Positions 1 to 64,000 of a stretch of DNA of 64,000 nucleotides are shown here, piece by piece. A model generated the notes under the pieces. That model did no database searches and was not told the origin of the DNA. It was given only the letters and a program-made list of their open reading frames with translations. Positions within the stretch are counted from its first letter, which is position 1; each line of letters starts with the position of its first letter. The stretch is from an uncultured Erysipelotrichaceae bacterium (GTDB lineage: Bacteria; Bacillota_I; Bacilli_A; RF39; UBA660), in contig CADANC010000007.1 in assembly GCA_902789225.1 (NCBI GenBank), positions 1 to 64,000 on the forward strand. The letters are read 5' to 3'. The position numbers and the translations under genes are program-made.

Positions 1-471
1 TATTGCACAAATAGCAGCTTTTGAATATCCTTTTTCTCTTAACAATTTATAAATAGATGCTTGCGTATCTCCTGCAGCTGTTCCATCGCTCTTATAAGAA
101 ACTAAACTCTTTTGGAATTCTTTACTATCTGTAGCAATATCATCTTTTTTAATATTATTTAGATCATCTGCTAGTTTTGGATCTATTTTTAGTATTGATT
201 CTTTAATATCTCCTTCGGCTTCAGTAAATGCTTTTACTACACCTAATAGATTTGTACTTAGATTAGTTACTTTTGTTTGAACTTTTGTAACATTTTCTAT
301 TATTTCTTGTAGAGCTGCACTATTTAAATCTAAGTCATCATGTTCTGATTCGATAGAAGCTAATTCACTTTGAACAGAAGTTGCTTCGTTAAGTGATATT
401 TCTATTTGGCTTAGATTATTTGCAGATGCTTTTATTCTCTCATAATCTACACATATTTTAGAATCGGCCAA
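1..471 (-). CDS. WXG-like/lysozyme-like secreted protein, N-terminal fragment
   Basis: The window edge cuts this gene; 157 codons of the N-terminus remain. It starts at TTG (471-469), 8 nt after a GGGAGG ribosome-binding site; no in-frame ATG lies nearby. Residues 1 to about 95 look entirely helical, polar and without a signal peptide, as in WXG100/LXG-type proteins exported by type VII secretion. The last 25 or so residues (GTAAGDTQASIYKLLREKGY, then SKAAICAI) look like the first helix of a phage-tail-lysozyme or goose-lysozyme-like domain, so a peptidoglycan hydrolase is likely. The gene is divergent from trxB, with a palindrome over its promoter. The family call is inference from short similarity. 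Confidence 0.6.
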   Translation of the reverse strand, partial: MADSKICVDYERIKASANNLSQIEISLNEATSVQSELASIESEHDDLDLNSAALQEIIENVTKVQTKVTNLSTNLLGVVKAFTEAEGDIKESILKIDPKLADDLNNIKKDDIATDSKEFQKSLVSYKSDGTAAGDTQASIYKLLREKGYSKAAICAI

Positions 472-508
472 TTTACTTACCTCCCAAATATTATATACTA
501 CTATATAA

Positions 509-538
509 ATTATATTTTATTATAATTGTAATTACAAT
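509..538 (-). promoter_or_regulatory. Promoter of the edge gene with a 14-bp palindrome over the -35 box
   Basis: On the minus strand TTGTAA (537-532), 17 nt, then TATAAT (514-509). The -35 box lies inside the perfect palindrome ATTGTAATTACAAT (525-538). A repressor bound there would block this promoter and could also touch the divergent trxB promoter. Confidence 0.55.
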
Positions 539-564
539 AAAATTGCTTAATTGTTTACATTTCT

Positions 565-575
565 TATGTTATAAT
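565..575 (+). promoter_or_regulatory. Extended -10 promoter of trxB-trxA
   Basis: TATGTTATAAT: a TRTG extension plus a perfect TATAAT at 570-575, with no good -35 at 17 nt. Only 15 nt separate the box from the ATG at 591, and GGTGAT (582-587) lies between, so the mRNA would begin almost at the ribosome-binding site. Confidence 0.6.
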
Positions 576-590
576 TTATTTGGTGATTAT

Positions 591-1469
591 ATGTATGATG
601 TTATTATAATAGGAAGTGGACCTGCTGGTATTAGTGCTTCTTTATATTTAAAGAGAGCTAATAATAATATTTTAGTTATTGGAAATAATAATTCTCGATT
701 AAGTCTTGCTCATAAAATAGATAATTATTATGGGTTTCCTGAAGGTATTAATGGGAAAGATTTATATAATAACGGAATAGAACAAGCAAAGAATTTAGGA
801 ATAGATGTTTTATTTGAAGAAGTATTAGGAATTAGATATGAAAATGGTTTTATTGTTAAGACCAATATTAATGAATATAATTCTAAATATATTGTTATTG
901 CGACAGGTTCAAGTAATAGTAAACCTAATATTAAAAACTTAACTAATTTAGAAGGAAAAGGAATTAGTTATTGTGCTATATGTGATGGTTTCTTCTTTAA
1001 AAATAAGGCAATTTCATTAATAGGAAATTCTAATTATGTTATTAGTGAATGTAGTGATCTTATAAATATAAGTGATAATATTAGTATTTTTACTAATGGG
1101 GAAGAAACATCTATAGAATTATCTGATTTTTTAGTAGAACATCCTAATATTAAAGTTTATAATGATAAAATAATAGAAGTGATAGGTAGTGATCATTTAG
1201 AAGGAATAAAGTTGGAAAATGGAGATGTTATTCCTGCTGATGGATTATTTGTTGCGAATGGTATTGCTAGTACTAGTAATTTAGCAATTAAATTAGGTGT
1301 ATTACTTAATAATAATTTTATTAAAGTAGATTCTAATTTTGAAACTAATGTAAAAGGTTGCTTCGCAATAGGGGATTCTATAGGTGGCTTATTACAAATA
1401 AGTAAATGTGTTAGTGATGGCGCTATTTGTGCTACATATATAAATAAATTATTAAAAGAGAAGGAGTGA
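591..1469 (+). CDS. trxB: Thioredoxin reductase-like flavoprotein with degenerate NADPH site
   Basis: 292 residues. FAD-binding GSGPAG is at 8-13, the redox pair CAIC followed by DG at 128-133, and the C-terminal FAD motif GD at 261-262. These fit the low-molecular-weight thioredoxin reductase family, which reduces thioredoxin in the cytoplasm. The second dinucleotide domain is unusual: where the family has GGGDSA there is GNSNYV (145-150), and the HRR-x3-R motif that binds the NADPH phosphate is replaced by FTNGEET (167-173). Flavin thioredoxin reductases that use ferredoxin, known from clostridia, lack the same motifs. I chose ATG 591 after GGTGAT rather than the upstream in-frame TTG at 543. 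trxA follows 5 nt downstream in the same operon, which supports the redox role. Confidence 0.85.
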   Translation: MYDVIIIGSGPAGISASLYLKRANNNILVIGNNNSRLSLAHKIDNYYGFPEGINGKDLYNNGIEQAKNLGIDVLFEEVLGIRYENGFIVKTNINEYNSKYIVIATGSSNSKPNIKNLTNLEGKGISYCAICDGFFFKNKAISLIGNSNYVISECSDLINISDNISIFTNGEETSIELSDFLVEHPNIKVYNDKIIEVIGSDHLEGIKLENGDVIPADGLFVANGIASTSNLAIKLGVLLNNNFIKVDSNFETNVKGCFAIGDSIGGLLQISKCVSDGAICATYINKLLKEKE

Positions 1470-1474
1470 AATAT

Positions 1475-1771
1475 ATGATTTTAGATGATAATAATTTTAA
1501 AAATGAAGTAGAAGATAGTAAAGGAATAGTTTTTGTAGATTTTTATGCTGATTGGTGTGGTCCTTGCAAAATGATGTCACCAATTGTTGATGAAATGTCT
1601 AAAGAAGTAGATATCAAAGTAGTTAAAGTTAATGTTGATAATGCAGTTGAAGTTGCTAAAAAATATGGAATTATAAGTATTCCTACATTTATAGTTTTTA
1701 AAGATGGGAAAGAATATAAGAAACATATTGGTATGTGTGAGAAGGATCGTTTGCTTGAATTAATTAAGTAA
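1475..1771 (+). CDS. trxA: Thioredoxin
   Basis: 98 residues, close to the usual thioredoxin length. The active site WCGPC is at residues 27-31 and the conserved cis-proline (IPT) at 70. It is a cytoplasmic dithiol carrier for ribonucleotide reductase, peroxidases and other disulfide-forming enzymes. The ATG at 1475 has AAGGAG 8 nt upstream; an in-frame GTG at 1466 lies inside that ribosome-binding site and is rejected. Its position directly behind the reductase gene suggests the two are a working pair. Confidence 0.95.
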   Translation: MILDDNNFKNEVEDSKGIVFVDFYADWCGPCKMMSPIVDEMSKEVDIKVVKVNVDNAVEVAKKYGIISIPTFIVFKDGKEYKKHIGMCEKDRLLELIK

Positions 1772-1773
1772 CA

Positions 1774-1802
1774 TTGATTTTTTTCTAGTTTTATGATATA
1801 AT
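1774..1802 (+). promoter_or_regulatory. Promoter of the 1829 gene
   Basis: TTGATT (1774-1779), 17 nt, then TATAAT (1797-1802) with a TATG extension. AAGGGGG follows before the ATG at 1829. Confidence 0.7.
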
Positions 1803-1828
1803 AACCGTGTTTTAAGGGGGTATATTAT

Positions 1829-2308
1829 ATGAATAAAGCATATGACGTATATAACTTAGATGAAGATCTTGATGATATTCTAGAAGATATAGCAAATGAA
1901 TATGATGAACCAATTCCATTTATTAGAGAGTGTTATGAATGGTTAATTGATCGTGAAGGATTTCTTGACTATATAAAAAGAAGTGATGATGGATTATTCT
2001 ATTCTTGTTTATTTGATTTAGTTTCTAGAAGAGTATTAGCTGAAAATAAAATTGCAAAAGCTTTGATTGATGATGAAATTTGTGGAAGTAAGACAGATGA
2101 TTTATATGAATACTATAGTATTGAAACTATTGAAGAATCAGTTGATAATTCTATTTATAATAGTTATGGTTTGGATGCTATAGATTATTTGACTCCTAAA
2201 TTTCAAAAAAAGTTAGGTTTTGACAGAGATAGATTAACATATGAAGAATTTGGAACAGCTAGAGGTAAAAGAGTTTTATTTAAAGGTGGAAAGCCAAAAG
2301 ATGAATAA
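1829..2308 (+). CDS. Acidic cytosolic protein of unknown function
   Basis: 159 residues, strongly acidic in the first 30 (runs of DED and EDI), with no signal peptide or membrane segment. I recognise no family. It has its own consensus promoter, a strong AAGGGGG ribosome-binding site 8 nt before the ATG, and a terminator directly after the stop, so it is a single-gene transcript. The C-terminus turns basic (RGKRVLFKGGKPKDE). Coding is secure; function is not assigned. Confidence 0.85.
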   Translation: MNKAYDVYNLDEDLDDILEDIANEYDEPIPFIRECYEWLIDREGFLDYIKRSDDGLFYSCLFDLVSRRVLAENKIAKALIDDEICGSKTDDLYEYYSIETIEESVDNSIYNSYGLDAIDYLTPKFQKKLGFDRDRLTYEEFGTARGKRVLFKGGKPKDE

Positions 2309-2327
2309 GCAGAGCAATCTGCTTTTT
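2305..2327 (+). terminator. Intrinsic terminator
   Basis: GCAGA-GCAA-TCTGC hairpin followed by seven T, directly after the stop of the 1829 gene. Confidence 0.75.
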
Positions 2328-2375
2328 TTATTTTTATTTTTGTCATTTTTATGATATATTTTATTTGGTGATAAT

Positions 2376-4139
2376 ATGAATAATTTTTTTACTAATATTA
2401 GACATTTCTTTGGAAATATATTTAGGAAAGAAGATAATGAACCTTGGTTAGGCTATTATTCTAAAGAAGATAGAACAATACAGTTTACTAGAAAAAATAT
2501 CTATGAATACTTAGAAGATAGTGTAAAAAAGAGTGATATGGACTTTATTGCTTTAAATTATTTTGGTACTAAGATTAATTATGATGATTTCTTCAAATAT
2601 ATTAATTTAACTGCAAGAGCATTAAAAAGATTTGGAGTAGGTGAAGGTGATATTGTAAGTATTTGTATGCCTAATATGCCTGAAGCTATTTATATTTTCT
2701 ATGCTTGTAATAAAATTGGTGCTGTAGCAGATATGATTCATCCTCTTAGTAGCCCTGATCAATTGAAATTCTACTTAAGTGAGAGTAATTCTAAATTACT
2801 ATTCTTAGTTGATTTTGATTATGAAAAGATGAATGAAGTAATTGAAGCCAGTACTGTTCAAAATACTGTTCTTATAAGTCCTAAAGAAAGTATGCCTGCT
2901 GCACTTGCAATAGGTTATACTTTGACACGTGATTTAAAAACTAAAAGACCTCCAAAAGATGATGAAAACTATTATAAGTGGAAAGAGTTCTTAAGATTTG
3001 GCTTTGATTATAAAGAACCTATTAAATCTAGTATGAAATGTAATGATTTAGCATTAATTCTACATAGTGGTGGAACTACTGGTTCTCCTAAAGGAATTAT
3101 GATTTCTAATTATCAATTTAACGCAGAGATGATGCAAGATTGTGTTAATGTTTATGATGTTAGACCGGGAGATAAAATTTTAACTATATTACCAATATTC
3201 CATGGCTTTGGTTTATGTGTATGTGTACATACTCCTTTATGTTTAAGGGTTGAAACTATATTGATGCCAGAATTTGAAATGGGTAGATTTGTTAGTATTA
3301 TGAAACATGATAAGCCTAATGTAATGTTAGGGGTTCCTACAATGTGGGAAGCTATGATGAGTAGTCCTAAATTCAAGAATATTGATTTAAGTCAATTTAA
3401 GTATTTAATTAGTGGAGGAGACTCTTTGCCTGTAGCGATGGAAGTTAAATTTAATGATTTTCTTCATCAACATGGATGCCATATTAATGTTATGAAGGGT
3501 TATGGTATGACAGAATCTGTTGCTGCTACATGTTATACATTTCCTGGAACAAACGAATTAGGTTCTATTGGTATTCCTATGGTTGGAAATGTATATAAGA
3601 TTTGTGACATTGAAACTGGAAAAGAATTACCTCTTGGTGTAGAAGGGGAGATTTGTGTAACAGGACCTACATTAATGATGGGTTATCTAAATAATGAAAA
3701 AGAAACTAATAAGGTTCTAAAACGTGATAAGAGTGGAAGATTATGGTTACATACTGGAGATATTGGTTATATTTCTCCTAATGGATGTGTTTATTATACT
3801 CAAAGATTAAAAAGAATGATTGTTGTTTCTGGATTTAATGTTTATCCTTCACAAATAGAAGAAGTTGTAGCAAGTCATCCTGATGTTAAAGCATGTACTG
3901 TTATAGGTATTCCTCATAAATATAAAATGCATGTTCCTAAAGCATTTATTGTTTTAAGAGATGATTGTGAGAAGAGTGAGATAAGAGTTAGACATGAGAT
4001 TAAAGAAATTTGTAAACAAAAATTATCTGTATATTCACAACCTAAAGAATATGAATTTAGAGACAGTTTACCTAAGACTTTAATGAATAAAGTTGATTAT
4101 AAAAAATTAGAAGCTGAACAAAATCAAAAGGAAGTATAA
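2376..4139 (+). CDS. AMP-forming acyl-CoA synthetase
   Basis: 587 residues, ANL superfamily. The phosphate-binding loop LHSGGTTGSPKG is near residues 230-241, YGMTES near 376-381, the hinge region with RLKRMIVVSGFNVYPSQ follows, and PKTLMNKVDYKK near the C-terminus carries the catalytic lysine. Such enzymes activate a carboxylic acid (usually a fatty acid) with ATP and join it to CoA. Size and motifs suggest a medium- or long-chain substrate, but specificity cannot be read from sequence. ATG 2376 follows GGTGAT with a TATATT box 15 nt upstream. It forms a single-gene unit between two terminators. Confidence 0.9.
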   Translation: MNNFFTNIRHFFGNIFRKEDNEPWLGYYSKEDRTIQFTRKNIYEYLEDSVKKSDMDFIALNYFGTKINYDDFFKYINLTARALKRFGVGEGDIVSICMPNMPEAIYIFYACNKIGAVADMIHPLSSPDQLKFYLSESNSKLLFLVDFDYEKMNEVIEASTVQNTVLISPKESMPAALAIGYTLTRDLKTKRPPKDDENYYKWKEFLRFGFDYKEPIKSSMKCNDLALILHSGGTTGSPKGIMISNYQFNAEMMQDCVNVYDVRPGDKILTILPIFHGFGLCVCVHTPLCLRVETILMPEFEMGRFVSIMKHDKPNVMLGVPTMWEAMMSSPKFKNIDLSQFKYLISGGDSLPVAMEVKFNDFLHQHGCHINVMKGYGMTESVAATCYTFPGTNELGSIGIPMVGNVYKICDIETGKELPLGVEGEICVTGPTLMMGYLNNEKETNKVLKRDKSGRLWLHTGDIGYISPNGCVYYTQRLKRMIVVSGFNVYPSQIEEVVASHPDVKACTVIGIPHKYKMHVPKAFIVLRDDCEKSEIRVRHEIKEICKQKLSVYSQPKEYEFRDSLPKTLMNKVDYKKLEAEQNQKEV

Positions 4140-4151
4140 ACTTCCTTTTTG
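4127..4151 (+). terminator. Intrinsic terminator
   Basis: GGAAGT-ATAA-ACTTCC then five T; the stop codon of the acyl-CoA synthetase lies in the loop. Confidence 0.8.
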
Positions 4152-4193
4152 TAATGCGTAAATTACTATTATTTTGTATAATATTATCTATAT

Positions 4194-4268
4194 GCAACTG
4201 AAAGTTTGCAAAATTTCCAACTAAAGTGTATAGATTGCAACTACAAATTAATGTAAAATTTTAGTTAC
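4194..4268 (+). promoter_or_regulatory. Candidate autoregulatory operator of the XRE regulator
   Basis: AACT-type half-sites recur: GCAACTGAAAGTTTGC (4194-4209), CCAACTAAAGT, and GCAACTA facing TAGTTAC about 18 nt apart near 4237-4268. A TTGCAA-17-TATAGA promoter (4206-4234) is embedded among them. Repeated operators before an XRE gene usually mean self-control; this is inference. Confidence 0.4.
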
Positions 4269-4286
4269 AAAGAGGAGGAAAATGGA

Positions 4287-5945
4287 ATGAAATTTGGAGA
4301 CAAATTAATAATTCTTAGAAAAAAGAATGGCTTAAGCCAAGAAGAATTAGCTGAGAAGCTGGGGGTATCAAGACAAAGTGTTTCAAAATGGGAAAGTAAT
4401 AATACTTATCCTGAAACAGATAAAATAGTTCAAATATGTAACTTATTTGATTGTTCTATGGATGATCTAATTAATGATAAAGTTACTGATGTTGAAGGAT
4501 CTCTTAGAAAAAACAAAAATAATTTTAACGAAGTATGGGATTCATTATTAGAATTTATTACTAAATCTATTAATATGTTTTCTCATATGAAATTCACAAC
4601 TGGTTTAAAATGTGTTATTGAAATGTTTATTATTGCATTTCTATTATGGTTAGTAGGTTTAGCAGTATGTGGTATTAGTAGTAATATAATTGCTAATTTA
4701 TTTAGTTTCTTTGGAACTAGAACTACTTCTATTATTGAAAATGTTTTAAGTGGTATATTTAACATATTATGGTTTGTGATTGCTGTAATTACGTTAGTTC
4801 ATACTTTTAAAATTAGATATTTAAACTATTATGATGATTCTGAAAATAAAGATGTAGAAAAATCTGAATCTAATACTAAAAATAATAAATCTAGTGAAAA
4901 CAAAGATGAAAATAGTAAATTGAATGTATCTAGTGAAGAAAAGACTATAAAAGATGAGAAAGACAGACCATTTGCTTTCTTAAGTGTTTTATCTAAAATA
5001 GTATTATTCTTTCTTAAATTTATTGTTTTTTGGATTGCTTTTAGTTCTATATTTGTACTTATTGGTTTAGTAATTAGTTTTGTTATTTCTTTAGCATTTA
5101 TTCCAACTAATATAATTTTTGTTGGTAGTACTTTAGCTTTAGGATCTGGAGTAAGTATTGCAGTATTATTCTTACTATTATGTATTTACTTTATTATCTC
5201 TAGAAAAGTAAATGTTAAAGCATTTATTATTACTTTTATTACTTCTTTAATTATTTTTGGTGTAGGTATTGGAATTTGTGGTTTATCTATTAAAAATTTT
5301 GATATTATTGAGAAAAATGAAAGTAAAAATCTTACTGTTGAAAAAATAACTATTCCTGTACAAGATGATTTAACAATTTTAAGTGGAGATTTATATGAAT
5401 ATAATTATGTAATTGATGATACTTTAGCTGATGATTCAATTGAAATAGAAGCTTTATACAATCATGATATTAAACAAATAGATACTAAATTAGTTGAAGA
5501 AAATAAATTGAATTTATATAAGATTCATGGTGATTTTAATAATGATTATAAAAAGAATTATAAGTTATTTATAGAAGATTTAAAAAATAATAAAATTGAT
5601 TTAGATCACTTAGATAGTAGTATTAATGGTTTGACTATTAGAGCTAATTCTAAAAATATAAATAAATTAATTTCTAATCTAGAAAAAGTATATTTATTAG
5701 AAAAAGAGAATAATGGAAATACTATTAAAGTAATTCGTCATAGAGATAAGGTTGAAATTATAAATGGTAGATTTGTTGAATATGATGCTAGAAAAGATGA
5801 ATTAATTTATATGGAAAATGCTCCTAAAGATTATAAGTGTTCACGTAGTGTTAGAAAAGATACATGGGGAGAATATATACAATATGAATGCTCTACACCT
5901 TATGATTATTATGATTATGAAGACTTTGAAGAGGATTACGATTAG
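4287..5945 (+). CDS. XRE-family regulator with membrane and extracellular domains
   Basis: 552 residues. Residues 4-64 form a canonical Cro/CI helix-turn-helix (LSQEELAEKLGVSRQSVSKW). Two hydrophobic segments follow at about 112-170, then a charged lysine/asparagine-rich loop (185-225), then four or so further segments at about 228-335. The last 215 residues are a soluble, acidic domain likely outside the cell, ending in a tyrosine/aspartate-rich tail. This suggests a one-component sensor that carries its DNA-binding head on a membrane protein. GAGGAGG lies 8 nt before the ATG. Repeated AACT motifs upstream fit autoregulation. Ligand and targets are unknown. Confidence 0.85.
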   Translation: MKFGDKLIILRKKNGLSQEELAEKLGVSRQSVSKWESNNTYPETDKIVQICNLFDCSMDDLINDKVTDVEGSLRKNKNNFNEVWDSLLEFITKSINMFSHMKFTTGLKCVIEMFIIAFLLWLVGLAVCGISSNIIANLFSFFGTRTTSIIENVLSGIFNILWFVIAVITLVHTFKIRYLNYYDDSENKDVEKSESNTKNNKSSENKDENSKLNVSSEEKTIKDEKDRPFAFLSVLSKIVLFFLKFIVFWIAFSSIFVLIGLVISFVISLAFIPTNIIFVGSTLALGSGVSIAVLFLLLCIYFIISRKVNVKAFIITFITSLIIFGVGIGICGLSIKNFDIIEKNESKNLTVEKITIPVQDDLTILSGDLYEYNYVIDDTLADDSIEIEALYNHDIKQIDTKLVEENKLNLYKIHGDFNNDYKKNYKLFIEDLKNNKIDLDHLDSSINGLTIRANSKNINKLISNLEKVYLLEKENNGNTIKVIRHRDKVEIINGRFVEYDARKDELIYMENAPKDYKCSRSVRKDTWGEYIQYECSTPYDYYDYEDFEEDYD

Positions 5946-5965
5946 TAATCTTCTTTATTTTTTGG
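5933..5965 (+). terminator. Probable terminator
   Basis: GATTAC-GATTA-GTAATC at the end of the XRE gene, then TTCTTTATTTTTT. The T-run is interrupted, so it may be leaky. Confidence 0.5.
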
Positions 5966-5989
5966 TATAATTATGTTGGAAGTGGTTTT

Positions 5990-6583
5990 ATGAACTATGA
6001 TTTAGAAATGCAAAAACAAATTAAAGACATAATTCCTGGAACTAAGTTATTGTTACAAGTTTGTTGCGCTCCATGCTCAAGTGCTTGTATAGAAAAACTT
6101 GCTTCAGTATTTCAAATAAATATTTTATATTATAATCCTAATATTACTGATGAAGATGAATATAATAAAAGATATGATGAATTAAAAAGATTTATTTCTT
6201 TAATTGATACTGAATATGAGATAAAGATTATTCCTTGCAAATATGATCCTGACTCATTCTTTGAAATGAGTAGGGGACTAGAGAAAGAGCCTGAACGAGG
6301 AAAAAGATGTTATAAGTGCTATAAATTAAGATTAGAAGAGACTGCTAGAGTAGCAAGTGAAATGGATATTCCTTATTTTTGTACTACTTTAACTTTAAGT
6401 CCTTATAAGAATGCTATTTGGTTAAATGAAATAGGGGAGGATCTTAATAAAGAATATAAATCTACATATTTATATAGTGATTTTAAAAAGAGAAATGGTT
6501 ATAAAAGAAGTATAGAATTATCTAGCAAATATAATTTATATAGACAAGATTATTGCGGATGTATTTATTCTAAAAGAAGCTAA
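5990..6583 (+). CDS. queH: Epoxyqueuosine reductase QueH
   Basis: 197 residues, the normal length of the QueH (DUF208) family, which performs the last step of queuosine synthesis by reducing epoxyqueuosine in tRNA. Visible hallmarks: VCCAPCSSAC near 24-33, RCYKCYKLR near 105-112, FCTTLTLSPYKN in the middle and DYCGC near the C-terminus. These cysteines hold an iron-sulfur cluster and a second metal in the family. The gene stands alone, with no other queuosine genes in the window, as is common when the precursor is salvaged. A TATAAT box (5966-5971) lies 18 nt before the ATG. Confidence 0.93.
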   Translation: MNYDLEMQKQIKDIIPGTKLLLQVCCAPCSSACIEKLASVFQINILYYNPNITDEDEYNKRYDELKRFISLIDTEYEIKIIPCKYDPDSFFEMSRGLEKEPERGKRCYKCYKLRLEETARVASEMDIPYFCTTLTLSPYKNAIWLNEIGEDLNKEYKSTYLYSDFKKRNGYKRSIELSSKYNLYRQDYCGCIYSKRS

Positions 6584-6611
6584 TTTCTTTTTTTTATAAG
6601 GAGATGATATT

Positions 6612-7502
6612 GTGAAGAAGAAAACTGTTAAAAACTTACAAATTTTTGGAACAGTTATAGCTTTAACAATATCATCTTTTACTATTAATAAAAATATTTC
6701 AAGTTCAACAGCTGAGTTTAATAGAAGTGTTGTTTTTGAACAAAATATAGATGACTTAAAAGAATATGTATTACAGGGTTTATGCAAAGTAGATGATAAT
6801 TATTGTATTTCTGCATATAGTTATAACCGTATTAATAATTCAATAATATATATTTTTGATAAAGATTTAAAACATTATAGAATAAAAGAATTAGATACTA
6901 ATTCACATGTAGGTGGAATAACTTATGATCCTTTGAATGAAAATGTTTGGATAACTGATACTGAAGGAACTATATCTGCTTATTCTAAAGATGAATTATT
7001 AGGATCTAATGATAAATTAAGAGCTAAATATAAAAAAATATATGTTGGTGATGAATTAGATAATTGTTTTGGAATGCGTTCTGTTGCGTTTATTACTTAT
7101 TATGATAATAAACTTTATTTAGGTAATTATAATAGTAGAGATAATAGTTTAATAAAAGAATATAGTTTATATGATAATGGAATGATTGATAGAAGAAGTT
7201 ATAATAAATATTATGTTTCTGATTATATACAGGGTATTACATTTTACGAAGATGAAAAAAATAAATATTTAATTACATCTTCTTCATATGGTAGATTATT
7301 GAATTCTAAATTAAGAATATATAAATTTAATGGTTTAAAAAAAGTGGAGGAATTAAATACTAAGGCAATGATGGAAGAAATAATTATTGATGATGATAGA
7401 TTAATTACTTTATATGAATCTAATGCTAGAATATATAGTGATAATAGAGACGCTAATGACATTGTTATTTCTAATATAAATAAAATACTTACAAAAAGGT
7501 AA
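6612..7502 (+). CDS. Exported protein of unknown function, possible beta-propeller
   Basis: 296 residues starting at GTG 6612 after AAGGAG; the ATG at 6604 is out of frame. Residues 5-25 form a hydrophobic signal or anchor after KKKTVK. The mature part has repeating short beta-type stretches with NVWITDTEG, NKLYLGNYN and KYLITSSSYGRLL, resembling blades of a propeller such as an NHL or SMP-30 fold. I cannot name the family. It sits 28 nt after queH and 33 nt before murC, but no shared function is evident. Confidence 0.8.
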   Translation: MKKKTVKNLQIFGTVIALTISSFTINKNISSSTAEFNRSVVFEQNIDDLKEYVLQGLCKVDDNYCISAYSYNRINNSIIYIFDKDLKHYRIKELDTNSHVGGITYDPLNENVWITDTEGTISAYSKDELLGSNDKLRAKYKKIYVGDELDNCFGMRSVAFITYYDNKLYLGNYNSRDNSLIKEYSLYDNGMIDRRSYNKYYVSDYIQGITFYEDEKNKYLITSSSYGRLLNSKLRIYKFNGLKKVEELNTKAMMEEIIIDDDRLITLYESNARIYSDNRDANDIVISNINKILTKR

Positions 7503-7535
7503 TTATTTGATATACTAATTTTAGAAGGTGATTTA

Positions 7536-8840
7536 ATGAAATATTATTGTATTGGTATTAAGGGTAGTGGTATGAGTACTCTTGCTCAAATATTATTTGA
7601 TCTTGGTAATGAAGTATCTGGTTATGATGATGCTCAAGGATATAAGTTTACTCAAGATGGTTTAGATTCTCGTGGTATAAAAATTTATTATGGACATGAT
7701 CATGATTTAGATAAAGATACTATTGTTACTTATAGTGTTGCTTTTAGTGCTGATCATCCTGAGATGAAAAGAGTTAAAGAAATGGGACTTACTATAAAGC
7801 CATATGCTGAAATTATGGGTGATGTAGTTGATATGTTTTCTACTATTGGAGTTTCTGGTACTCATGGTAAAACTACTACTAGTTCTATAATTAGACATAT
7901 TTTAGAAGATAGTGTTGGTTGTAACTATTTCATTGGAGCAGGAGATGGAATGGCTACTAATGATAATGAATATTATGTTGTAGAAAGTGATGAGTTTAAT
8001 AGACATTTCTTATATTATCATCCTAGATATTCAATTATTACTAATATTGAAGAAGAACATATGGAAATATATAGTGATATTGATGATATTAGAAATTGTT
8101 TTGAACAATTTGCTAATCAAACTAAAGAATTAGTTATTGCAAATGGTGATAACGAACAAGTTAGAAAAATTAATTTTAAGACTGATGTATTATTCTATGG
8201 ATTTAATGATGATAATGATATAGTTATTAAAGATTTATTACTTGATAGTGATAGTTCTAAATTTAGAGTTGTTTTTAAGGGAGAAGATTTAGGTAAGTTT
8301 GAGATTCCTTTGTTTGGTAAACACATGGTTATGAATAGTGTTGCTGCTATAGGTATATGTCATCATATTGGAATTGATATGGATATTATTAGAAAAGCTT
8401 TAAGTTCATTTAAGAATGCTAAGAAAAGATTTGAAATTACTAATATAGGAGATACTGTTATTATTGACGATTATGCTCATCATCCAACAGAAATCAAAGC
8501 TACTTTAGAAGCTGTTCGTCAAAAATATCCTGAAAGAAAAATTGTAGCAGTATTTAGACCAAATACTTATTCTAGAACAAAAGATTTTACTAAAGAATTT
8601 ATTGATGCTTTAGAAGTAGCAGATAAAGTATATATGACTGAAATACTTGCTAATAGAGAAAAACAAGAAGATTATCCTGGAGTAGGCTCTCATATGATTC
8701 TTGATGAAATACCTGGTGGTGAAATGATTGAAGAAGAAACTATTTCTAATTTAGATAAAGAAATTGGAAATGTAGTTATATTTATGGGATGTGCTGATAA
8801 TTCTCATCTAATTGAAGGATTTGAAAATCTTCTTAAATAG
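7536..8840 (+). CDS. murC: UDP-N-acetylmuramate--L-alanine ligase MurC
   Basis: 434 residues. Joins L-alanine to UDP-MurNAc, the first step of the peptidoglycan stem peptide, in the cytoplasm. The N-terminal Rossmann motif is GIKGSGMS (residues 7-14), the ATP-binding motif GTHGKTTT is near 109-116, and DDYAHHPTE, typical of MurC, is in the last third. AAGGTGAT precedes the ATG and a TATACT box lies 19 nt upstream. Presence of MurC shows the organism builds a wall, unlike true mollicutes. A strong terminator follows. Confidence 0.95.
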   Translation: MKYYCIGIKGSGMSTLAQILFDLGNEVSGYDDAQGYKFTQDGLDSRGIKIYYGHDHDLDKDTIVTYSVAFSADHPEMKRVKEMGLTIKPYAEIMGDVVDMFSTIGVSGTHGKTTTSSIIRHILEDSVGCNYFIGAGDGMATNDNEYYVVESDEFNRHFLYYHPRYSIITNIEEEHMEIYSDIDDIRNCFEQFANQTKELVIANGDNEQVRKINFKTDVLFYGFNDDNDIVIKDLLLDSDSSKFRVVFKGEDLGKFEIPLFGKHMVMNSVAAIGICHHIGIDMDIIRKALSSFKNAKKRFEITNIGDTVIIDDYAHHPTEIKATLEAVRQKYPERKIVAVFRPNTYSRTKDFTKEFIDALEVADKVYMTEILANREKQEDYPGVGSHMILDEIPGGEMIEEETISNLDKEIGNVVIFMGCADNSHLIEGFENLLK

Positions 8841-8853
8841 TTAATAAGAAATA

Positions 8854-8878
8854 AAGAACTTTATATAGTTCTTTTTTC
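8854..8878 (+). terminator. Intrinsic terminator of murC
   Basis: AAGAACT-TTATAT-AGTTCTT with a six-T run. The next promoter (TTGCAC at 8879) begins at once. Confidence 0.85.
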
Positions 8879-8907
8879 TTGCACATTATTTAGCAATTTG
8901 TTATAAT
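8879..8907 (+). promoter_or_regulatory. tRNA-Glu promoter
   Basis: TTGCAC (8879-8884), 17 nt, TATAAT (8902-8907) with a TG one base before the box; the tRNA begins 14 nt later. Confidence 0.8.
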
Positions 8908-8920
8908 TATTGTGTTATAT

Positions 8921-8997
8921 GACCTGTTGGTGAAGTGGTTTAACACGCTGCCCTCTCAAGGCAGTATTCATGGGTTCGAAACCCATACAGGTTACCA
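8921..8997 (+). tRNA. tRNA-Glu (CTC)
   Basis: 77 nt with encoded CCA. Acceptor GACCTGT pairs with ACAGGTT, the first pair being G-T. The anticodon stem CTGCC/GGCAG encloses loop CTCTCAA, so the anticodon is CTC (codon GAG). T-arm ATGGG/CCCAT. The layout matches Bacillota tRNA-Glu. It has its own promoter and terminator. Confidence 0.92.
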
Positions 8998-9008
8998 AAT
9001 AAAAAATA

Positions 9009-9033
9009 CAAGGTTTATTTAAACCTTGTTTTT
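9009..9033 (+). terminator. Terminator after tRNA-Glu
   Basis: CAAGGTTT-ATTT-AAACCTTG followed by five T. Confidence 0.85.
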
Positions 9034-9051
9034 GTTTTGTTTTGTTTCTTT

Positions 9052-9483
9052 TTATTCTGTTTCTATTGTATTATCATCTATGTACCATAATTTTTTACTA
9101 TTAATTCTTTTTTCTATTTCTTTTATAAATTTTGAATCTTCATATAAGAAATATACTTTATTCTTTTTATATGTGACTTTATATGCATAATTTCTATCAT
9201 CTGATGTGATTGATAGATTATTTTCTTCTTCTAATTGATTTAATAGTTTATCATCTACTGGTTCTTTTAGTTTTCCTTTTTTATAAGTTATTTCATCTCC
9301 ATCTTTATCAAATTTTGTTATTAGATATTTTTTATCTGAAATTTTTACTTTATTTGATACTTTATTATGAATATATTGTGGTTCTATTATTATTGTATAC
9401 TGTTCTTTACTTAGTGTTATTGATAGAACTGTTATAATTATAATTATTATAATCGATATAATAATAACTTTCTTTTTATTCAT
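9052..9483 (-). CDS. Single-pass membrane-anchored protein, unknown
   Basis: 143 residues: a short MNKKK start, an isoleucine-rich transmembrane segment (6-24), and a lysine-rich soluble part presumably outside the cell. GGTGAT lies 5 nt before the ATG. It is one of three minus-strand genes on the otherwise plus-strand left side. I recognise no family. An antisense frame at 9210-9437 is a hydrophobic shadow of this gene. Confidence 0.75.
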   Translation of the reverse strand: MNKKKVIIISIIIIIIITVLSITLSKEQYTIIIEPQYIHNKVSNKVKISDKKYLITKFDKDGDEITYKKGKLKEPVDDKLLNQLEEENNLSITSDDRNYAYKVTYKKNKVYFLYEDSKFIKEIEKRINSKKLWYIDDNTIETE

Positions 9484-9591
9484 TTATTATCACCATATTT
9501 ATATTAACATATTTGATATAAAATTCGTAGTCTTTATCTTGTAAATTTATATTTTTTATATTAAAATTTATTATAGTAGGAGTTGGTTAGT

Positions 9592-10398
9592 ATGAATAAT
9601 CAAATTAAGAAGGATATTGCTAAAGTTAAGTTTGATGATCCTAATAATAATGAACCAAGTATTGTTTATCAAAAAGTAAGTAATAAAGCAACTCCTTTAT
9701 TATTAATAGTTATTTTATTATTAGGTGGAGCTTGTTACTATTGGTATAATACTGATATTACAAGAAAAGCATATTATGAGCATCATTATAGTCCTATTAA
9801 TAGTGGAGATACTGTTGATTTGGGACTTGATTCTACATTAGTTATTCAATTATATAATATGGCAAAAACTACTGCTACTGAAGATTTTGGTAATCCTAAT
9901 TTTGATAATAATTTAAAAAGATATTTAGCTTTTAGAAATTTAAGTCATAATTCTTTTTATGAATCTAATTGTAATTTGTTTGATAATAGTATGGCTAATT
10001 TTGATTGCGTAGAAGATGATAGTTTTAGACCTGATGCATTCAAAGATACTGACTTAGCTAATATGCTTAACGTTATGTTTGGACAAAATAATGGGATAGA
10101 TCATCAAAATATTACATTAGGTGGAACTTGTTTGGGTGGATATGAGTACATTGCTAGTCGTGGTGAATATGTAAAAGGCAAATGTACTAGAGAATCATTA
10201 CTTACTGTATCAGCAGATAAGAAATTGACTAAAGCTACTAGTACTGGAGATAAGATTTATTTAACTGAAAATGTTAGATATTTTACTAATAATGGTCAAA
10301 CTAATCCTGAATCTTTGAAAGATGGAGATTATGTTTATACATTTAGATTAGATGAGAATTTTAATTATATATATGAAAGTAGAGAGTACAAGGGATAA
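9592..10398 (+). CDS. Single-pass extracellular protein, relative of the 45141 gene
   Basis: 268 residues. I start it at ATG 9592, 9 nt after AGGAG, rather than the in-frame TTG 9583 that abuts that site. A cytoplasmic head of about 32 residues precedes one transmembrane segment (about 33-52); the rest lies outside and has several cysteines that could form disulfides. Its layout and many positions match the 45141-46151 gene (LGLDSTLVIQLY against LSLDDERVVALY; GDKIYLTENV against GDKIVIKEKV; a YTFR...YES end against YTFK...FES), so the two look like distant paralogues. The MBL hydrolase gene follows 2 nt later. Confidence 0.8.
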   Translation: MNNQIKKDIAKVKFDDPNNNEPSIVYQKVSNKATPLLLIVILLLGGACYYWYNTDITRKAYYEHHYSPINSGDTVDLGLDSTLVIQLYNMAKTTATEDFGNPNFDNNLKRYLAFRNLSHNSFYESNCNLFDNSMANFDCVEDDSFRPDAFKDTDLANMLNVMFGQNNGIDHQNITLGGTCLGGYEYIASRGEYVKGKCTRESLLTVSADKKLTKATSTGDKIYLTENVRYFTNNGQTNPESLKDGDYVYTFRLDENFNYIYESREYKG

Positions 10399-10400
10399 TT

Positions 10401-10928
10401 ATGGAAGTTATTAGAGTTGTTACTGGTTTATTAGATGAAAATTGTTATATATTAAAAATTGATAATAATTGTCTAGTTGTAGATCCTGGAGATGATTATT
10501 CTAAGATTAATAAAGAAATAGGGGACTCCAAATTATTAGGTGTATTGATTACTCATTCTCATTTTGATCATATAGGTGCTTTAAGAAATTTTCTTACTAA
10601 AAAGAGTATTAAAATATTTAAAAATAGTAATGTAGAAGATAATAAAGATTATAGTATAGGTGATTTTAAATTTAGAGTATATAAAACTCCTGGTCATTCA
10701 AGTGACTCAATTAGTTTTCATTTTATTGAAGACAAATGTATGTTTGTAGGAGACTTTATTTTTAAAGAGAGTATAGGTAGATGTGATCTTCCTACAGGAA
10801 GTTTAGAAGAAATGAATAATTCTATTGAAAAATTACTTAAACTTGATGATGATATTACTTTATATACTGGACATTACGATACAACTACTTTAGGATATGA
10901 AAGAACTAATAATCCTTACTTGAATTAG
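10401..10928 (+). CDS. Metallo-beta-lactamase-fold hydrolase, glyoxalase II-like
   Basis: 175 residues, shorter than true glyoxalase II (about 250). The metal-binding motif THSHFDHIG is at 51-59, the second histidine in TPGHSSDS, the bridging aspartate in FVGDFIF, and the last histidine in YTGHYD. All ligands of a dinuclear metal site are present. The small size places it with the YcbL-like hydrolases, which cleave thioesters of small thiols; the real substrate is unknown. The start lies 2 nt behind the preceding membrane protein, in one transcript. Confidence 0.88.
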   Translation: MEVIRVVTGLLDENCYILKIDNNCLVVDPGDDYSKINKEIGDSKLLGVLITHSHFDHIGALRNFLTKKSIKIFKNSNVEDNKDYSIGDFKFRVYKTPGHSSDSISFHFIEDKCMFVGDFIFKESIGRCDLPTGSLEEMNNSIEKLLKLDDDITLYTGHYDTTTLGYERTNNPYLN

Positions 10929-10937
10929 TTCTTTTTG
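10901..10937 (+). terminator. Terminator overlapping the hydrolase 3' end
   Basis: AAGAACTAA and TTAGTTCTT (9-bp stem, 15-nt loop holding the stop codon) then a T-rich tail. Confidence 0.75.
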
Positions 10938-10971
10938 TTTGTTATAATAACCTACTAAAGAGGTTGATTCT

Positions 10972-11289
10972 ATGAAGGTTTGGACTAAAGTTAGATTAAA
11001 AGATTATAATAAAAAAGTATATTATATTAGTAGATCTTTAACTAATTATCTATATAAGTATGGGCCAATTCTAGATATTGAAAGAAAATATAATATAAGT
11101 GATGAAGATATGCATAAACTTAATCAATATAGTGCTAATAGGATAGCTGGTATTCTTATGTTATATCTTGCGAAAGACTTTAATAGAATTAATGATATAG
11201 TTAATAAGTATGATATTCCTGATGGAGATTGTAAGGAAATTATTCCAGAAATAGAGGGTTATATAAATAAAAAAAAGACTAATAAATAG
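10972..11289 (+). CDS. Small protein of unknown function
   Basis: 105 residues, basic, tyrosine-rich and mostly helical, without a membrane segment. A TATAAT box at 10943-10948 and AGAGG precede the ATG. It ends at a strong hairpin. A DNA- or RNA-binding role could be guessed from the charge, but no known motif is visible. Confidence 0.75.
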   Translation: MKVWTKVRLKDYNKKVYYISRSLTNYLYKYGPILDIERKYNISDEDMHKLNQYSANRIAGILMLYLAKDFNRINDIVNKYDIPDGDCKEIIPEIEGYINKKKTNK

Positions 11290-11298
11290 TCTTTTTCT
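11272..11298. terminator. Bidirectional terminator between convergent genes
   Basis: AAAAAGACTA-ATAAA-TAGTCTTTTT: T-runs on both strands. It serves the 10972 gene (+) and the 29-residue peptide gene (-). Confidence 0.8.
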
Positions 11299-11300
11299 TT

Positions 11301-11390
11301 TTAGATCATATAAACAATAACCCAAAAGAATCCTACAAGCATTGCAAGTGCAGCTACTGTACAAACTATTCTCATAGCAGTTTTATTCAT
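11301..11390 (-). CDS. 29-residue single-pass membrane peptide
   Basis: A short gene: MNKTAMRIV, then a hydrophobic helix (CTVAALAMLVGFFWVIVYMI in two parts) and stop. The ribosome-binding site GAGGTGA lies 7 nt before the ATG. A consensus promoter (TTGACA-17-TATAAT) stands upstream and a terminator directly downstream, so all parts of a real gene are present. Such peptides often bind or tune larger membrane proteins. Size and layout recall Prli42 or DUF4044 peptides, but I cannot assign it to either. Confidence 0.75.
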   Translation of the reverse strand: MNKTAMRIVCTVAALAMLVGFFWVIVYMI

Positions 11391-11411
11391 ACATAGTCAC
11401 CTCTAATTATC

Positions 11412-11440
11412 ATTATATATATTTTTATTATTTATGTCAA
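11412..11440 (-). promoter_or_regulatory. Consensus promoter of the 29-residue peptide
   Basis: TTGACA (11440-11435), 17 nt, TATAAT (11417-11412): a perfect match to the housekeeping sigma consensus. Confidence 0.8.
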
Positions 11441-11447
11441 TTTACAC

Positions 11448-11476
11448 TTGATTATTTTACATTCATTATTTATAAT
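11448..11476 (+). promoter_or_regulatory. Promoter of the 11497 HTH gene
   Basis: TTGATT, 17 nt, TATAAT (11471-11476), then AGGAGGG 7 nt before the ATG. Confidence 0.75.
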
Positions 11477-11496
11477 GATTATAGGAGGGTAATAAT

Positions 11497-12264
11497 ATGA
11501 AGGAATTAAATGATGTGCTTTCTGAATTAGGGATAAGTAAGGTTAGATTATCTAAGTATTTAGGTGTATCTAGACAGATGCTATATAATTATTTAGCATT
11601 GGGAGATTTAAGTAAATGGCCTAAAGAAAAAAGTGCTAAATTATTAAGTTTATTAGATGTAGATGATATTAGTGAATTAAAAGATAAAGATATTTCTGGT
11701 AAATATATTATTGAAGTTGAAAATAGATTAAATGAAGGTGTTAAAAGTCTTTCTAATAGAGATTATTCTAGTGATTTAAAATCTTTCAATAAAAAGGAAC
11801 AAGAGATTATTTCTGATATAGTTAATTTAATGAAAGAAAGACTTTCAAATGATAAGACTAAAACATCTTACAATACTTATGTTTATTTATATAATTTTTT
11901 AAATAGTATGGAAAATAATGATGAATTAAGATATATTCTAGCTTATTTTTCTAAATCATTAGGATTTACTGATCCTATGGAATTTGCTTTTAATGAAGAT
12001 AAACAATTTATATTTGAAAGTATTTTATTTAGTGCAATGACTTTATATAACGGTGGTGGAGCTTCTAAAGCTAAATTAGAATCTTCTCATAATAAATTTG
12101 TTCAAGATATCGAGAAGAAGAATGAAGAAAAGTTATCTCGTACTCAAGAATTAAATGTTGCTAAAGTACAAGCTTTAAAAGAATTAGGATTTACTGAAAT
12201 AAATGATGATAATGCTAATGAAGTATTAGAAAAGATAGCAGAGATTCAATCTAGAAAGGTATAA
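11497..12264 (+). CDS. HTH-domain protein of unknown function
   Basis: 255 residues. Residues 3-40 carry a Cro-like helix-turn-helix (ISKVRLSKYLGVSRQMLYNY). The remainder is helical and charged, with a coiled-coil-prone stretch near 200-225 (QDIEKKNEEKLSRTQELNV). No effector domain is recognisable. It is the last plus-strand gene before the terminus region, with its own promoter and terminator. A regulator or nucleoid-associated function is plausible; its closeness to the dif-like site may be chance. Confidence 0.8.
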   Translation: MKELNDVLSELGISKVRLSKYLGVSRQMLYNYLALGDLSKWPKEKSAKLLSLLDVDDISELKDKDISGKYIIEVENRLNEGVKSLSNRDYSSDLKSFNKKEQEIISDIVNLMKERLSNDKTKTSYNTYVYLYNFLNSMENNDELRYILAYFSKSLGFTDPMEFAFNEDKQFIFESILFSAMTLYNGGGASKAKLESSHNKFVQDIEKKNEEKLSRTQELNVAKVQALKELGFTEINDDNANEVLEKIAEIQSRKV

Positions 12265-12280
12265 TTACCTTTCTTTTTTT
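12253..12280 (+). terminator. Terminator of the 11497 gene
   Basis: AGAAAGGTA-TAAT-TACCTTTCT followed by a T-run; the stop lies in the loop. Confidence 0.9.
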
Positions 12281-12526
12281 AGTATCAAAAGCAGTCCAAA
12301 TTCTTTTATTTATTATTTATATGATTAAATAGTTATCTTATCTGATAGTGTAGGGTATAGTCTATTTATAGTGTGTTTATTTGATATATTATTATCTTCT
12401 ATTTAATAGAGGATAGTTATATATGTATAATTATTAATTAATAGATTAATATAATTAAAACATATTTATATTTAATTATATTTATATATATTCTTTTATT
12501 TATATATAATAGAAGAGTAGTGTAAT

Positions 12527-12551
12527 AAAAAAGAACCTGGTTATCAGGTTC
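12527..12551 (-). terminator. Minus-strand terminator next to dif
   Basis: Stem GAACCTG/CAGGTTC with loop GTTAT; on the minus strand it is followed by six T. It would end transcripts from xerD-deoB after they have crossed the repeats and dif. Confidence 0.8.
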
Positions 12552-12567
12552 ATCTTAACTCGGATTA

Positions 12568-12595
12568 ACTTCCTATAATTGATATTATGTTAACT
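12568..12595 (+). other. dif: dif-like chromosome dimer resolution site
   Basis: 28 bp with two 11-bp half-sites around a 6-bp centre. Left half ACTTCCTATAA (XerC side), centre TTGATA, right half TTATGTTAACT (XerD side). As I recall it, the B. subtilis site has ACTTCCTAGAA and TTATGTAAACT, so each half differs by one base. The position fits: it lies in the only long intergenic stretch, at the point where dominant gene direction reverses, and 1.5 kb from xerD. XerC/XerD would act here with FtsK to resolve chromosome dimers. Confidence 0.85.
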
Positions 12596-12750
12596 TCTAT
12601 ATATTTTTATTTTGTTTTTATTATTCTCTTCTTTCTCTTCTTATGGAGTAATTTGTAAGCTAATTATCATGTTATATAAGCTAATTTAAAATAATTTTTT
12701 ATGTATGCAAATGCAAATTCTTTTTTAAAATTTAAAAATTTATTTATTAT

Positions 12751-12887
12751 CCTTATTAATATATATAATAAGGTTATATACGCGCGTAATCTTTATATTT
12801 ATATAATATAAGGATATATATACCTTATTTATATATAATAATGATATATACGCGTATAATCTACTTATTTATATAATATTATGATAG
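12751..12887. repeat. Two tandem copies of an AT-rich repeat with CGCG palindromes
   Basis: Copies begin at CCTTATT (12751 and 12823) and run through TATATACGCG (12775 and 12845), AATCT and TTATATAATAT. The period is about 70-72 bp. Each copy centres on an alternating purine-pyrimidine palindrome (ACGCGCGT, and TATACGCGTATA). Function unknown; it lies between deoB and dif. Confidence 0.75.
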
Positions 12888-12896
12888 AAGTCTTAC

Positions 12897-14060
12897 CTAC
12901 TTTAATTCATTTAAGAAAGAGGTACCGTTCTTTATTTCTGTTATTTTAAAATTATCTGCTATAGTATTTCCTATATCTGCCATTGTAGTTAATTCTGGTA
13001 GTCTTTTTGGTTCTTTGAAATTTCTTGAATATATTAATACTGGAACATTTTCTCTAGTATGACCATTTCCAGCAAATGTTGGATCACATCCATGGTCTGC
13101 TGTTATTATTAACATATCATCTATATTTAGTTTATTTAGGATTATAGGTATATTTACATCTAACTCCTCTATTGCTTTAGCATAACCTTCTATGTCCCTA
13201 TTGTGGCCATATATTTCATCAAAATCAGATAAATTTGTTATACATAATCCAGTAAAATCTTTATTCATTATTTCTACCAATTTATTTATTGCTTCTGCAT
13301 TATTTATTGCTTTTATTGATTTAGTTATACCGTTGTTTTGAAATATATCATTTACCTTCCCTATTCCAATAACATTTAGTTTTTCTTTCTCTAGTAAATT
13401 TAAAACTGTTTCTTTTTTAGGATTATTAACAAATTCTTTTCTAGCTGAAGTTAAAAATGTATATTTATTTTCTCCTGTAAATGGTCTTGCGATAATTCTT
13501 GATATTCTTATGTTTTCTTTGATAGTAAGTTCTTTTATTCTTTCACAATACTCATATAATGTCTTTATAGGTATTGTATCTTCATGAGCAGCTACTTGTA
13601 GATTTGAATCTCCTGATGTATAAACTATTAAAGATCCATAATTTCTTTCTGTATCACCTAAATCATTGATAATATCATCATTAGTACAACATATATTTCC
13701 AATTATTCTTCTTCCTGTTATATTTGATATATTTTGTAGTAATTCTTCATCAAATCCTGTAGGAAATCTTTGATATGGCTCATCTAGACTTGCTCCTACC
13801 ATTTCATAATGTCCTGATAGTGAATCTACTCCAACATTTGTTGGGTGAGCTATTGTATAGTATGCTTCTACTTTATCATCATCTGTCATACTTAATGTAT
13901 TTAGAAAGCCTATTCTTTGTAAATTTGGTATGAATAATGGGCATTTTTCATTTATATGACCTAGAGTAGATGAGCCTATACTTTCATATTTATATGCATC
14001 TTTTGATTCCCCTACTCCTAGTGAATCTAAAATCAATAGGAATATTCTTTTATATTTCAT
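12897..14060 (-). CDS. deoB: Phosphopentomutase DeoB
   Basis: 387 residues, standard length. Interconverts (deoxy)ribose 1- and 5-phosphate, linking nucleoside breakdown to the pentose phosphate pathway. The alkaline-phosphatase-type metal site shows as LILDSLGVGE (residues 9-18) and ADHGCDPTF with GHTREN (about 327-342). The ATG overlaps the xerD stop by 4 nt (ATGA), so translation is coupled. B. subtilis also places phosphopentomutase (drm) directly after xerD (ripX). deoD (48734) and tkt (50279), elsewhere in the window, serve the same pathway. Confidence 0.95.
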   Translation of the reverse strand: MKYKRIFLLILDSLGVGESKDAYKYESIGSSTLGHINEKCPLFIPNLQRIGFLNTLSMTDDDKVEAYYTIAHPTNVGVDSLSGHYEMVGASLDEPYQRFPTGFDEELLQNISNITGRRIIGNICCTNDDIINDLGDTERNYGSLIVYTSGDSNLQVAAHEDTIPIKTLYEYCERIKELTIKENIRISRIIARPFTGENKYTFLTSARKEFVNNPKKETVLNLLEKEKLNVIGIGKVNDIFQNNGITKSIKAINNAEAINKLVEIMNKDFTGLCITNLSDFDEIYGHNRDIEGYAKAIEELDVNIPIILNKLNIDDMLIITADHGCDPTFAGNGHTRENVPVLIYSRNFKEPKRLPELTTMADIGNTIADNFKITEIKNGTSFLNELK

Positions 14061-14950
14061 AAATCCTCCTTACTTCTTGGATGAAATTCATTATACTCTT
14101 CTCTTACTAATTCATCACTTACTTCTGTATATATCTTTGTTGTTGATATATCAGAGTGACCTAACATTTCTTGGACACTTCTTAAGTCTGCTCCCCTATT
14201 TATTAAATGTGTAGCGAACGAATGTCTTAGTGTATGAGGAGAAGCATCTTCATTTAGGCCTTTTTCTCTTAGCAGTTTCTTTAATATTTTGAAAAAGCCT
14301 TGTCTTGAGATTTGTTTTCCGTGATTATTTAGAAATAACTTAGTAATTGTAGGATCTTTTACTAATTCATTTCTTCTTTCTAAATATAGTTTTAAATATT
14401 TAATTGCATAATCTCCTAGAGGTACTATTCTTTCTTTAGAACCTTTTCCAAATACTATTATGGTACCTTCTAATATATCTATATCATTTAGTTCTAAATT
14501 TATTAGTTCTGATATTCTTAAGCCTGTAGCATATAGTATTTCTAACATAGCCTTATTACGATAATCTAGAGCAGATTCTAGCTTAATATCTAAAAGATTA
14601 TCTACATCTTCTATTGATAGTACTTTAGGTATTGATTTTCTCATTTTAGGTCTATCAATAAATTCAGATACATCTTTTTTTGTTATATTTAGACTAAATA
14701 GATATTTATGAAAATTTTTTATAACTGTTAAATTATGTGCTATAGTAGATGTCTTTTCTTCTGATTTTTCTTTTAGAAAGTCTTTTATTTCTTTATCAGT
14801 TATATTATTAACATTAGATATATTTCTGTTATTAAGGAATTCTTTATATATTTTTAGATCATTTTTATATGATTCTTTTGTTTTTTCAGATAATCCTTTT
14901 TCAAACATACAATATCCAATGAAATCTTCAATTGCGTCATCTATATTCAT
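14057..14950 (-). CDS. xerD: Tyrosine recombinase XerD
   Basis: 297 residues, typical Xer length. The N-terminal SAM-like core-binding domain covers 1-90 and the catalytic domain 105-290. All catalytic residues are visible: R145 (GLRISEL), K169 (FGKGSKER), H239 and R242 (HTLRH), H265 (GHSDIS) and the nucleophile Y274. It acts on dif with XerC to resolve chromosome dimers; in B. subtilis XerD also helps unload SMC near the terminus. XerD rather than XerC is supported by coupling to deoB, as in B. subtilis, and by the nearby dif-like site. A TATAAT lies 19 nt before the ATG. Confidence 0.92.
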   Translation of the reverse strand: MNIDDAIEDFIGYCMFEKGLSEKTKESYKNDLKIYKEFLNNRNISNVNNITDKEIKDFLKEKSEEKTSTIAHNLTVIKNFHKYLFSLNITKKDVSEFIDRPKMRKSIPKVLSIEDVDNLLDIKLESALDYRNKAMLEILYATGLRISELINLELNDIDILEGTIIVFGKGSKERIVPLGDYAIKYLKLYLERRNELVKDPTITKLFLNNHGKQISRQGFFKILKKLLREKGLNEDASPHTLRHSFATHLINRGADLRSVQEMLGHSDISTTKIYTEVSDELVREEYNEFHPRSKEDL

Positions 14951-15025
14951 ATAATCACTCTCTTTATATATTATATAATATTTTAAAGATTTATCAAATA
15001 TGATATATTAAATGTGGTGATATAT

Positions 15026-16243
15026 ATGGATAAACCTTTAGCTATTAAGTTACAACCTACTTCTTTGAGTGATGTTATTGGTCAAAGACATTTGATTGGA
15101 GAAGACAAGGTTTTAACTAATCTTGTAGAGAATAAACATATTTTTTCATTTATTTTATATGGTCCACCAGGTATTGGTAAAACATCTATTGCGATGGGTA
15201 TTATCAATGATTTAGATGAACATTATAGAGTATTAAATGCTACTATCAATAATAAGAAAGATATAGAGGTTGTCATTGAAGAAGGTAAAATGTATGATGG
15301 TATCATTCTTGTTATGGATGAGATTCATAGATTAAATAAAGATAAACAAGATATTTTACTTCCTCAAATTGAGTCTGGTAATATTATTTTAATAGGCCTT
15401 ACTACTGAGAATCCTTATCACTCTATTAATCCTGCTATAAGAAGTAGATGTCAAATATTTGAGTTAAAGCCTTTAGAACATGATGATATTATTATAGGTA
15501 TTAAAAGAGCTTGTAAAAGTGATTATTTAAAGGGAATAAAGATAGAAAAAGATGGAATTGAAGCAATTGCTACATTATCTGGAAATGATTTAAGAAGTGC
15601 CTATAATTTATTAGAAGTATCTTATTATACTTATCCTAATAAAAAGATTACTAAAGATATGGTTAAAAATATCTCTAATAAACCAGTTTTCTTTAGTGAT
15701 AAGAATGGTGATGGTCATTATGATGTTATGAGTGGTCTTCAAAAGAGTATTCGTGGAAGTGATGTTGATGCTTCCCTACACTATTTAGCTAGACTTTTAG
15801 TTGAGGGAGACTTAGAAACTATTGGTAGAAGACTTAGTGTTATTGCATATGAAGATATTGGTCTTGCGAATCCTAGTATTGGAGCTCATTTAGATGCAGC
15901 AATTAACGCTGCTATTAGAGTTGGATTGCCTGAGGCTGTTATTCCATATGGAGAAATTGTAGTTGAAATGGCACTATCGCCAAAGAGTTGTACAACATAT
16001 GATGCAATAAATGAAGCAATTCATGATATTGAATCAGGTGATGTTGGTAAACTTCCAGATCATATTAAAACTAATTCTACTGATTATAAATATCCGTTTG
16101 ATTATCCTGGAAATTATGTAATTCAACAATATCTTCCTGATAAAATAAAAAATAAGAAATATTATCATCCATCTAGTTTTGGATATGAAAAGAACATTAA
16201 AGAAATATATGACAAAATAGAAAAGATTAAGAACAATTCTTAA
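15026..16243 (+). CDS. rarA: Replication-associated recombination ATPase RarA
   Basis: 405 residues from ATG 15026; GGTGAT lies just upstream and a GTG at 15014 overlaps it. Walker A GPPGIGKTS is near 46-54, Walker B VMDEIH near 95-100, then sensor and arginine-finger region RSRCQIFEL. The C-terminal tetramerisation part has GLQKSIRGSDVDA and the family signature RRLSVIAYEDIGLANP. RarA (MgsA/WRNIP1 family) works at stalled forks with SSB. It is one of few plus-strand genes right of dif, divergent from xerD and sharing a 75-bp promoter region. Confidence 0.94.
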   Translation: MDKPLAIKLQPTSLSDVIGQRHLIGEDKVLTNLVENKHIFSFILYGPPGIGKTSIAMGIINDLDEHYRVLNATINNKKDIEVVIEEGKMYDGIILVMDEIHRLNKDKQDILLPQIESGNIILIGLTTENPYHSINPAIRSRCQIFELKPLEHDDIIIGIKRACKSDYLKGIKIEKDGIEAIATLSGNDLRSAYNLLEVSYYTYPNKKITKDMVKNISNKPVFFSDKNGDGHYDVMSGLQKSIRGSDVDASLHYLARLLVEGDLETIGRRLSVIAYEDIGLANPSIGAHLDAAINAAIRVGLPEAVIPYGEIVVEMALSPKSCTTYDAINEAIHDIESGDVGKLPDHIKTNSTDYKYPFDYPGNYVIQQYLPDKIKNKKYYHPSSFGYEKNIKEIYDKIEKIKNNS

Positions 16244-16252
16244 TCTTTTTTT
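16221..16252. terminator. Terminator in the rarA/holA overlap
   Basis: 13-bp stem AAAAGATTAAGAA/TTCTTAATCTTTT with loop CAA, then further T. Both stop codons lie in the hairpin; the T-run is better on the + strand. Confidence 0.85.
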
Positions 16253-17196
16253 AAATTAATTATAAAGTTTTCTATTAATGAGTTAGTTGATTCATCAGTA
16301 GATTTTGATTTTAAATCAATTTCTTCTAATTTAATCATTAATTCTCTTATTTCTTTTGGTGAATATAGGCTATTTATTTCTCTAATCTTTTTTATTCTAT
16401 ATGGATTAGCATTTAATTTTTTAGCAATTTCATCATTAGAATTATTTTTTCGTTCATAGATATTAACTGTATACATCATTCTTACTTGATTAGATATTGA
16501 TGTTAATAAGCCTAAATCATTTGCATCATAATTCTTTAGTTCTCTATATGTTTTAAGAGCATTTTCTATATCTTTCTTGCCTACATATTCAAGAAAATTA
16601 AAGAATAAAGTTTTTGAATCACCATACTCTTTAGTTACTAAATCATCTATATCTTTTATAGTTAATTCTTTTTCCTCTAGTCGATAATTTTTTAATTTTT
16701 CTATTTCATTTGATATTTTAGTTATGTCATTATTACAATATTCTAGTAAATAATCTATAAATCTTTTTTCTAGTTTATAATCTTTTAATTTATTTTCTAT
16801 TTGTTCTTTAATATCTACTTTTATTTCTTCTACTGTACATAAACTTTTAAGTTTCTTATACATAGTTTGTTTATTATCTGATTTATTTACTCTAATTATT
16901 AATAAATTATCTTCTACAGGGTCTTTTAAATATTTATATAAATGATCTAGAGAAGAATCTATATCATAGTCAAGATTCTTCTTTATTATTTTATCTAGTC
17001 CTCTAATAATGATTACTTTCTTACTTGTTAGAAATGAATATGTATCTAGATCTTCTAATGCATTTTCTAGAGAAGTTAGTTCTAAATCATATGTAGTTGG
17101 TATGACATCAGCAAACTTTTCTTTATTAATTATTTCTTTTATTTTTTCTTCTATTAAGAAGTTATCTTCGTTTTCTAGAAAATAATTATTTGCCAT
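16240..17196 (-). CDS. holA: DNA polymerase III delta subunit
   Basis: 318 residues, about the usual length. Divergent but recognisable: YFLENEDNFLIEEKI at the N-terminus is the normal opening of HolA, followed by TYSFLTSKKVIIIRG, and the C-terminal collar region contains ISNQVRMMYTV and NANPYRIKKI. It opens the sliding clamp as part of the clamp loader. It overlaps alaS by 11 nt, so it is expressed from the T-box-led operon, and converges with rarA by 4 nt. Confidence 0.88.
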   Translation of the reverse strand: MANNYFLENEDNFLIEEKIKEIINKEKFADVIPTTYDLELTSLENALEDLDTYSFLTSKKVIIIRGLDKIIKKNLDYDIDSSLDHLYKYLKDPVEDNLLIIRVNKSDNKQTMYKKLKSLCTVEEIKVDIKEQIENKLKDYKLEKRFIDYLLEYCNNDITKISNEIEKLKNYRLEEKELTIKDIDDLVTKEYGDSKTLFFNFLEYVGKKDIENALKTYRELKNYDANDLGLLTSISNQVRMMYTVNIYERKNNSNDEIAKKLNANPYRIKKIREINSLYSPKEIRELMIKLEEIDLKSKSTDESTNSLIENFIINLKKD

Positions 17197-19876
17197 TAAT
17201 AAAATTCTCTACTTCCTTAAGAATATCATCTACTTTAGAACTATCTTTTATACCACCTTCTGCGAAGGTTGGTTTTCCTCCTCCATTTCCTCCTGCTAGA
17301 GTTGAAACATATTTTATTACATCTCCTGCAGAGATACTTGATTCACTTCTAGCAATTAAATTAATTGAATCATCTTTTACATTAGCAAAGAATACAAAAC
17401 AATTATCAATATTATTTACTAATGAATCAGCAATACTTTTTAGAATCTTTTTATCTTTGTTGTTTGTTTCCATAATGATAGTATTAATTCCATTTATTTC
17501 TTTTTCATGTTCTTTATAAATATCTAAATTTTCTAATACATCTTTTTCTTTTAATGCATAGTATTCTTTTTCTAGATTTTTTATTTCTTCTTGAACATAT
17601 TTTAATTGATTCTTAATAAATATTATATCTTTGTATGATGTAGGTTTAACTTTCTCTATATCTAGTTTAAAATCTAGTTTTAATCCTTCTTTTCTAGCTT
17701 GAGATAGTATTTCTTTAGATTTTAGTTCTAGTTTTATTATTTCATCGTTAAATGGCTTAATTATGTTATATAGAGTTTGTTCAATATTATCATTTGTTGT
17801 TCCTTCTATTCTATATACATTTGATCCTTTTGATTCGACATTTGTTATTGCGAAAGCTTTAATATTTTTAGTATTTGTTGTATGCGTTCCTCCACAAAAC
17901 TCTATTGATTTACCTATTTTTACTACTCTAACTAGATCTCCATATTTTTCTCCGAATAGAGCCATTGCGCCTAGTTGTTTAGCTTTTTCTATAGGTAGAA
18001 TTTCAGTTGAAACAATTAAATCTTTAGCAATATATTCATTAGCAAATTCTTCTGTTTCTAAGATCTTTTCATCTGTCATTTTACCATTATAAGTAAAATC
18101 AAATCTTAACCTCTTATCATCTACATATGATCCTGCTTGTTTAATAGTATTTGATACTACTTGTTGTAGTGCATATTGTAATATATGAACCATTGAGTGG
18201 TTTACTTCTGTATCTTTTCTCTTTTCTTTATCAATTACTACTTCACATTTATCATCTAATTTGATTGTTCCATCTAGAACTTTAATTTTATGAATATTTT
18301 GACCATTTGGTCCTTTTATTACATTTAATACTCTAGCTTTGAAGTTATCTCCTATTAACATTCCTGTATCTGCTACTTGTCCACCTTGTTCTGCATAGAA
18401 ACATGTTCTTTCTAAAACTACTAGACCTTCTTTTGATAATTCATCTACTTCTTTTTCATCTTTTATTAATCCTATAACTTTAGTTTTTAATCTATATAAG
18501 TTATATACAAAAGTAGATTCTTTTTTGAAGTCTAATAATACTTTATGTTGTGATGCCATAGCTGAAATATTCTTAGTAGATGCTTTAGCCATTTCTTTTT
18601 GAATATTCATATATTTATCAAATTCTTCTTTAGATGTTTTAATTCCTGCTTCTTGTAAATATTCTTCAGTTAATTCATATGGGAATCCATATGTATCATA
18701 TAACTTAAATGTTTCTTCTCCTGAAATGTAATTATCTTCACAATTATCTATTAATTGTTGTAGTCTTTTTTCTCCTTGACTTAGAGTTTTTAAGAATAAT
18801 TCTTCTTCATCAATTATTTCTTTTTTAACTTCTAATGCTTTTTCTACTATGTCAGGATAAGCTTCTTGCATTACTTTAATTACTGAGTCTACTAATTTGT
18901 ACATGAATGGTCCTTCAATTCCAAGGTTTTTACCAAAACGTACACTTCTTCTTAATAATCTTCTTAATACGTATCCTCTTCCTACATTATCAAATGTTGC
19001 GCCATCTGATATTGCAAAAGTGATTGCTCTAATATGATCAGCTATAATTTTAAATTCTTTTTGACCTGTATATTTAACTTTTGATATTTCTTCTATATGT
19101 TCAATTATTGGTTTAAATAAATCTGTTTCAAAGTTAGAATCTACTCCTTGGAATATACAACACCATCTTTCTAATCCTGCTCCGGTATCTATGTTTTTAG
19201 ATGGTAATTCTTTGTATTCACTTCTTTCTTTTCCTTCTTCTGAATTGAATTGAGAGAATACATTATTCCATATTTCTACGTAACGTTCTTGTTCTTCATC
19301 ATTTTTAAATCTTTTAAGAGCATCTTTTTCTTCTGTTTCATATTCTTCTCCTCTATCAAAGAATATTTCAGAATCTGGTCCACAAGGACCTTCTCCTATT
19401 TCCCAGAAGTTTCCTTCTAAAGGAACTATATGATCTTCATCTAATCCTTCATTTATCCAATATTTTTTAGCTTCTTCATCATCTGAATATACTGTTACAT
19501 ATAATAAGCTTTTATCAATATCAAAATATTCAGGTGATGTTAATAATTCATATGCAAAATGAATTGCTTCTTTCTTAAAGTAATCTCCTACTGAGAAATT
19601 TCCCATCATTTCAAAGAATGTTTGATGACGTTTAGTAATTCCTACATTTTCAATATCATTAGTTCTTATACATTTTTGAATATTTACTATTCTTCTAGAA
19701 TCAGGGATTTCTGTTCCATCAAAATATTTCTTTAATGGAGTTACTCCAGCATTTATCCATAATATTGAATCATCATTAATTGGTACTAATGGAGCTGATT
19801 CATATATTTTATGACCATTTTCTTCAAAATATTTAAACCATAAGTTTCTTATTTCATTATGTGTTAGTGTTTTCAT
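17186..19876 (-). CDS. alaS: Alanyl-tRNA synthetase
   Basis: 896 residues, full length. The class II catalytic core begins at LTHNEIRNLWFKYFEENGHK, with RTNDIENVG and HQTFFEMMGNFSVGDYF. The editing domain has the metal-binding HSMVH and CGGTH motifs, and the C-Ala domain ends with the glycine-rich AGGNGGGKPTFAEGG. It charges tRNA-Ala and hydrolyses mischarged Ser/Gly-tRNA. It follows cmk by 2 nt and lies in the operon led by the T-box at 21075-21282, whose proposed specifier is an alanine codon. Confidence 0.97.
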   Translation of the reverse strand: MKTLTHNEIRNLWFKYFEENGHKIYESAPLVPINDDSILWINAGVTPLKKYFDGTEIPDSRRIVNIQKCIRTNDIENVGITKRHQTFFEMMGNFSVGDYFKKEAIHFAYELLTSPEYFDIDKSLLYVTVYSDDEEAKKYWINEGLDEDHIVPLEGNFWEIGEGPCGPDSEIFFDRGEEYETEEKDALKRFKNDEEQERYVEIWNNVFSQFNSEEGKERSEYKELPSKNIDTGAGLERWCCIFQGVDSNFETDLFKPIIEHIEEISKVKYTGQKEFKIIADHIRAITFAISDGATFDNVGRGYVLRRLLRRSVRFGKNLGIEGPFMYKLVDSVIKVMQEAYPDIVEKALEVKKEIIDEEELFLKTLSQGEKRLQQLIDNCEDNYISGEETFKLYDTYGFPYELTEEYLQEAGIKTSKEEFDKYMNIQKEMAKASTKNISAMASQHKVLLDFKKESTFVYNLYRLKTKVIGLIKDEKEVDELSKEGLVVLERTCFYAEQGGQVADTGMLIGDNFKARVLNVIKGPNGQNIHKIKVLDGTIKLDDKCEVVIDKEKRKDTEVNHSMVHILQYALQQVVSNTIKQAGSYVDDKRLRFDFTYNGKMTDEKILETEEFANEYIAKDLIVSTEILPIEKAKQLGAMALFGEKYGDLVRVVKIGKSIEFCGGTHTTNTKNIKAFAITNVESKGSNVYRIEGTTNDNIEQTLYNIIKPFNDEIIKLELKSKEILSQARKEGLKLDFKLDIEKVKPTSYKDIIFIKNQLKYVQEEIKNLEKEYYALKEKDVLENLDIYKEHEKEINGINTIIMETNNKDKKILKSIADSLVNNIDNCFVFFANVKDDSINLIARSESSISAGDVIKYVSTLAGGNGGGKPTFAEGGIKDSSKVDDILKEVENFINGK

Positions 19877-19878
19877 GT

Positions 19879-20526
19879 TTATTCTCCTTTTATGTGCTTT
19901 ATTATTGTTTCCTTTACTTCTTCTATAGACATATTAGTTGAGTCTATATATATTTGATCTTTTGTTCTTATTAAGGCACCTTTTTCTTTGTGCATATCAT
20001 TATAATCACGTTTTTTAATACTTTCTAATATTTCATCATAATTTGATTCGATGCCTTGTTCTTCATTTTGTTTTACTCTTCTTCTGGCTCGTTCTTCCAC
20101 TTCTGCATCTAAATAGAATTTATAATCTGCTTCTGGAAATACTACTGTTGTAATATCTCTTCCTTCCATGATTACATTCTTTCCTTTAGCAAGTTCTCTT
20201 TGTAGTTTTACCATTTCATCTCTTACTTCAGGAATTGAAGATACGGGTGATACTATACTAGTTACTTCAGTAGATCTTATCTCTTTAGTAACATCTTTTC
20301 CATTTAAGAAGACATTCTTATCTTCATCCATATCTATTTTTATTTTTTTAGCTATTTCAATTATTTTTTTTGGTTCATCTAATGTTACATTTTCATTTAG
20401 ACATTCTAGTGCTACACAACGATAAGTTGCGCCTGTATCAATAGTTACTAAATTTAGTTCTTCAGCAACTAATGAAGTTATTGTTCCTTTTCCTGCTCCT
20501 GCAGGTCCATCTATTGCGACTATCAT
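19879..20526 (-). CDS. cmk: Cytidylate kinase
   Basis: 215 residues. The P-loop GPAGAGKGT is at 7-15; DTGATYRCVA and MEGRDITTVVFP are hallmarks of Cmk, and RARRRVKQNE is the lid region. It phosphorylates CMP and dCMP with ATP in pyrimidine nucleotide supply. The usual partner rpsA-like gene is absent; instead it starts 4 nt inside the preceding kinase-like gene and is followed by alaS after 2 nt. Confidence 0.96.
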   Translation of the reverse strand: MIVAIDGPAGAGKGTITSLVAEELNLVTIDTGATYRCVALECLNENVTLDEPKKIIEIAKKIKIDMDEDKNVFLNGKDVTKEIRSTEVTSIVSPVSSIPEVRDEMVKLQRELAKGKNVIMEGRDITTVVFPEADYKFYLDAEVEERARRRVKQNEEQGIESNYDEILESIKKRDYNDMHKEKGALIRTKDQIYIDSTNMSIEEVKETIIKHIKGE

Positions 20527-21068
20527 ATGATATCATCTTCCTCCTTAGAAATAATCATTTCAGCATACTCTTTTAAATCTTTAAAACTATTATTTTGAAC
20601 TAGATATTTAACATTATTAATCTTATCTACTTCGATTTCTGTAACATGAGATCTTTCTTCTTCACTTAATTCATCATCATAATTTGTTCTTTCTAGTTTT
20701 ATTGTTACTACATCTTTATATTTTTCTTTTAATTCAGTTAATTCTTTTTTGAATCTTGCATCTGTAATTATAAAGCAGTCGAAGAAATTAGAAAGAATTT
20801 CTATATCTTCTTCTAATCTATTTATTAGGAATGTATCTTTATGTAATTTTTCTTTTAATATTTCTATTCCAAATTTTTGTAAAAATTCTCTTGGTTTCTC
20901 ATCTTGTCTAGAATCCCATTCAAAATAGTCTTCTGCATAATGATATAAAGGTGAAGTTATTTGCATAACACATGGCTTATATCCATATTCTTTTAATTTT
21001 TCTTTTAAGATGTTTCCAAAAGTAGTTTTTCCTGATTTGGCGTGTCCTGTAATTACATATATTTTCAT
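20523..21068 (-). CDS. P-loop kinase, deoxynucleotide monophosphate kinase-like
   Basis: 181 residues. The P-loop GHAKSGKTT is at 8-16, followed by an NMP-kinase-like helical region (YFEWDSRQDEKPREFLQKFG), and FIITDARFKKEL, which resembles the Walker B/LID stretch of phage dNMP kinases. It overlaps cmk by 4 nt, which fits a nucleotide kinase role. Other P-loop kinases such as a dephospho-CoA-kinase relative cannot be excluded. AAGGAGG lies 7-8 nt before the ATG. It is the first gene behind the T-box leader, so its expression should also respond to alanyl-tRNA charging. Confidence 0.75.
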   Translation of the reverse strand: MKIYVITGHAKSGKTTFGNILKEKLKEYGYKPCVMQITSPLYHYAEDYFEWDSRQDEKPREFLQKFGIEILKEKLHKDTFLINRLEEDIEILSNFFDCFIITDARFKKELTELKEKYKDVVTIKLERTNYDDELSEEERSHVTEIEVDKINNVKYLVQNNSFKDLKEYAEMIISKEEDDII

Positions 21069-21074
21069 ATGTAC

Positions 21075-21283
21075 CCCTCCTTAAACAAATAAAAGACCAA
21101 TTATAGGAGTGATTAGACACTTTACCATCCTACTCTTGGTCTTAATTTCTTATAACGGTTATACCGATTAGATTCATAAAGGAGCTTCTTAATACTAGTT
21201 TAACTTATTTCCATCATCAAAGTCTTTCTATAAAACAATCATATTAATACTAATCTTTAATCAATATCTAATAATTCATTTCT
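21075..21283 (-). ncRNA. T-box leader, probably alanine-specific
   Basis: Minus-strand leader of about 200 nt. A distal Stem I region (AGAAAG, then TGATGATGGAAAT) resembles that of clostridial T-boxes. GATTAG and CTAATC can close Stem I. Candidate specifier GCT (21185-21183) follows AAGAA. Stem III is CGGT-TAT-ACCG (21155-21165). The T-box itself is AGGATGGTAAAGTG (21131-21118), 10 of 14 matches to the consensus and keeping the TGGT that pairs with tRNA ACCA. The terminator pairs AAGACCAA with TTGGTCTT (21143-21136 and 21100-21093), with inner TAGGA/TCCTA, then TTTTATTT. The downstream operon contains alaS. Confidence 0.75.
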
Positions 21284-21288
21284 CATTT

Positions 21289-21317
21289 ATTTTATCAAAT
21301 TATAGTTCTTTTAACAA
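21289..21317 (-). promoter_or_regulatory. Promoter of the T-box operon
   Basis: TTGTTA (21317-21312), 17 nt, TAAAAT (21294-21289) with a TG extension. It begins 10 nt after the stop of the AI-2E-family gene, so read-through from that gene is also possible. Confidence 0.7.
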
Positions 21318-21326
21318 GTCTTTTTC

Positions 21327-22547
21327 TTATTCTGATTCTATATTTCCATCTACTATATTTGTAATCTTTTCTATAAAGTTTTCTTTTGTTTTATCATCAT
21401 CTTCTGTCACTTCAATTTCTTTTCTTTGTTCTTGAATGAAATCATATATTACTTTGATAGTTGCGATTACAGGAGTTGCGATAATCATACCTAATATGCC
21501 AAAGAAATGTCCAAATAGTAATAAGCCTAACATAATTACTATTGGGTGTAATTTCATTGCTTTACCCATAATAATTGGTTGATAAATATTGTTTTCTAAT
21601 TGTTGACATATAAATATTACTAATATTGTCATAACTCCTACTATAGGTGATTCTGCAAATCCTACTATTACTGCTGGAATTGCTCCTATATAAGGTCCAA
21701 AGTATGGAATTATATCAGTTATTGCACAGAACATTGCAAATATTATTGGCGCTTCTAAACCTATCATTGAGAATCCAATTAATTGAGTTATAAATACTAG
21801 AACCATTATAATTAGTACTCCACCAACGTAACCTCTTAATGAAGTATTAATTCTTTTAATTAATTCTTTGTAATTATCTCTCCATGATTCAGGTAATTTC
21901 TTTTCTACTTTACCATTTAGCTTATCAAAAGTTAATGATAGATAGAAAGCCACCATAACACCTAGTATGATTTTTGCTAGTACATTTATTGTTCCAGTTC
22001 CTGCTTGTAACATGAAATTGGCTATTTCACTAGTAGATGATTGAGTTATTTTAATAACTTTTTTAGTTATTTCAGTTGAAATTTCTTTTGTATTTAATCC
22101 ATTTACACTTAATGTTTTAAATAAATTATTAATCCAATCTTTTATATCATTTAGTATGTATGGAACATTTCCAGCAAAATCTTTGATTTGACTAGCTAGT
22201 TGAGGTGAAATAATTACTATCATTGCTATTATAATGCCTATTACAACTAAATATGCAATTATAGAAGATACAAATCTAGGTATTTTATTTTTAGATATTT
22301 TTATAATTTTCTTTATAAACGGATCTATTAACCAAGCTATTATAAATCCTATAAATAATGGTGAAATTACTGATAATATCTCTCCTAATATTTTAAATAT
22401 TTTATATTCAATGAATAATCTACTTAATAATATTAATAAGACTATTATTCCTATTAAATATAAAACGTTTAATACATCCTTTGATCTTTTAATTACTTTA
22501 TTTAGATTTTTACTATCTAAATTTTCTTTTTCAATTTTCTTTTCCAT
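21327..22547 (-). CDS. AI-2E family transporter (PerM/YtvI-like)
   Basis: 406 residues with about eight transmembrane segments, in the family order: two near the N-terminus, a large loop after IVIISPQLASQIKDF, and the conserved block FAMFCAITDIIPYFGPYIGAIPAVIVGF, seen here in two parts. Both termini are charged and cytoplasmic. Family members export small molecules or exchange ions; the AI-2 link was shown for one E. coli protein only, so the substrate is open. TATAAT, 16 nt, then ATG, with GGTGAT between. It is divergent from yigZ. Confidence 0.88.
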   Translation of the reverse strand: MEKKIEKENLDSKNLNKVIKRSKDVLNVLYLIGIIVLLILLSRLFIEYKIFKILGEILSVISPLFIGFIIAWLIDPFIKKIIKISKNKIPRFVSSIIAYLVVIGIIIAMIVIISPQLASQIKDFAGNVPYILNDIKDWINNLFKTLSVNGLNTKEISTEITKKVIKITQSSTSEIANFMLQAGTGTINVLAKIILGVMVAFYLSLTFDKLNGKVEKKLPESWRDNYKELIKRINTSLRGYVGGVLIIMVLVFITQLIGFSMIGLEAPIIFAMFCAITDIIPYFGPYIGAIPAVIVGFAESPIVGVMTILVIFICQQLENNIYQPIIMGKAMKLHPIVIMLGLLLFGHFFGILGMIIATPVIATIKVIYDFIQEQRKEIEVTEDDDKTKENFIEKITNIVDGNIESE

Positions 22548-22614
22548 ATAATCACCTATATGTATTATACTATATTTTTATGTATTTTTTTAGTATAATT
22601 TTATTGGTGATATT

Positions 22615-23193
22615 ATGTATATTATTAATAATACATATGAATATGTTTTAGAAGTTAATAAATCTAAATTTATTGGAATTGTTTTTAAAGTTAATAATAT
22701 TGTTGATTTTAATAATATGATGGATTCTATTAAAGATAAATATCCTAAAGCAACACATTATGTTTATGCTTACAGGTTTATTAATGAATTTAAATCTAGT
22801 GATGATGGTGAACCTGGTGGAACTAGCGGTATGCCTATATTTAATGTTATTGATAAAGAAAATTTATTTAATACAGCAATCGTTGTAGTTAGATATTTTG
22901 GAGGTATTAAATTAGGAGCTGGAGGATTAGTTAGAGCTTATTCAAAATGTGCTTCTAATTTGATTGATGATAGTAGAAAAAGTTTATTATTAGAAGGAAT
23001 AGAATGTAATATTAGTTTTAAATATGATGAGATATCTACTATTGATAATTTAGTTAATTCTTCTAAATGTAGAGTTTTAGATAAAAAATTTCAAGAAGAT
23101 GTTCAATATAATTTAATTATTTCTAATGATGAGATTGATAAATTTAGTAAATATAATTTAGAGAAAATAAAAAATACTTATTTAGAAATATAA
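22615..23193 (+). CDS. yigZ: YigZ/IMPACT family protein (UPF0029)
   Basis: 192 residues. The signature block contains ATHYVYAYRF, SSDDGEPGGTSGMPIF and VVVRYFGGIKLGAGGLVRAY, which define the family; a ferredoxin-like C-terminal domain follows. The eukaryotic relative IMPACT regulates translation through GCN1; bacterial function is unclear, with roles at the ribosome proposed. TATAAT (22594-22599) stands 15 nt before the ATG with GGTGAT between. It is a single-gene transcript ending at a hairpin. Confidence 0.92.
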   Translation: MYIINNTYEYVLEVNKSKFIGIVFKVNNIVDFNNMMDSIKDKYPKATHYVYAYRFINEFKSSDDGEPGGTSGMPIFNVIDKENLFNTAIVVVRYFGGIKLGAGGLVRAYSKCASNLIDDSRKSLLLEGIECNISFKYDEISTIDNLVNSSKCRVLDKKFQEDVQYNLIISNDEIDKFSKYNLEKIKNTYLEI

Positions 23194-23204
23194 GTATTTT
23201 TTTA
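23173..23204 (+). terminator. Terminator of yigZ
   Basis: AATACTTAT and ATAAGTATT around an 8-nt loop, then a seven-T run; it overlaps the end of the convergent 23202 gene. Confidence 0.75.
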
Positions 23205-23642
23205 ATATATGGTTAGTATTAATAATCCTCCTACATATATAATATTTGATATTAAAAATGGATAAAATGATTTCTTACTTTTTTTGTCTTTATAAAATAA
23301 AATTAAGGATATTATTATTGATATTAATGATACTAACATCAACCCAATAAATAATTTTTGGTTTATTGATAAATCGGTTTTTATTATTGATAACCTTTCA
23401 TAATTTCTATATATAAGCCCTATTGTTAGCAATAATAATCCTACAAAATAATGAAATGATATCATTGGTTCTTTTGCAGAATATATGCCTATTATGCCAA
23501 ATATTAAGAAGTATTGTCCTATAAGTATTATAACCATATTATTGTTTTTATTTTCTGCATTTATTATTATTGCTACAAGCGATACTATAAACCAAATTAC
23601 AAATAATATTACTAATATTTTAGATATTGTATCTTTTTTCAT
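23202..23642 (-). CDS. Multi-pass membrane protein, unknown
   Basis: 146 residues with about five hydrophobic segments (8-28, 36-55, 63-79, 95-115, 124-145) and short charged loops. No family recognised. It starts 1 nt after the stop of the next upstream membrane gene with only a weak ribosome-binding site (AAGAAA), which suggests coupled translation and a possible shared complex. Confidence 0.75.
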   Translation of the reverse strand: MKKDTISKILVILFVIWFIVSLVAIIINAENKNNNMVIILIGQYFLIFGIIGIYSAKEPMISFHYFVGLLLLTIGLIYRNYERLSIIKTDLSINQKLFIGLMLVSLISIIISLILFYKDKKSKKSFYPFLISNIIYVGGLLILTIY

Positions 23643-23643
23643 A

Positions 23644-23958
23644 TTAGAATTTCTTTTTCTTTATCCAAATTTTTGTTACGTAGAATAAGAAGAACATCAT
23701 TATAATTACAAATATCCATTTAAGAATAATATTGATATCTCCTCCTGTATATTTATCAATTAATCCAAACATTGATTCAGGAAAATATCTACTTACAAAT
23801 CTATTAAAGTCTGGTAGTCCTACATGAGTTCTTATAAAGAATAATATTCTTAATAATATATCTATTATTGCTGTTATAAATACAAATGAAGAAAAGTTTC
23901 TAGTATACATTATTATTCCTACAATTAATAATATTAATACAACTAAATCTATATACAT
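23644..23958 (-). CDS. Small membrane protein, unknown
   Basis: 104 residues from the second of two near ATGs (23958); the first (23964) directly abuts AGAGGG. Two hydrophobic segments at the N-terminus, a soluble middle stretch (THVGLPDFNRFVSRYFPESM), then a third segment and a lysine-rich end. No family recognised. It is the first gene of a two-gene unit with the 23202 membrane protein. Confidence 0.75.
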   Translation of the reverse strand: MYIDLVVLILLIVGIIMYTRNFSSFVFITAIIDILLRILFFIRTHVGLPDFNRFVSRYFPESMFGLIDKYTGGDINIILKWIFVIIMMFFLFYVTKIWIKKKKF

Positions 23959-24033
23959 ATGCATCCCTCTATTCTTAATTTATTCTAGCATATTTTTATA
24001 TTTTTTTCTATGTAAAATTGTTTGACATATACT

Positions 24034-24062
24034 TTGACTTTTTTTGTATATAATAATATATT
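24034..24062 (+). promoter_or_regulatory. Promoter of the 24091-24881 pair
   Basis: TTGACT (24034-24039), 17 nt, TATATT (24057-24062). A second -35-like TTGACA (24022-24027) and a TATAAT (24049-24054) overlap it but with poor 21-nt spacing. Confidence 0.55.
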
Positions 24063-24090
24063 TATATTAAGATATGGAGATTGTATATAT

Positions 24091-24879
24091 ATGAAAGAAA
24101 GTTATAGTACTAGAGATTATGATGAATTTATACGTAAATCTACACATGGTAATAGAACAAGAAGAGAGACTAAAAGTCAGTTTGTGCCTAGAGAAAGATA
24201 TAATAATCTAGTTAGAGAAGCTAATTTAATAATAAAAAGATGGATGATAATAGCTTTAGCAACTGGTGTTATTGGATTTACTGGTGGTTATATTGCTAAT
24301 GATGCAATACAAGAAGGTATTCCTAATGTTGTAGCAAGTGTAAGTTCTGTTGCTGAATATAAGGATGATTCGGCAACATTTAGAAGTGAATTTATAAGAG
24401 ATAATGTTCATAGAACAGATGATTATCAACATTTTTGGTATGATTATCCTAGAATCTATGAAGGATTAAATTCTTTTGAAGATGGAGATTATGATAAAAA
24501 TGTTTTTTATGCTTATTGCGAACTTGGACCTAAATATACTAGTGATTTATTAGATTATTCTAGGAATGATCCTGATCATGATTATTGTTTAGTAATAAAA
24601 AATGAAGAAGGAGAACCTGAATCTAGAAGTTTTAGAAATTATTTATATAAAAATGGATATTATGAAGAAGGAACTGATATCTATGATGATAAAGCATATG
24701 AGGAAGCTATAGATAATTTTAGTGAAACTATGGAAAATAGATTTAAGATTGAATATGCTTTTGATGAAAAAGAAAAACAGTTTAATGATGAACAAAATGA
24801 AAGAATGGCTGAGTTAAATCAAATGATGGAAGAACATAATATGAGTGGTCCTAAGAATACTTCTAAAGGAGGAAAATAA
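24091..24879 (+). CDS. Single-pass membrane protein with charged C-terminal tail
   Basis: 262 residues from ATG 24091, after GGAG; the longer in-frame extension upstream covers the promoter and is rejected. A basic cytoplasmic head of about 50 residues (RRETKSQFVPRERY) leads to a transmembrane segment at about 51-71. The rest is presumably extracellular, acidic and tyrosine-rich, ending in a glutamate-rich coiled-coil-like tail (EKQFNDEQNERMAELNQMMEE). No family recognised. The next gene starts 1 nt after the stop. Confidence 0.78.
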   Translation: MKESYSTRDYDEFIRKSTHGNRTRRETKSQFVPRERYNNLVREANLIIKRWMIIALATGVIGFTGGYIANDAIQEGIPNVVASVSSVAEYKDDSATFRSEFIRDNVHRTDDYQHFWYDYPRIYEGLNSFEDGDYDKNVFYAYCELGPKYTSDLLDYSRNDPDHDYCLVIKNEEGEPESRSFRNYLYKNGYYEEGTDIYDDKAYEEAIDNFSETMENRFKIEYAFDEKEKQFNDEQNERMAELNQMMEEHNMSGPKNTSKGGK

Positions 24880-24880
24880 G

Positions 24881-25090
24881 ATGAATGTTAATTATTATGA
24901 TATAGATAATAAGAAATATACTATTCTTAATGATATTACTATTGATAATATAAATTATTTATTATTAGTTAATTTAGAAGATGATGGTGATATTTTAATA
25001 AGAAAAGTTGATCCTAGTGATGATAATTATTTAATTCCTTTAGATAATGAAGATGAAGTTTATAAAGTACTTGAAACTATAGAAGAGTAA
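24881..25090 (+). CDS. DUF1292/UPF0473-like small acidic protein
   Basis: 69 residues from ATG 24881 behind AAAGGAGG. The pattern (YYDIDNKKYTILNDI, then INYLLLVNLEDDGD, LIRKV, LIPLDNEDE, VYKVLETIEE) fits the DUF1292 family (B. subtilis YrzB), a small cytosolic acidic protein of unknown function often found near yrvJ/yrrK-type genes. Here it follows a membrane protein instead. The first six residues are atypical. Confidence 0.7.
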   Translation: MNVNYYDIDNKKYTILNDITIDNINYLLLVNLEDDGDILIRKVDPSDDNYLIPLDNEDEVYKVLETIEE

Positions 25091-25105
25091 AACTCTTCTT
25101 TTTAT
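25081..25105 (+). terminator. Terminator of the 24091-24881 pair
   Basis: AGAAGAGT-AAA-ACTCTTCT then a T-run; the stop codon lies within it. Confidence 0.75.
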
Positions 25106-25107
25106 AT

Positions 25108-25131
25108 TAAAAAAAACGTCTTATGACGTTT
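25108..25131 (-). terminator. Terminator of the mutS-xseB strand
   Basis: AAACGTC/GACGTTT with a TTAT loop; eight T on the minus strand. It ends the minus-strand genes at xseB. Confidence 0.85.
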
Positions 25132-25357
25132 ATTCTTCTACTTCAAAGTTTTCTAGATTTCCTTCTTTATTTACTAATTTTGTTATAGCTTCTTCAGCAG
25201 ATTTTAATTTTGTATCACATTTTTTAGATAATTCCATTGCTTTAGTAAATTCTTTTATAGCATCATCTAGAGGTACTTCTCCAGTTTCTAATTTTTTTAC
25301 TATTTCTTCTAATTCTAATAATTCTTCTTCAAATGTTTTTTCTTTTTCTTTTGCCAT
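25130..25357 (-). CDS. xseB: Exodeoxyribonuclease VII small subunit
   Basis: 75 residues, normal for XseB. FEEELLELEEIVKKLETGEVPLDDAIKEF is the defining helical hairpin (here in overlapping pieces), followed by AMELSKKCDTKLKSAEEAI. Several small subunits bind each XseA to form the single-strand exonuclease. It is separated from xseA by a membrane-protein gene, which is not the usual arrangement. Confidence 0.95.
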   Translation of the reverse strand: MAKEKEKTFEEELLELEEIVKKLETGEVPLDDAIKEFTKAMELSKKCDTKLKSAEEAITKLVNKEGNLENFEVEE

Positions 25358-25378
25358 TATTTACCTCCTATTTTTATT

Positions 25379-25777
25379 TTATAGTAATGAAAATATATTT
25401 ATTATAATAGTTATTATTCCAAGTAATATATATCCTATATTTTTCCTTTTTCTTATAGTGATTACTAATGATATGGTTGTTGCTAAAAGTAGTACAAATG
25501 AAATAATAGTATGAGTTCCTTTATTATTTTTCATATATTCTTCTGCTTGTATTGCTTTTTCTTCTTTACTTTTAATACTTTCTAAACATTTTTCTTTATC
25601 TTTTTCAGCATTAGGTCCATGATATGCTAAACCCCTACAATCACTTATTGAATTATTTGTGTTTTCATATATTGTTATTTTGTTACTTCCTACTATATAT
25701 GTATTAATTATTGATATTATTGCTATAATTATAATTATTAATTCAAATAAGCCACTCTTGTTTTTACTATCTTTCAT
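25379..25777 (-). CDS. Membrane protein inserted between xseA and xseB
   Basis: 132 residues. One transmembrane segment at 11-28, an extracellular stretch with two cysteines (CRGLAYHGPNAEKDKEKCLE), and two C-terminal segments (about 87-105 and 112-131). Its ATG overlaps the xseA stop by 4 nt, and xseB starts 21 nt after its stop, so it is co-expressed with both. No family recognised and no obvious link to exonuclease VII. Confidence 0.75.
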   Translation of the reverse strand: MKDSKNKSGLFELIIIIIAIISIINTYIVGSNKITIYENTNNSISDCRGLAYHGPNAEKDKEKCLESIKSKEEKAIQAEEYMKNNKGTHTIISFVLLLATTISLVITIRKRKNIGYILLGIITIIINIFSLL

Positions 25778-27027
25778 ATAACTTTAGCATCAATATCTCC
25801 ATCATTGAACTCAATTTTGATATTGTCCCCTTTCTTGATATTCTTTATACTTGTTATTACTTTATCATCTTTTTTTGTTATTGAATATCCTCTTTGTAAT
25901 GTTTTTAGAGGAGATAAAGTTTCTAGTTTTGATAATATGTTTATATATTTATTTTTCTTTTTATCAAATAGTATTTCTGGGTTTTGTAATACTATTGATG
26001 ATGTTACTTTTTGATAATTTTTTTCTTTAATATGTATTAAATTTGTTAATGAATATTTTAGTCTTTCTAATATTGCATCAAAAGACATTTCTTTTGCTTG
26101 ATATATAGAAATTGGATTTGTAAATATATAGTGCTTTTTTATTTCTTCTAGATGTTTTTTATTTATATTTATTTTATTTATTAATGCTTTATTTAATCTT
26201 ATATTTATTTGATTTATTAATGATATTACTTCATTTTTTTGTGGAACTGCCATTTCTGCTGCTCCTGTTGGTGTTGGTGCACGTAAGTCTGCTACAAAAT
26301 CAGCTATAGTAAAGTCTACTTCATGACCTACTGCTGAGATTATTGGTGTATTGCAATTGTAGATTGCACGAGCAACATCTTCTTCATTGAATGGCCATAA
26401 GTCTTCAATTGATCCTCCACCTCTACCAACAATTAATGTATCTAAATTATAATTATCTGCATTTTTTATCTGTTCTACTATAGTTTCATGAGCTAGTTCT
26501 CCTTGAACTAAGGCTGGAAATAATAGTATTTCACATAATGGCCATCTTCTTTTGATAGTAGATATTATATCTTTTATTGCTGCTCCTGTTGGAGCTGTTA
26601 CTACTCCTACTCTATTTGGAATTTTTGGAATAGGCTTTTTATGTTCTTTATTAAATAATCCTTCTTGTTCTAGTTTCTTTTTTAATTGTTCATAAGCAAT
26701 ATATAGATTACCTACTCCATCTTCTAGCATTTCATTTACATATATTTGATAATTTCCTGTAGTTTCAAATACAGAGATTTTTCCTGTAACTAATACTTTC
26801 ATACCATCTTGAGGCATAAATTTTATATTATTTGTTGCGGATGAAAACATAATAGCAGATATTCTACTCTTTTCATCTTTTAAAGTAAAATAGAAATGTC
26901 CACGTGAGTGTGCTTTAAAATTAGATATTTCTCCTCGCAAGAATACTTCATTTAGATTTATATCATTATCTATTTTATATTTAATATATCTAGTTAATTG
27001 ATTAACACTAATATATTTATCATTCAT
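25774..27027 (-). CDS. xseA: Exodeoxyribonuclease VII large subunit
   Basis: 417 residues, slightly short for the family. The N-terminal OB-fold carries GEISNFKAHSRGHFYFTLKD, the catalytic domain has VVTAPTGAAIKDIISTI, LIVGRGGGSIEDLWPFNEE and the active-site-linked SAVGHEVDFTIADFVADLRA, and the helical C-terminus ends with PLKTLQRGYSI. Degrades single-stranded DNA into oligonucleotides in repair. It overlaps nusB by 8 nt and belongs to a run mutS, nusB, xseA, membrane gene, xseB. Confidence 0.96.
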   Translation of the reverse strand: MNDKYISVNQLTRYIKYKIDNDINLNEVFLRGEISNFKAHSRGHFYFTLKDEKSRISAIMFSSATNNIKFMPQDGMKVLVTGKISVFETTGNYQIYVNEMLEDGVGNLYIAYEQLKKKLEQEGLFNKEHKKPIPKIPNRVGVVTAPTGAAIKDIISTIKRRWPLCEILLFPALVQGELAHETIVEQIKNADNYNLDTLIVGRGGGSIEDLWPFNEEDVARAIYNCNTPIISAVGHEVDFTIADFVADLRAPTPTGAAEMAVPQKNEVISLINQINIRLNKALINKININKKHLEEIKKHYIFTNPISIYQAKEMSFDAILERLKYSLTNLIHIKEKNYQKVTSSIVLQNPEILFDKKKNKYINILSKLETLSPLKTLQRGYSITKKDDKVITSIKNIKKGDNIKIEFNDGDIDAKVI

Positions 27028-27430
27028 TTATTTTTTCCTCATTATGTAAAACACTATCTAAAATACCATTTATAACTTTAGGAATATCATCATTTGAATA
27101 TTTTTTAGATAATTCAATTGCTTCGTCTATTGCAACTTTATTAGGAGTATCTGTATATAATAGTTCATATACTCCTAGCATAATTATTGCTTGATCAGGA
27201 ACTGCTAATCTTGAAAATTCCCATTTATCTTTTAGATATTTATTAGAAACTTCAATAATCTTATCTTTATTTGATAATATGTTTTTTAGAGTTTCTGATA
27301 TGAATTCATCTTTTTCTTCTGTTAATTCACTAATTAAATCTTCTAAATTATAATTGGTATTTGCTTTTTCTAGCATGATAGTTTCATATAATACTTTTAT
27401 AATTATTTCTCTTTTTTCATTTCTAGTCAT
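27020..27430 (-). CDS. nusB: Transcription antitermination factor NusB
   Basis: 136 residues from the ATG at 27430; an in-frame GTG at 27439 sits in the GGTGA ribosome-binding site. The C-terminal helices DKWEFSRLAVPDQAIIMLGVYELLY and KVAIDEAIELSKKYS (shortened here) with a final NGILDSVL are diagnostic. NusB binds boxA RNA with NusE/S10 during rRNA transcription. Neighbouring xseA and xseB are common partners in Bacillota. Confidence 0.93.
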   Translation of the reverse strand: MTRNEKREIIIKVLYETIMLEKANTNYNLEDLISELTEEKDEFISETLKNILSNKDKIIEVSNKYLKDKWEFSRLAVPDQAIIMLGVYELLYTDTPNKVAIDEAIELSKKYSNDDIPKVINGILDSVLHNEEKINE

Positions 27431-27465
27431 TTTTTTCACCTATCTAATTTTATCATATATTACCT

Positions 27466-30015
27466 TTATTTTAAATCGTTCATTTCTTTTTTTAATTCAT
27501 ATAAATAGTTTATAGCTTCCATTGGAGTCATCTCTACTGGATTTATCTCTTTTAATTTTTGTTCTAAAATTGTTTCTTTTGGTACTTCTTCTTCAGTTAA
27601 TTCAAAAAGAGATGTTTGAGTATAAACTTCTTTTTTATTATTTTTGTTTTCATATACATTAAGTATTTCATCTGCTCTATCTATTAATGAATTTGGAAGA
27701 TGTGCAAGATTTGCAACATGGATACCATAACTTTTATCAATTGGTCCTTTTTTAACCTTATGTAGGAATGTTAGTACTCCATTTTCTTCTATTGCTGAAA
27801 CATGAACATTTTCTAGATGATGTAAGTCTCTATCTAGTGAAGTTAATTCATGATAGTGAGTTGAAAACATAGTTTTTGCTTTTATCTTATCATGAATATA
27901 TTCTAAAATTGCTTGAGCTAGAGCCATTCCATCATATGTTGCGGTACCTCTACCTATTTCATCAAATAATATTAAACTATTTGGAGTTGCTTCTCTTAGT
28001 GCTTTATTTGCTTCTTTCATTTCTACCATGAAAGTAGATTCTCCTCCTACTAAGTTATCGCTTGCTCCAATTCTAGTAAATATCTTATCAAATAATGGAA
28101 GAGTTGCACTCTTACATGGCACGAAACATCCTATTTGAGCCATTATTACAGTTATAGCAAATTGTCTCATATAAGTAGATTTTCCTGCCATGTTTGGTCC
28201 TGTAATAAGCAAAATATCTGTATTTTCATCCATTATTATATTATTTGATACATATTTATCTTTTAATACCTGTTCTACTACTGGATGACGACAATCAATT
28301 AATTCTACATTATTATTATCAACGATATTTGGTCTTACAAATTTATATTTATCTGATACCATTGAGAATGCTTCTAACATATCTATTTCACTAATAATAT
28401 TTGCTGTTTCTTGTAAATTCCTAATATATCTTTTTACTACTTCTCTTATATCCATAAATAGTTTATATTCTAAATTTACTATTTTTTCTTCTGCTCCTAA
28501 TATTATATTTTCTTTTTCTTTAAGTTCAGGAGTTATATATCTTTCAGCATTAGCAAGAGTTTGTTTTCTTTCATATCCAAATTCTTCTTTTACTTCTTTT
28601 ATTGACCCTTTTGAGACTTCTATGTAATATCCAAAGACTTTGTTATATCCTACTTTTAAGTTCTTGATGCCTGTTCTTTCTCTTTCAACTTGTTCCATAT
28701 TTATTATGAAATCTTTAGATCCAGTTGATATATCTTTTAATTCATCTAAGTCTTTATTGTATCCTTTTTTAATTAGGTTTCCTTCATGTAATGTTATTGG
28801 AGCATCTTCTTTAATTGCTCTTTCTAATAATTCATATAATTCTTCAAATGTTTTTATTTTTTTATCATATTTTAATTCTTCTAATATTTTTTTTATTTCA
28901 GGAAGTACTCCTAATGATTTTTTTAATTGAATCATATCTTTTACATTTAAATTACCATAATTTATTCTTCCACATAGTCTTTCTAAGTCATATACATTTT
29001 CTAATGCCTTTATTAAATCATCTCTTAGAATAAATTGAGTTGATAATTTAGATACGAAATCATATCTTCTATTAAGTTCTTTTTTATCTCTTAGAGGTTC
29101 TTCTATATTTGCTTTTAAGTATCTTGATCCCATAGCAGTTTTACATTTATCTAATAACCAAAATAAACTGAATTGTCTTGTTCTATCTCTTATTGTTTCA
29201 ACTAGTTCTAAATTATTCTTAGTATTTACATCAAATTCTAAATAATCAGTTGATTTTATTAATTTAGCTTCTTTTAAGTGATGCATATCACCTTTTTTAG
29301 TTTCAACTACATAAAATAGTAATTGCTTTATTGATAGAATTATTCTTTCATCATCTATATTACTGTATATATATGAATAATTATCATCTTCTAAAAATTC
29401 ATCAATTATAGTTACTAGTATATTATGTATTCTTCTTAGACTATCTATTAATACTCTATCTGTTTCTTCATTTACTATTAATTCTTTTATATTTAATTTT
29501 GATATTTTTTGTTCTATTTTTTCATTATCTTTTTCTATTACTGTGGCATTTATTTCACCAGTTGAAATATCTACATAACTTAGTACAAATGAATTAGAGT
29601 TTTCATAGATACTTCCCATATAATTATTACTTTTAGCATCCATATTTTCATCTAATCTAGTACCTTTAGTAATAATTTGAACAACATCTCTTTTAACCAT
29701 TCCTTTTGTTTCTTTAGGATCTTCTAATTGTTCTACTATTGCGACTTTATATCCTTTATCTACCAAATCATTAACGTATGTTGCATATGCATGATGAGGT
29801 ATTCCACACATAGGAACTCTTTCTTCTAATCCTGCTTGTTTTCCAGTTAAAGTTAGTTCTAATACTCTAGATATTTCTATAGCATCATCAAAAAACATTT
29901 CATAGAAATCTCCGAGTCTAAAGAATATAATACAGTCTTCATATTTCTCTTTTATTTCCATGTATTGTAACATTACAGGACTTAGTTTTGATTTATCTAC
30001 TTCACTACGTTTCAT
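27466..30015 (-). CDS. mutS: DNA mismatch repair protein MutS
   Basis: 849 residues, full length. The mismatch-reading phenylalanine is in FFRLGDFYEMFFDDA near residue 38; the ATPase domain has the Walker A LITGPNMAGKSTYMRQ, then DEIGRGTATYDGMA (Walker B) and the dimerisation/HTH region STHYHELT. It recognises base mismatches and recruits MutL; no mutL lies in the window. TATAAT then GGTGAT before the ATG gives a 19-nt gap. It leads the repair-oriented run that continues through nusB and xseA. Confidence 0.97.
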   Translation of the reverse strand: MKRSEVDKSKLSPVMLQYMEIKEKYEDCIIFFRLGDFYEMFFDDAIEISRVLELTLTGKQAGLEERVPMCGIPHHAYATYVNDLVDKGYKVAIVEQLEDPKETKGMVKRDVVQIITKGTRLDENMDAKSNNYMGSIYENSNSFVLSYVDISTGEINATVIEKDNEKIEQKISKLNIKELIVNEETDRVLIDSLRRIHNILVTIIDEFLEDDNYSYIYSNIDDERIILSIKQLLFYVVETKKGDMHHLKEAKLIKSTDYLEFDVNTKNNLELVETIRDRTRQFSLFWLLDKCKTAMGSRYLKANIEEPLRDKKELNRRYDFVSKLSTQFILRDDLIKALENVYDLERLCGRINYGNLNVKDMIQLKKSLGVLPEIKKILEELKYDKKIKTFEELYELLERAIKEDAPITLHEGNLIKKGYNKDLDELKDISTGSKDFIINMEQVERERTGIKNLKVGYNKVFGYYIEVSKGSIKEVKEEFGYERKQTLANAERYITPELKEKENIILGAEEKIVNLEYKLFMDIREVVKRYIRNLQETANIISEIDMLEAFSMVSDKYKFVRPNIVDNNNVELIDCRHPVVEQVLKDKYVSNNIIMDENTDILLITGPNMAGKSTYMRQFAITVIMAQIGCFVPCKSATLPLFDKIFTRIGASDNLVGGESTFMVEMKEANKALREATPNSLILFDEIGRGTATYDGMALAQAILEYIHDKIKAKTMFSTHYHELTSLDRDLHHLENVHVSAIEENGVLTFLHKVKKGPIDKSYGIHVANLAHLPNSLIDRADEILNVYENKNNKKEVYTQTSLFELTEEEVPKETILEQKLKEINPVEMTPMEAINYLYELKKEMNDLK

Positions 30016-30056
30016 AATATCACCAACTCTTTTTATTATAACAAATTATTAATTAA

Positions 30057-30099
30057 AAAAAAGAAAATACTTAATATTTTCTAATTATAAGTACTTTCT
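30057..30099 (-). terminator. Terminator of the LemA-like gene
   Basis: Arms GAAAATACTTA and TAAGTACTTTC with one wobble pair; a long T-run on the minus strand. Confidence 0.65.
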
Positions 30100-30584
30100 T
30101 TTTTAAATCTAAATATAAATGAAATTATATTATTTGGAAATTTAGAAATATAATTATTATATTTAGTTACTGAATTATTGTAATTAATTATTTTTTTATC
30201 TAATTTAGTATTTTTCTTTTTATAATCTTTTATTAGATTTTTAATTGTATCATTATCTTTTATTTCTTTTTCTAAATTATTAATTTTATTATCTAATTCT
30301 TTATTATATTTTGTTTTATTTTCTACTTTATATGATTCTCCTAAATTAGATATATCTTTTTTTAATTCTTTTATATAAGTATTATTTTTATCTATTACTT
30401 TTAATTCATCAATTATTTTATTTACTATTACTTCTTTTTCTTCTATAACAGTTACTAAATTTGAATAGTCATTATCCACATTTAGTTTATATTTATTTAT
30501 TTTAGTATATCCAGTAATAAGTAGATATGCTAATACTATTGCGATTATTAAAACAAATATTATTAATAATTTTTTATGTTTCAT
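30081..30584 (-). CDS. LemA-like membrane-anchored protein
   Basis: 167 residues. An N-terminal transmembrane segment (5-24) is followed by a long helical domain, and the C-terminal block YNNSVTKYNNYISKFPNNII matches the LemA signature (YN-x2-V-x2-YN-x2-I-x2-FP). LemA proteins are coiled helical bundles anchored outside the membrane, with unclear function. The central region is more lysine/asparagine-rich than typical and lacks the strong N-terminal VDVQLKRR-like motif, so it is divergent. It follows gltX by 15 nt, probably in the same transcript. Confidence 0.7.
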   Translation of the reverse strand: MKHKKLLIIFVLIIAIVLAYLLITGYTKINKYKLNVDNDYSNLVTVIEEKEVIVNKIIDELKVIDKNNTYIKELKKDISNLGESYKVENKTKYNKELDNKINNLEKEIKDNDTIKNLIKDYKKKNTKLDKKIINYNNSVTKYNNYISKFPNNIISFIFRFKKESTYN

Positions 30585-30599
30585 AGATACCTTTCTATC

Positions 30600-32255
30600 C
30601 TATTTATAAATTTTTTTGAATAATTCAATTCTCTTGTTTATTCTTTCTTTTCCTAGTATTTGCATAATTGAATATAAATCTGGAGAGTTTCTTCTTCCTG
30701 TAATTATAACTCTTAAGATTTCACAGACGTCTCCAACATTTCCTTTGTATTTATCTGGATTTGCTTTATATTCTTTATTATTAGCTGCATAACCATTTTC
30801 AATTGAAAAGTTCTTTATTCCTTCAAACCATTCTTCATTAGTTTGATCTAAATTTAGATTAGCAACATATTTTTCGATTAATTCTACATCATAATCTTTA
30901 TCTGAATCTAGTTTAGAATATTTTTCTTTTTCAAATAATTCATCTAAAGCATATGAGAATTCTTCTTTAACATCACTATATTTTGAAATATCTTTTCTTG
31001 GTCTAGGACCTTCTTTTTCAATATTAAAGAATTTTTCTAAATCTTCTTTATTATCTTCCATTAATTTAGCATATTCTTCATCATGCTTTTTAGCCCATTC
31101 TAAAGTTTCAGCATATACTTCTTTTCCGTTTTTACGAGAGAAGTATGTTTTGCATAAATTAACTAGTTTGTTTTCATCAAATGATGTTCCACCTACTGCT
31201 TGTTTATCAAATGAGAATTTAAAATCTTCTATAGCCTTTTCAGGATTATTTAGATACCATTCTTCAAAATTAGTATTTGTAATGGTTGCTAGATAAAGAT
31301 GTAGAGCTTCAATTGGAATACCATTTTCTTCATAGTATTTTACTCCAAAGAATGGATCTTTTCTTTTTGATATTTTTCTAATATTACCTGTTTCTTTGTC
31401 CTTTATAGTTATTGGAGCTATATGGCAATATTTTACTGGTTCAAATCCTAGTAATTCAAATAATTGTATATGAAGAGGTACACTACTTACCCATTCATCA
31501 CCTCTAATAACATGAGTTGTATGCATTAAGTGATCATCTATTACATGGGCAAAATGATATACAGGAGATCCATCTTTTTTAAGAATTATTGAATCTGTAT
31601 CATGTTCTGGAAATTTCATTTTTCCTTTAATACAATCTGTTATTTCTACTGTGTTTTTAGGATTTCCTGGACTTTTTAATCTTATTACATATTCTTCATT
31701 ATTATCTAGATGCTTTTTTACTTCTTCTAGTGATAGATCTCTATCTGCTGCATATATTCCATATATACCTATTTTTGTTTTATTTAATTCTTGTTCTTCT
31801 CTTATTGCTTGTATTTCTTCTTCTGTCATAAAACAAGGATATGCATAATCATTTATAATCATATCTTTTATATATGTTTGATAGATTTCGTTTCTTTCAC
31901 TTTGAATATAAGGTCCATATTCTCCTTCATAGCCATATCCTTCTGTTGGTGTTATCTCAAAATCTTTTAGAACTCCAGTAATATTTTCAATACCACCTTC
32001 AACCATTCTTTTTTGATCAGTATCTTCTATACGTAGATAAAAAACACCATTACTTTGTTTTGCATATACCATATCAGCAAATGCGCTTAATAAATTTCCT
32101 AAATGAACACTACCTGTTGGAGAAGGTCCATAACGAGTAACCATTGCATCTTTAGGCAAATCTCTTTTTGGATACTTCTTTTCATAATAATCTCGGTCAT
32201 GTTTTATATTAGGAAATAATAGATTAGCTAATTCTATTCTTTCTTCCTTTGTCAT
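30600..32255 (-). CDS. gltX: Glutamyl-tRNA synthetase
   Basis: 551 residues, longer than the usual 470-490, as in a group of GluRS from clostridia and relatives. The HIGH-type motif is YGPSPTGSVHLGN (residues 42-54), the KMSKS-type motif is KISKRKDP in the middle, and GDEWVSS follows the family. Charges tRNA-Glu, and probably also tRNA-Gln if GatCAB is used. tRNA-Gln lies 33 nt upstream on the same strand with no terminator between, so gltX can be co-transcribed with it. Confidence 0.93.
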   Translation of the reverse strand: MTKEERIELANLLFPNIKHDRDYYEKKYPKRDLPKDAMVTRYGPSPTGSVHLGNLLSAFADMVYAKQSNGVFYLRIEDTDQKRMVEGGIENITGVLKDFEITPTEGYGYEGEYGPYIQSERNEIYQTYIKDMIINDYAYPCFMTEEEIQAIREEQELNKTKIGIYGIYAADRDLSLEEVKKHLDNNEEYVIRLKSPGNPKNTVEITDCIKGKMKFPEHDTDSIILKKDGSPVYHFAHVIDDHLMHTTHVIRGDEWVSSVPLHIQLFELLGFEPVKYCHIAPITIKDKETGNIRKISKRKDPFFGVKYYEENGIPIEALHLYLATITNTNFEEWYLNNPEKAIEDFKFSFDKQAVGGTSFDENKLVNLCKTYFSRKNGKEVYAETLEWAKKHDEEYAKLMEDNKEDLEKFFNIEKEGPRPRKDISKYSDVKEEFSYALDELFEKEKYSKLDSDKDYDVELIEKYVANLNLDQTNEEWFEGIKNFSIENGYAANNKEYKANPDKYKGNVGDVCEILRVIITGRRNSPDLYSIMQILGKERINKRIELFKKIYK

Positions 32256-32287
32256 AAATACACCTCTATATTTTTATTTCTTTATTA

Positions 32288-32362
32288 TGGCTGCCCCAGT
32301 TAGATTCGAACTAACGCATCGTTGGGTCAGAGCCAACTGCCTTACCGCTTGGCCATGGGGCA
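32288..32362 (-). tRNA. tRNA-Gln (CTG)
   Basis: 75 nt with encoded CCA. Acceptor TGCCCCA/TGGGGCA, discriminator G; anticodon stem GTTGG/CCAAC encloses CTCTGAC, anticodon CTG (codon CAG). The weak T-A first acceptor pair is usual for tRNA-Gln. Confidence 0.93.
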
Positions 32363-32373
32363 ACGTCATAAAT

Positions 32374-32402
32374 AATATATCATAATTAGTACTAAAATTA
32401 AA
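32374..32402 (-). promoter_or_regulatory. Promoter of tRNA-Gln and gltX
   Basis: TTTAAT (32402-32397), 17 nt, TATATT (32379-32374) with TATG extension. Confidence 0.6.
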
Positions 32403-32436
32403 GAATAAAAAAAAGAAGTATCGCTACTTCTTATTC
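32403..32436 (-). terminator. Terminator of the 32431 gene
   Basis: AAGAAGTA-TCGC-TACTTCTT with eight T on the minus strand; the stop of the 32431 gene lies in the stem. Confidence 0.85.
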
Positions 32437-32949
32437 AATTACTGGAATAGTTTTCTTGTATTTTGAAATTGCATCAATTATGTCATCTTTTTTAGTTATA
32501 TCAAAGAAGAAATATATTGGAGCTGTAGTAATAACTACTACTGTATGCTTTCTAACAACTATAGCTTTAACCATACTCCATTCAAAAGTCATTTCTATTC
32601 CAAAATATGACTTATCATGAATTCCTCCACCATCAATTTCAATTTCATTTTTAAAATTTGTACTTCTTCTTATGCAGTACATTTTAATTACGAATATTAT
32701 ATTAAATAACAGATATAGGAATGCTACTATAGTAAGTGCTAATCCTATTACTAATAAAGGCTTACTTCCTAACAATGATAATATTCCTGCACTCAATAGA
32801 AGTATAATAGTTATTAATAATACATGTTCACTATAATTGTAATTAGGATTTTTATGTGTTTTTAAAATATAGTTTTTATTAACAATTACTCCTAATGATT
32901 CATTACCACATTTGAAAAAATTCTTTTTAATATTACTTCTTATCTTCAT
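32431..32949 (-). CDS. Membrane protein with YcxB-like C-terminal domain
   Basis: 172 residues. Two transmembrane segments (about 43-62 and 66-90) are followed by a soluble stretch: a W in FEWSMVKAIVVRKHTVVVIT and a final YFFFDI, the pattern of YcxB-like domains (F-x-W, then a hydrophobic strand and a short PK-like end). Function of the domain is unknown. It is a single gene with its own terminator. Confidence 0.7.
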   Translation of the reverse strand: MKIRSNIKKNFFKCGNESLGVIVNKNYILKTHKNPNYNYSEHVLLITIILLLSAGILSLLGSKPLLVIGLALTIVAFLYLLFNIIFVIKMYCIRRSTNFKNEIEIDGGGIHDKSYFGIEMTFEWSMVKAIVVRKHTVVVITTAPIYFFFDITKKDDIIDAISKYKKTIPVIE

Positions 32950-33025
32950 AAAATACTCCTTCTATTCTTATTTTTATTTTACTAAAACTTTATTTTTTTT
33001 TCAACATAATTCAACAAAAAGTTTC

Positions 33026-33895
33026 TTATATTATTTCTTCATCTACTATAGTCTTTAATTTTTTAGAATATGATTTTATATGATTTCCAATGATATCAGT
33101 AACTTCTCCTATAGATATAAATGCTGATTCATCCATTTCCGAAACAATCTTTTTTAATTCATATATTTCTATTCTAGTTAAAACACAATATAAAATTTCT
33201 TTATCGCCTGATAATAACCCTTTTCCCTTCATCATTGTTGTTGTTCTTCCTAATTTATTATATATTTCTCTGGCTAATTCTTTTCCTTTATCTGTTATTA
33301 TTATTGCTGATTTTGTTTGTTCTAATCCAGTTGATACTAGATCAATCATTTTAAATGTTATAAAGTAAGTTAATATTGAGTATAGAGCTCTATCTATTCC
33401 AAATAGAAATGCTGCGACTGAATATATTATTAAATTAAATATTAATACTATTTGACCTACTGATAGATTTAATTTTTTTGTTAATACTAGAGCGACTGAT
33501 TCAGTTCCATCTACACATCCACCAAATCTAATTACTAATCCTACTCCAATTCCTAGCATCGCTCCTCCAAAAACTGTTGCTAATAAGATTTCGTTTGTTA
33601 TTGGTTCTATTATTTCCAATAATTTAAGAAATAATGCGAACGTGAGCATTCCGTAGACAGTTCTTGCTAAAAAGTATTTTCCTAAGTGCTTATAACCTAC
33701 TAATACAAATGGGATATTTATTATTAATACTAAAATACTTAATGAAATACCAGATAATTTACTTATAATCATTGATATTCCTGTTACTCCACCATCTAAA
33801 ATAGTATTAGGAATTAATAATGTATCTATAGCAAAAGCTGCTATTAAGGTTCCTATTGTTATTATTACATATGATAATATTGTATCTTTTTTCAT
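33026..33895 (-). CDS. YitT family membrane protein
   Basis: 289 residues. Five to six transmembrane segments in residues 8-190 with DTLLIPNTILDGGVTGISMI and FGGCVDGTESVALVL typical of the family, then a C-terminal cytoplasmic DUF2179 domain (DKGKELAREIYNKLGRTTTMMKGKG). Transport function is suspected but unproven. TATAAT lies 16 nt before the ATG with GGTGAT between. It is bounded downstream by its own stop and by a promoter-rich region upstream. Confidence 0.92.
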   Translation of the reverse strand: MKKDTILSYVIITIGTLIAAFAIDTLLIPNTILDGGVTGISMIISKLSGISLSILVLIINIPFVLVGYKHLGKYFLARTVYGMLTFALFLKLLEIIEPITNEILLATVFGGAMLGIGVGLVIRFGGCVDGTESVALVLTKKLNLSVGQIVLIFNLIIYSVAAFLFGIDRALYSILTYFITFKMIDLVSTGLEQTKSAIIITDKGKELAREIYNKLGRTTTMMKGKGLLSGDKEILYCVLTRIEIYELKKIVSEMDESAFISIGEVTDIIGNHIKSYSKKLKTIVDEEII

Positions 33896-33918
33896 AGCAT
33901 CACCTAGTATAATTATAC

Positions 33919-33952
33919 AAAAAAATAACTAGATTTTCTAGTTATTTTTTAT
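33919..33952 (-). terminator. Terminator of the two-component operon
   Basis: AAATAACTAG-ATTTT-CTAGTTATTT with T-runs on both sides; it overlaps the histidine kinase stop. Confidence 0.85.
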
Positions 33953-35210
33953 GATATATTATGAAAGATACTCCTTTCTTTTCATTTTTAATATTTATAT
34001 CGTAATTCATAATATTTAGAGTTTTCTTGACTATTGATAATCCTAATCCAAATTGTCCTTTTACTCCTTTTCTAAAAGGAATAAATATTCCTTCTAATAA
34101 ATTGTTGTCTATGTTTTCTCCATCATTATATACAATTATTTTATTATTTTTTAAAGTAATTTTTATTTCACTTTTTGCATATCTAATAGAATTACTTAAT
34201 AAATTATCTAATATTGTTTCCCAATTGTCATTAGTTCCAAATATTTTCGATTTTTTATCTATTTCTGTCTTAAAATTAATATTTTTGTTTGTAAATTTAA
34301 ATTTATTTACTTCTTCTTCAATTATTTGGCTTATATTTACTTTTTCTAATATTATATTTTTGTTATCTTTTAGATAATCTAACTTATTAAGATATAGAAG
34401 AGATTTTACTTTATTATCAAGTTTTTCTGTTTGTTCTTTTATTACTTTTATTGCTTCTTTTTCATCTTCTATTCCATCTTCTACTGCTTCTGTATAGGAT
34501 TTAATAACTGTTAGAGGAGTTTTAAAATCATGAGATATATTTTGATACATTTGATTACGATATTCTTCTTGATTCTTTAAATATAATCTCATATCTTCTA
34601 AAGCTAGAGCTAGACTTTCTATTTCATCATCTACTGCAAAATGTATATTATGATTGAATTCAGGATTATCTATATTATCTATTTTTTCCTTTAATTTTTC
34701 TATTTTATTTACTACTAGTGTTGACCATATTAATAAAAGGAATGCTACTAGTGCATATGTAATTAATACTATAGGAAATATTGCTGTCAAAGTTTTTGCT
34801 TTCATGTTTTTAATATAACTATCATTTGTTATTGCTATTCTTATAGTATTTTTATTTATTATTTTATAATAGTAATATTGTTGATTCTTATATGTGAATT
34901 TTCCTTTTTCTTCAGGCATTTCCTTTATTAATTTATCTAAATCTTTATATTTTATGACATCATCTAGATTATCTGATGAAGATATTACATCTTTTTGTAT
35001 TGAAATATATGCTATTTCTGTATCTATTAGAGTTTGATCTACTTCATTATCTATAAATTTTAAAGGTTCACTTAAATAATTATATAAGTTTGCTTCTGCT
35101 ACAGGAGTTATTACTCTGGGAAGTGCTACTCCTAGTGAAATAATAATTATTACAAATGATAAAGTTATTAACCACATTAGTTGTTTACTTAATTTAAATG
35201 TATTATTCAT
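33942..35210 (-). CDS. Sensor histidine kinase
   Basis: 422 residues. Transmembrane helix 1 at 13-32, an extracellular sensor region of about 110 residues, helix 2 at about 144-166, a HAMP-like linker, the phosphoacceptor region YQNISHDFKTPLTVIKSY, and the ATPase domain with NLLSNSIRYAKSEI (N box) and GQFGLGLSIVKKTL (G2 box). The family phosphorylates its paired regulator in response to an outside signal, here unknown. Its start overlaps the response regulator stop by 8 nt. Confidence 0.94.
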   Translation of the reverse strand: MNNTFKLSKQLMWLITLSFVIIIISLGVALPRVITPVAEANLYNYLSEPLKFIDNEVDQTLIDTEIAYISIQKDVISSSDNLDDVIKYKDLDKLIKEMPEEKGKFTYKNQQYYYYKIINKNTIRIAITNDSYIKNMKAKTLTAIFPIVLITYALVAFLLLIWSTLVVNKIEKLKEKIDNIDNPEFNHNIHFAVDDEIESLALALEDMRLYLKNQEEYRNQMYQNISHDFKTPLTVIKSYTEAVEDGIEDEKEAIKVIKEQTEKLDNKVKSLLYLNKLDYLKDNKNIILEKVNISQIIEEEVNKFKFTNKNINFKTEIDKKSKIFGTNDNWETILDNLLSNSIRYAKSEIKITLKNNKIIVYNDGENIDNNLLEGIFIPFRKGVKGQFGLGLSIVKKTLNIMNYDINIKNEKKGVSFIIYHKK

Positions 35211-35862
35211 CTAGTCTATAACCGTATCCATATATTGATTGTACATTGATGTTCATTTTTTTTCTTAATCTTCTAATTAGATCATCTACTACTCTATCTG
35301 AACCAAAATAATCTTCTTGCCATACTTTTTCTAATATTTCTTCTCTTGATAATTGTTTTCCTTTGTTATTAAGGAGATATATTAATAAATCAAATTCTAG
35401 TGTTGTTAGTCTTAGTTCTTTATCTTCTAATGTTACTTTTCTTTTATCTAGATTAATTACATAATTATTATATTTTATTATATTTTGATCATTAGTTCCG
35501 TATACTCTTTTTATGATATTATTTACTCTTAGTACTAGTTCTTTGGGAGAATAAGGCTTTGTTATATAATCATCGCTTCCTAATTCTAAGCCTAATATCT
35601 TATCAAGATCTTGATCTCTAGCTGATGTGAATATTACTGGAACTAATTCATTTTCTTTTCTAATTTCTTTAATTATGTCATATCCATTTACGTCATCTTT
35701 TAGCATTATATCTAGAATCCAAATATCTACCTTGTTACCAATGTATTTTATTGCATCTTCACCTTTATCGAAGGTTACTACGTTGTAGTTTGCTTTTTCT
35801 AGATACATTTTTATTAATTTAGATAAATCTAATTCATCTTCTACTAAACATATTGTATGCAT
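35203..35862 (-). CDS. OmpR/PhoB-type response regulator
   Basis: 219 residues. Receiver domain 1-115: acidic pocket ED (8-9), phosphoacceptor D in WILDIMLKDD (near 54), T/S in FTSARDQ and K in ITKPYSPKEL. The winged-helix output domain covers 125-219 (LTTLEFDLLIYLLNNKGKQLSREEILEKVW in parts, ending YGYGYRLDE). TATACT stands 15 nt before the ATG with GGTGAT between. It forms an operon with the downstream histidine kinase. Confidence 0.95.
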   Translation of the reverse strand: MHTICLVEDELDLSKLIKMYLEKANYNVVTFDKGEDAIKYIGNKVDIWILDIMLKDDVNGYDIIKEIRKENELVPVIFTSARDQDLDKILGLELGSDDYITKPYSPKELVLRVNNIIKRVYGTNDQNIIKYNNYVINLDKRKVTLEDKELRLTTLEFDLLIYLLNNKGKQLSREEILEKVWQEDYFGSDRVVDDLIRRLRKKMNINVQSIYGYGYRLDE

Positions 35863-36056
35863 ATAATCACCACCAATAGTATAACACTATTCTATTTTAT
35901 ATTTCTACTTCTACACCTCCATATATATTAAAAAAGTTATTATCGATCTTTAGTTAAATCCTCTTATCTACATTCCTCCTTCCATAATTTAAGTTTATTA
36001 AAAAAATATCTATTAATTATAGAATAATTATGGTAAATTATGTGAATTTATTTAAA

Positions 36057-36086
36057 TAAAAAAGATGATTATTTATCATCTTTTTC
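36057..36086 (-). terminator. Terminator of the PDZ-Lon gene
   Basis: AAAAGATGAT-TATTT-ATCATCTTTT; T-rich on the minus strand. Confidence 0.8.
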
Positions 36087-37097
36087 TAATTTATTTAGTT
36101 TTTCTATAGCATCTTCTAGTGAAGATACAGGTATTATTTTAATTTTATAACCTTTTTTTTGCTTTATAGCTTTTGCTTCTTCATAGTTTTCTCCTTCTGG
36201 AACTAAGAAGATATCTGCTTTTTTAGATGCTCCTTTAAGTTTATATTCTACTCCACCGATTGGACCAATACTACCATCTGCTTCCATTGTACCAGTTCCT
36301 GCTATTGTTAATCCGTGAGTTATATCTTTTTTAGTTAATTTATTATATATAGATAATGCTGTGATTAGACCACCTGATGGACCAGCTTCATCTTTAGCAA
36401 ATTCTATATTTACTTTTGGATCTGTTTTATATTCATTTAATGATTGTAAGTATATTCCTATTATTTTAGAACCATCTTTATTTGATTTAAAAATAGGTGC
36501 ATCTATTACTTCTTCTTTATTATTTCTTATTAATTTGATTTTAATTGTATCTCCTACATTAAATTTATCAATTTCTTCTTTAAATTTAAAATCTTGTTCT
36601 AATTTTTTTCCATTTATTTCTATTAATTGATCTCCTACTTTTAAATTAGTATCATATCCTTCGAATGTAGCGTAAACATAATACTTAGTTGAAGTTAATT
36701 CTATAGGTTTATTTGCTAAAGTATAAGCATAATATATAGCATTTGAACTAGATACATCTAAATCTAGGTTATCTCTAAATTCAATTTCTTTTATACTTTC
36801 ATTACTTGTATAAGTGTATTTAGATATTTCTTGAGTTTCCCAGCTTGGAATTAAATAAGAAAGACCATATGTTAGTAGTGTTCCATCTAATTCTGTTACG
36901 TAACTTATATTTAGTGAACCTTTTTCTTCATATGCATCTTTTACTTCTACTCTATTTCCTATATTACTAATACCGCCACCTATAATTATAAAATAATTTA
37001 CAGGGTAAAAACTGGCAAATATAAATATAGTCATAAATGTTATATATAACCAATTATCTTTTACTACTTCTTTAATCGTCTGAAAAGTCTTTTTCAT
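36069..37097 (-). CDS. PDZ-domain Lon-like serine protease (YlbL-like)
   Basis: 342 residues from ATG 37097; an in-frame GTG (37106) is part of the AGGTGA ribosome-binding site. A transmembrane segment at about 14-33, an extracellular region, a PDZ domain (GYDTNLKVGDQLIEINGKKL), and a C-terminal Lon-type protease domain with the catalytic serine in DEAGPSGGL and the catalytic lysine in EYKLKGASKKADIF. The family (B. subtilis YlbL) degrades membrane or surface proteins. TATACT 16 nt before the ATG. It follows the pilin genes but on its own promoter. Confidence 0.93.
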   Translation of the reverse strand: MKKTFQTIKEVVKDNWLYITFMTIFIFASFYPVNYFIIIGGGISNIGNRVEVKDAYEEKGSLNISYVTELDGTLLTYGLSYLIPSWETQEISKYTYTSNESIKEIEFRDNLDLDVSSSNAIYYAYTLANKPIELTSTKYYVYATFEGYDTNLKVGDQLIEINGKKLEQDFKFKEEIDKFNVGDTIKIKLIRNNKEEVIDAPIFKSNKDGSKIIGIYLQSLNEYKTDPKVNIEFAKDEAGPSGGLITALSIYNKLTKKDITHGLTIAGTGTMEADGSIGPIGGVEYKLKGASKKADIFLVPEGENYEEAKAIKQKKGYKIKIIPVSSLEDAIEKLNKLEKDDK

Positions 37098-37142
37098 ATT
37101 ATTCACCTATTTAAGTATAAGATTTATTATTCTTTTTTACAA

Positions 37143-37166
37143 GAAAAATAACACATAAAGTGTTAT
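37143..37166 (-). terminator. Terminator of the prepilin-like pair
   Basis: ATAACAC-ATAAA-GTGTTAT then TTTTTC on the minus strand. Confidence 0.75.
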
Positions 37167-37789
37167 CTATCGTATGAGTCCATATTAGCTAATGCTACTA
37201 TTTTTATACCATATTTTTGATTTAGTTGAGGATGATCAAATCTTATATCTACTGATAATAATCTACCATCACCATCATCCATCTGTATATCTCCTACTTG
37301 TAGAGCTAGTACTCCATCAGTTCTTCCAACATTTGGAAGTTGTTCATATATATAGTCACTTTTACCTGGTGTTCCGTATGCAATTATGTAATTTATTCCA
37401 TTAGTATCTCTCATTGCAATCAATTCTTTTTTTGTACTGTCTTTAAAAGATAAATATATTCTTTTTCCACTTCCGCTAGCAACACATGATCCTACTTTAC
37501 TATTAATTCCACAACTTCCATTGGTTAATCCGGATGCTGTTATTTTTTTTGAACCATTTAAATTTTCAGGAGCTGAAACATAAACTAGACCTTTTTTTAT
37601 AATGTCATCTTCTACTTGTTTAGTAAATAGATTTTTTACATTAATTATTTTTTCTTTCATTGATTCTAGGTTTCTTCTATCATTAAAATTTGATATTGAA
37701 TTATACATTGAAGTTGATATTATTGCAACAAGTACAAAGCAAACTAATACTTCAATTATGGTCATACCTTTATTATTTAATTTTTTCAT
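37163..37789 (-). CDS. Type IV prepilin-like protein
   Basis: 208 residues. The N-terminus MKKLNNKGMTIIEVLVCFVL carries the class III signal: cleavage after G8, then MTIIEV with glutamate at +5 and a hydrophobic helix. The C-terminal domain is glycine/serine-rich with three cysteines near 93-102 that could form a disulfide. It is secreted and assembled after cutting by a prepilin peptidase, which is not in the window. It starts 1 nt after the neighbouring prepilin-like gene, forming an operon divergent from the PilB-like ATPase. Confidence 0.9.
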   Translation of the reverse strand: MKKLNNKGMTIIEVLVCFVLVAIISTSMYNSISNFNDRRNLESMKEKIINVKNLFTKQVEDDIIKKGLVYVSAPENLNGSKKITASGLTNGSCGINSKVGSCVASGSGKRIYLSFKDSTKKELIAMRDTNGINYIIAYGTPGKSDYIYEQLPNVGRTDGVLALQVGDIQMDDGDGRLLSVDIRFDHPQLNQKYGIKIVALANMDSYDR

Positions 37790-37790
37790 A

Positions 37791-38501
37791 TTAGACTCCT
37801 TTTTCTCTATTTACTTCTATTGTTGCATATGAGTAATATACTATATCGTCTGTATGGTTTTTGTGGGTATGTCTTCTAAATTGAGCAATTAGCCTAAATC
37901 TTGCTCCATTAGGTGATGCATATCTAAAGTCTGGTAGATAAAAAATATAATCTTTCATATTTTCATCAAAAGGTCCGTTTTCAACTTTATCTTTAAAGTA
38001 ATTAGACTGATTTAGATAAACTTTTTGTTGTCCTCCTTCACTTGACATTTCTGCAGGATCATTTAAATAATATGTTGTTAAATATAATTGTGTAAGTTCA
38101 GTTTTATTTTTTAGGTCATTACATAAAGCTTTAAAGTTTACTCCACTACTACTGTTTGTTGTAAGGTTGTTACATAAATCGTTTAGGTTTACATATCCTG
38201 TATTTCTTAATATGCAACTATCATTATTACAATACCCATCTTTATCAGGATCACAATCTGCATTATACTCTGGTCCTGTAAATTGTGCCCATTTATCTTT
38301 TGGTAGAGCTTGTTTATTTTGTACTAATCTTTTGAACCAATAAATATCATACTTACTATCTAAGTCATCATAGAATTCTCTTTTCTCATATTCTCCTATT
38401 AAAGGATAAAAATTAACGTAAATAATTGTAAATATTGTAGCCATAAATACTGCTACTACTAGTGTTTCTGCTAGAACAAATCCTTTTTTATTTAATTTCA
38501 T
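37791..38501 (-). CDS. Prepilin-like protein with an aspartate-rich loop
   Basis: 236 residues. KKGFVLAETLVVAVFMATIF is a class III signal: cut after G7, with E at +5 (FVLAE). The extracellular part has a cysteine-rich stretch NADCDPDKDGYCNNDSC near 79-95, whose DPDKDG resembles calcium-binding loops seen in some pseudopilins; further cysteine pairs follow. It is the larger minor pilin type. Leads the two-gene operon; faces pilB across 94 nt. Confidence 0.88.
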   Translation of the reverse strand: MKLNKKGFVLAETLVVAVFMATIFTIIYVNFYPLIGEYEKREFYDDLDSKYDIYWFKRLVQNKQALPKDKWAQFTGPEYNADCDPDKDGYCNNDSCILRNTGYVNLNDLCNNLTTNSSSGVNFKALCNDLKNKTELTQLYLTTYYLNDPAEMSSEGGQQKVYLNQSNYFKDKVENGPFDENMKDYIFYLPDFRYASPNGARFRLIAQFRRHTHKNHTDDIVYYSYATIEVNREKGV

Positions 38502-38519
38502 AAATTTGTACCCTTTCTA

Positions 38520-38548
38520 TTGTTTTAATTCTAAAGTTATTATATAAT
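38520..38548 (+). promoter_or_regulatory. pilB promoter sharing its -10 with the divergent prepilins
   Basis: TTGTTT (38520-38525), 17 nt, TATAAT (38543-38548). The box is part of the palindrome TTATTATATAATAA (38537-38550), so the same bases can serve the divergent prepilin promoter. Confidence 0.65.
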
Positions 38549-38595
38549 AAATTGTAGTAAAATACCATAGAAAGATAAATAAGGGGTCTTAGAAA

Positions 38596-40917
38596 ATGGC
38601 AAAAAAAGATGTAAATCAAAATCAATATATTAATAATATTCCTAATCAAAATCCTGGATTACCTGCTACTAACACTAGCGGGGTTTTAGCGTCAAATCAA
38701 ATTCCAAGTGCTGGATTTGTTCAATATCCTCAAGCAGTTCAGAATAAGATTAATAATGCTAATCTTAATTTAAATCCTAATGCTAATGTTATTAATAATC
38801 AAAATCCTGTACAAAGTACTCCTTTACAACAAGGACAAGTACAAAATGTTCAAGTTACTCAGCCTCAGGCACAACCTCAAGTTAGTCAACCTGTAGCTGC
38901 TAAGGCCCCAGTTAAACCTCAAAAGAATACAATGGTTACTTTTGATTTTGCTAAGACGCCTGTTACACAAATCGCTGATTATATTATTATTCAAGCTAGT
39001 AAAAGAAGAGCTTCAGATATTCACTTCGATCCTAGAGAAAATGGAATGATGGTTAGATTTAGAGTTGATGGTGATTTATCTGATTATAGTTTTATTCCTA
39101 AAGCTTATCAAAGAAACTTAACTACTAGACTTAAATTACTTGCTAATATGAATATTACTGAAAGTAGACTTCCTCAAGACGGTGGTATTAAAGGTAATTA
39201 TGGTGGTAAAGATTTAGATATGCGTGTTTCTTCCCTACCTTTAAATGAAGGAGAAAAAATAGTTATTCGTATTTTAGACTATTCTAAGAGTAATGAAGGT
39301 ATTGAAACACTAGGATTTAATAAACCAAATTTAATAAAATTAAGAAGAATGATGGGTATACCTAATGGTATTATTCTTGTTACAGGAGCAACTGGTTCAG
39401 GTAAATCTACAACTACTTATTCTGTTTTGCAAGCACTTAATAAACCTGAAACTAATATTATTACTGTAGAAGACCCAATAGAAATGAATATTGAAGGCGT
39501 TAATCAAGTACAAGTTAATAGTGAAATTGGCATGACATTTGCTGCGGCACTACGTTCTATCTTACGTCAAGACCCTAATATAATTCTTATCGGAGAAATT
39601 CGTGACTCTGAAACTGCACAAATTGCTGTACGTTCAGCTATTACTGGACACTTAGTTTTGTCTACAATACATACTAATAACTCATTAAGTACAATAGAAC
39701 GTTTACTTGATATGGATGTTGAGAGATATTTGTTATCTACAGCAATGGTTGGCATTATATCTCAAAGACTTGCTAAAATGATTTGTCCTGATTGTCGTAT
39801 AAAAAGAGAAACCTCTCCTTATGAGAAGAAAGTATTTAAAATGTTTTTAAATGAGGATGTTAATGAGATATGGGATATTAATCCTGAGGGATGTCCTAAT
39901 TGTCATAAAGGTTATAAAGGAAGAATTGCAATTCAAGAAGTTTTGGAATTTGATGATGAATTAAGAAGTGCTTTAAATGCTAATGATATTACAAAGTCTG
40001 CTCTTAGTAAAATGGTATATAATGGTAAAACTATTACCCTATTACAAGATGGTTTAGGAAAAGTTTTAGATGGTTCTACTTCTTTTGAAGAAGTATATCG
40101 TGTTATTGAAATTGAAACTGGTGATGAAGCAGATGAAACTTATGGTCAACAAGTTACTAATTCTGATGTAATTAAAGAGATGAAACAAGAAATTAAAGAT
40201 AATGCTACTAAAGATGATGATAAAGAATCAGATAAGAAAAAAGAAGATAAACCTGCTGAAGATGTTAAAAAAGAAGAAAAACCTGTAGAAAGTGATACAA
40301 CTCTAAAAGCAGATGAAGTTATAGTTAAACCTGAGGCTATTGTAAATGCTACTAAGGATGTAGTTATTGAAAAGCCTGAAAAAGATGAAAATTTAGAAAA
40401 GAAACCTGATATACCAGTTGATGATAAAAAAGAAGTAAAAGATGAAGTAAAAGAAGAAGTTAAAGTTGAGGTTAAATCTGATGATAAGAAAGATGAGAAG
40501 CCTGTAGAAGAGCCTAAGAAAGATGACAAATCTTCTGTTGTTCTTAGTGTTCCTTTCTTGAAAGCAGATGAAAAACCTAAAGATGATGTAGTAATTAATC
40601 TTGATAATATTCCTGTTATTCAATCAACTAGTGATGTTTTAAATAGTAGTATTAGATCTGGAGCAAGTAATGTTACTACTCTAGCTAATAGTTCTGCTAC
40701 ACCTAGAAGAAGTGAAAAAGATTTGCTTAAGACAGGTACTTTAAATTCAAGTGGTACTGTAGGAATTAATTCTAATATTCCAAAAGTTAAGATTGGAAAA
40801 GAAGATAAACCTGAAATTAAAAAACTTGATAATATTAAAATTGATGAGATAAAATTTGATGATAAATCAGTTAATAAGAGCGACTTTATAGATATTCCTA
40901 GTATATTAAGACAATAA
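38596..40917 (+). CDS. pilB: PilB/GspE-type secretion ATPase with long disordered ends
   Basis: 773 residues. Residues 1-110 are glutamine/asparagine/proline-rich; the usual MshEN domain is not recognisable. The ATPase core follows: VRFRVDGDL, Walker A GATGSGKSTTT near 263-273, Asp box EDPIE, Walker B IILIGEIRDSETA, and the zinc tetracysteine CPDC...CPNC typical of PilB/GspE. From about 525 on, roughly 250 residues are lysine/aspartate/glutamate-rich and probably disordered, absent in ordinary PilB. It powers pilus or pseudopilus assembly; PilC, PilM and the peptidase are not here. AGGGGTC precedes the ATG. Confidence 0.9.
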   Translation: MAKKDVNQNQYINNIPNQNPGLPATNTSGVLASNQIPSAGFVQYPQAVQNKINNANLNLNPNANVINNQNPVQSTPLQQGQVQNVQVTQPQAQPQVSQPVAAKAPVKPQKNTMVTFDFAKTPVTQIADYIIIQASKRRASDIHFDPRENGMMVRFRVDGDLSDYSFIPKAYQRNLTTRLKLLANMNITESRLPQDGGIKGNYGGKDLDMRVSSLPLNEGEKIVIRILDYSKSNEGIETLGFNKPNLIKLRRMMGIPNGIILVTGATGSGKSTTTYSVLQALNKPETNIITVEDPIEMNIEGVNQVQVNSEIGMTFAAALRSILRQDPNIILIGEIRDSETAQIAVRSAITGHLVLSTIHTNNSLSTIERLLDMDVERYLLSTAMVGIISQRLAKMICPDCRIKRETSPYEKKVFKMFLNEDVNEIWDINPEGCPNCHKGYKGRIAIQEVLEFDDELRSALNANDITKSALSKMVYNGKTITLLQDGLGKVLDGSTSFEEVYRVIEIETGDEADETYGQQVTNSDVIKEMKQEIKDNATKDDDKESDKKKEDKPAEDVKKEEKPVESDTTLKADEVIVKPEAIVNATKDVVIEKPEKDENLEKKPDIPVDDKKEVKDEVKEEVKVEVKSDDKKDEKPVEEPKKDDKSSVVLSVPFLKADEKPKDDVVINLDNIPVIQSTSDVLNSSIRSGASNVTTLANSSATPRRSEKDLLKTGTLNSSGTVGINSNIPKVKIGKEDKPEIKKLDNIKIDEIKFDDKSVNKSDFIDIPSILRQ

Positions 40918-40948
40918 AAAAGAAATGGTTAATTATCCATTTCTTTTA
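40914..40948. terminator. Terminator between pilB and tmk
   Basis: AAAAGAAATGG-TTAATTAT-CCATTTCTTTT; works for both convergent genes. Confidence 0.8.
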
Positions 40949-41603
40949 TTATTTCTATTATTTCTTCACTTATCTCATTGATAGATTTTATTTTATCATC
41001 TTTAACACATTCTATTTTATCCCAATTATATAGTTCTGATAGTTCTATATATGCATCTTCAGAATTTTTTAAGTAATTAGGATCTTTTTCGTGTTCATCA
41101 AAATTTTTTCTATTTTTCATTAATTCTAATGTATATTTTAGTGGCATATGTAAAAATATAGTTTTATCAGGTTTTGGAAGTTTTAATAGCCAGTATTCTA
41201 ATTTATCTATCCATTGATACATATTAAATCTTTCATCTTTATCATGTATCTTTGATCCTTGATGAGCTAAATTAGATGTTGTATATCTATCTAGTATTAC
41301 GTAATATCCTTTATTTAGATATTTTTCAATTTCTGTCATATTGTATTTTCTATCTGCTGCATAATATAGACATATTACATGAGGATCTACATTTACTGCG
41401 CCTTCTTTGAAAAAACTTTCTCCATATTCGTCTTTTCCTAAATATGGTCCACCTACTATTTTTCCTGTTGGAGAGTCATAGTTTGGAAAATAAAATCTTT
41501 TACATTTTTTTCCTGATTGTTTTAAATATTCTTCTAGTTTTTTAGATTGTGTTTCTTTTCCTGAACAATCAGTTCCTTCTATTACTATTATTTTACCTTT
41601 CAT
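40929..41603 (-). CDS. tmk: Thymidylate kinase-like protein
   Basis: 224 residues. P-loop EGTDCSGKET at 9-18, DRYTTSNLAHQGSK for the DRY motif, and a lid-like NRKNFDEHEKD. It phosphorylates dTMP to dTDP. The P-loop cysteine (normally GxDGxGKTT) and the long insertion around FKEGAVNVDPHVICLYYAADR depart from standard Tmk and resemble the variant found in mycoplasma relatives. It lies 8 nt after the HD-domain gene. Confidence 0.85.
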   Translation of the reverse strand: MKGKIIVIEGTDCSGKETQSKKLEEYLKQSGKKCKRFYFPNYDSPTGKIVGGPYLGKDEYGESFFKEGAVNVDPHVICLYYAADRKYNMTEIEKYLNKGYYVILDRYTTSNLAHQGSKIHDKDERFNMYQWIDKLEYWLLKLPKPDKTIFLHMPLKYTLELMKNRKNFDEHEKDPNYLKNSEDAYIELSELYNWDKIECVKDDKIKSINEISEEIIEIIKEMDN

Positions 41604-41611
41604 ATTGCCTC

Positions 41612-42187
41612 CTATTCTTCTATTTCATTATTATCATTAAATGGTACAAGTAAGAATTTTTTACTTGCTAGAAAATCGCACATATGAACAAAGTTTTGAT
41701 ATTTTGTTTTAGGTTTTTCTAATACTACATTTCCATTATAATCTTCTATCCATGGACCCATATGTGTTTTTATAACATCTGCTATAAATTTAGCATCTTC
41801 TTCATTTAATTCAAATTTATCTTTATTGTCTAATATAAAGTTTGCCATTAGTATTGGATGATCAAATCTAGTGTATTTTTCTTGTGGGTTTCCTGATTTT
41901 AGACCGTCATGTACAAGTAATGCTAATAACATTAGATCTTTTTCATGAAGCGTATATTTATCTCCAATTGAAGGATTTTCTAATAATTCATGTCCTATTT
42001 TCATAGCAGCTTTACTATGTCTTAATAGTCCTCCTTCTCCTAATGCATATTTTGGATGATATTTACCTGTAGAAGATGCTGGAACGCTAAACCAATAATC
42101 AGGTAATTCTTCTAATATTAGAATTAAACTATTTCTTATTTTTTCATCTTTAATATAAGTTAATTCTTTCTTAAATAGCTCTTTCAT
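41612..42187 (-). CDS. HD-domain phosphohydrolase
   Basis: 191 residues from ATG 42187; the in-frame GTG 42196 lies in the AAGGTGAG site. HD-type metal ligands: HSKAAM (first H), LLVHDGLKSG (the HD pair), HPILMANFI, and THMGPW. HD proteins cleave nucleotides or cyclic nucleotides. No partner domain is present, so the substrate cannot be told. It overlaps hemW by 17 nt at its start and precedes tmk by 8 nt. Confidence 0.85.
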   Translation of the reverse strand: MKELFKKELTYIKDEKIRNSLILILEELPDYWFSVPASSTGKYHPKYALGEGGLLRHSKAAMKIGHELLENPSIGDKYTLHEKDLMLLALLVHDGLKSGNPQEKYTRFDHPILMANFILDNKDKFELNEEDAKFIADVIKTHMGPWIEDYNGNVVLEKPKTKYQNFVHMCDFLASKKFLLVPFNDNNEIEE

Positions 42188-43283
42188 TTCTCTCACCTTC
42201 TAACAATTCTACAATTATACTATTACTAATATACCATAAATTAGTTGGTATAGAAAGATGATTATCTTTTAACTCTAGAAGATTTTTCTCTAGTAAGTCT
42301 TTATAATCATAGTATTTTTCTAAATCATTATGATATGTATTTTTAAATTCTTTTAGATTAATTCCTTCTTTAGTTCTTAATCTTAATATTATTTCATAAT
42401 AAATTTTATCTTTTGTATTTAGAAACTCTATTCCGTTATCTTTCATATAATCATGGTTAAAATATTTAGTTAGAGATCTTGTTCTTGTATATCTTATATT
42501 ATTTAGATATCCACTACTAGATAGACCAAAGCCATAATAGTTTTTATTTTCCCAATATGAATAATTATGAATAGAACGATATTTCTTTTCTTTAGCAAAA
42601 TTACTTATTTCATAGTGATCATATTCATTTAATTCTTTATTTATTAATTCATACATTTCTCTATCTAGATTTTCATCTATATTTTTAGTTTTCTTATTAT
42701 TTAATATAGTATGATCTTCTATCATTAGAGAATATGTTGATATATGAGTGATATCTAATGATTTAATGAAATCTAAATCTTTTTTTAGATCGTCTATTGT
42801 TTCATTAGGAAGAGCATATATTAAATCTACATTTATATTATTTATACCTATTTTATGACAATAATTAATTATTTCTTTTACTTTGTCTTTGTCTAAGTTT
42901 CTTTCTAATAGTTTTAAATTTTTATTTATTGTAGATTCTAAACCAAAACTTATTCTATTTATTTTATATTTTTTAAATAAATCTAATTTTTCTTTAGTAA
43001 TTGAGTCAAAATTACATTCAATAGTATATTCTTTTAGTTTAGATATTTTTAATGTGTTTATTATTTTAAATAGTTTTTCTAACTGTTTTATATCTAATGC
43101 AGAAGGTGTTCCTCCTCCTATATAGATTGTATTTAATTCTTCTTCTTGATATGAATCTTTTATTTCTAATTCTAATTCATTTAAGTAGTCATCTACTATT
43201 TTTTTATTATAAAACACTTTTGAAAAGTCACAATAAGAACATATTCTATTACAAAATGGTATATGAATATAAGCTCCTATCAT
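42171..43283 (-). CDS. hemW: HemW-type radical SAM protein
   Basis: 370 residues. The radical SAM cluster motif is CNRICSYC (residues 11-18, Cx3Cx2C), with [11 protein letters not shown] following, and the YEISNFA motif near the C-terminal third, both typical for HemW. It is a heme chaperone related to oxygen-independent coproporphyrinogen oxidase (HemN), but lacks the extra N-terminal residues of HemN. It overlaps lepA by 4 nt (ATGA), a lepA-hemW arrangement widespread in Bacillota. Confidence 0.93.
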
Positions 43284-45079
43284 TTATTTTCTCCTGTTGC
43301 GAGAATTGATAAGAAAGCTTCTTGAGGAAGATCTACATTACCAATCTTTTTCATACGTTTTTTACCTTCTTTTTGTTTTTCTAATAGCTTTTTCTTTCTA
43401 GTAATGTCTCCTCCATAACATTTAGCAAGTACATCTTTTCTTAGTGCTTTTACAGTTGATCTTGATATTATCTTATTACCTATAGCAGCTTGTATTGGTA
43501 TTTCAAATAATTGTCTAGGTATAACTTCTTTTAGTTTTTCTACTACTGCTTTACCTCTGTTATATGCAAAATTTTTATATACTATTACAGATAATGCATC
43601 TACTACTTCTCCATTTATTAAAATATCCATCTTTACTAGATTTGATTCTTCATAATCTTCTATTTCATAATCAAATGAGGCATATCCTTTTGTGCATGAT
43701 TTTAATCTATCGAAGAAGTCAAATACCATCTCTGATAAAGGCAATTTATAATCTATTTGTACTCTAGTTGTATCTAAATAGTCCATATTAATAAATTCAC
43801 CACGTTTATCTTGGCATAATTTCATTATATCTCCAATGTAGTCTGATGGTGAGAAGATTGATGCTTTTACAAATGGTTCTCTAGTCTTTTTAATTGATTC
43901 AGGCTTAGGCATTTTATATGGAGCGTCTACTTCTTCTATTGTTCCATCATTTAATACTACTTCATATATAACTGAAGGTGATGTTGCGATCAGATCAATA
44001 TTGAATTCTCTTCTAATTCGCTCTTCCACTATTTCCATATGTAATAAGCCTAAAAATCCAGTTCTAAAACCAAATCCTAGAGCTTTTGATGTTTCAGGTT
44101 CATATGATAGTGCTGAATCATTTAATTTTAATTTATCTAGAGCTTCTCTTAAATCTTCAAATCTTGTAGGATCTATTGGATATAGTCCGGAGAAAACCAT
44201 TGCTTTCATTGGCTTATAACCTGGAAGTGGTTCTTTTGCTTTATTCTTTTCTAGAGTTATTGTATCTCCTACTAGAATGTCATCTAAACTTTTAATTGAT
44301 GCATAAATATAACCTACTTCACCAGCGACTAATTCATTTACTTTTTTCTCTTTTGGAGTATCTATTGAAATACCTAATACTTCATATGTTGCATGAGTTT
44401 CCATCATTTCAATGATATCTCCAACACGTACTTTTCCATCTACAATTCTTACTGATGTAATTATTCCTCTATATGGATCATATTCTGAATCGAATATTAA
44501 TGCTCTAAGTGGATCATCTTCATTTCCTTCTGGTGCAGGTATATTTGTTATTACTTTATCTAATAGTTCTTCTATACCTTCTCCTGTCTTTCCTGAAACT
44601 TTTACTATTTCATCTTCGTCAAAGCCAATATTTGTTAATTCTTCTATACATTTATCTATATTTGCACTAGGTAAATCTATTTTATTAATAGCAGGAATTA
44701 TTTTTAAATTATTGTCTAAAGCAAGATAAAGATTTGCTAGAGTTTGAGCTTGTACTCCTTGAGTAGCATCTACTACTAGAATTGCTCCTTCACAAGCTGC
44801 AATAGAACGAGAAACTTCATAAGAAAAGTCTACATGGCCTGGAGTATCTATTAAATTTAAATAATAATCTTCATTTTCTTTTTTATATATTAATTGAACT
44901 GCATTTAATTTAATTGTTATTCCTCTTTCTCTTTCAATTGCCATATCATCTAACATTTGTGTTTTTATATCTCTTTTATCTATAGCATTAGTCATTTCTA
45001 ATATTCTATCTGCTATAGTACTTTTTCCATGATCTATATGAGCAATTATACAAAAATTTCTTATATTTTTCTTATTCAT
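43280..45079 (-). CDS. lepA: Elongation factor 4 (LepA)
   Basis: 599 residues, full length. The GTPase motifs are AHIDHGKST (G1), GITI (G2), DTPGH (G3), NKID (G4) and SGKTG (G5), followed by EF-G-like domains II, III and V and the LepA-specific C-terminal domain ([27 protein letters not shown] region, here shortened). It helps ribosome assembly or back-translocation under stress. hemW follows, overlapping by 4 nt. Confidence 0.97.
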
Positions 45080-45111
45080 ATTGCTCTCCTTTCAAGTTAT
45101 TTAATTATAAC

Positions 45112-45143
45112 AAAAATAGACAAATATTTCTACTTGTCTATTA
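45112..45143 (-). terminator. Terminator of the 45141 gene
   Basis: ATAGACAA and TTGTCTAT around a 10-nt loop, five T on the minus strand. Confidence 0.7.
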
Positions 45144-46151
45144 GTAAGTTAATTTACTTGATTCAAATGAGTATGATCCTCTAGCGTTAGGTTTAAATGT
45201 ATAAGTAACTATATTTGCACTTTCATAGTCAGAAGGTTTAAATACATGATTTGGATCTTGTCCTATAGCTTCATCTATTTTTACTGTGTTTTCATAGTCT
45301 CTATAAATTATACAATCATACGTATTTGAAGCATTCTTATTACATTTTGGGAATATTACTTTTTCTTTAATTACAATTTTATCTCCATCTAATTTTGCTG
45401 AAGATAATTCTCCATATACTCTTATTGTTTCAATGTTTTGTGCTTCATCTTCTACTTTATTTGTAAAGTATATAGTATATCTTTTCTTATCAGCATTATA
45501 GTTTAATTGACCAGAATTTTTATCTTCTTTGACAAAATCAAATGTATAATTAAGTGATGTTGCTGTTACATATTTTACTCCATCTCCGAAGAATTCTTGC
45601 ATGTATTGTTGTACTTTATTTCCTGAAATATAGTATTCTACTGCTCCAGCTTCATTATTAGTTCCTGTTTCTCTAAAATCACTTGTATCTGTTAGAGATA
45701 ATGCATAATAGAATTTTTCAAAATTTGTAAAATTCTTTTCTGTTACAGATGGTTCTGATACAAATTTATGATATCTTTGTCCTGTTGTTCCATATTTTAC
45801 TCTATCATATAAAGCAACTACTCTTTCATCATCTAATGATAAATCATTAGATACAGGTTGTTCAGGTTCTTTTCTATTAAATATTAATGTAAATATTATA
45901 AAGAAAGTTACTCCGAAAAGAAGTGCTACTCCTACTACTACAATTGTTGTAAATTTTCTATTTGCTCTAGATGATTTCTTTTTAGCAATATTCTTTCCAA
46001 AAGCTAAATCATCATCATTATTATTGTTATTTACTACTTCATTTGTTAATGTATCATCAGTAAAGTTATCTTGTTCTAATAAATCATTTACATCTCCACC
46101 TTGATCTACTAAGTTTTTAAAATCAAAGTTAGATTCTTTATTATTACTCAT
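45141..46151 (-). CDS. Single-pass extracellular protein, relative of the 9592 gene
   Basis: 336 residues. An acidic, asparagine-rich cytoplasmic head (1-60) precedes a basic stretch and a transmembrane segment (about 68-92), then a 240-residue extracellular domain with two cysteines (CNKNASNTYDC). It ends in YTFKPNARGSYSFESSKLTY, close to the end of the 9592 gene. The two share the same order of short motifs. No known family is recognised. AGGAGG precedes the ATG by about 8 nt. Confidence 0.82.
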   Translation of the reverse strand: MSNNKESNFDFKNLVDQGGDVNDLLEQDNFTDDTLTNEVVNNNNNDDDLAFGKNIAKKKSSRANRKFTTIVVVGVALLFGVTFFIIFTLIFNRKEPEQPVSNDLSLDDERVVALYDRVKYGTTGQRYHKFVSEPSVTEKNFTNFEKFYYALSLTDTSDFRETGTNNEAGAVEYYISGNKVQQYMQEFFGDGVKYVTATSLNYTFDFVKEDKNSGQLNYNADKKRYTIYFTNKVEDEAQNIETIRVYGELSSAKLDGDKIVIKEKVIFPKCNKNASNTYDCIIYRDYENTVKIDEAIGQDPNHVFKPSDYESANIVTYTFKPNARGSYSFESSKLTY

Positions 46152-46188
46152 TTTAATATCCTCCTACTATAATATATCAAATTTCTTT

Positions 46189-46214
46189 AAAAAAAAGAAT
46201 AATTAATTATTCTT
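46189..46214 (-). terminator. Terminator of the M16 pair
   Basis: Palindrome AAGAATAATTAATTATTCTT; eight T on the minus strand. Confidence 0.75.
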
Positions 46215-47468
46215 TTCCATTATAATTACACTTTTATTAGTAAAATCTATTTTATTTAATATATTTAATAGTGTTGAATAATCTAAGTTTTTGACTGTTT
46301 CATAGTAATTATCTTCTATTTCTTCATTTTCTAATTCATCCATCATTAGATCGAAATTCATTTCTTCTACTGATTCACTACCCTTGATATAATCTGCTAA
46401 TAATACTTTTTTTATTCTTTCAAATGATGATTCATCTATTTTTATATTTTCTAGAGTTTGTTCAATCTTTTTAAGTAATTTATCTTTTTCTGTTGTAATA
46501 GCATTTAGTATTAATACTGTATAATTATCTACTTTTGATGTATATTGTTCAAAGTATGTAAATAAATTATTTAGATGTGCTTCTTCTAAGAATTCAGATG
46601 TTCTTCCAAATAGTAAATTCTCTATTATTTTTATGTATAGTCTTTTTTCTTTGTCATCTGTTTTGCCTAAAGTATCTCTATTTATTTTTATTCCTATTAA
46701 TAATTTATCTACTGCGATATCTCCTGTGATGGTTTTATTTTTAACTACTACTTTATCATTTTCTTTTATTTCAGGTAATTTAAATTCTACATTATTTTTA
46801 GTAGCATAATTAGATTTCATTATTATATTATGTGCTTCATCTTTGTCAAAGTTTCCGGTAATTACTAAATACATATTATTTGGAGAATAAAAAGTATTAT
46901 AACAATCATATAAGTCTTCTTTTGTAATCTCTTTTATTGTATCTACTGTTCCTCCAATATCATATTTTACTGGTTTGTTATGAAATACACTTTCTCTTAG
47001 AGTTCTAACTAATATTTCTTCAGGATTATCATTGTACATTTTTAATTCTTGAGCAATTATACCTTGCTCTTTTTCTACATTTTCATCAGTATAGTATGGT
47101 TCTGATACAAACTTTAATAGATATTCTAAATTTTCTTTAAAATTTGTAGTTCCAGCACAATAATATGCCGTATAGTCAAATGAAGTTGATGCATTTACCA
47201 TAGAACCACTTTTTTCATAGAATTCAAATGGCTTTTCTCCAGATTCTTGCTCAAAGTTTTTATGTTCTAAGAAATGTGCTATACCTAGAGGCTTCTTATA
47301 TGCTTTATTATTTACATTAAATTCATTATTATTACTTCCATATTTAGTTACTAAAGTTACCATATATTCTTTCTTATTTGGAACGTTTAAATAATAAATT
47401 TTAAATCCATTAGATAATTGTTCATAATAGTAAGTTAAATCTATTTTGTTTATCTTTTTACTAATCAT
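46203..47468 (-). CDS. M16 family zinc peptidase, YmfH-like (catalytic)
   Basis: 421 residues from ATG 47468; the in-frame GTG 47477 belongs to the AAGGTG site. The inverted zinc motif HFLEH is near residue 68, with ligand glutamate downstream in LRESVFHN...; the family's second half follows. Paired with the preceding gene as in B. subtilis ymfF-ymfH. M16 peptidases act as pairs of halves that form a chamber; this member supplies zinc chemistry. Substrate is unknown. It overlaps the partner gene by 8 nt. Confidence 0.9.
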   Translation of the reverse strand: MISKKINKIDLTYYYEQLSNGFKIYYLNVPNKKEYMVTLVTKYGSNNNEFNVNNKAYKKPLGIAHFLEHKNFEQESGEKPFEFYEKSGSMVNASTSFDYTAYYCAGTTNFKENLEYLLKFVSEPYYTDENVEKEQGIIAQELKMYNDNPEEILVRTLRESVFHNKPVKYDIGGTVDTIKEITKEDLYDCYNTFYSPNNMYLVITGNFDKDEAHNIIMKSNYATKNNVEFKLPEIKENDKVVVKNKTITGDIAVDKLLIGIKINRDTLGKTDDKEKRLYIKIIENLLFGRTSEFLEEAHLNNLFTYFEQYTSKVDNYTVLILNAITTEKDKLLKKIEQTLENIKIDESSFERIKKVLLADYIKGSESVEEMNFDLMMDELENEEIEDNYYETVKNLDYSTLLNILNKIDFTNKSVIIMEKNN

Positions 47469-48720
47469 TTTTAACACCTTCTAGTAAATATATATTTTGT
47501 ATTTTTATTTTCTTACTTAGGTTAACTATTTCTTCTTTAGTAACTTTATTTATTTTTTCTCTTCTTTTATCTAATTCATCTAATTTTAATGTATCTACAT
47601 CTATCATATAATTTATAATTGATGCTGCATTTTCATCTATTGCGTCAAAATCATTATTAATCAATGTTTTACAATTATTAATTTCTTCTTCTGATATATT
47701 TCCATTTTGTATATCTTTTATAATCTTTTTTATTAATTTAACTGCTTTTTTATAGTTTGTATTATCTATTCCTGAATTAATTGATAGTACATTATCAAAC
47801 ATTCTATAATTTGAATTTATATAATAACATAAAGATTCTTGTTCTCTAATGATATTAAATAATTTAGAAGATGTTCCTCCTCCTAAAATATATGATAAGA
47901 AACTTGATACATAGTATCTTTCATAATATGTAGGTTTATCTAGTTTAGATAATATTATTAATATTGATTGTTCATTATTAATAGTTTCAGTATAACTTTT
48001 TTCATTAGTTATTTTTGTATTTAATTCATAATTATCTGGATTACTACTATTATTAAATAATTTACTAAAGTATTTATCTATATATGATTCAATTTCTTCT
48101 AATTCTATGTTTCCTACTACATAAAAATCTATAATATTTGTTTTTATCATTTCTTTGTAATATTCATATAGATTATATTCATTTAATGGATCTATATCTT
48201 CGATATAACCTATCACTCTATAAGATAGAACTGAATCATCATATACTTCTTTTGCTCTAATTGCGGCATATAATGGAGCATCTTCTTTTAATGTAGATAA
48301 TCTAGTTTTCATTTTTTCTTTATATAAATCTACTTTATCTTTTCTAAAATGATTATCTTCTATTAATGGATCTAATAAAAGATCACTTAATAATGAAATA
48401 GATTGTTCTAAAATGCCTTTTTCAGTATATTTTTCATCTAAACATTTGATTGTTAATGTAGTATTTAGATAGTTTCCTATTCTATTATTTAAAAATTGTA
48501 AATTCATACTATATAATTCTTCTTTTCTTATATTTATTTTTCTTTCTGAATTATACTTTTTAGAACTTGAAAATAATACATTATATAATAGACTTCTTTT
48601 AGTTATATTTTCTTTTTTTATAGGTTCTTTTAAAGATATTTTAATTGTTGTTTGCTTGAATTTGTCTGTTTTATATAGATGTATTCTATATCCTCTTTTT
48701 TCATCATAAGTGGTCTTCAT
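47461..48720 (-). CDS. M16 family peptidase-like protein, YmfF-like (non-catalytic)
   Basis: 419 residues. There is no HxxEH in the first half; FSSSKKYNSE and LQFLNNRIGNYLNTT stand there. The conserved C-terminal block GGGTSSKLFNIIREQESLCYYI (two parts) supplies the arginine and tyrosine that complete the active site of the catalytic partner. Such pairs are best treated as one enzyme. It lies upstream of the catalytic gene with an 8-nt overlap and 13 nt behind deoD. Confidence 0.88.
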   Translation of the reverse strand: MKTTYDEKRGYRIHLYKTDKFKQTTIKISLKEPIKKENITKRSLLYNVLFSSSKKYNSERKINIRKEELYSMNLQFLNNRIGNYLNTTLTIKCLDEKYTEKGILEQSISLLSDLLLDPLIEDNHFRKDKVDLYKEKMKTRLSTLKEDAPLYAAIRAKEVYDDSVLSYRVIGYIEDIDPLNEYNLYEYYKEMIKTNIIDFYVVGNIELEEIESYIDKYFSKLFNNSSNPDNYELNTKITNEKSYTETINNEQSILIILSKLDKPTYYERYYVSSFLSYILGGGTSSKLFNIIREQESLCYYINSNYRMFDNVLSINSGIDNTNYKKAVKLIKKIIKDIQNGNISEEEINNCKTLINNDFDAIDENAASIINYMIDVDTLKLDELDKRREKINKVTKEEIVNLSKKIKIQNIYLLEGVKND

Positions 48721-48733
48721 ATTATCCTCTTTT

Positions 48734-49447
48734 CTATATAATTGATTCTAATGCTAATTCAATCATATTATTTAATCCTGTTTGTCTTTCTTCGCTAGAT
48801 AATGATCTTTTATCATATAAAGAATCTACTACTGTTGATAGTGTTGTTGCTTCTATTTTGAATTTATTAGCTAGATAAAATAAAGCAAAAGATTCCATTT
48901 CTACTCCAAGACATGTATTATCTTTGTAATTTGCTCTAAATTTATCTATATCATCACAATATAAGTCAAATACATCACTAGTAATAATTTTTCCTACTTT
49001 TATAGGAATATCTAATTTAGTAGATTTTTCTTTTATTTTTTCATTTAATTTATTAGATGAGTCTTGGTAATCTACTTTATTATCATCTAATAACTTAGAA
49101 AAATAAGTATAAGCATAAGCTCCTGTTGCGAGTAATAGATCTTGTAATTTTATATCTTTATTAAATGATCCACATGTACCTATACGAATAATTTTTTTAA
49201 CATTGTAGTATTTAATTAATTCATATGCATATATTCCCATACTTGGAATACCCATTCCTGATGAGGCTATTGTTATTTTCTTTCCTTTATAATAACCTGT
49301 ATAGAAATACATATTTCTTACTTTGTTTACTATTCTATAATTATCTAGATAGTTTTGTGCTATATATTTAGCTCTTAATGGGTCACCTGGTAATAGTACA
49401 ATAGGTGCAATATCTTCTTCTTTTGCTTCTATATGTGGTGTAGCCAT
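48734..49447 (-). CDS. deoD: Purine-nucleoside phosphorylase DeoD
   Basis: 237 residues. TPHIEAKEEDIAPIVLLPGDPLRA near the start and GTCGSF, MGIPSMGIYAYEL and GVEMESFALF (the M-E-S nucleoside site) are family signatures. It splits purine (deoxy)nucleosides with phosphate into base and ribose 1-phosphate, feeding deoB and the pentose phosphate route (tkt is 0.8 kb away). The ATG is preceded by a ribosome-binding site in GGGAGTGAT. Confidence 0.96.
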   Translation of the reverse strand: MATPHIEAKEEDIAPIVLLPGDPLRAKYIAQNYLDNYRIVNKVRNMYFYTGYYKGKKITIASSGMGIPSMGIYAYELIKYYNVKKIIRIGTCGSFNKDIKLQDLLLATGAYAYTYFSKLLDDNKVDYQDSSNKLNEKIKEKSTKLDIPIKVGKIITSDVFDLYCDDIDKFRANYKDNTCLGVEMESFALFYLANKFKIEATTLSTVVDSLYDKRSLSSEERQTGLNNMIELALESII

Positions 49448-49492
49448 ATCATCACTCCCTTTTTATTAATTACATTATAGCAATTTTGAAGT

Positions 49493-49523
49493 CAAAAAAA
49501 AAGTAGATTATTCGTAATCTACT
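49493..49523 (-). terminator. Terminator of the 49508 gene
   Basis: AAGTAGATTA-TTCG-TAATCTACTT with nine T on the minus strand. Confidence 0.9.
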
Positions 49524-49957
49524 TCTACTCTAGCTATTCTATTTCCATCTTGTGGTACTTGGAATGTTAATTGATCTGTTGCTCCTGGTTCATACATTTT
49601 ATGAACATAAATAATATTTTCATAGATAACAGCATCATTAACATTATATACTTTGATATTAGCTTTTTCTACATATATAGTAGATTGACTAATATTTTGT
49701 ATATTATAAGTCATAGAAACAGGATTTATACTTTGATTAATTTCTAAATTAGAAGATATAACTGTATTTAAATAATTATCATCTTCGTATGTTTCAATAT
49801 TTTTTTCTCCTGATACTTCTTTAACTTCTGGTTTATATGCGCTATCTCTTAATTCAAATCCTAATTCTATTCCTCCGAATAAAGCAACTATTGAGAAAAT
49901 TCCCATTATCATAAATACTTTATTCAATTCTTTATTGTTCTTTGTTTTCATATTCAT
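49508..49957 (-). CDS. Membrane-anchored protein, FxLYD-like
   Basis: 149 residues. A transmembrane anchor at about 14-34 follows a lysine-rich start; the outer part, with MTYNIQNISQSTIYVEKANIKVYN and a final RIARVEVDYE, resembles the beta-sandwich found in FxLYD or DUF4352-type proteins. Function unknown. Two close ATGs occur (49957 and 49951); either works with AGGTAGGA. Confidence 0.7.
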   Translation of the reverse strand: MNMKTKNNKELNKVFMIMGIFSIVALFGGIELGFELRDSAYKPEVKEVSGEKNIETYEDDNYLNTVISSNLEINQSINPVSMTYNIQNISQSTIYVEKANIKVYNVNDAVIYENIIYVHKMYEPGATDQLTFQVPQDGNRIARVEVDYE

Positions 49958-50033
49958 TCCTACCTTTAATTATATTTTATTTTATATGTTTTTTTTTTAC
50001 AATATGTAAAAATTATTTTTACAATTAATTTAC

Positions 50034-50062
50034 AAAAAAAGTAGAAGGTTTACTTCTACTGA
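50034..50062 (-). terminator. Terminator of the 50056 gene
   Basis: AGTAGAAG and CTTCTACT around GTTTA; seven T on the minus strand. Confidence 0.85.
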
Positions 50063-50265
50063 TATTTTTCCATTTGTTTCATCATTTGATTGATTTGTTT
50101 TTGATTTGGCTTTCTTCCCATTTGCATCATTAATGCTTTAATCATTTCTTCATTTATAGGAGGATTATCTTTTAGATATTTCTTCATTACAAAACGTGAT
50201 ACGAAGAATCCTATAATTGCTCCTACTAATAATCCTACTAATACTAATAAGATATCATGTAACAT
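50056..50265 (-). CDS. yneF: YneF/UPF0154 small membrane protein
   Basis: 69 residues. A hydrophobic helix (5-25, [18 protein letters not shown]) is followed by [36 protein letters not shown], in which NPPINEEMI and GRKPSxK-like motifs define UPF0154. Function unknown; usually a single-pass protein in Bacillota. It lies 13 nt after tkt, which is also the case in B. subtilis and relatives. Confidence 0.93.
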
Positions 50266-50278
50266 AAAATCATCCTTT

Positions 50279-52261
50279 CTATTTAATTATTTCTTCTATT
50301 TTTGCTTGTAGAGAATCTATATCAAATCCAAAATGTTTATATACATCATCTTTTGGTGCAGAAACACCGAAATCATTGATGTTTATTACATTATTAAGAT
50401 TATATATTATTTTATACCAATCTTTTGAATTTGAAGCTTCTATAACTATTTTTTTGATTTCTACTGGTAGAACTTCATCAATATATTCTTTATCTTGAGA
50501 TAAAAATCTATCTATATTAGGTACTGATACTACTCTTATACCTATACCTTTACTTTGTAATTTAGTTGCGATATCAATACACTTTGATAATTCTTCTCCA
50601 GAAGATATTAATATTGCTTTTTTATCTGTTTGGAAATCTCTAGCAATATATCCTCCTTTTACTACTTCATTTGTTTTTGTACAATTTAGAATTGGTAGTG
50701 TATTTCTAGATAGTAATATTGCACTTGGACTATCTTTTTTATTATATATTTCTTTATATGCACCTATTATTTCATTTACATCAGCTGGTCTAAATACTTC
50801 TAAATTAGGTATATCTCTTAATTGAGAAATTTGCTCTATTGGTTGATGTGTTGGACCATCCTCTCCTACACTAATTGAGTCATGTGTAAATATATATGTT
50901 ATTGGTAGATGCATCATACATGCTAATCTAATTGATGGTAGCATAAAGTTAGAAAATGCTAAGAATGTTGCGGCATAAGGTCTAATTCCACATAAAGCTA
51001 ATCCATTAGAAATAGCTGCCATAGCATGTTCTCTTACTCCATAATAGATATTCTTTCCAGAATAATTATCTTTTGTGAAGTCTCCTACTCCATCTACATA
51101 TGTACAAGTTGGTTTAAATAAGTCAGCACTTCCTCCTAATACATATGGATATTTAGTTACTATAGAAGATAATACTTTTCCTGATGTTACTCTAGCTTTT
51201 TCTTCCATCTTATCAGGTAATTGATAAGCTAAATTTTTTAAGTCAATTGATTTATCTTCATTCATTAAATAATCTAGTACTTCTCTTGCTTCATCGTCTA
51301 AGCTTTCTATACTATGTATAAATTTATCATTTAATTTAAAACATCTTTCATTAATTTTACTTCTAAATTCATCAAGTAAATTTTGGAATACTGTGAATGG
51401 TACATCTCTAATATCTAATTTATCTTTTAACTCTGATACTTCTTCTTCGGTTAGAGGTGAACCATGTACATCAGATGTTCCTTCTTTAGTTGAATTCTTC
51501 CCTATTACTGTTTTTATTGCAATAATAGTTGGTTTTGTAGTTTCAGTTTTAGCTTCTTCTATTGCTTTAGTTATTTCTTCATAACTATCGCCATTTTCTA
51601 CTGTGATTACGTTCCAGTTAATTGATGAAAAACGTAGAGTTAAATTTTCATTTGTACTTTTTGATACTTCTCCATCTAAGCATACTCCATTCATATCATA
51701 TAAAACTATTAATTTATTTAAATTAAAGTTTCCTGCTAGAGTACATGCTTCATATGATGCTCCTTCCATTAGGTCTCCATCACTAGCTAGTACATAAGTA
51801 TAATAGTTTATTAAGTCTTTTTTCTTATCATTAAAATATGCATTTAGATATCTTTCTGCCATTGCTATACCTACTGCTGTAGCTATACCTTCTCCTAATG
51901 GACCTGTAGTCATATCTACTCCTGGAGTTTTTCCATATTCTGGATGACCCGGAGTAATTGAGTCTAGTTGTCTAAATGATTTTAAATCCTCTAATGTAAT
52001 TGGAAATCCTGCGAAGAATAATGTTGAATATAATAGAGCACTTCCATGTCCTGCTGACATAATAAATCTATCTCTATTAAAATAATTTGGATAATTAGTA
52101 TCTATGTTTATATGATCTTTATATAATGCATATAGTATTGGTGCTGCTCCTAGACATATACCTGGATGACCACTTTTAGCATTAGTAATCATATCAATAC
52201 TTAGAGATCTAATATTATCAATTATTTTGTTATCAATAGTTTTTTCTCTTTCTAATAACAT
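50279..52261 (-). CDS. tkt: Transketolase
   Basis: 660 residues, full length. The thiamine diphosphate motif begins at [14 protein letters not shown] and runs to [28 protein letters not shown] and [17 protein letters not shown] are family signatures. Moves two-carbon units between sugar phosphates in the pentose phosphate pathway, linking with DeoB and DeoD products. AGGAGATAG lies before the ATG. Transcribed opposite to the neighbouring tRNA-Thr. Confidence 0.97.
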
Positions 52262-52300
52262 AACTATCTCCTTTTCTCCTACATTATAACAAATAGATAC

Positions 52301-52327
52301 TTGTTTTTCAATTATTCATGTTATAAT
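52301..52327 (+). promoter_or_regulatory. tRNA-Thr promoter
   Basis: TTGTTT (52301-52306), 15 nt, then TATAAT (52322-52327) with a TG extension; the tRNA starts 10 nt later. Confidence 0.6.
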
Positions 52328-52336
52328 TAACTTGTT

Positions 52337-52412
52337 GCCGATTTAGCTCAATTGGTAGAGCAACTCATTCGTAATGAGTAGGTTGAAGGTTCGATTCCTT
52401 CCTTCGGCACCA
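52337..52412 (+). tRNA. tRNA-Thr (CGT) with an imperfect acceptor stem
   Basis: 76 nt with encoded CCA. D-arm GCTC/GAGC, anticodon stem ACTCA/TGAGT around TTCGTAA, anticodon CGT (codon ACG), T-arm GAAGG/CCTTC. The acceptor 5' strand GCCGATT faces CTTCGGC, so pairs 6-67 (T-T) and 7-66 (T-C) are mismatched; AATCGGC would be the perfect complement. Promoter and terminator are intact. Confidence 0.88.
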
Positions 52413-52429
52413 TTAAAATATTTGTAAAA

Positions 52430-52459
52430 GAAAAAGATGACTTAAAATCATCTTTTTTA
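52430..52459. terminator. Terminator for tRNA-Thr and the 52457 gene
   Basis: AAAAGATGA-CTTAAAA-TCATCTTTT, six T on the + side and five on the - side. Confidence 0.85.
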
Positions 52460-52930
52460 TTTAAACAATTTATCAAATAATTTTATTTTTGGCTTATTTC
52501 CTTTATTGTTTTGTTTTTCATATTCATTTATAAAACTTTGTAATAATTCATATCCTCTGATATAAATCCAACTTTGGAAATTATCAATATCAGGTACTTC
52601 AACTACGCTTACATTATCGACAATTTCAGAAATACTAGATCCACTAATTATTCTAAGATAACTTGGAGTATAATCTCTTTTTATTCTTTTATATTTTTCT
52701 TTGTCTAATTCTGCCATACTATATATGTAATCAGCTTGTTCTTTTGTAATATTATCCTTACTTATAGGTGTACCATCTAATATAATAGTACCTTCATCTA
52801 AACTACGGTAATATGCTTTTGTTTTTTTATCTAATTCATAAATATCTATTGTTTTATATTTGATATTGTTTCCATCAAATACAAAAAATTCAAAATCGGT
52901 TTCTCTATCTCTTGAATATATTTCTAACAT
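52457..52930 (-). CDS. Cytosolic protein, unknown
   Basis: 157 residues from ATG 52930 after GAGGGGAT; a longer in-frame reading runs into the upstream region without a ribosome-binding site. Mixed alpha/beta, slightly basic at the end (KIKLFDKLFK), without membrane segment. No family is recognised. It stands alone with its own terminator. Confidence 0.75.
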   Translation of the reverse strand: MLEIYSRDRETDFEFFVFDGNNIKYKTIDIYELDKKTKAYYRSLDEGTIILDGTPISKDNITKEQADYIYSMAELDKEKYKRIKRDYTPSYLRIISGSSISEIVDNVSVVEVPDIDNFQSWIYIRGYELLQSFINEYEKQNNKGNKPKIKLFDKLFK

Positions 52931-53018
52931 TAAAAAATCCCCTCTTTTTTTGTTGCATATTTTATCATAAATATTAGATAAAGTCAAAATATGCGTAGGC
53001 TAGTTTTATTTAATTAAT

Positions 53019-53120
53019 ATGGTTTCAAAATATGTGCTTTTTCTTAATTACTCTGATGACATATATGAAGATAATTATAATGACATATTAGATATTATTA
53101 AAATCAAAAAAGAGAATTAA
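53019..53120 (+). CDS. Possible 33-residue peptide or gene remnant
   Basis: ATG to TAA on the + strand, acidic in the middle (NYSDDIYEDNYNDI) and basic at the end. The frame ends inside a hairpin terminator. No clear ribosome-binding site precedes the ATG and no homologue is recognised, so this may be a decayed gene end or chance. Confidence 0.25.
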   Translation: MVSKYVLFLNYSDDIYEDNYNDILDIIKIKKEN

Positions 53121-53137
53121 AATCTCTTTTTATTTTT
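53104..53137. terminator. Terminator of htrA
   Basis: AAAGAGA-ATTAAAA-TCTCTTT; T-runs on both strands. Confidence 0.75.
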
Positions 53138-54377
53138 ATGATAATTTTACTTTTACAGTCTTTTCTTTATATTCTCTTCCTGATGGATAAGCTATAGTTA
53201 ATTCTATTTCTTCTCCTTTATTTTTTCCATCTAAGTATTCTGATATTACGCTGAATTCTTCTACCTTCTTACCATCTATTTCTGTAATTATATTTCCTAT
53301 TTCTAATTCTGCCTTATCTGCACCTGATCCTTTAGTTATTTTTTGAATATAGAATCCCTTTGGAAGATTTGAAGTGTTTTCAAAGTCTGTAGTCATGAAT
53401 CCTTCTACTCCAATTGATCCTCCAGATAAGTCATCTTCTCCATTCATTAATTGATTAATAAGATCTTTTACATCTGAAATTGGAATAGCAAATCCCATTC
53501 CTTCAATACTAGCAGAAGTTGATGTTGCGGCTGCTGAATATTTTACTGAGTTAATTCCTACTACTTCTCCTTGGGCATTTAGAAGTGCTCCTCCTGAGTT
53601 TCCTCCATTGATTGCTGCATCTATTTGAATCATTTTTGTTTTAGTGTTGTCCATTGTTACTTCTCTATTTAAGGCACTTACTACACCTGTAGTGACTGAT
53701 TGTCCATATCCTAGAGCATTTCCTATAGCAATTATTCCATTACCTACTTTTAATTTATTACTATCTCCTATTGTTGCGATAGCAATACTTTCTATAGTAC
53801 TAGGTTTTATATCATTTAATGCTACTTTAATTACAGCAATATCTTTCTTTTCAGATACTCCTACTACTTTAGCATCATATGATTGTTCGTCATAGAATGT
53901 TACTGATAATTCTTCTGCTCCTTCTATTACGTGATAGTTAGTTAAAATTAAAATATCACTATCAGTTTTACTTATTATTATTCCTGATCCTGCTCCTTCT
54001 GCAGTGTATTCTTGTGATCCTCCAAATATAGATGGACCATATTGACCAGATGATATTAATGTCTTACTTGTTATAGCAACTATAGAAGGCATTACATTAT
54101 CTACTATTTCAGAAACATCTGTTAAATATATTCCTTCTTTAACTTTAGTAGTTGTTTCAGTATAGTTTAGTTCAGCACTTTTCTTTTTAGATGATGGAAG
54201 ATTAATCATATCATATTTAATTAATGCATATCCTATTAATCCTATAATTATTAAAAATATAAGGAATTTGAAAAATTTTCCTGCTTTATTTTCTTTTTTA
54301 GGTACTTCTACATATACCCTTTCTATTTGTACCTCTTTTTCTTCTTTTTCTTCTTTTTTCTTTTTTTCTTTTTCCAT
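53136..54377 (-). CDS. htrA: HtrA/DegP-like membrane serine protease
   Basis: 413 residues from ATG 54377 (an in-frame GTG at 54386 is part of GAGGTGAT). A highly charged cytoplasmic head of 30 residues, a transmembrane segment (about 34-55), then the trypsin-like domain with triad H in LTNYHVIEGA, D in KKDIAVIKV and S in AAINGGNSGGALL, and one C-terminal PDZ domain. It clears or refolds damaged exported proteins. TATAAT stands 15 nt before the ATG. Confidence 0.95.
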   Translation of the reverse strand: MEKEKKKKEEKEEKEVQIERVYVEVPKKENKAGKFFKFLIFLIIIGLIGYALIKYDMINLPSSKKKSAELNYTETTTKVKEGIYLTDVSEIVDNVMPSIVAITSKTLISSGQYGPSIFGGSQEYTAEGAGSGIIISKTDSDILILTNYHVIEGAEELSVTFYDEQSYDAKVVGVSEKKDIAVIKVALNDIKPSTIESIAIATIGDSNKLKVGNGIIAIGNALGYGQSVTTGVVSALNREVTMDNTKTKMIQIDAAINGGNSGGALLNAQGEVVGINSVKYSAAATSTSASIEGMGFAIPISDVKDLINQLMNGEDDLSGGSIGVEGFMTTDFENTSNLPKGFYIQKITKGSGADKAELEIGNIITEIDGKKVEEFSVISEYLDGKNKGEEIELTIAYPSGREYKEKTVKVKLS

Positions 54378-54423
54378 TATAATCACCTCATTATTATATT
54401 AATTCTTTTTTATTAAATTAAAA

Positions 54424-55044
54424 TTAATTATTTGCTTTATATTGTAATATTAATTTGTGTATAGCTTCCATTTTCTTATCTAATTCCTGCATATCTTTAG
54501 CACGATTTTTTAATTCAGTATTTATTTCATCAGGTATATTTTCTGGTAGTTTATATCTTAATTTATGATCTAGTGAACTCCAACAATCCATTGCTATTGT
54601 TCTTATTTGGATTTCAGCTTCTATATATTCTGTAGATGCATATAAATCTATTGGTATTAAGACATTTATATGATAACTTGTATATCCTGATGGTTTTGGC
54701 TCTTTAATATAGTCATTTACATTTACTATTTTAAACTGTTTTGAACTTTGTATTCTATTAGCTATTTCATATACGTCTGATAAAAAAGAACAAACTATTC
54801 TTATTCCTACAATATCATGGATATGATTTATAAGATTTTCAAAAGTAATTTCATAATTTCTTTTTTTTAATTTATTTATTGAACTTTCTAGTGTCTTTAT
54901 TCTTGATTTAGTATGTTCTACAGGATTATATCCCAATTCATATTCATATTCTTTTATTAATATATTTATTTCATTTTGCAATCTCTCTTTAGCAAATTCG
55001 TATTTCATATATTTCTTTTTGAATTCATCATTTTGTTCTATCAT
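54424..55044 (-). CDS. Small alarmone synthetase, RelQ-like GTP pyrophosphokinase
   Basis: 206 residues, the size of RelQ/YjbM. The synthetase fold is seen in IHDIVGIRIVCSFLSDVYEIA, EPKPSGYTSYH and EIQIRTIAMDCWSSLDHKLRYK. There is no hydrolase, TGS or ACT domain, so it only makes (p)ppGpp. RelP (YwaC) is the alternative. TATAAT with TATG extension lies 15 nt before the ATG. It is a single gene between htrA and the lipoprotein gene. Confidence 0.92.
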   Translation of the reverse strand: MIEQNDEFKKKYMKYEFAKERLQNEINILIKEYEYELGYNPVEHTKSRIKTLESSINKLKKRNYEITFENLINHIHDIVGIRIVCSFLSDVYEIANRIQSSKQFKIVNVNDYIKEPKPSGYTSYHINVLIPIDLYASTEYIEAEIQIRTIAMDCWSSLDHKLRYKLPENIPDEINTELKNRAKDMQELDKKMEAIHKLILQYKANN

Positions 55045-55139
55045 TAAATCACCATTTAAATTATATCATAAATTGTAAAGTTTTGTTTTTTAGTTTTATT
55101 AATAGTAATTTTATGGTATTTTATAATTGGAGGTAGATT

Positions 55140-55607
55140 ATGAAAAGATTAAAAAAGGTAGGAATAATTCTTACTATTGTTGTTATGACTTTTTTACTTA
55201 CTGGATGTGGAACTAAGAATGTTAAAACTACTAACGATTTTATTGCTTTAGCTGAAGATTCTAATTTAAGTACTAAAAATGTAAAAGAAGGACAATATGC
55301 TTCAGATAATACTATTAAAGAAGGATATGTTGCATATAATAATAATTGGCAAATAGAATTTTATGTTTTAGATACTGAGGCTACTGCTTCATCTAATTTT
55401 GACACTAATGTTAAAATATTTGAAGATTCTAAAGGCAATTCTTCTTCTTATGTTTCAGTAGAAGGTAAAAATTATGAAGCATACACACTTACTTCTAATG
55501 GACAATATATGTATATTTGTAGAGTTGAAAATACATTTATATATGCAAATGTGAGTGAAGAATATAAAGATGATGTAAATGCTTTTATTAAAAGTTTTGG
55601 ATATTAA
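55140..55607 (+). CDS. Lipoprotein, unknown function
   Basis: 155 residues. A lipobox LLTGC puts the lipidated cysteine at residue 23, after a basic KRLKK start. The mature part has a regular alternation of short strands and SNFDTNVKIF and VEGKNYEAYTL, reminiscent of small DUF4358-type surface lipoproteins. TATAAT and GGAGG precede the ATG closely. It leads a two-gene plus-strand unit with the next gene. Confidence 0.82.
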   Translation: MKRLKKVGIILTIVVMTFLLTGCGTKNVKTTNDFIALAEDSNLSTKNVKEGQYASDNTIKEGYVAYNNNWQIEFYVLDTEATASSNFDTNVKIFEDSKGNSSSYVSVEGKNYEAYTLTSNGQYMYICRVENTFIYANVSEEYKDDVNAFIKSFGY

Positions 55608-55636
55608 TTCTATTTATTTTAATTGGAGGGTTTCTT

Positions 55637-55948
55637 ATGGAAAATAATGAATTAAATGAAGTTGTTACTGAAGAAGAGACAATACTTGAAATTGATGAGA
55701 GTAAATCTAGTGTAGAACAACCTATGGAAGATGTAGCTCCACCAGCTATTAGTGAGTTAGATAGTACTCTAAGAGATGGTGAGATGAGAGCTATGAGCAA
55801 TGAAGAAGCATTTAATAGAGATTTATATAATAATATGAATTCTCAAATGAATCAACCTTCTCCATTATATGATGATGAATATGAAGTTGGTAGAATGTTA
55901 GAACAAACTAATGAAGAATCTAGAGAGAATAAAAATATAGCTTTATAA
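55637..55948 (+). CDS. Acidic low-complexity protein, unknown
   Basis: 103 residues, strongly acidic with many glutamate and asparagine residues and no hydrophobic segment; probably disordered. GGAGGG lies 9 nt before the ATG. It is 29 nt after the lipoprotein gene, ends at a strong hairpin, and has no recognised family. Confidence 0.7.
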   Translation: MENNELNEVVTEEETILEIDESKSSVEQPMEDVAPPAISELDSTLRDGEMRAMSNEEAFNRDLYNNMNSQMNQPSPLYDDEYEVGRMLEQTNEESRENKNIAL

Positions 55949-55951
55949 TTA

Positions 55952-55978
55952 AAAGACGAGAATTTCTCGTCTTTTTAT
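55952..55978. terminator. Bidirectional terminator
   Basis: AAAGACGAG-AATTT-CTCGTCTTT between convergent genes. Confidence 0.85.
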
Positions 55979-55980
55979 TT

Positions 55981-57375
55981 TTAAAATCTAAAATATATAA
56001 ATGGATTATATGAATTACTTATTAGGCTACAAATAGAAAGAATAAATAATAAACATATAGTTATATCTAATATCCAATTAATTATATTATTATTTTTTTC
56101 TTTTAATTTTTTATATATTGGAAACATAAATATTAATCCTATAATTACAAATATCATTTGATTAATTATACTAAAATGTTTAGTTATAAATAAGATGAAA
56201 TTACCTTCATCTAATATAAACATATTTTTAAATACATTTAATAAAAGATTAATATCTTCTATTTTGAATATTAACCAACCAATATTAATTAGGTTAAATG
56301 TGAATATCCATTTAAAAATAATTGGAATTTTTACTGTGTATTTTCTTAATACTTTTTCTATTAATAATAATATTGCATAATATAAGCCCCATATTATGAA
56401 GTTCCAATTAGCTCCATGCCATAGACCTGTTAGTAACCAAACTATTAATATATTTATTATATATTTTATTATGTATACCCTACTCCCGCCTAAAGGAATA
56501 TATATATAATCTTTAAACCAACTAGATAAAGATATATGCCATCTTTTCCAGAAATCTTTAATAGATGTTGCTATATAAGGGTAATTAAAGTTTTCTAGTA
56601 ATTCAAAACCAAACATTTTAGCTAGACCTATTGCCATATCTGAATAACCTGAAAAATCATAATAAATTTGAATAGTAAAAGATATTATTCCTATTATTAG
56701 GATTATTCCTTTATAACTTTCAAGTTCATAGCTATTAAAAATAGTATTACATATTATAGCAGCATTATTTGCTATTAATACTTTCTTACAAAAACCTATC
56801 ATAAATCTTCTTATACCTTCAGTAAATTTTTCAAAGGTATGAGATCTCTTTTTTAATTGTTTTTCAATATCTTTATATCTTACTATAGGTCCTGCTATTA
56901 ATTGAGGAAAGAATGAAATATATGTACCTAGATTAAATATATTCTTTTGTACTTTTATTCTTTTTAAATATACATCTACTAGATATGATATTTCTTGAAA
57001 TGTATAAAAACTAATTCCTATTGGCAATACAATTTCAGTTATTTTATAAGATAGACCAAATATATTATTTAAAATATCTATAAAGAAATTACTATATTTA
57101 AAATAGAATAATAATCCTATATCTATAAATATGCCAATTATTAATATCATTTTTTTAATCTTTTTATCTTTATATTTATCAATTAGTATTGCAACAATAT
57201 AATTTATTATTATTGATAAGATCATTAATAATACATATACAGGTTCTCCCCATGAATAGAATATTAATGAAAATACTAATAATATGTAGTTTTTATAATT
57301 ATCTTTTGAAATATAATATATTACTAAAAGTAATGGTAGAAAGAAAAATAAGAAGCTTAAACTACTGAATACCAT
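55981..57375 (-). CDS. MBOAT-family O-acyltransferase (AlgI/DltB-like)
   Basis: 464 residues, about ten transmembrane segments. Opens with VFSSLSFLFFFLPLLLVIYY, the usual AlgI start; FYDFSGYSDMAIGLAKMFGF and NFNYPYIATSIKDFWKRWHISLSSW (split here) are signatures, and the catalytic histidine is in LTGLWHGANWNF. It moves an acyl (usually acetyl) group across the membrane onto a polysaccharide or teichoic acid. The partner DHHW protein gene overlaps by 14 nt. Confidence 0.93.
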   Translation of the reverse strand: MVFSSLSFLFFFLPLLLVIYYISKDNYKNYILLVFSLIFYSWGEPVYVLLMILSIIINYIVAILIDKYKDKKIKKMILIIGIFIDIGLLFYFKYSNFFIDILNNIFGLSYKITEIVLPIGISFYTFQEISYLVDVYLKRIKVQKNIFNLGTYISFFPQLIAGPIVRYKDIEKQLKKRSHTFEKFTEGIRRFMIGFCKKVLIANNAAIICNTIFNSYELESYKGIILIIGIISFTIQIYYDFSGYSDMAIGLAKMFGFELLENFNYPYIATSIKDFWKRWHISLSSWFKDYIYIPLGGSRVYIIKYIINILIVWLLTGLWHGANWNFIIWGLYYAILLLIEKVLRKYTVKIPIIFKWIFTFNLINIGWLIFKIEDINLLLNVFKNMFILDEGNFILFITKHFSIINQMIFVIIGLIFMFPIYKKLKEKNNNIINWILDITICLLFILSICSLISNSYNPFIYFRF

Positions 57376-58537
57376 CTAACCACTCCTTTTTTAGTGTTAA
57401 ATTATCTTTTAAGTAAAAGTAATCTGCTATAACTAATACTTTATTAATTTTATTTTTATTCATATAATCTACTAAATTAAAATTATGATTATCAAATTTT
57501 CTAAAATCTAAAATATAAGTTCTATTAAAATGTGAAGCAATTAACTCATCTATTGCATTATCATAAGAATTTGATAATATTAAAATATTTTCTTTATTAT
57601 TGTGATAATCAAATATTATTTCTCCATAATCATTTCCATAATATTCTGAATATAGATTTATAACTTCTTTTTCCTTACCTCTTTTTTCAGATATATATTG
57701 TTCAGCATTTCCATATTTAGATGGTTTTCCATCAATATATGTATCATGTTTCTCTAAGTTAAATTTGTATGCCTTGAATATATCATAACTTTTAGTATAT
57801 CTTGTTAATTGAGAATTGGATCCATAATATTTAATGTTATCTAATGTTATTGTTTCTATTGGCTTTTTTATATCTTTAATTCCTATCATGTTCATTATTT
57901 CTGTATATCCTTTATATGAGCCCTGATAATTCCAATGGTGATCGGTTTTATAAAAATAATTAGAATATTCTTCGAAATTCTTAAATTTGAATGATTGTAA
58001 TTTATAATTTCCTTTTAAATATCTTTTAAAGGTTTTTTCTAGATTAAATGTATTCTCTTTTTTATTAAAATCATATACACAAGAAGTATCAATAGTATAG
58101 TAATATACTTCTTTAATACTATTAAGTTTACTATATCCTTCAAAAAAATTTCTTAATTGTTGATCATAAATATTTCCGTAAGAACTATAGTTAAACACAA
58201 TATAACCATCACATCCGTATAGACTTATGTTATTATCTAGACTTGTGTAATTGTTTTTACATAAATATTTACTTATATCTATATGATTACTTATATTTGT
58301 ATATTTAGTATAATTTTTTTTAATTTTATCACTATAGATAAATTGATCGTTTAATGCTTGTTCAAAATTTTTTTGAAAATTTTTGTAAAAATAATCAGAG
58401 TTTGTTAGATGCGGTATTTTTTTTAGATGTCTGTTTTCAATTGTGGATATTTCTTTTGGATCTTTTACTATTGTAAAGCAACCTAGCAACAGGACAATTG
58501 CAAAAACATAAAATATTATTAAATTATTATATTTCAT
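57362..58537 (-). CDS. DHHW-type AlgJ/AlgX-like acetylation partner
   Basis: 391 residues from ATG 58537 behind GGTGAT. An N-terminal membrane anchor (8-25), then a long extracellular domain with YKTDHHWNYQGSYKGYTE, the DHHW signature that names the family, and NILILSNSYDNAI, an SGNH-type serine motif. Partners of MBOAT proteins in cell-surface O-acetylation. It overlaps the MBOAT gene by 14 nt. No glycan synthesis genes lie next to the pair, so the acceptor is unknown. Confidence 0.9.
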   Translation of the reverse strand: MKYNNLIIFYVFAIVLLLGCFTIVKDPKEISTIENRHLKKIPHLTNSDYFYKNFQKNFEQALNDQFIYSDKIKKNYTKYTNISNHIDISKYLCKNNYTSLDNNISLYGCDGYIVFNYSSYGNIYDQQLRNFFEGYSKLNSIKEVYYYTIDTSCVYDFNKKENTFNLEKTFKRYLKGNYKLQSFKFKNFEEYSNYFYKTDHHWNYQGSYKGYTEIMNMIGIKDIKKPIETITLDNIKYYGSNSQLTRYTKSYDIFKAYKFNLEKHDTYIDGKPSKYGNAEQYISEKRGKEKEVINLYSEYYGNDYGEIIFDYHNNKENILILSNSYDNAIDELIASHFNRTYILDFRKFDNHNFNLVDYMNKNKINKVLVIADYFYLKDNLTLKKEWLDGIQ

Positions 58538-58572
58538 AATAATCACCTGTATTTATTATAACATTTTTATTA

Positions 58573-58599
58573 TAAAAAAAAGTAGCAATTACTTGCTAC
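58573..58599 (-). terminator. Terminator of the 58596 gene
   Basis: GTAGCAA-TTAC-TTGCTAC with eight T on the minus strand. Confidence 0.85.
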
Positions 58600-60407
58600 A
58601 GGTTTTGTTTGTTTTCTTTTGTTATTGTATCTTGCATATTTATGTTTTTTCCAATTGCATATTTTCTATTTAAATTATCTCTTACTCTTTTTCCATTTGA
58701 AATATGGTAGTCTGGCATTTCTAATACTCCATCTCTTGCAAGATATTCAGCACTACTAATTGGATAGTTATAAGGGACTCTTCTATTGAATTTTCCATCT
58801 TGATATGAATATACAGTATTACTATAATCTATTATTTGTATATTATCATCTTTATCACGAATTGAATTCCAGCAATGACCTTCTACTTGGCCATGTGATT
58901 CACAATCACCGTACATTATTGAAGAGTTATAACCACATAATTTCATTATATTTTGAGCTAGAGCTGATCTTTCAACGCATTGTGCTGCGTAGGCTCCTTT
59001 TAATGCACTTAATGGAAAGTCACCAGATAATTGCATTTGATCTACTGCCCCCATATTTTCATATACAGGTATATTATGTTGTTTATAAAACTCTTCAGCA
59101 TGTAATAATGCAAAATTATATAGAACATCATCTCTTCTATCAATATTGTCTTTTGGAAAACCAAAGTATGAATCTAAATATTGCATTACGTAAGGTAATA
59201 AATTAGTTTTACTTGGGAAGTTTTGTGATCTTATTCCACTAGCAAATGCATATAGATATTCTCTATCATAAATATGATAACTATATCCTAATGTAGCATT
59301 AGTTATCTTTATTGATGGATCTATAAATCCATTATATTCTCCATTATTAGTATATGCTATTTCTGAAAAGATATTTCCTGATGTTCCTATTTGATCTGGT
59401 GTGTTTTCATCATGAGGAAAACTATCAACTATACTATCTACATATTTTATAACTTCTTGTTTTGTTCTACATTTATTTAAACCTTCCATAAATGAATTAC
59501 AATTATATGCTTCTGGATCAAATACTACATTTGATGATTGTTGATTTGTATTTTGATTACTATTATTTGGTTGTTTTATTTCATTATGTTCTTTAATTGC
59601 TCCTAATACTATTTTTGTGTCTTCAGGATGCAGATTACATTCATTTAGAAATTCAATTGTTTTTAAATTATCATCTGCAAATTCAACAAATTGTCTATAA
59701 TCTTTATATATTATTGATTTAGCAATTTCTTTATCTTTTCTCATCGCTTGACTCATTCCAAAATAACACTCTGGATTTACTTCTAATAATTCCATCATAA
59801 ATTGTTTGTTTTCTCTTAATTCATCTGGAACATTATTAATTTCATTTGGATCTTTACTTATCGCATATTTAATTCTTTCTCTATTACTTTTGTAGTCTTC
59901 ATTCCAATATAGGCTCCATGTTGTAGAATCAACCATTCTTTCGACTGATTGTGCTAGTTTTTTAAAACCTATACTATTAAATAAATTATTTACGTATTCT
60001 TCTCCCCAATGATGAGTTTTTAAATCGTCAGATAAATAATTAATTTGTGTTAAATAAAATTGAGATAGAGGTATATTAACTCCTACACTTTTCATGAATT
60101 TATCTGTTAAATCTTTTAAGTAAAGTTCACTTACTCTTAAATCATGTGCCCATGTAAAATCTGTTACATCATTATAAGAAGATACTTTTTTTACTGTTTT
60201 ATCAACTGTTGTTTCTGCTAATTGATCTATTAATGAAAATAATTCTTTCTTATCTTTAACATCTTTTAAATTAATTCTATTTAATATAGAGTAGAATTCT
60301 TCATCTACACTTCTATTTATAGAATAATCATTTGAATCATAATCGCCATCAATTTTTTTTAAACTCTCTCTATTTCTTCTTAATAGTTCTATAGTTTCTT
60401 CGTTCAT
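58596..60407 (-). CDS. Large cytosolic protein with repeat region and transglutaminase-like end
   Basis: 603 residues, no signal peptide or membrane segment. Residues about 190-270 have repeated helical units (KDPNEINNVPDELRENKQFM, then further NP/KDKE/DNLK steps) resembling DUF4116 repeats. A glutamine/asparagine linker follows near 290. The C-terminal part has a C-H-D set of transglutaminase type: C477 (AQCVERSAL), H511 (VEGHCWNSI) and D527 (IIDYSN). The inferred activity is a papain-like peptidase or transglutaminase. GGTGAT precedes the ATG; the gene stands alone. Confidence 0.78.
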   Translation of the reverse strand: MNEETIELLRRNRESLKKIDGDYDSNDYSINRSVDEEFYSILNRINLKDVKDKKELFSLIDQLAETTVDKTVKKVSSYNDVTDFTWAHDLRVSELYLKDLTDKFMKSVGVNIPLSQFYLTQINYLSDDLKTHHWGEEYVNNLFNSIGFKKLAQSVERMVDSTTWSLYWNEDYKSNRERIKYAISKDPNEINNVPDELRENKQFMMELLEVNPECYFGMSQAMRKDKEIAKSIIYKDYRQFVEFADDNLKTIEFLNECNLHPEDTKIVLGAIKEHNEIKQPNNSNQNTNQQSSNVVFDPEAYNCNSFMEGLNKCRTKQEVIKYVDSIVDSFPHDENTPDQIGTSGNIFSEIAYTNNGEYNGFIDPSIKITNATLGYSYHIYDREYLYAFASGIRSQNFPSKTNLLPYVMQYLDSYFGFPKDNIDRRDDVLYNFALLHAEEFYKQHNIPVYENMGAVDQMQLSGDFPLSALKGAYAAQCVERSALAQNIMKLCGYNSSIMYGDCESHGQVEGHCWNSIRDKDDNIQIIDYSNTVYSYQDGKFNRRVPYNYPISSAEYLARDGVLEMPDYHISNGKRVRDNLNRKYAIGKNINMQDTITKENKQNL

Positions 60408-60512
60408 ATTTGATCACCATACCTTTAATAGATATCTTTCTAATTTTATTTTAACATATAATTATTTCATATTATATCTATTTTGAGTTATTTTACGAAT
60501 TAATATTTTTTC

Positions 60513-60547
60513 AATAAAAAAGATCAATCTTTTTACGATTGATCTTT
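60513..60547 (-). terminator. Terminator of the tRNA-Ile2/tRNA-Leu transcript
   Basis: AAAGATCAATC and GATTGATCTTT (11-bp stem), six T on the minus strand. Confidence 0.85.
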
Positions 60548-60557
60548 AATTTCTTAA

Positions 60558-60641
60558 TGGTGCGAGTAACAGGAATCGAACCTGCATGCCGAAGGCACTA
60601 GTTCCTAAGACTAGCGCGTCTACCAGTTCCGCCATACTCGC
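60558..60641 (-). tRNA. tRNA-Leu (TAG)
   Basis: 84 nt with encoded CCA and a long variable arm (TGCCTTCGGCA). Acceptor GCGAGTA/TACTCGC (sequence GTTACTCGC at the 3' side); anticodon stem CTAGT/ACTAG around CTTAGGA, anticodon TAG (codon CUA). Downstream of tRNA-Ile2 by 7 nt, same transcript. Confidence 0.93.
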
Positions 60642-60648
60642 ATAAAAA

Positions 60649-60725
60649 TGGTGGACCCTATAGGACTCGAACCTATGACCGCCCGGTTATGAGCCGGATG
60701 CTCTAACCAACTGAGCTAAGGGTCC
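60649..60725 (-). tRNA. tRNA-Ile2 (CAT, lysidine type)
   Basis: 77 nt with CCA. Acceptor GGACCCT/AGGGTCC; anticodon loop CTCATAA with CAT. The loop and body match Bacillota tRNA-Ile2 (modified by TilS to read AUA) rather than elongator tRNA-Met (loop TTCATAC) or initiator. Confidence 0.85.
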
Positions 60726-60736
60726 ATGACTATTTA

Positions 60737-60765
60737 ATAATAGCATATATTTATTTATATTACAA
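60737..60765 (-). promoter_or_regulatory. tRNA-Ile2/tRNA-Leu promoter
   Basis: TTGTAA (60765-60760), 17 nt, TATTAT (60742-60737) with a TG extension, 11 nt before the tRNA. Confidence 0.7.
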
Positions 60766-60806
60766 CATTTTTTTAAAAAATATTTAAAAAAAGTAGAGAC
60801 TATTCT

Positions 60807-61226
60807 CTACTTATTTAACATGTTTAATAAATTTATTTTGAACATATCTTTTTTAGGATTTTCTTTAGAAATCATTACTCCTTTATATGTAGATAATTCG
60901 GCTCTATGTCCTTCATCTAGTATTCCTTCTGGAGTAATATTTGTTAATAGAATAATTCCTTTTTCAGTATAAACAGTATAATGAAGAGTAATATCGCCAT
61001 GAACTTTACTAAATAACTCATCAGTAGGTAATATTAATTCATAACTAACTATATTATTTTTCTTATCTTCATTAACTAATTTTCCTAAGAATTTACCTCT
61101 TCTTAATTCAGGATAGTAATTAAATGTTAATTTCTTATAAGCAAGCATATTATACTTTCTTACTGATCTTTCTTTCTTTCTGAAGTCATTCTCGTCTAAG
61201 TATTCAAATATATAATTTTTTTCCAT
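60807..61226 (-). CDS. Small cytosolic protein behind a structured leader
   Basis: 139 residues. Basic at the N-terminus (RKKERSVRKYNMLAYKK) and rich in beta-type strands; no signal peptide. No family is recognised. AAGGGGG lies 8 nt before the ATG. Driven by a perfect consensus promoter (TTGACA-17-TATAAT) and a leader of about 55 nt with two alternative hairpins, so the protein may be strongly expressed and controlled at translation. Confidence 0.8.
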   Translation of the reverse strand: MEKNYIFEYLDENDFRKKERSVRKYNMLAYKKLTFNYYPELRRGKFLGKLVNEDKKNNIVSYELILPTDELFSKVHGDITLHYTVYTEKGIILLTNITPEGILDEGHRAELSTYKGVMISKENPKKDMFKINLLNMLNK

Positions 61227-61278
61227 ATATTCAACCCCCTTATGTGGTTACTTAAGGTAGACCCCCTACCCTCAAAGT
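61227..61278 (-). promoter_or_regulatory. Structured 5' leader with alternative hairpins
   Basis: From the minus-strand start: GGTAG-GGGGT-CTACC can form one hairpin, and CCTTA...TAAGG another that touches the AAGGGGG ribosome-binding site; the two share CC and are mutually exclusive. This could be a small riboswitch, protein-binding operator or thermosensor. No known riboswitch class is matched. Confidence 0.5.
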
Positions 61279-61284
61279 ATTTGT

Positions 61285-61313
61285 ATTATATCATATTTGC
61301 TATGAAATGTCAA
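61285..61313 (-). promoter_or_regulatory. Perfect consensus promoter
   Basis: TTGACA (61313-61308), 17 nt, TATAAT (61290-61285) with TATG extension: the strongest promoter by sequence in the window. Confidence 0.9.
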
Positions 61314-61332
61314 ATTTTTCTATATATATCAA

Positions 61333-61358
61333 TAAAAAAGAGCTATTTAGCTCTTTTT
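61333..61358 (-). terminator. Terminator of the surface-protein gene
   Basis: AAAGAGCTA-TT-TAGCTCTTT with a T-run on the minus strand. Confidence 0.8.
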
Positions 61359-61359
61359 A

Positions 61360-63819
61360 TTACATTGTTTTGATTGCTGCTAATTCTTCAGGTGTAGCTG
61401 CTTCTAAGCTAGCTATATAATTATCAACTAATTCTTCATCACTAGCGCTACCTGTTGTTGTATATTCTTCATATTGATCATTTTCGTCTACTTCAAAATT
61501 AACTGTTTCAGCTGGAGCTGGTGAATCGTTGTGTGATTCTTCATGATGCTCTTCAGCAGGTTTAGATTCTTCGTGATGTTCTTCAGCAGGTTTAGATTCT
61601 TCGTGATGTTCTTTAGCAGGTTTAGATTCTTCATGCTTTTCTTCAGCAGGTTTAGACTCTTCATGATGTTCTTCAGCAGGTTTAGCTTCTTCATGTTTTT
61701 CTTCAGCAGGTTTAGATTCTTCATGCTTTTCTTCAGCAGGTTTAGACTCTTCATGATGTTCTTCAGCAGGTTTAGCTTCTTCATGCTTTTCTTCAGCTGG
61801 TTTAGACTCTTCATGTTTTTCTTCAGCAGGTTTAGACTCTTCATGCTTTTCTTCTACTGGATCTGAATCTGTTCTATTGTCAAATTCATCTCCTGTTGCA
61901 TTTGGGTCAGGTAATGCTTGATCTGCTCCTGTACCATCTGTTGTTATGTCTTTTACTGAATCATCTAGGTCACCTTTATCATTTGAATGATCATCGTCAA
62001 AGTCTACTTCGTGTCCTTTGAAATCCTCTTCATTTACAGGTTTATCATTTTCAGTATTATTATCATTATTCTTTTTGATTTGTTCATTAGCATCTTTTAT
62101 ATCTTCTTTGAATTGTTCGTCTTCTTTTTTAACTTCATCTTCAAGTTTTTCACGTTTTTCATCTTCAACTTTTTGTTGACGTTCTTGTTCTTTATCTGCT
62201 TTCTTTTCTGCTTCCTCTTTTGCTTTTCTATTTTCTTCTTCTATTTTTTGATCAACTTGTTCTTCAGCTTTTTTAACTGCTTCTTCTCCAACATGGTCTA
62301 CTGCTTTTTGTCTATCATCTGTTGTCCATGTTTTAGTATCTTTTTTGTATCTTGTATGAGTTTCAGTTCTTGTTACTGGATCTGAGTAAGTTACTGTTAC
62401 TTCTGTATTTGTATCAGTATAATACCACCAAGATCCATCCATTTCTCCATCAATTATATTGAAATGACCATTAACTTCTTCTTGGAATCTAGTTAATAGA
62501 GTTAATTCTCTATGCATATCATCTATTACATATGCATTTTTATCTTGTAATTCTTTAATTAGTAAATCACTTAATTCATCGTAATCAGCTAATGTATCGT
62601 CGAATTCTCCACATCCTGATGCTACTTCTGCTTTCATGAATTCTTTATAAGCTAAATTACATTCACCTAATAAGTTAAAGTAATTGATTGCTTCATCTTG
62701 TAATGTAGCATCTATTGATAGATTTTGATACATTGTTTCAACTGCACATATCATTGGTGTAATTGCTAATTTATATGAATCTAATTCTCTACCATTGAAT
62801 GTAGTTATTACGTCTGAGTGAGCAATTCCTACTTCTTGTTCACTGAAGTCCATTTTTGATACTGCTTCTATTGGGAAATCTTTATATAATTCTTGATAGA
62901 ATTTTGTAACTAATTCTACTTTTTCTTCATCAGTTTTAGCTTCTTTTATTGAATAGAACATATCTTCATATTTTTGAACGAAGGCTTTTCCTTCTTCACT
63001 TTCAACTAAATTAGCTAAATTAACTGGCATACTTCTATCTGAAATTACATATGCTCCGAATAATTGTAAAGTTGCTACTTTATAATCTTTATCTAATTGA
63101 TCAGCATTTAAATCTTTACCATTAAATATTGAATGTAGTTTTTGTGCAGAATAACCATTATATGCAATAGTTAATGCTGGTACTTCATATTCCCATTTTA
63201 ATGCTGGTTTAACTTCGATTTTTTCGCCTGTTAAATTACCATTTTCATCAGTTAATTCTACTACTTCTTTATAAGTATTAGCAAAATCACCATTGAAATA
63301 TCTAATATAATTAGCCATCATTGATAGAACTTGTTTTTGTTTTTCTGAAGTTGATTCAGATAATACACTATCAAATGTTCTTACTTCTTGTTCACTTGCT
63401 TTTTCTGTTTCGTTAGCTTCTTTTGTTTCTTCAGTTTCTACTGTTGCTTCTGGTGCTTGATCTTGATTAATATCTAAAGTTCTTTCTGCAACAGTCTTAG
63501 GAGCGTTAAATGCTCCTAATATGTTTGCTGCGTCAGGACTATTAAGTGCATAAGCACCAGACATTCCTAATACTAATGCTAATCCTGCAGCTGTTAATCC
63601 TGCATTTCTTAATGTATGGTTTTTTAATGGCTTTTTATATATAGTAAAGAAATTATTTAAATCTGCTAATGTTTCTACATATACTGGAGTTGCTGTAGTA
63701 GCTGAAGCTAAAATTGCTTCATCTCTAGTTAATATAGTTAATCCTTTTTTAAGAGTTACTCCTATATATGATTTTTTACCATCTATTTTTATAAAATATA
63801 CTTTATTATATTTTTTCAT
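61360..63819 (-). CDS. Large surface protein with His/Glu-rich decapeptide repeats
   Basis: 819 residues. An unusual cytoplasmic head of about 65 residues (KKYNKVYFIKIDGKKSYIGV) precedes a transmembrane segment at about 72-92 (AGLTAAGLALVLGMSGAYAL), then a mostly helical extracellular domain, a tryptophan/tyrosine-rich patch (DGSWWYYTDTNTEVTVTY), a long charged coiled coil (about 525-620) and about eleven decapeptides of the type KHEESKPAEE (about 655-755). The last 60 residues are acidic. No LPXTG anchor. AAGGGAG precedes the ATG. It follows the edge gene by 17 nt. Confidence 0.85.
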   Translation of the reverse strand: MKKYNKVYFIKIDGKKSYIGVTLKKGLTILTRDEAILASATTATPVYVETLADLNNFFTIYKKPLKNHTLRNAGLTAAGLALVLGMSGAYALNSPDAANILGAFNAPKTVAERTLDINQDQAPEATVETEETKEANETEKASEQEVRTFDSVLSESTSEKQKQVLSMMANYIRYFNGDFANTYKEVVELTDENGNLTGEKIEVKPALKWEYEVPALTIAYNGYSAQKLHSIFNGKDLNADQLDKDYKVATLQLFGAYVISDRSMPVNLANLVESEEGKAFVQKYEDMFYSIKEAKTDEEKVELVTKFYQELYKDFPIEAVSKMDFSEQEVGIAHSDVITTFNGRELDSYKLAITPMICAVETMYQNLSIDATLQDEAINYFNLLGECNLAYKEFMKAEVASGCGEFDDTLADYDELSDLLIKELQDKNAYVIDDMHRELTLLTRFQEEVNGHFNIIDGEMDGSWWYYTDTNTEVTVTYSDPVTRTETHTRYKKDTKTWTTDDRQKAVDHVGEEAVKKAEEQVDQKIEEENRKAKEEAEKKADKEQERQQKVEDEKREKLEDEVKKEDEQFKEDIKDANEQIKKNNDNNTENDKPVNEEDFKGHEVDFDDDHSNDKGDLDDSVKDITTDGTGADQALPDPNATGDEFDNRTDSDPVEEKHEESKPAEEKHEESKPAEEKHEEAKPAEEHHEESKPAEEKHEESKPAEEKHEEAKPAEEHHEESKPAEEKHEESKPAKEHHEESKPAEEHHEESKPAEEHHEESHNDSPAPAETVNFEVDENDQYEEYTTTGSASDEELVDNYIASLEAATPEELAAIKTM
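61537..61860. repeat. 30-bp tandem coding repeat with 90-bp higher order
   Basis: About eleven units of 30 bp inside the surface-protein gene, encoding K/H-HEES/A-KPAEE. The order K-S, K-A, H-S occurs twice in a row, giving a 90-bp super-repeat, a sign of recent unequal crossing-over or slippage. Confidence 0.9.
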
Positions 63820-63836
63820 TATTTATAACTCCCTTC

Positions 63837-64000
63837 TTAAGCTTCCTTATAGTCACCAGTCATTACCCAACCATCTTTAATTAAAGTTTGATTGTTGTAT
63901 GTTGACCATTTGTATTGAGTTTTTCCTTCTTCTACTACTTCTCTTGTTTTTTCACTCTTATAACATACTGTTCCGTATAAAGGTTTATTAATTGAAGATT
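63837..64000 (-). CDS. Partial gene at the right edge, C-terminus only
   Basis: 54 codons remain, ending at TAA 63839-63837. The fragment reads GTVCYKSEKTREVVEEGKTQ, YKWSTYNNQTLIKDGWV, then MTGDYKEA. It is polar with aromatic residues, perhaps the end of an extracellular protein. It lies 17 nt upstream of the surface-protein gene, probably in the same operon. Family cannot be told. Confidence 0.7.
   Translation of the reverse strand, partial: SSINKPLYGTVCYKSEKTREVVEEGKTQYKWSTYNNQTLIKDGWVMTGDYKEA

Follow-up and report, generated by a model that had tools for sequence, protein, structure and literature searches.

Evidence for a chromosomal dif site close to xerD at the replication terminus of an uncultured member of the Bacilli

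We analysed a stretch of 64,000 nucleotides (the window) from an uncultured Bacilli genome and found in it a 28-bp site that almost certainly lies at the replication terminus and is the chromosomal dif of a two-recombinase XerC/XerD system (Table 1). The xerD gene lies a few kilobases from this site and reads towards it, and this is an old arrangement, present in the lineage of the window and in about a dozen other families. The adjacency of xerD, a minor clue in the initial annotation, proved more informative than anything else about the locus. Its occurrence across many families was unexpected, such an arrangement having been described so far for one-recombinase systems. Any circular chromosome is expected to have a dif site, which in this case fixes the terminus firmly for an uncultured group. 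Of greater weight than the site alone is the linkage, which makes it possible to test whether closeness of gene and site serves any function.

Read directly from the + strand, the site is ACTTCCTATAA-TTGATA-TTATGTTAACT, with two 11-bp arms flanking a 6-bp centre. It shares 24 of 28 positions with the experimentally confirmed dif of B. subtilis (ACTTCCTAGAATATATATTATGTAAACT, in the form printed in PMC3025954); one mismatch falls in each arm and two fall in the centre, which is TATATA in B. subtilis. The initial annotation had placed this 28-bp sequence at the same position and its half-sites one base from those of B. subtilis dif, and both statements proved exact. The 28-mer was the sole match in the window, and none was obtained in 100 dinucleotide shuffles. 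When up to three mismatches were allowed it was still the only match in the whole assembly; this is a 1.6-Mb metagenome assembly of 43 contigs that is 96 % complete, and the words 'unique' and 'terminus' hold for an incomplete chromosome. By homology with known dif sites, the left arm would be bound by XerC and the right arm by XerD, and recombination would take place at the site.

Table 1. Positions of dif and of neighbouring features in the window
Feature	Position	Strand	Basis or remark
dif core site, 28 bp	12568..12595	+	Sequence, uniqueness, skew, conservation
Left arm ACTTCCTATAA, predicted XerC-binding arm	12568..12578	+	Homology with B. subtilis/E. coli dif
6-bp centre TTGATA, predicted strand-exchange region	12579..12584	+	Sequence; role inferred from known dif sites
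Right arm TTATGTTAACT, predicted XerD-binding arm, facing xerD	12585..12595	+	Homology
TCT extension adjoining the XerD arm	12596..12598	+	Kept in the family, absent from other families
xerD, tyrosine recombinase reading towards dif	14057..14950	-	TIGR02225, 337.4 bits (cut-off 329.6)
deoB, phosphopentomutase, between xerD and dif	12897..14060	-	NF003766, 435 bits; TIGR01696, 416 bits
Intrinsic-terminator-like hairpin for leftward (deoB-direction) transcripts	12533..12551	-	Beyond dif
Intrinsic-terminator-like hairpin ending rightward transcripts short of dif	12253..12274	+	
Final + strand gene before dif, 255 aa	11497..12264	+	No family match

The direction of the genes reverses at the site, as had been claimed in the initial annotation, which placed the probable replication terminus here. 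Open reading frames from 543 to 12264 are on the + strand with one exception (9052–9483), and from 12897 onward they are mostly on the - strand. At dif the GC skew drops from +0.30 to -0.13, and the cumulative skew of the whole contig (C7; 96,988 bp) reaches its peak at 12548, 20 bp from the site. The opposite switch, from -0.17 to +0.27, was found at the dnaA locus (C2:181370), and the remaining contigs sampled mostly showed one skew sign each; these readings cover all of C7, the dnaA locus and at most the initial 20 kb of 17 further readable contigs, about a quarter of the genome in all, and the letters of one more sampled contig, C8, were N. The skew extremum next to dif and the opposite switch at dnaA support the proposed location of the terminus. 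Around dif the skew also switched in the expected sense at 30 of 33 loci of the window's family and at 50 of 67 loci of other families. The gap holding dif had been described as the only long intergenic region; it is the longest in the window (632 bp) but not the sole long one, the next measuring 499 bp.

Between the site and xerD lies deoB, the two genes overlapping by 4 bp. The hairpin for leftward transcripts stands beyond dif, and a xerD–deoB transcript could therefore run through the site. We rejected this hairpin as a conserved feature: it is common to the closest genomes and missing in the L020/L025 sister lineage. Positions 12760–12886, between dif and deoB, hold a pair of similar 57-bp units with motifs of the type TATACGCGCGTAATC, and related repeats occur in the sister genomes L024, L020 and L025.

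The product of xerD scored above the cut-off of its equivalog model. In an alignment with E. coli XerD (1a0p; E=2e-60), its best solved relative, the catalytic residues R-K-H-R-H-Y are conserved, and the protein is 97 % identical to its counterpart in the closest named relative, RUG343, an uncultured Firmicutes metagenome assembly. A second recombinase is encoded on another contig (C1:14210-15130), where it adjoins topA. Its best model was XerC with 321.9 bits, slightly below the equivalog cut-off of 335, and because of this score the name XerC-like rests partly on the topA neighbourhood. An FtsK gamma domain is encoded at C3:95008 (PF09397, 85.6 bits). Since XerD, a XerC-like protein and an FtsK gamma domain are all encoded, we conclude that the genome specifies a two-recombinase system. 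The same 28-bp layout, a position at the terminus, two recombinases and an FtsK/SpoIIIE-type translocase are known from B. subtilis, whose dif is served by CodV (XerC) and RipX (XerD).

The E. coli XerCD/dif/FtsK system can be taken as the mechanistic model. By analogy with E. coli and B. subtilis, recombination would join two sister chromosomes into a dimer, and FtsK, pumping DNA towards the terminus at the division septum, would bring the two dif copies together. The FtsK gamma domain would then activate XerD on the TTATGTTAACT arm, and XerC would complete the exchange on the other arm, converting the dimer into two monomers. A motif that might orient FtsK was not found, the B. subtilis SRS GAGAAGGG and the E. 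coli KOPS GGGNAGGG being practically absent. The top 7-mer of four A and three G, GAAGAAG, has a skew of 212:40, but nine other 7-mers of matched composition exceed it, and we rejected GAAGAAG as an FtsK-orienting motif.

In arrangement only, the locus is like XerS/difSL of streptococci and lactococci, where a recombinase gene likewise lies near the site at the terminus, and like XerH/difH of epsilonproteobacteria, where gene and site are also linked. XerS/difSL comprises one 356-aa recombinase and a 31-bp site with an 11-bp centre (PMC5357621), whereas here we found two XerC/XerD-type recombinases of about 300 aa (297 and 306 aa) and a 28-bp site with a 6-bp centre. The XerS model gave 112–117 bits on both Xer proteins, against a cut-off of 267, and a XerS/difSL system was rejected. 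XerH/difH, with a single recombinase and a different site sequence (PMC2731167), was rejected on protein number, protein size and site layout.

The distance between xerD and dif had been noted as about 1.5 kb, and we measured 1.46 kb. Within the family of the window, 132 dif-bearing genomes had an identified XerD, and 108 of them carried xerD and dif on one contig; in the other 24 the two lay on different contigs of fragmented assemblies and could not be judged. In all 108 same-contig genomes dif was downstream of xerD, at a median distance of 2.2 kb (up to 5 kb in 88 and up to 10 kb in 101). Simple arithmetic gives an expectation of ~1–2 % for the proportion of genomes of this size in which a random gene would lie within 10 kb of dif. 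With a sample chosen by XerD instead of dif, 42 of 48 loci had a dif at 0.4–9 kb, always downstream.

We extended the count to a further 18 families of the class. Of their 78 dif-bearing genomes, 58 had xerD and dif on one contig. Gene and site were at most 10 kb apart in 44 of these 58, and these 44 genomes came from 12 families; in every one of them dif was downstream, with the XerD arm facing xerD. In four families (f11, f12, f17 and f22) dif is retained and xerD lies 51–236 kb away. The XerC-like gene was located 55–1150 kb from dif in near-complete genomes. A linkage test sampled at phylum level returned only the same class.

Neighbours of dif were then counted within 10 kb at about 120 loci, which had not been chosen for linkage. 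The commonest was xerD (74 loci, 13 families), followed by deoB (51 loci, 12 families) and by asparaginase, a PHP-domain protein, hemW, parC and others, which were named by reading their sequences. Where both flanks were long (92 loci), 58 loci had xerD and 41 had deoB; xerD occurred without deoB in 17 and deoB without xerD in none. Within the window's family, spoIIM (identified by Pfam PF01944) and xerD were each near dif at 22 of 29 loci and rarA at 20 of 29. On a tree of 121 XerD proteins, a quick tree with several long branches, the polarity of dif relative to xerD changed at least seven times. At least four of the changes are forced by well-supported branches, and the linkage was kept each time. 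In several families (e.g. at L172, L174, L183 and L196), the topoisomerase IV genes parE–parC are found across dif from xerD, no more than 10 kb from the site (census counts of 17 and 23 loci). Genes for a decatenase and a recombinase therefore stand on either side of dif, where both enzymes would be expected to work.

On balance, we think it slightly more likely than not that the linkage reflects inertia. An ancestral spoIIM–xerD–deoB block would have lain at the terminus by chance, and inversions centred on the terminus would have held its genes at a roughly constant distance from dif, so that the linkage would persist without a function. A spoIIM–xerD–deoB block is also known from B. subtilis, where xerD lies ~0.5 Mb from dif; unlike this, the distance in the window and in many families of the class is 1–7 kb. 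One ancestral arrangement predicts the identical polarity of dif and xerD in all 44 linked genomes outside the family. That spoIIM and rarA are near dif as often as xerD within the family is likewise consistent with inertia, as is the retention of dif in the four families without close linkage. Less easily accommodated are the 17 loci with xerD but without deoB, set against none of the reverse kind, and the first rank of xerD among the neighbours in 13 families, with the rest of the neighbourhood changing. The linkage has, moreover, outlived at least 4–7 polarity changes.

These last observations would fit selection for closeness, which we regard as possible but rather unlikely. Recombinase and site would then be a co-inherited module, or a xerD gene in the late-replicating terminus would help to provide XerD at the place and time of its action on dif. 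The persistence of xerD without deoB, the persistence of linkage through changes of polarity and its presence in 13 families argue for such selection, and the same closeness is found in the single-recombinase systems XerS and XerH (PMC5357621, PMC2731167). Selection for closeness does not readily explain why XerD is linked and XerC is not, or how at least four families manage without close linkage, and the phylogenetic non-independence of the linked genomes was not fully removed. Inertia of the ancestral block is more likely than selection for gene–site closeness.

In E. coli the recombinase genes are unlinked to dif, in contrast to XerS (PMC5357621), and one review considers that a recombinase gene lying close to its site may be a hallmark of one-recombinase systems. 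According to a broad survey of predicted dif sites, it is mostly xerC that lies near dif, with xerD near the origin (PMC3025954). In the text of the open-licence papers searched, we found no report of xerD–dif linkage in two-recombinase Bacilli. A class-wide neighbourhood of xerD and dif in two-recombinase bacteria fits the picture of a one-recombinase hallmark poorly. We put forward only tentatively that, in a large part of the class, a two-recombinase Xer system keeps xerD and dif as a linked module under selection. In such a module the gene would read towards the site, usually with the XerD arm facing xerD; gene–site linkage would then not be peculiar to single-recombinase systems and may represent an intermediate stage in their evolution. 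As a practical use, divergent dif sites can be found by looking downstream of xerD.

A comparison with relatives revealed a conserved dif. At up to three mismatches it was found in 134 of 193 sampled genomes of the family; a reversed control pattern had no match in these 193 genomes and matched in 2 of 198 genomes of the class sample. Ten sister sequences sharing the exact 28-mer had 32 invariant columns amid diverged flanks, namely the 28-mer together with a preceding A and a following TCT; the 28-mer was the criterion by which the ten were selected, and the four extra columns were not. The TCT extension was clear in 101 sites of the family (position 30 is C in 65 % against a background of 9 %; 1.44 bits) and lacking in 77 sites from other families (0.15 bits), and it also distinguishes the family from B. 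subtilis dif. In the relatives the XerD (right) arm is nearly invariant, and the XerC (left) arm is variable.

The region is very AT-rich, with tandem repeats at 12760–12886, and similar sites occur on a few phage contigs, but with no match in shuffled sequences, a single genomic copy, a skew peak 20 bp away and a 28-mer identical across several genera amid unconserved surroundings, it is highly improbable that the 28-mer was left by an integration event or matches dif by chance in AT-rich DNA and is not a working dif.

The dif-like sites on viral contigs (L270–L277) have an intact centre and XerD arm and mostly a different XerC arm, and at least two of these contigs are real phages with terminase and portal genes. 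This pattern is expected of phages that integrate through Xer, but in so large a collection a few AT-rich matches of 21–23 bases could be due to chance. Contig ends at dif, seen in several genomes, were rejected as a sign of integrated elements, four having been observed within 600 bp in the class sample against 2.2 expected. One genome of the family (G119; three contigs, 91 % complete) lacked a good match to XerC/XerD, the best having an E of 5e-9, and at the threshold used it also yielded no dif, which points to a possible loss of the Xer/dif system. In a Bacilli clade comprising L064, L070, L075 and L078, the XerC arm is strongly changed (e.g. TTTTAAAATAA) with the centre and the XerD arm intact, and dif is at its usual place, 1.1–1.7 kb downstream of xerD.
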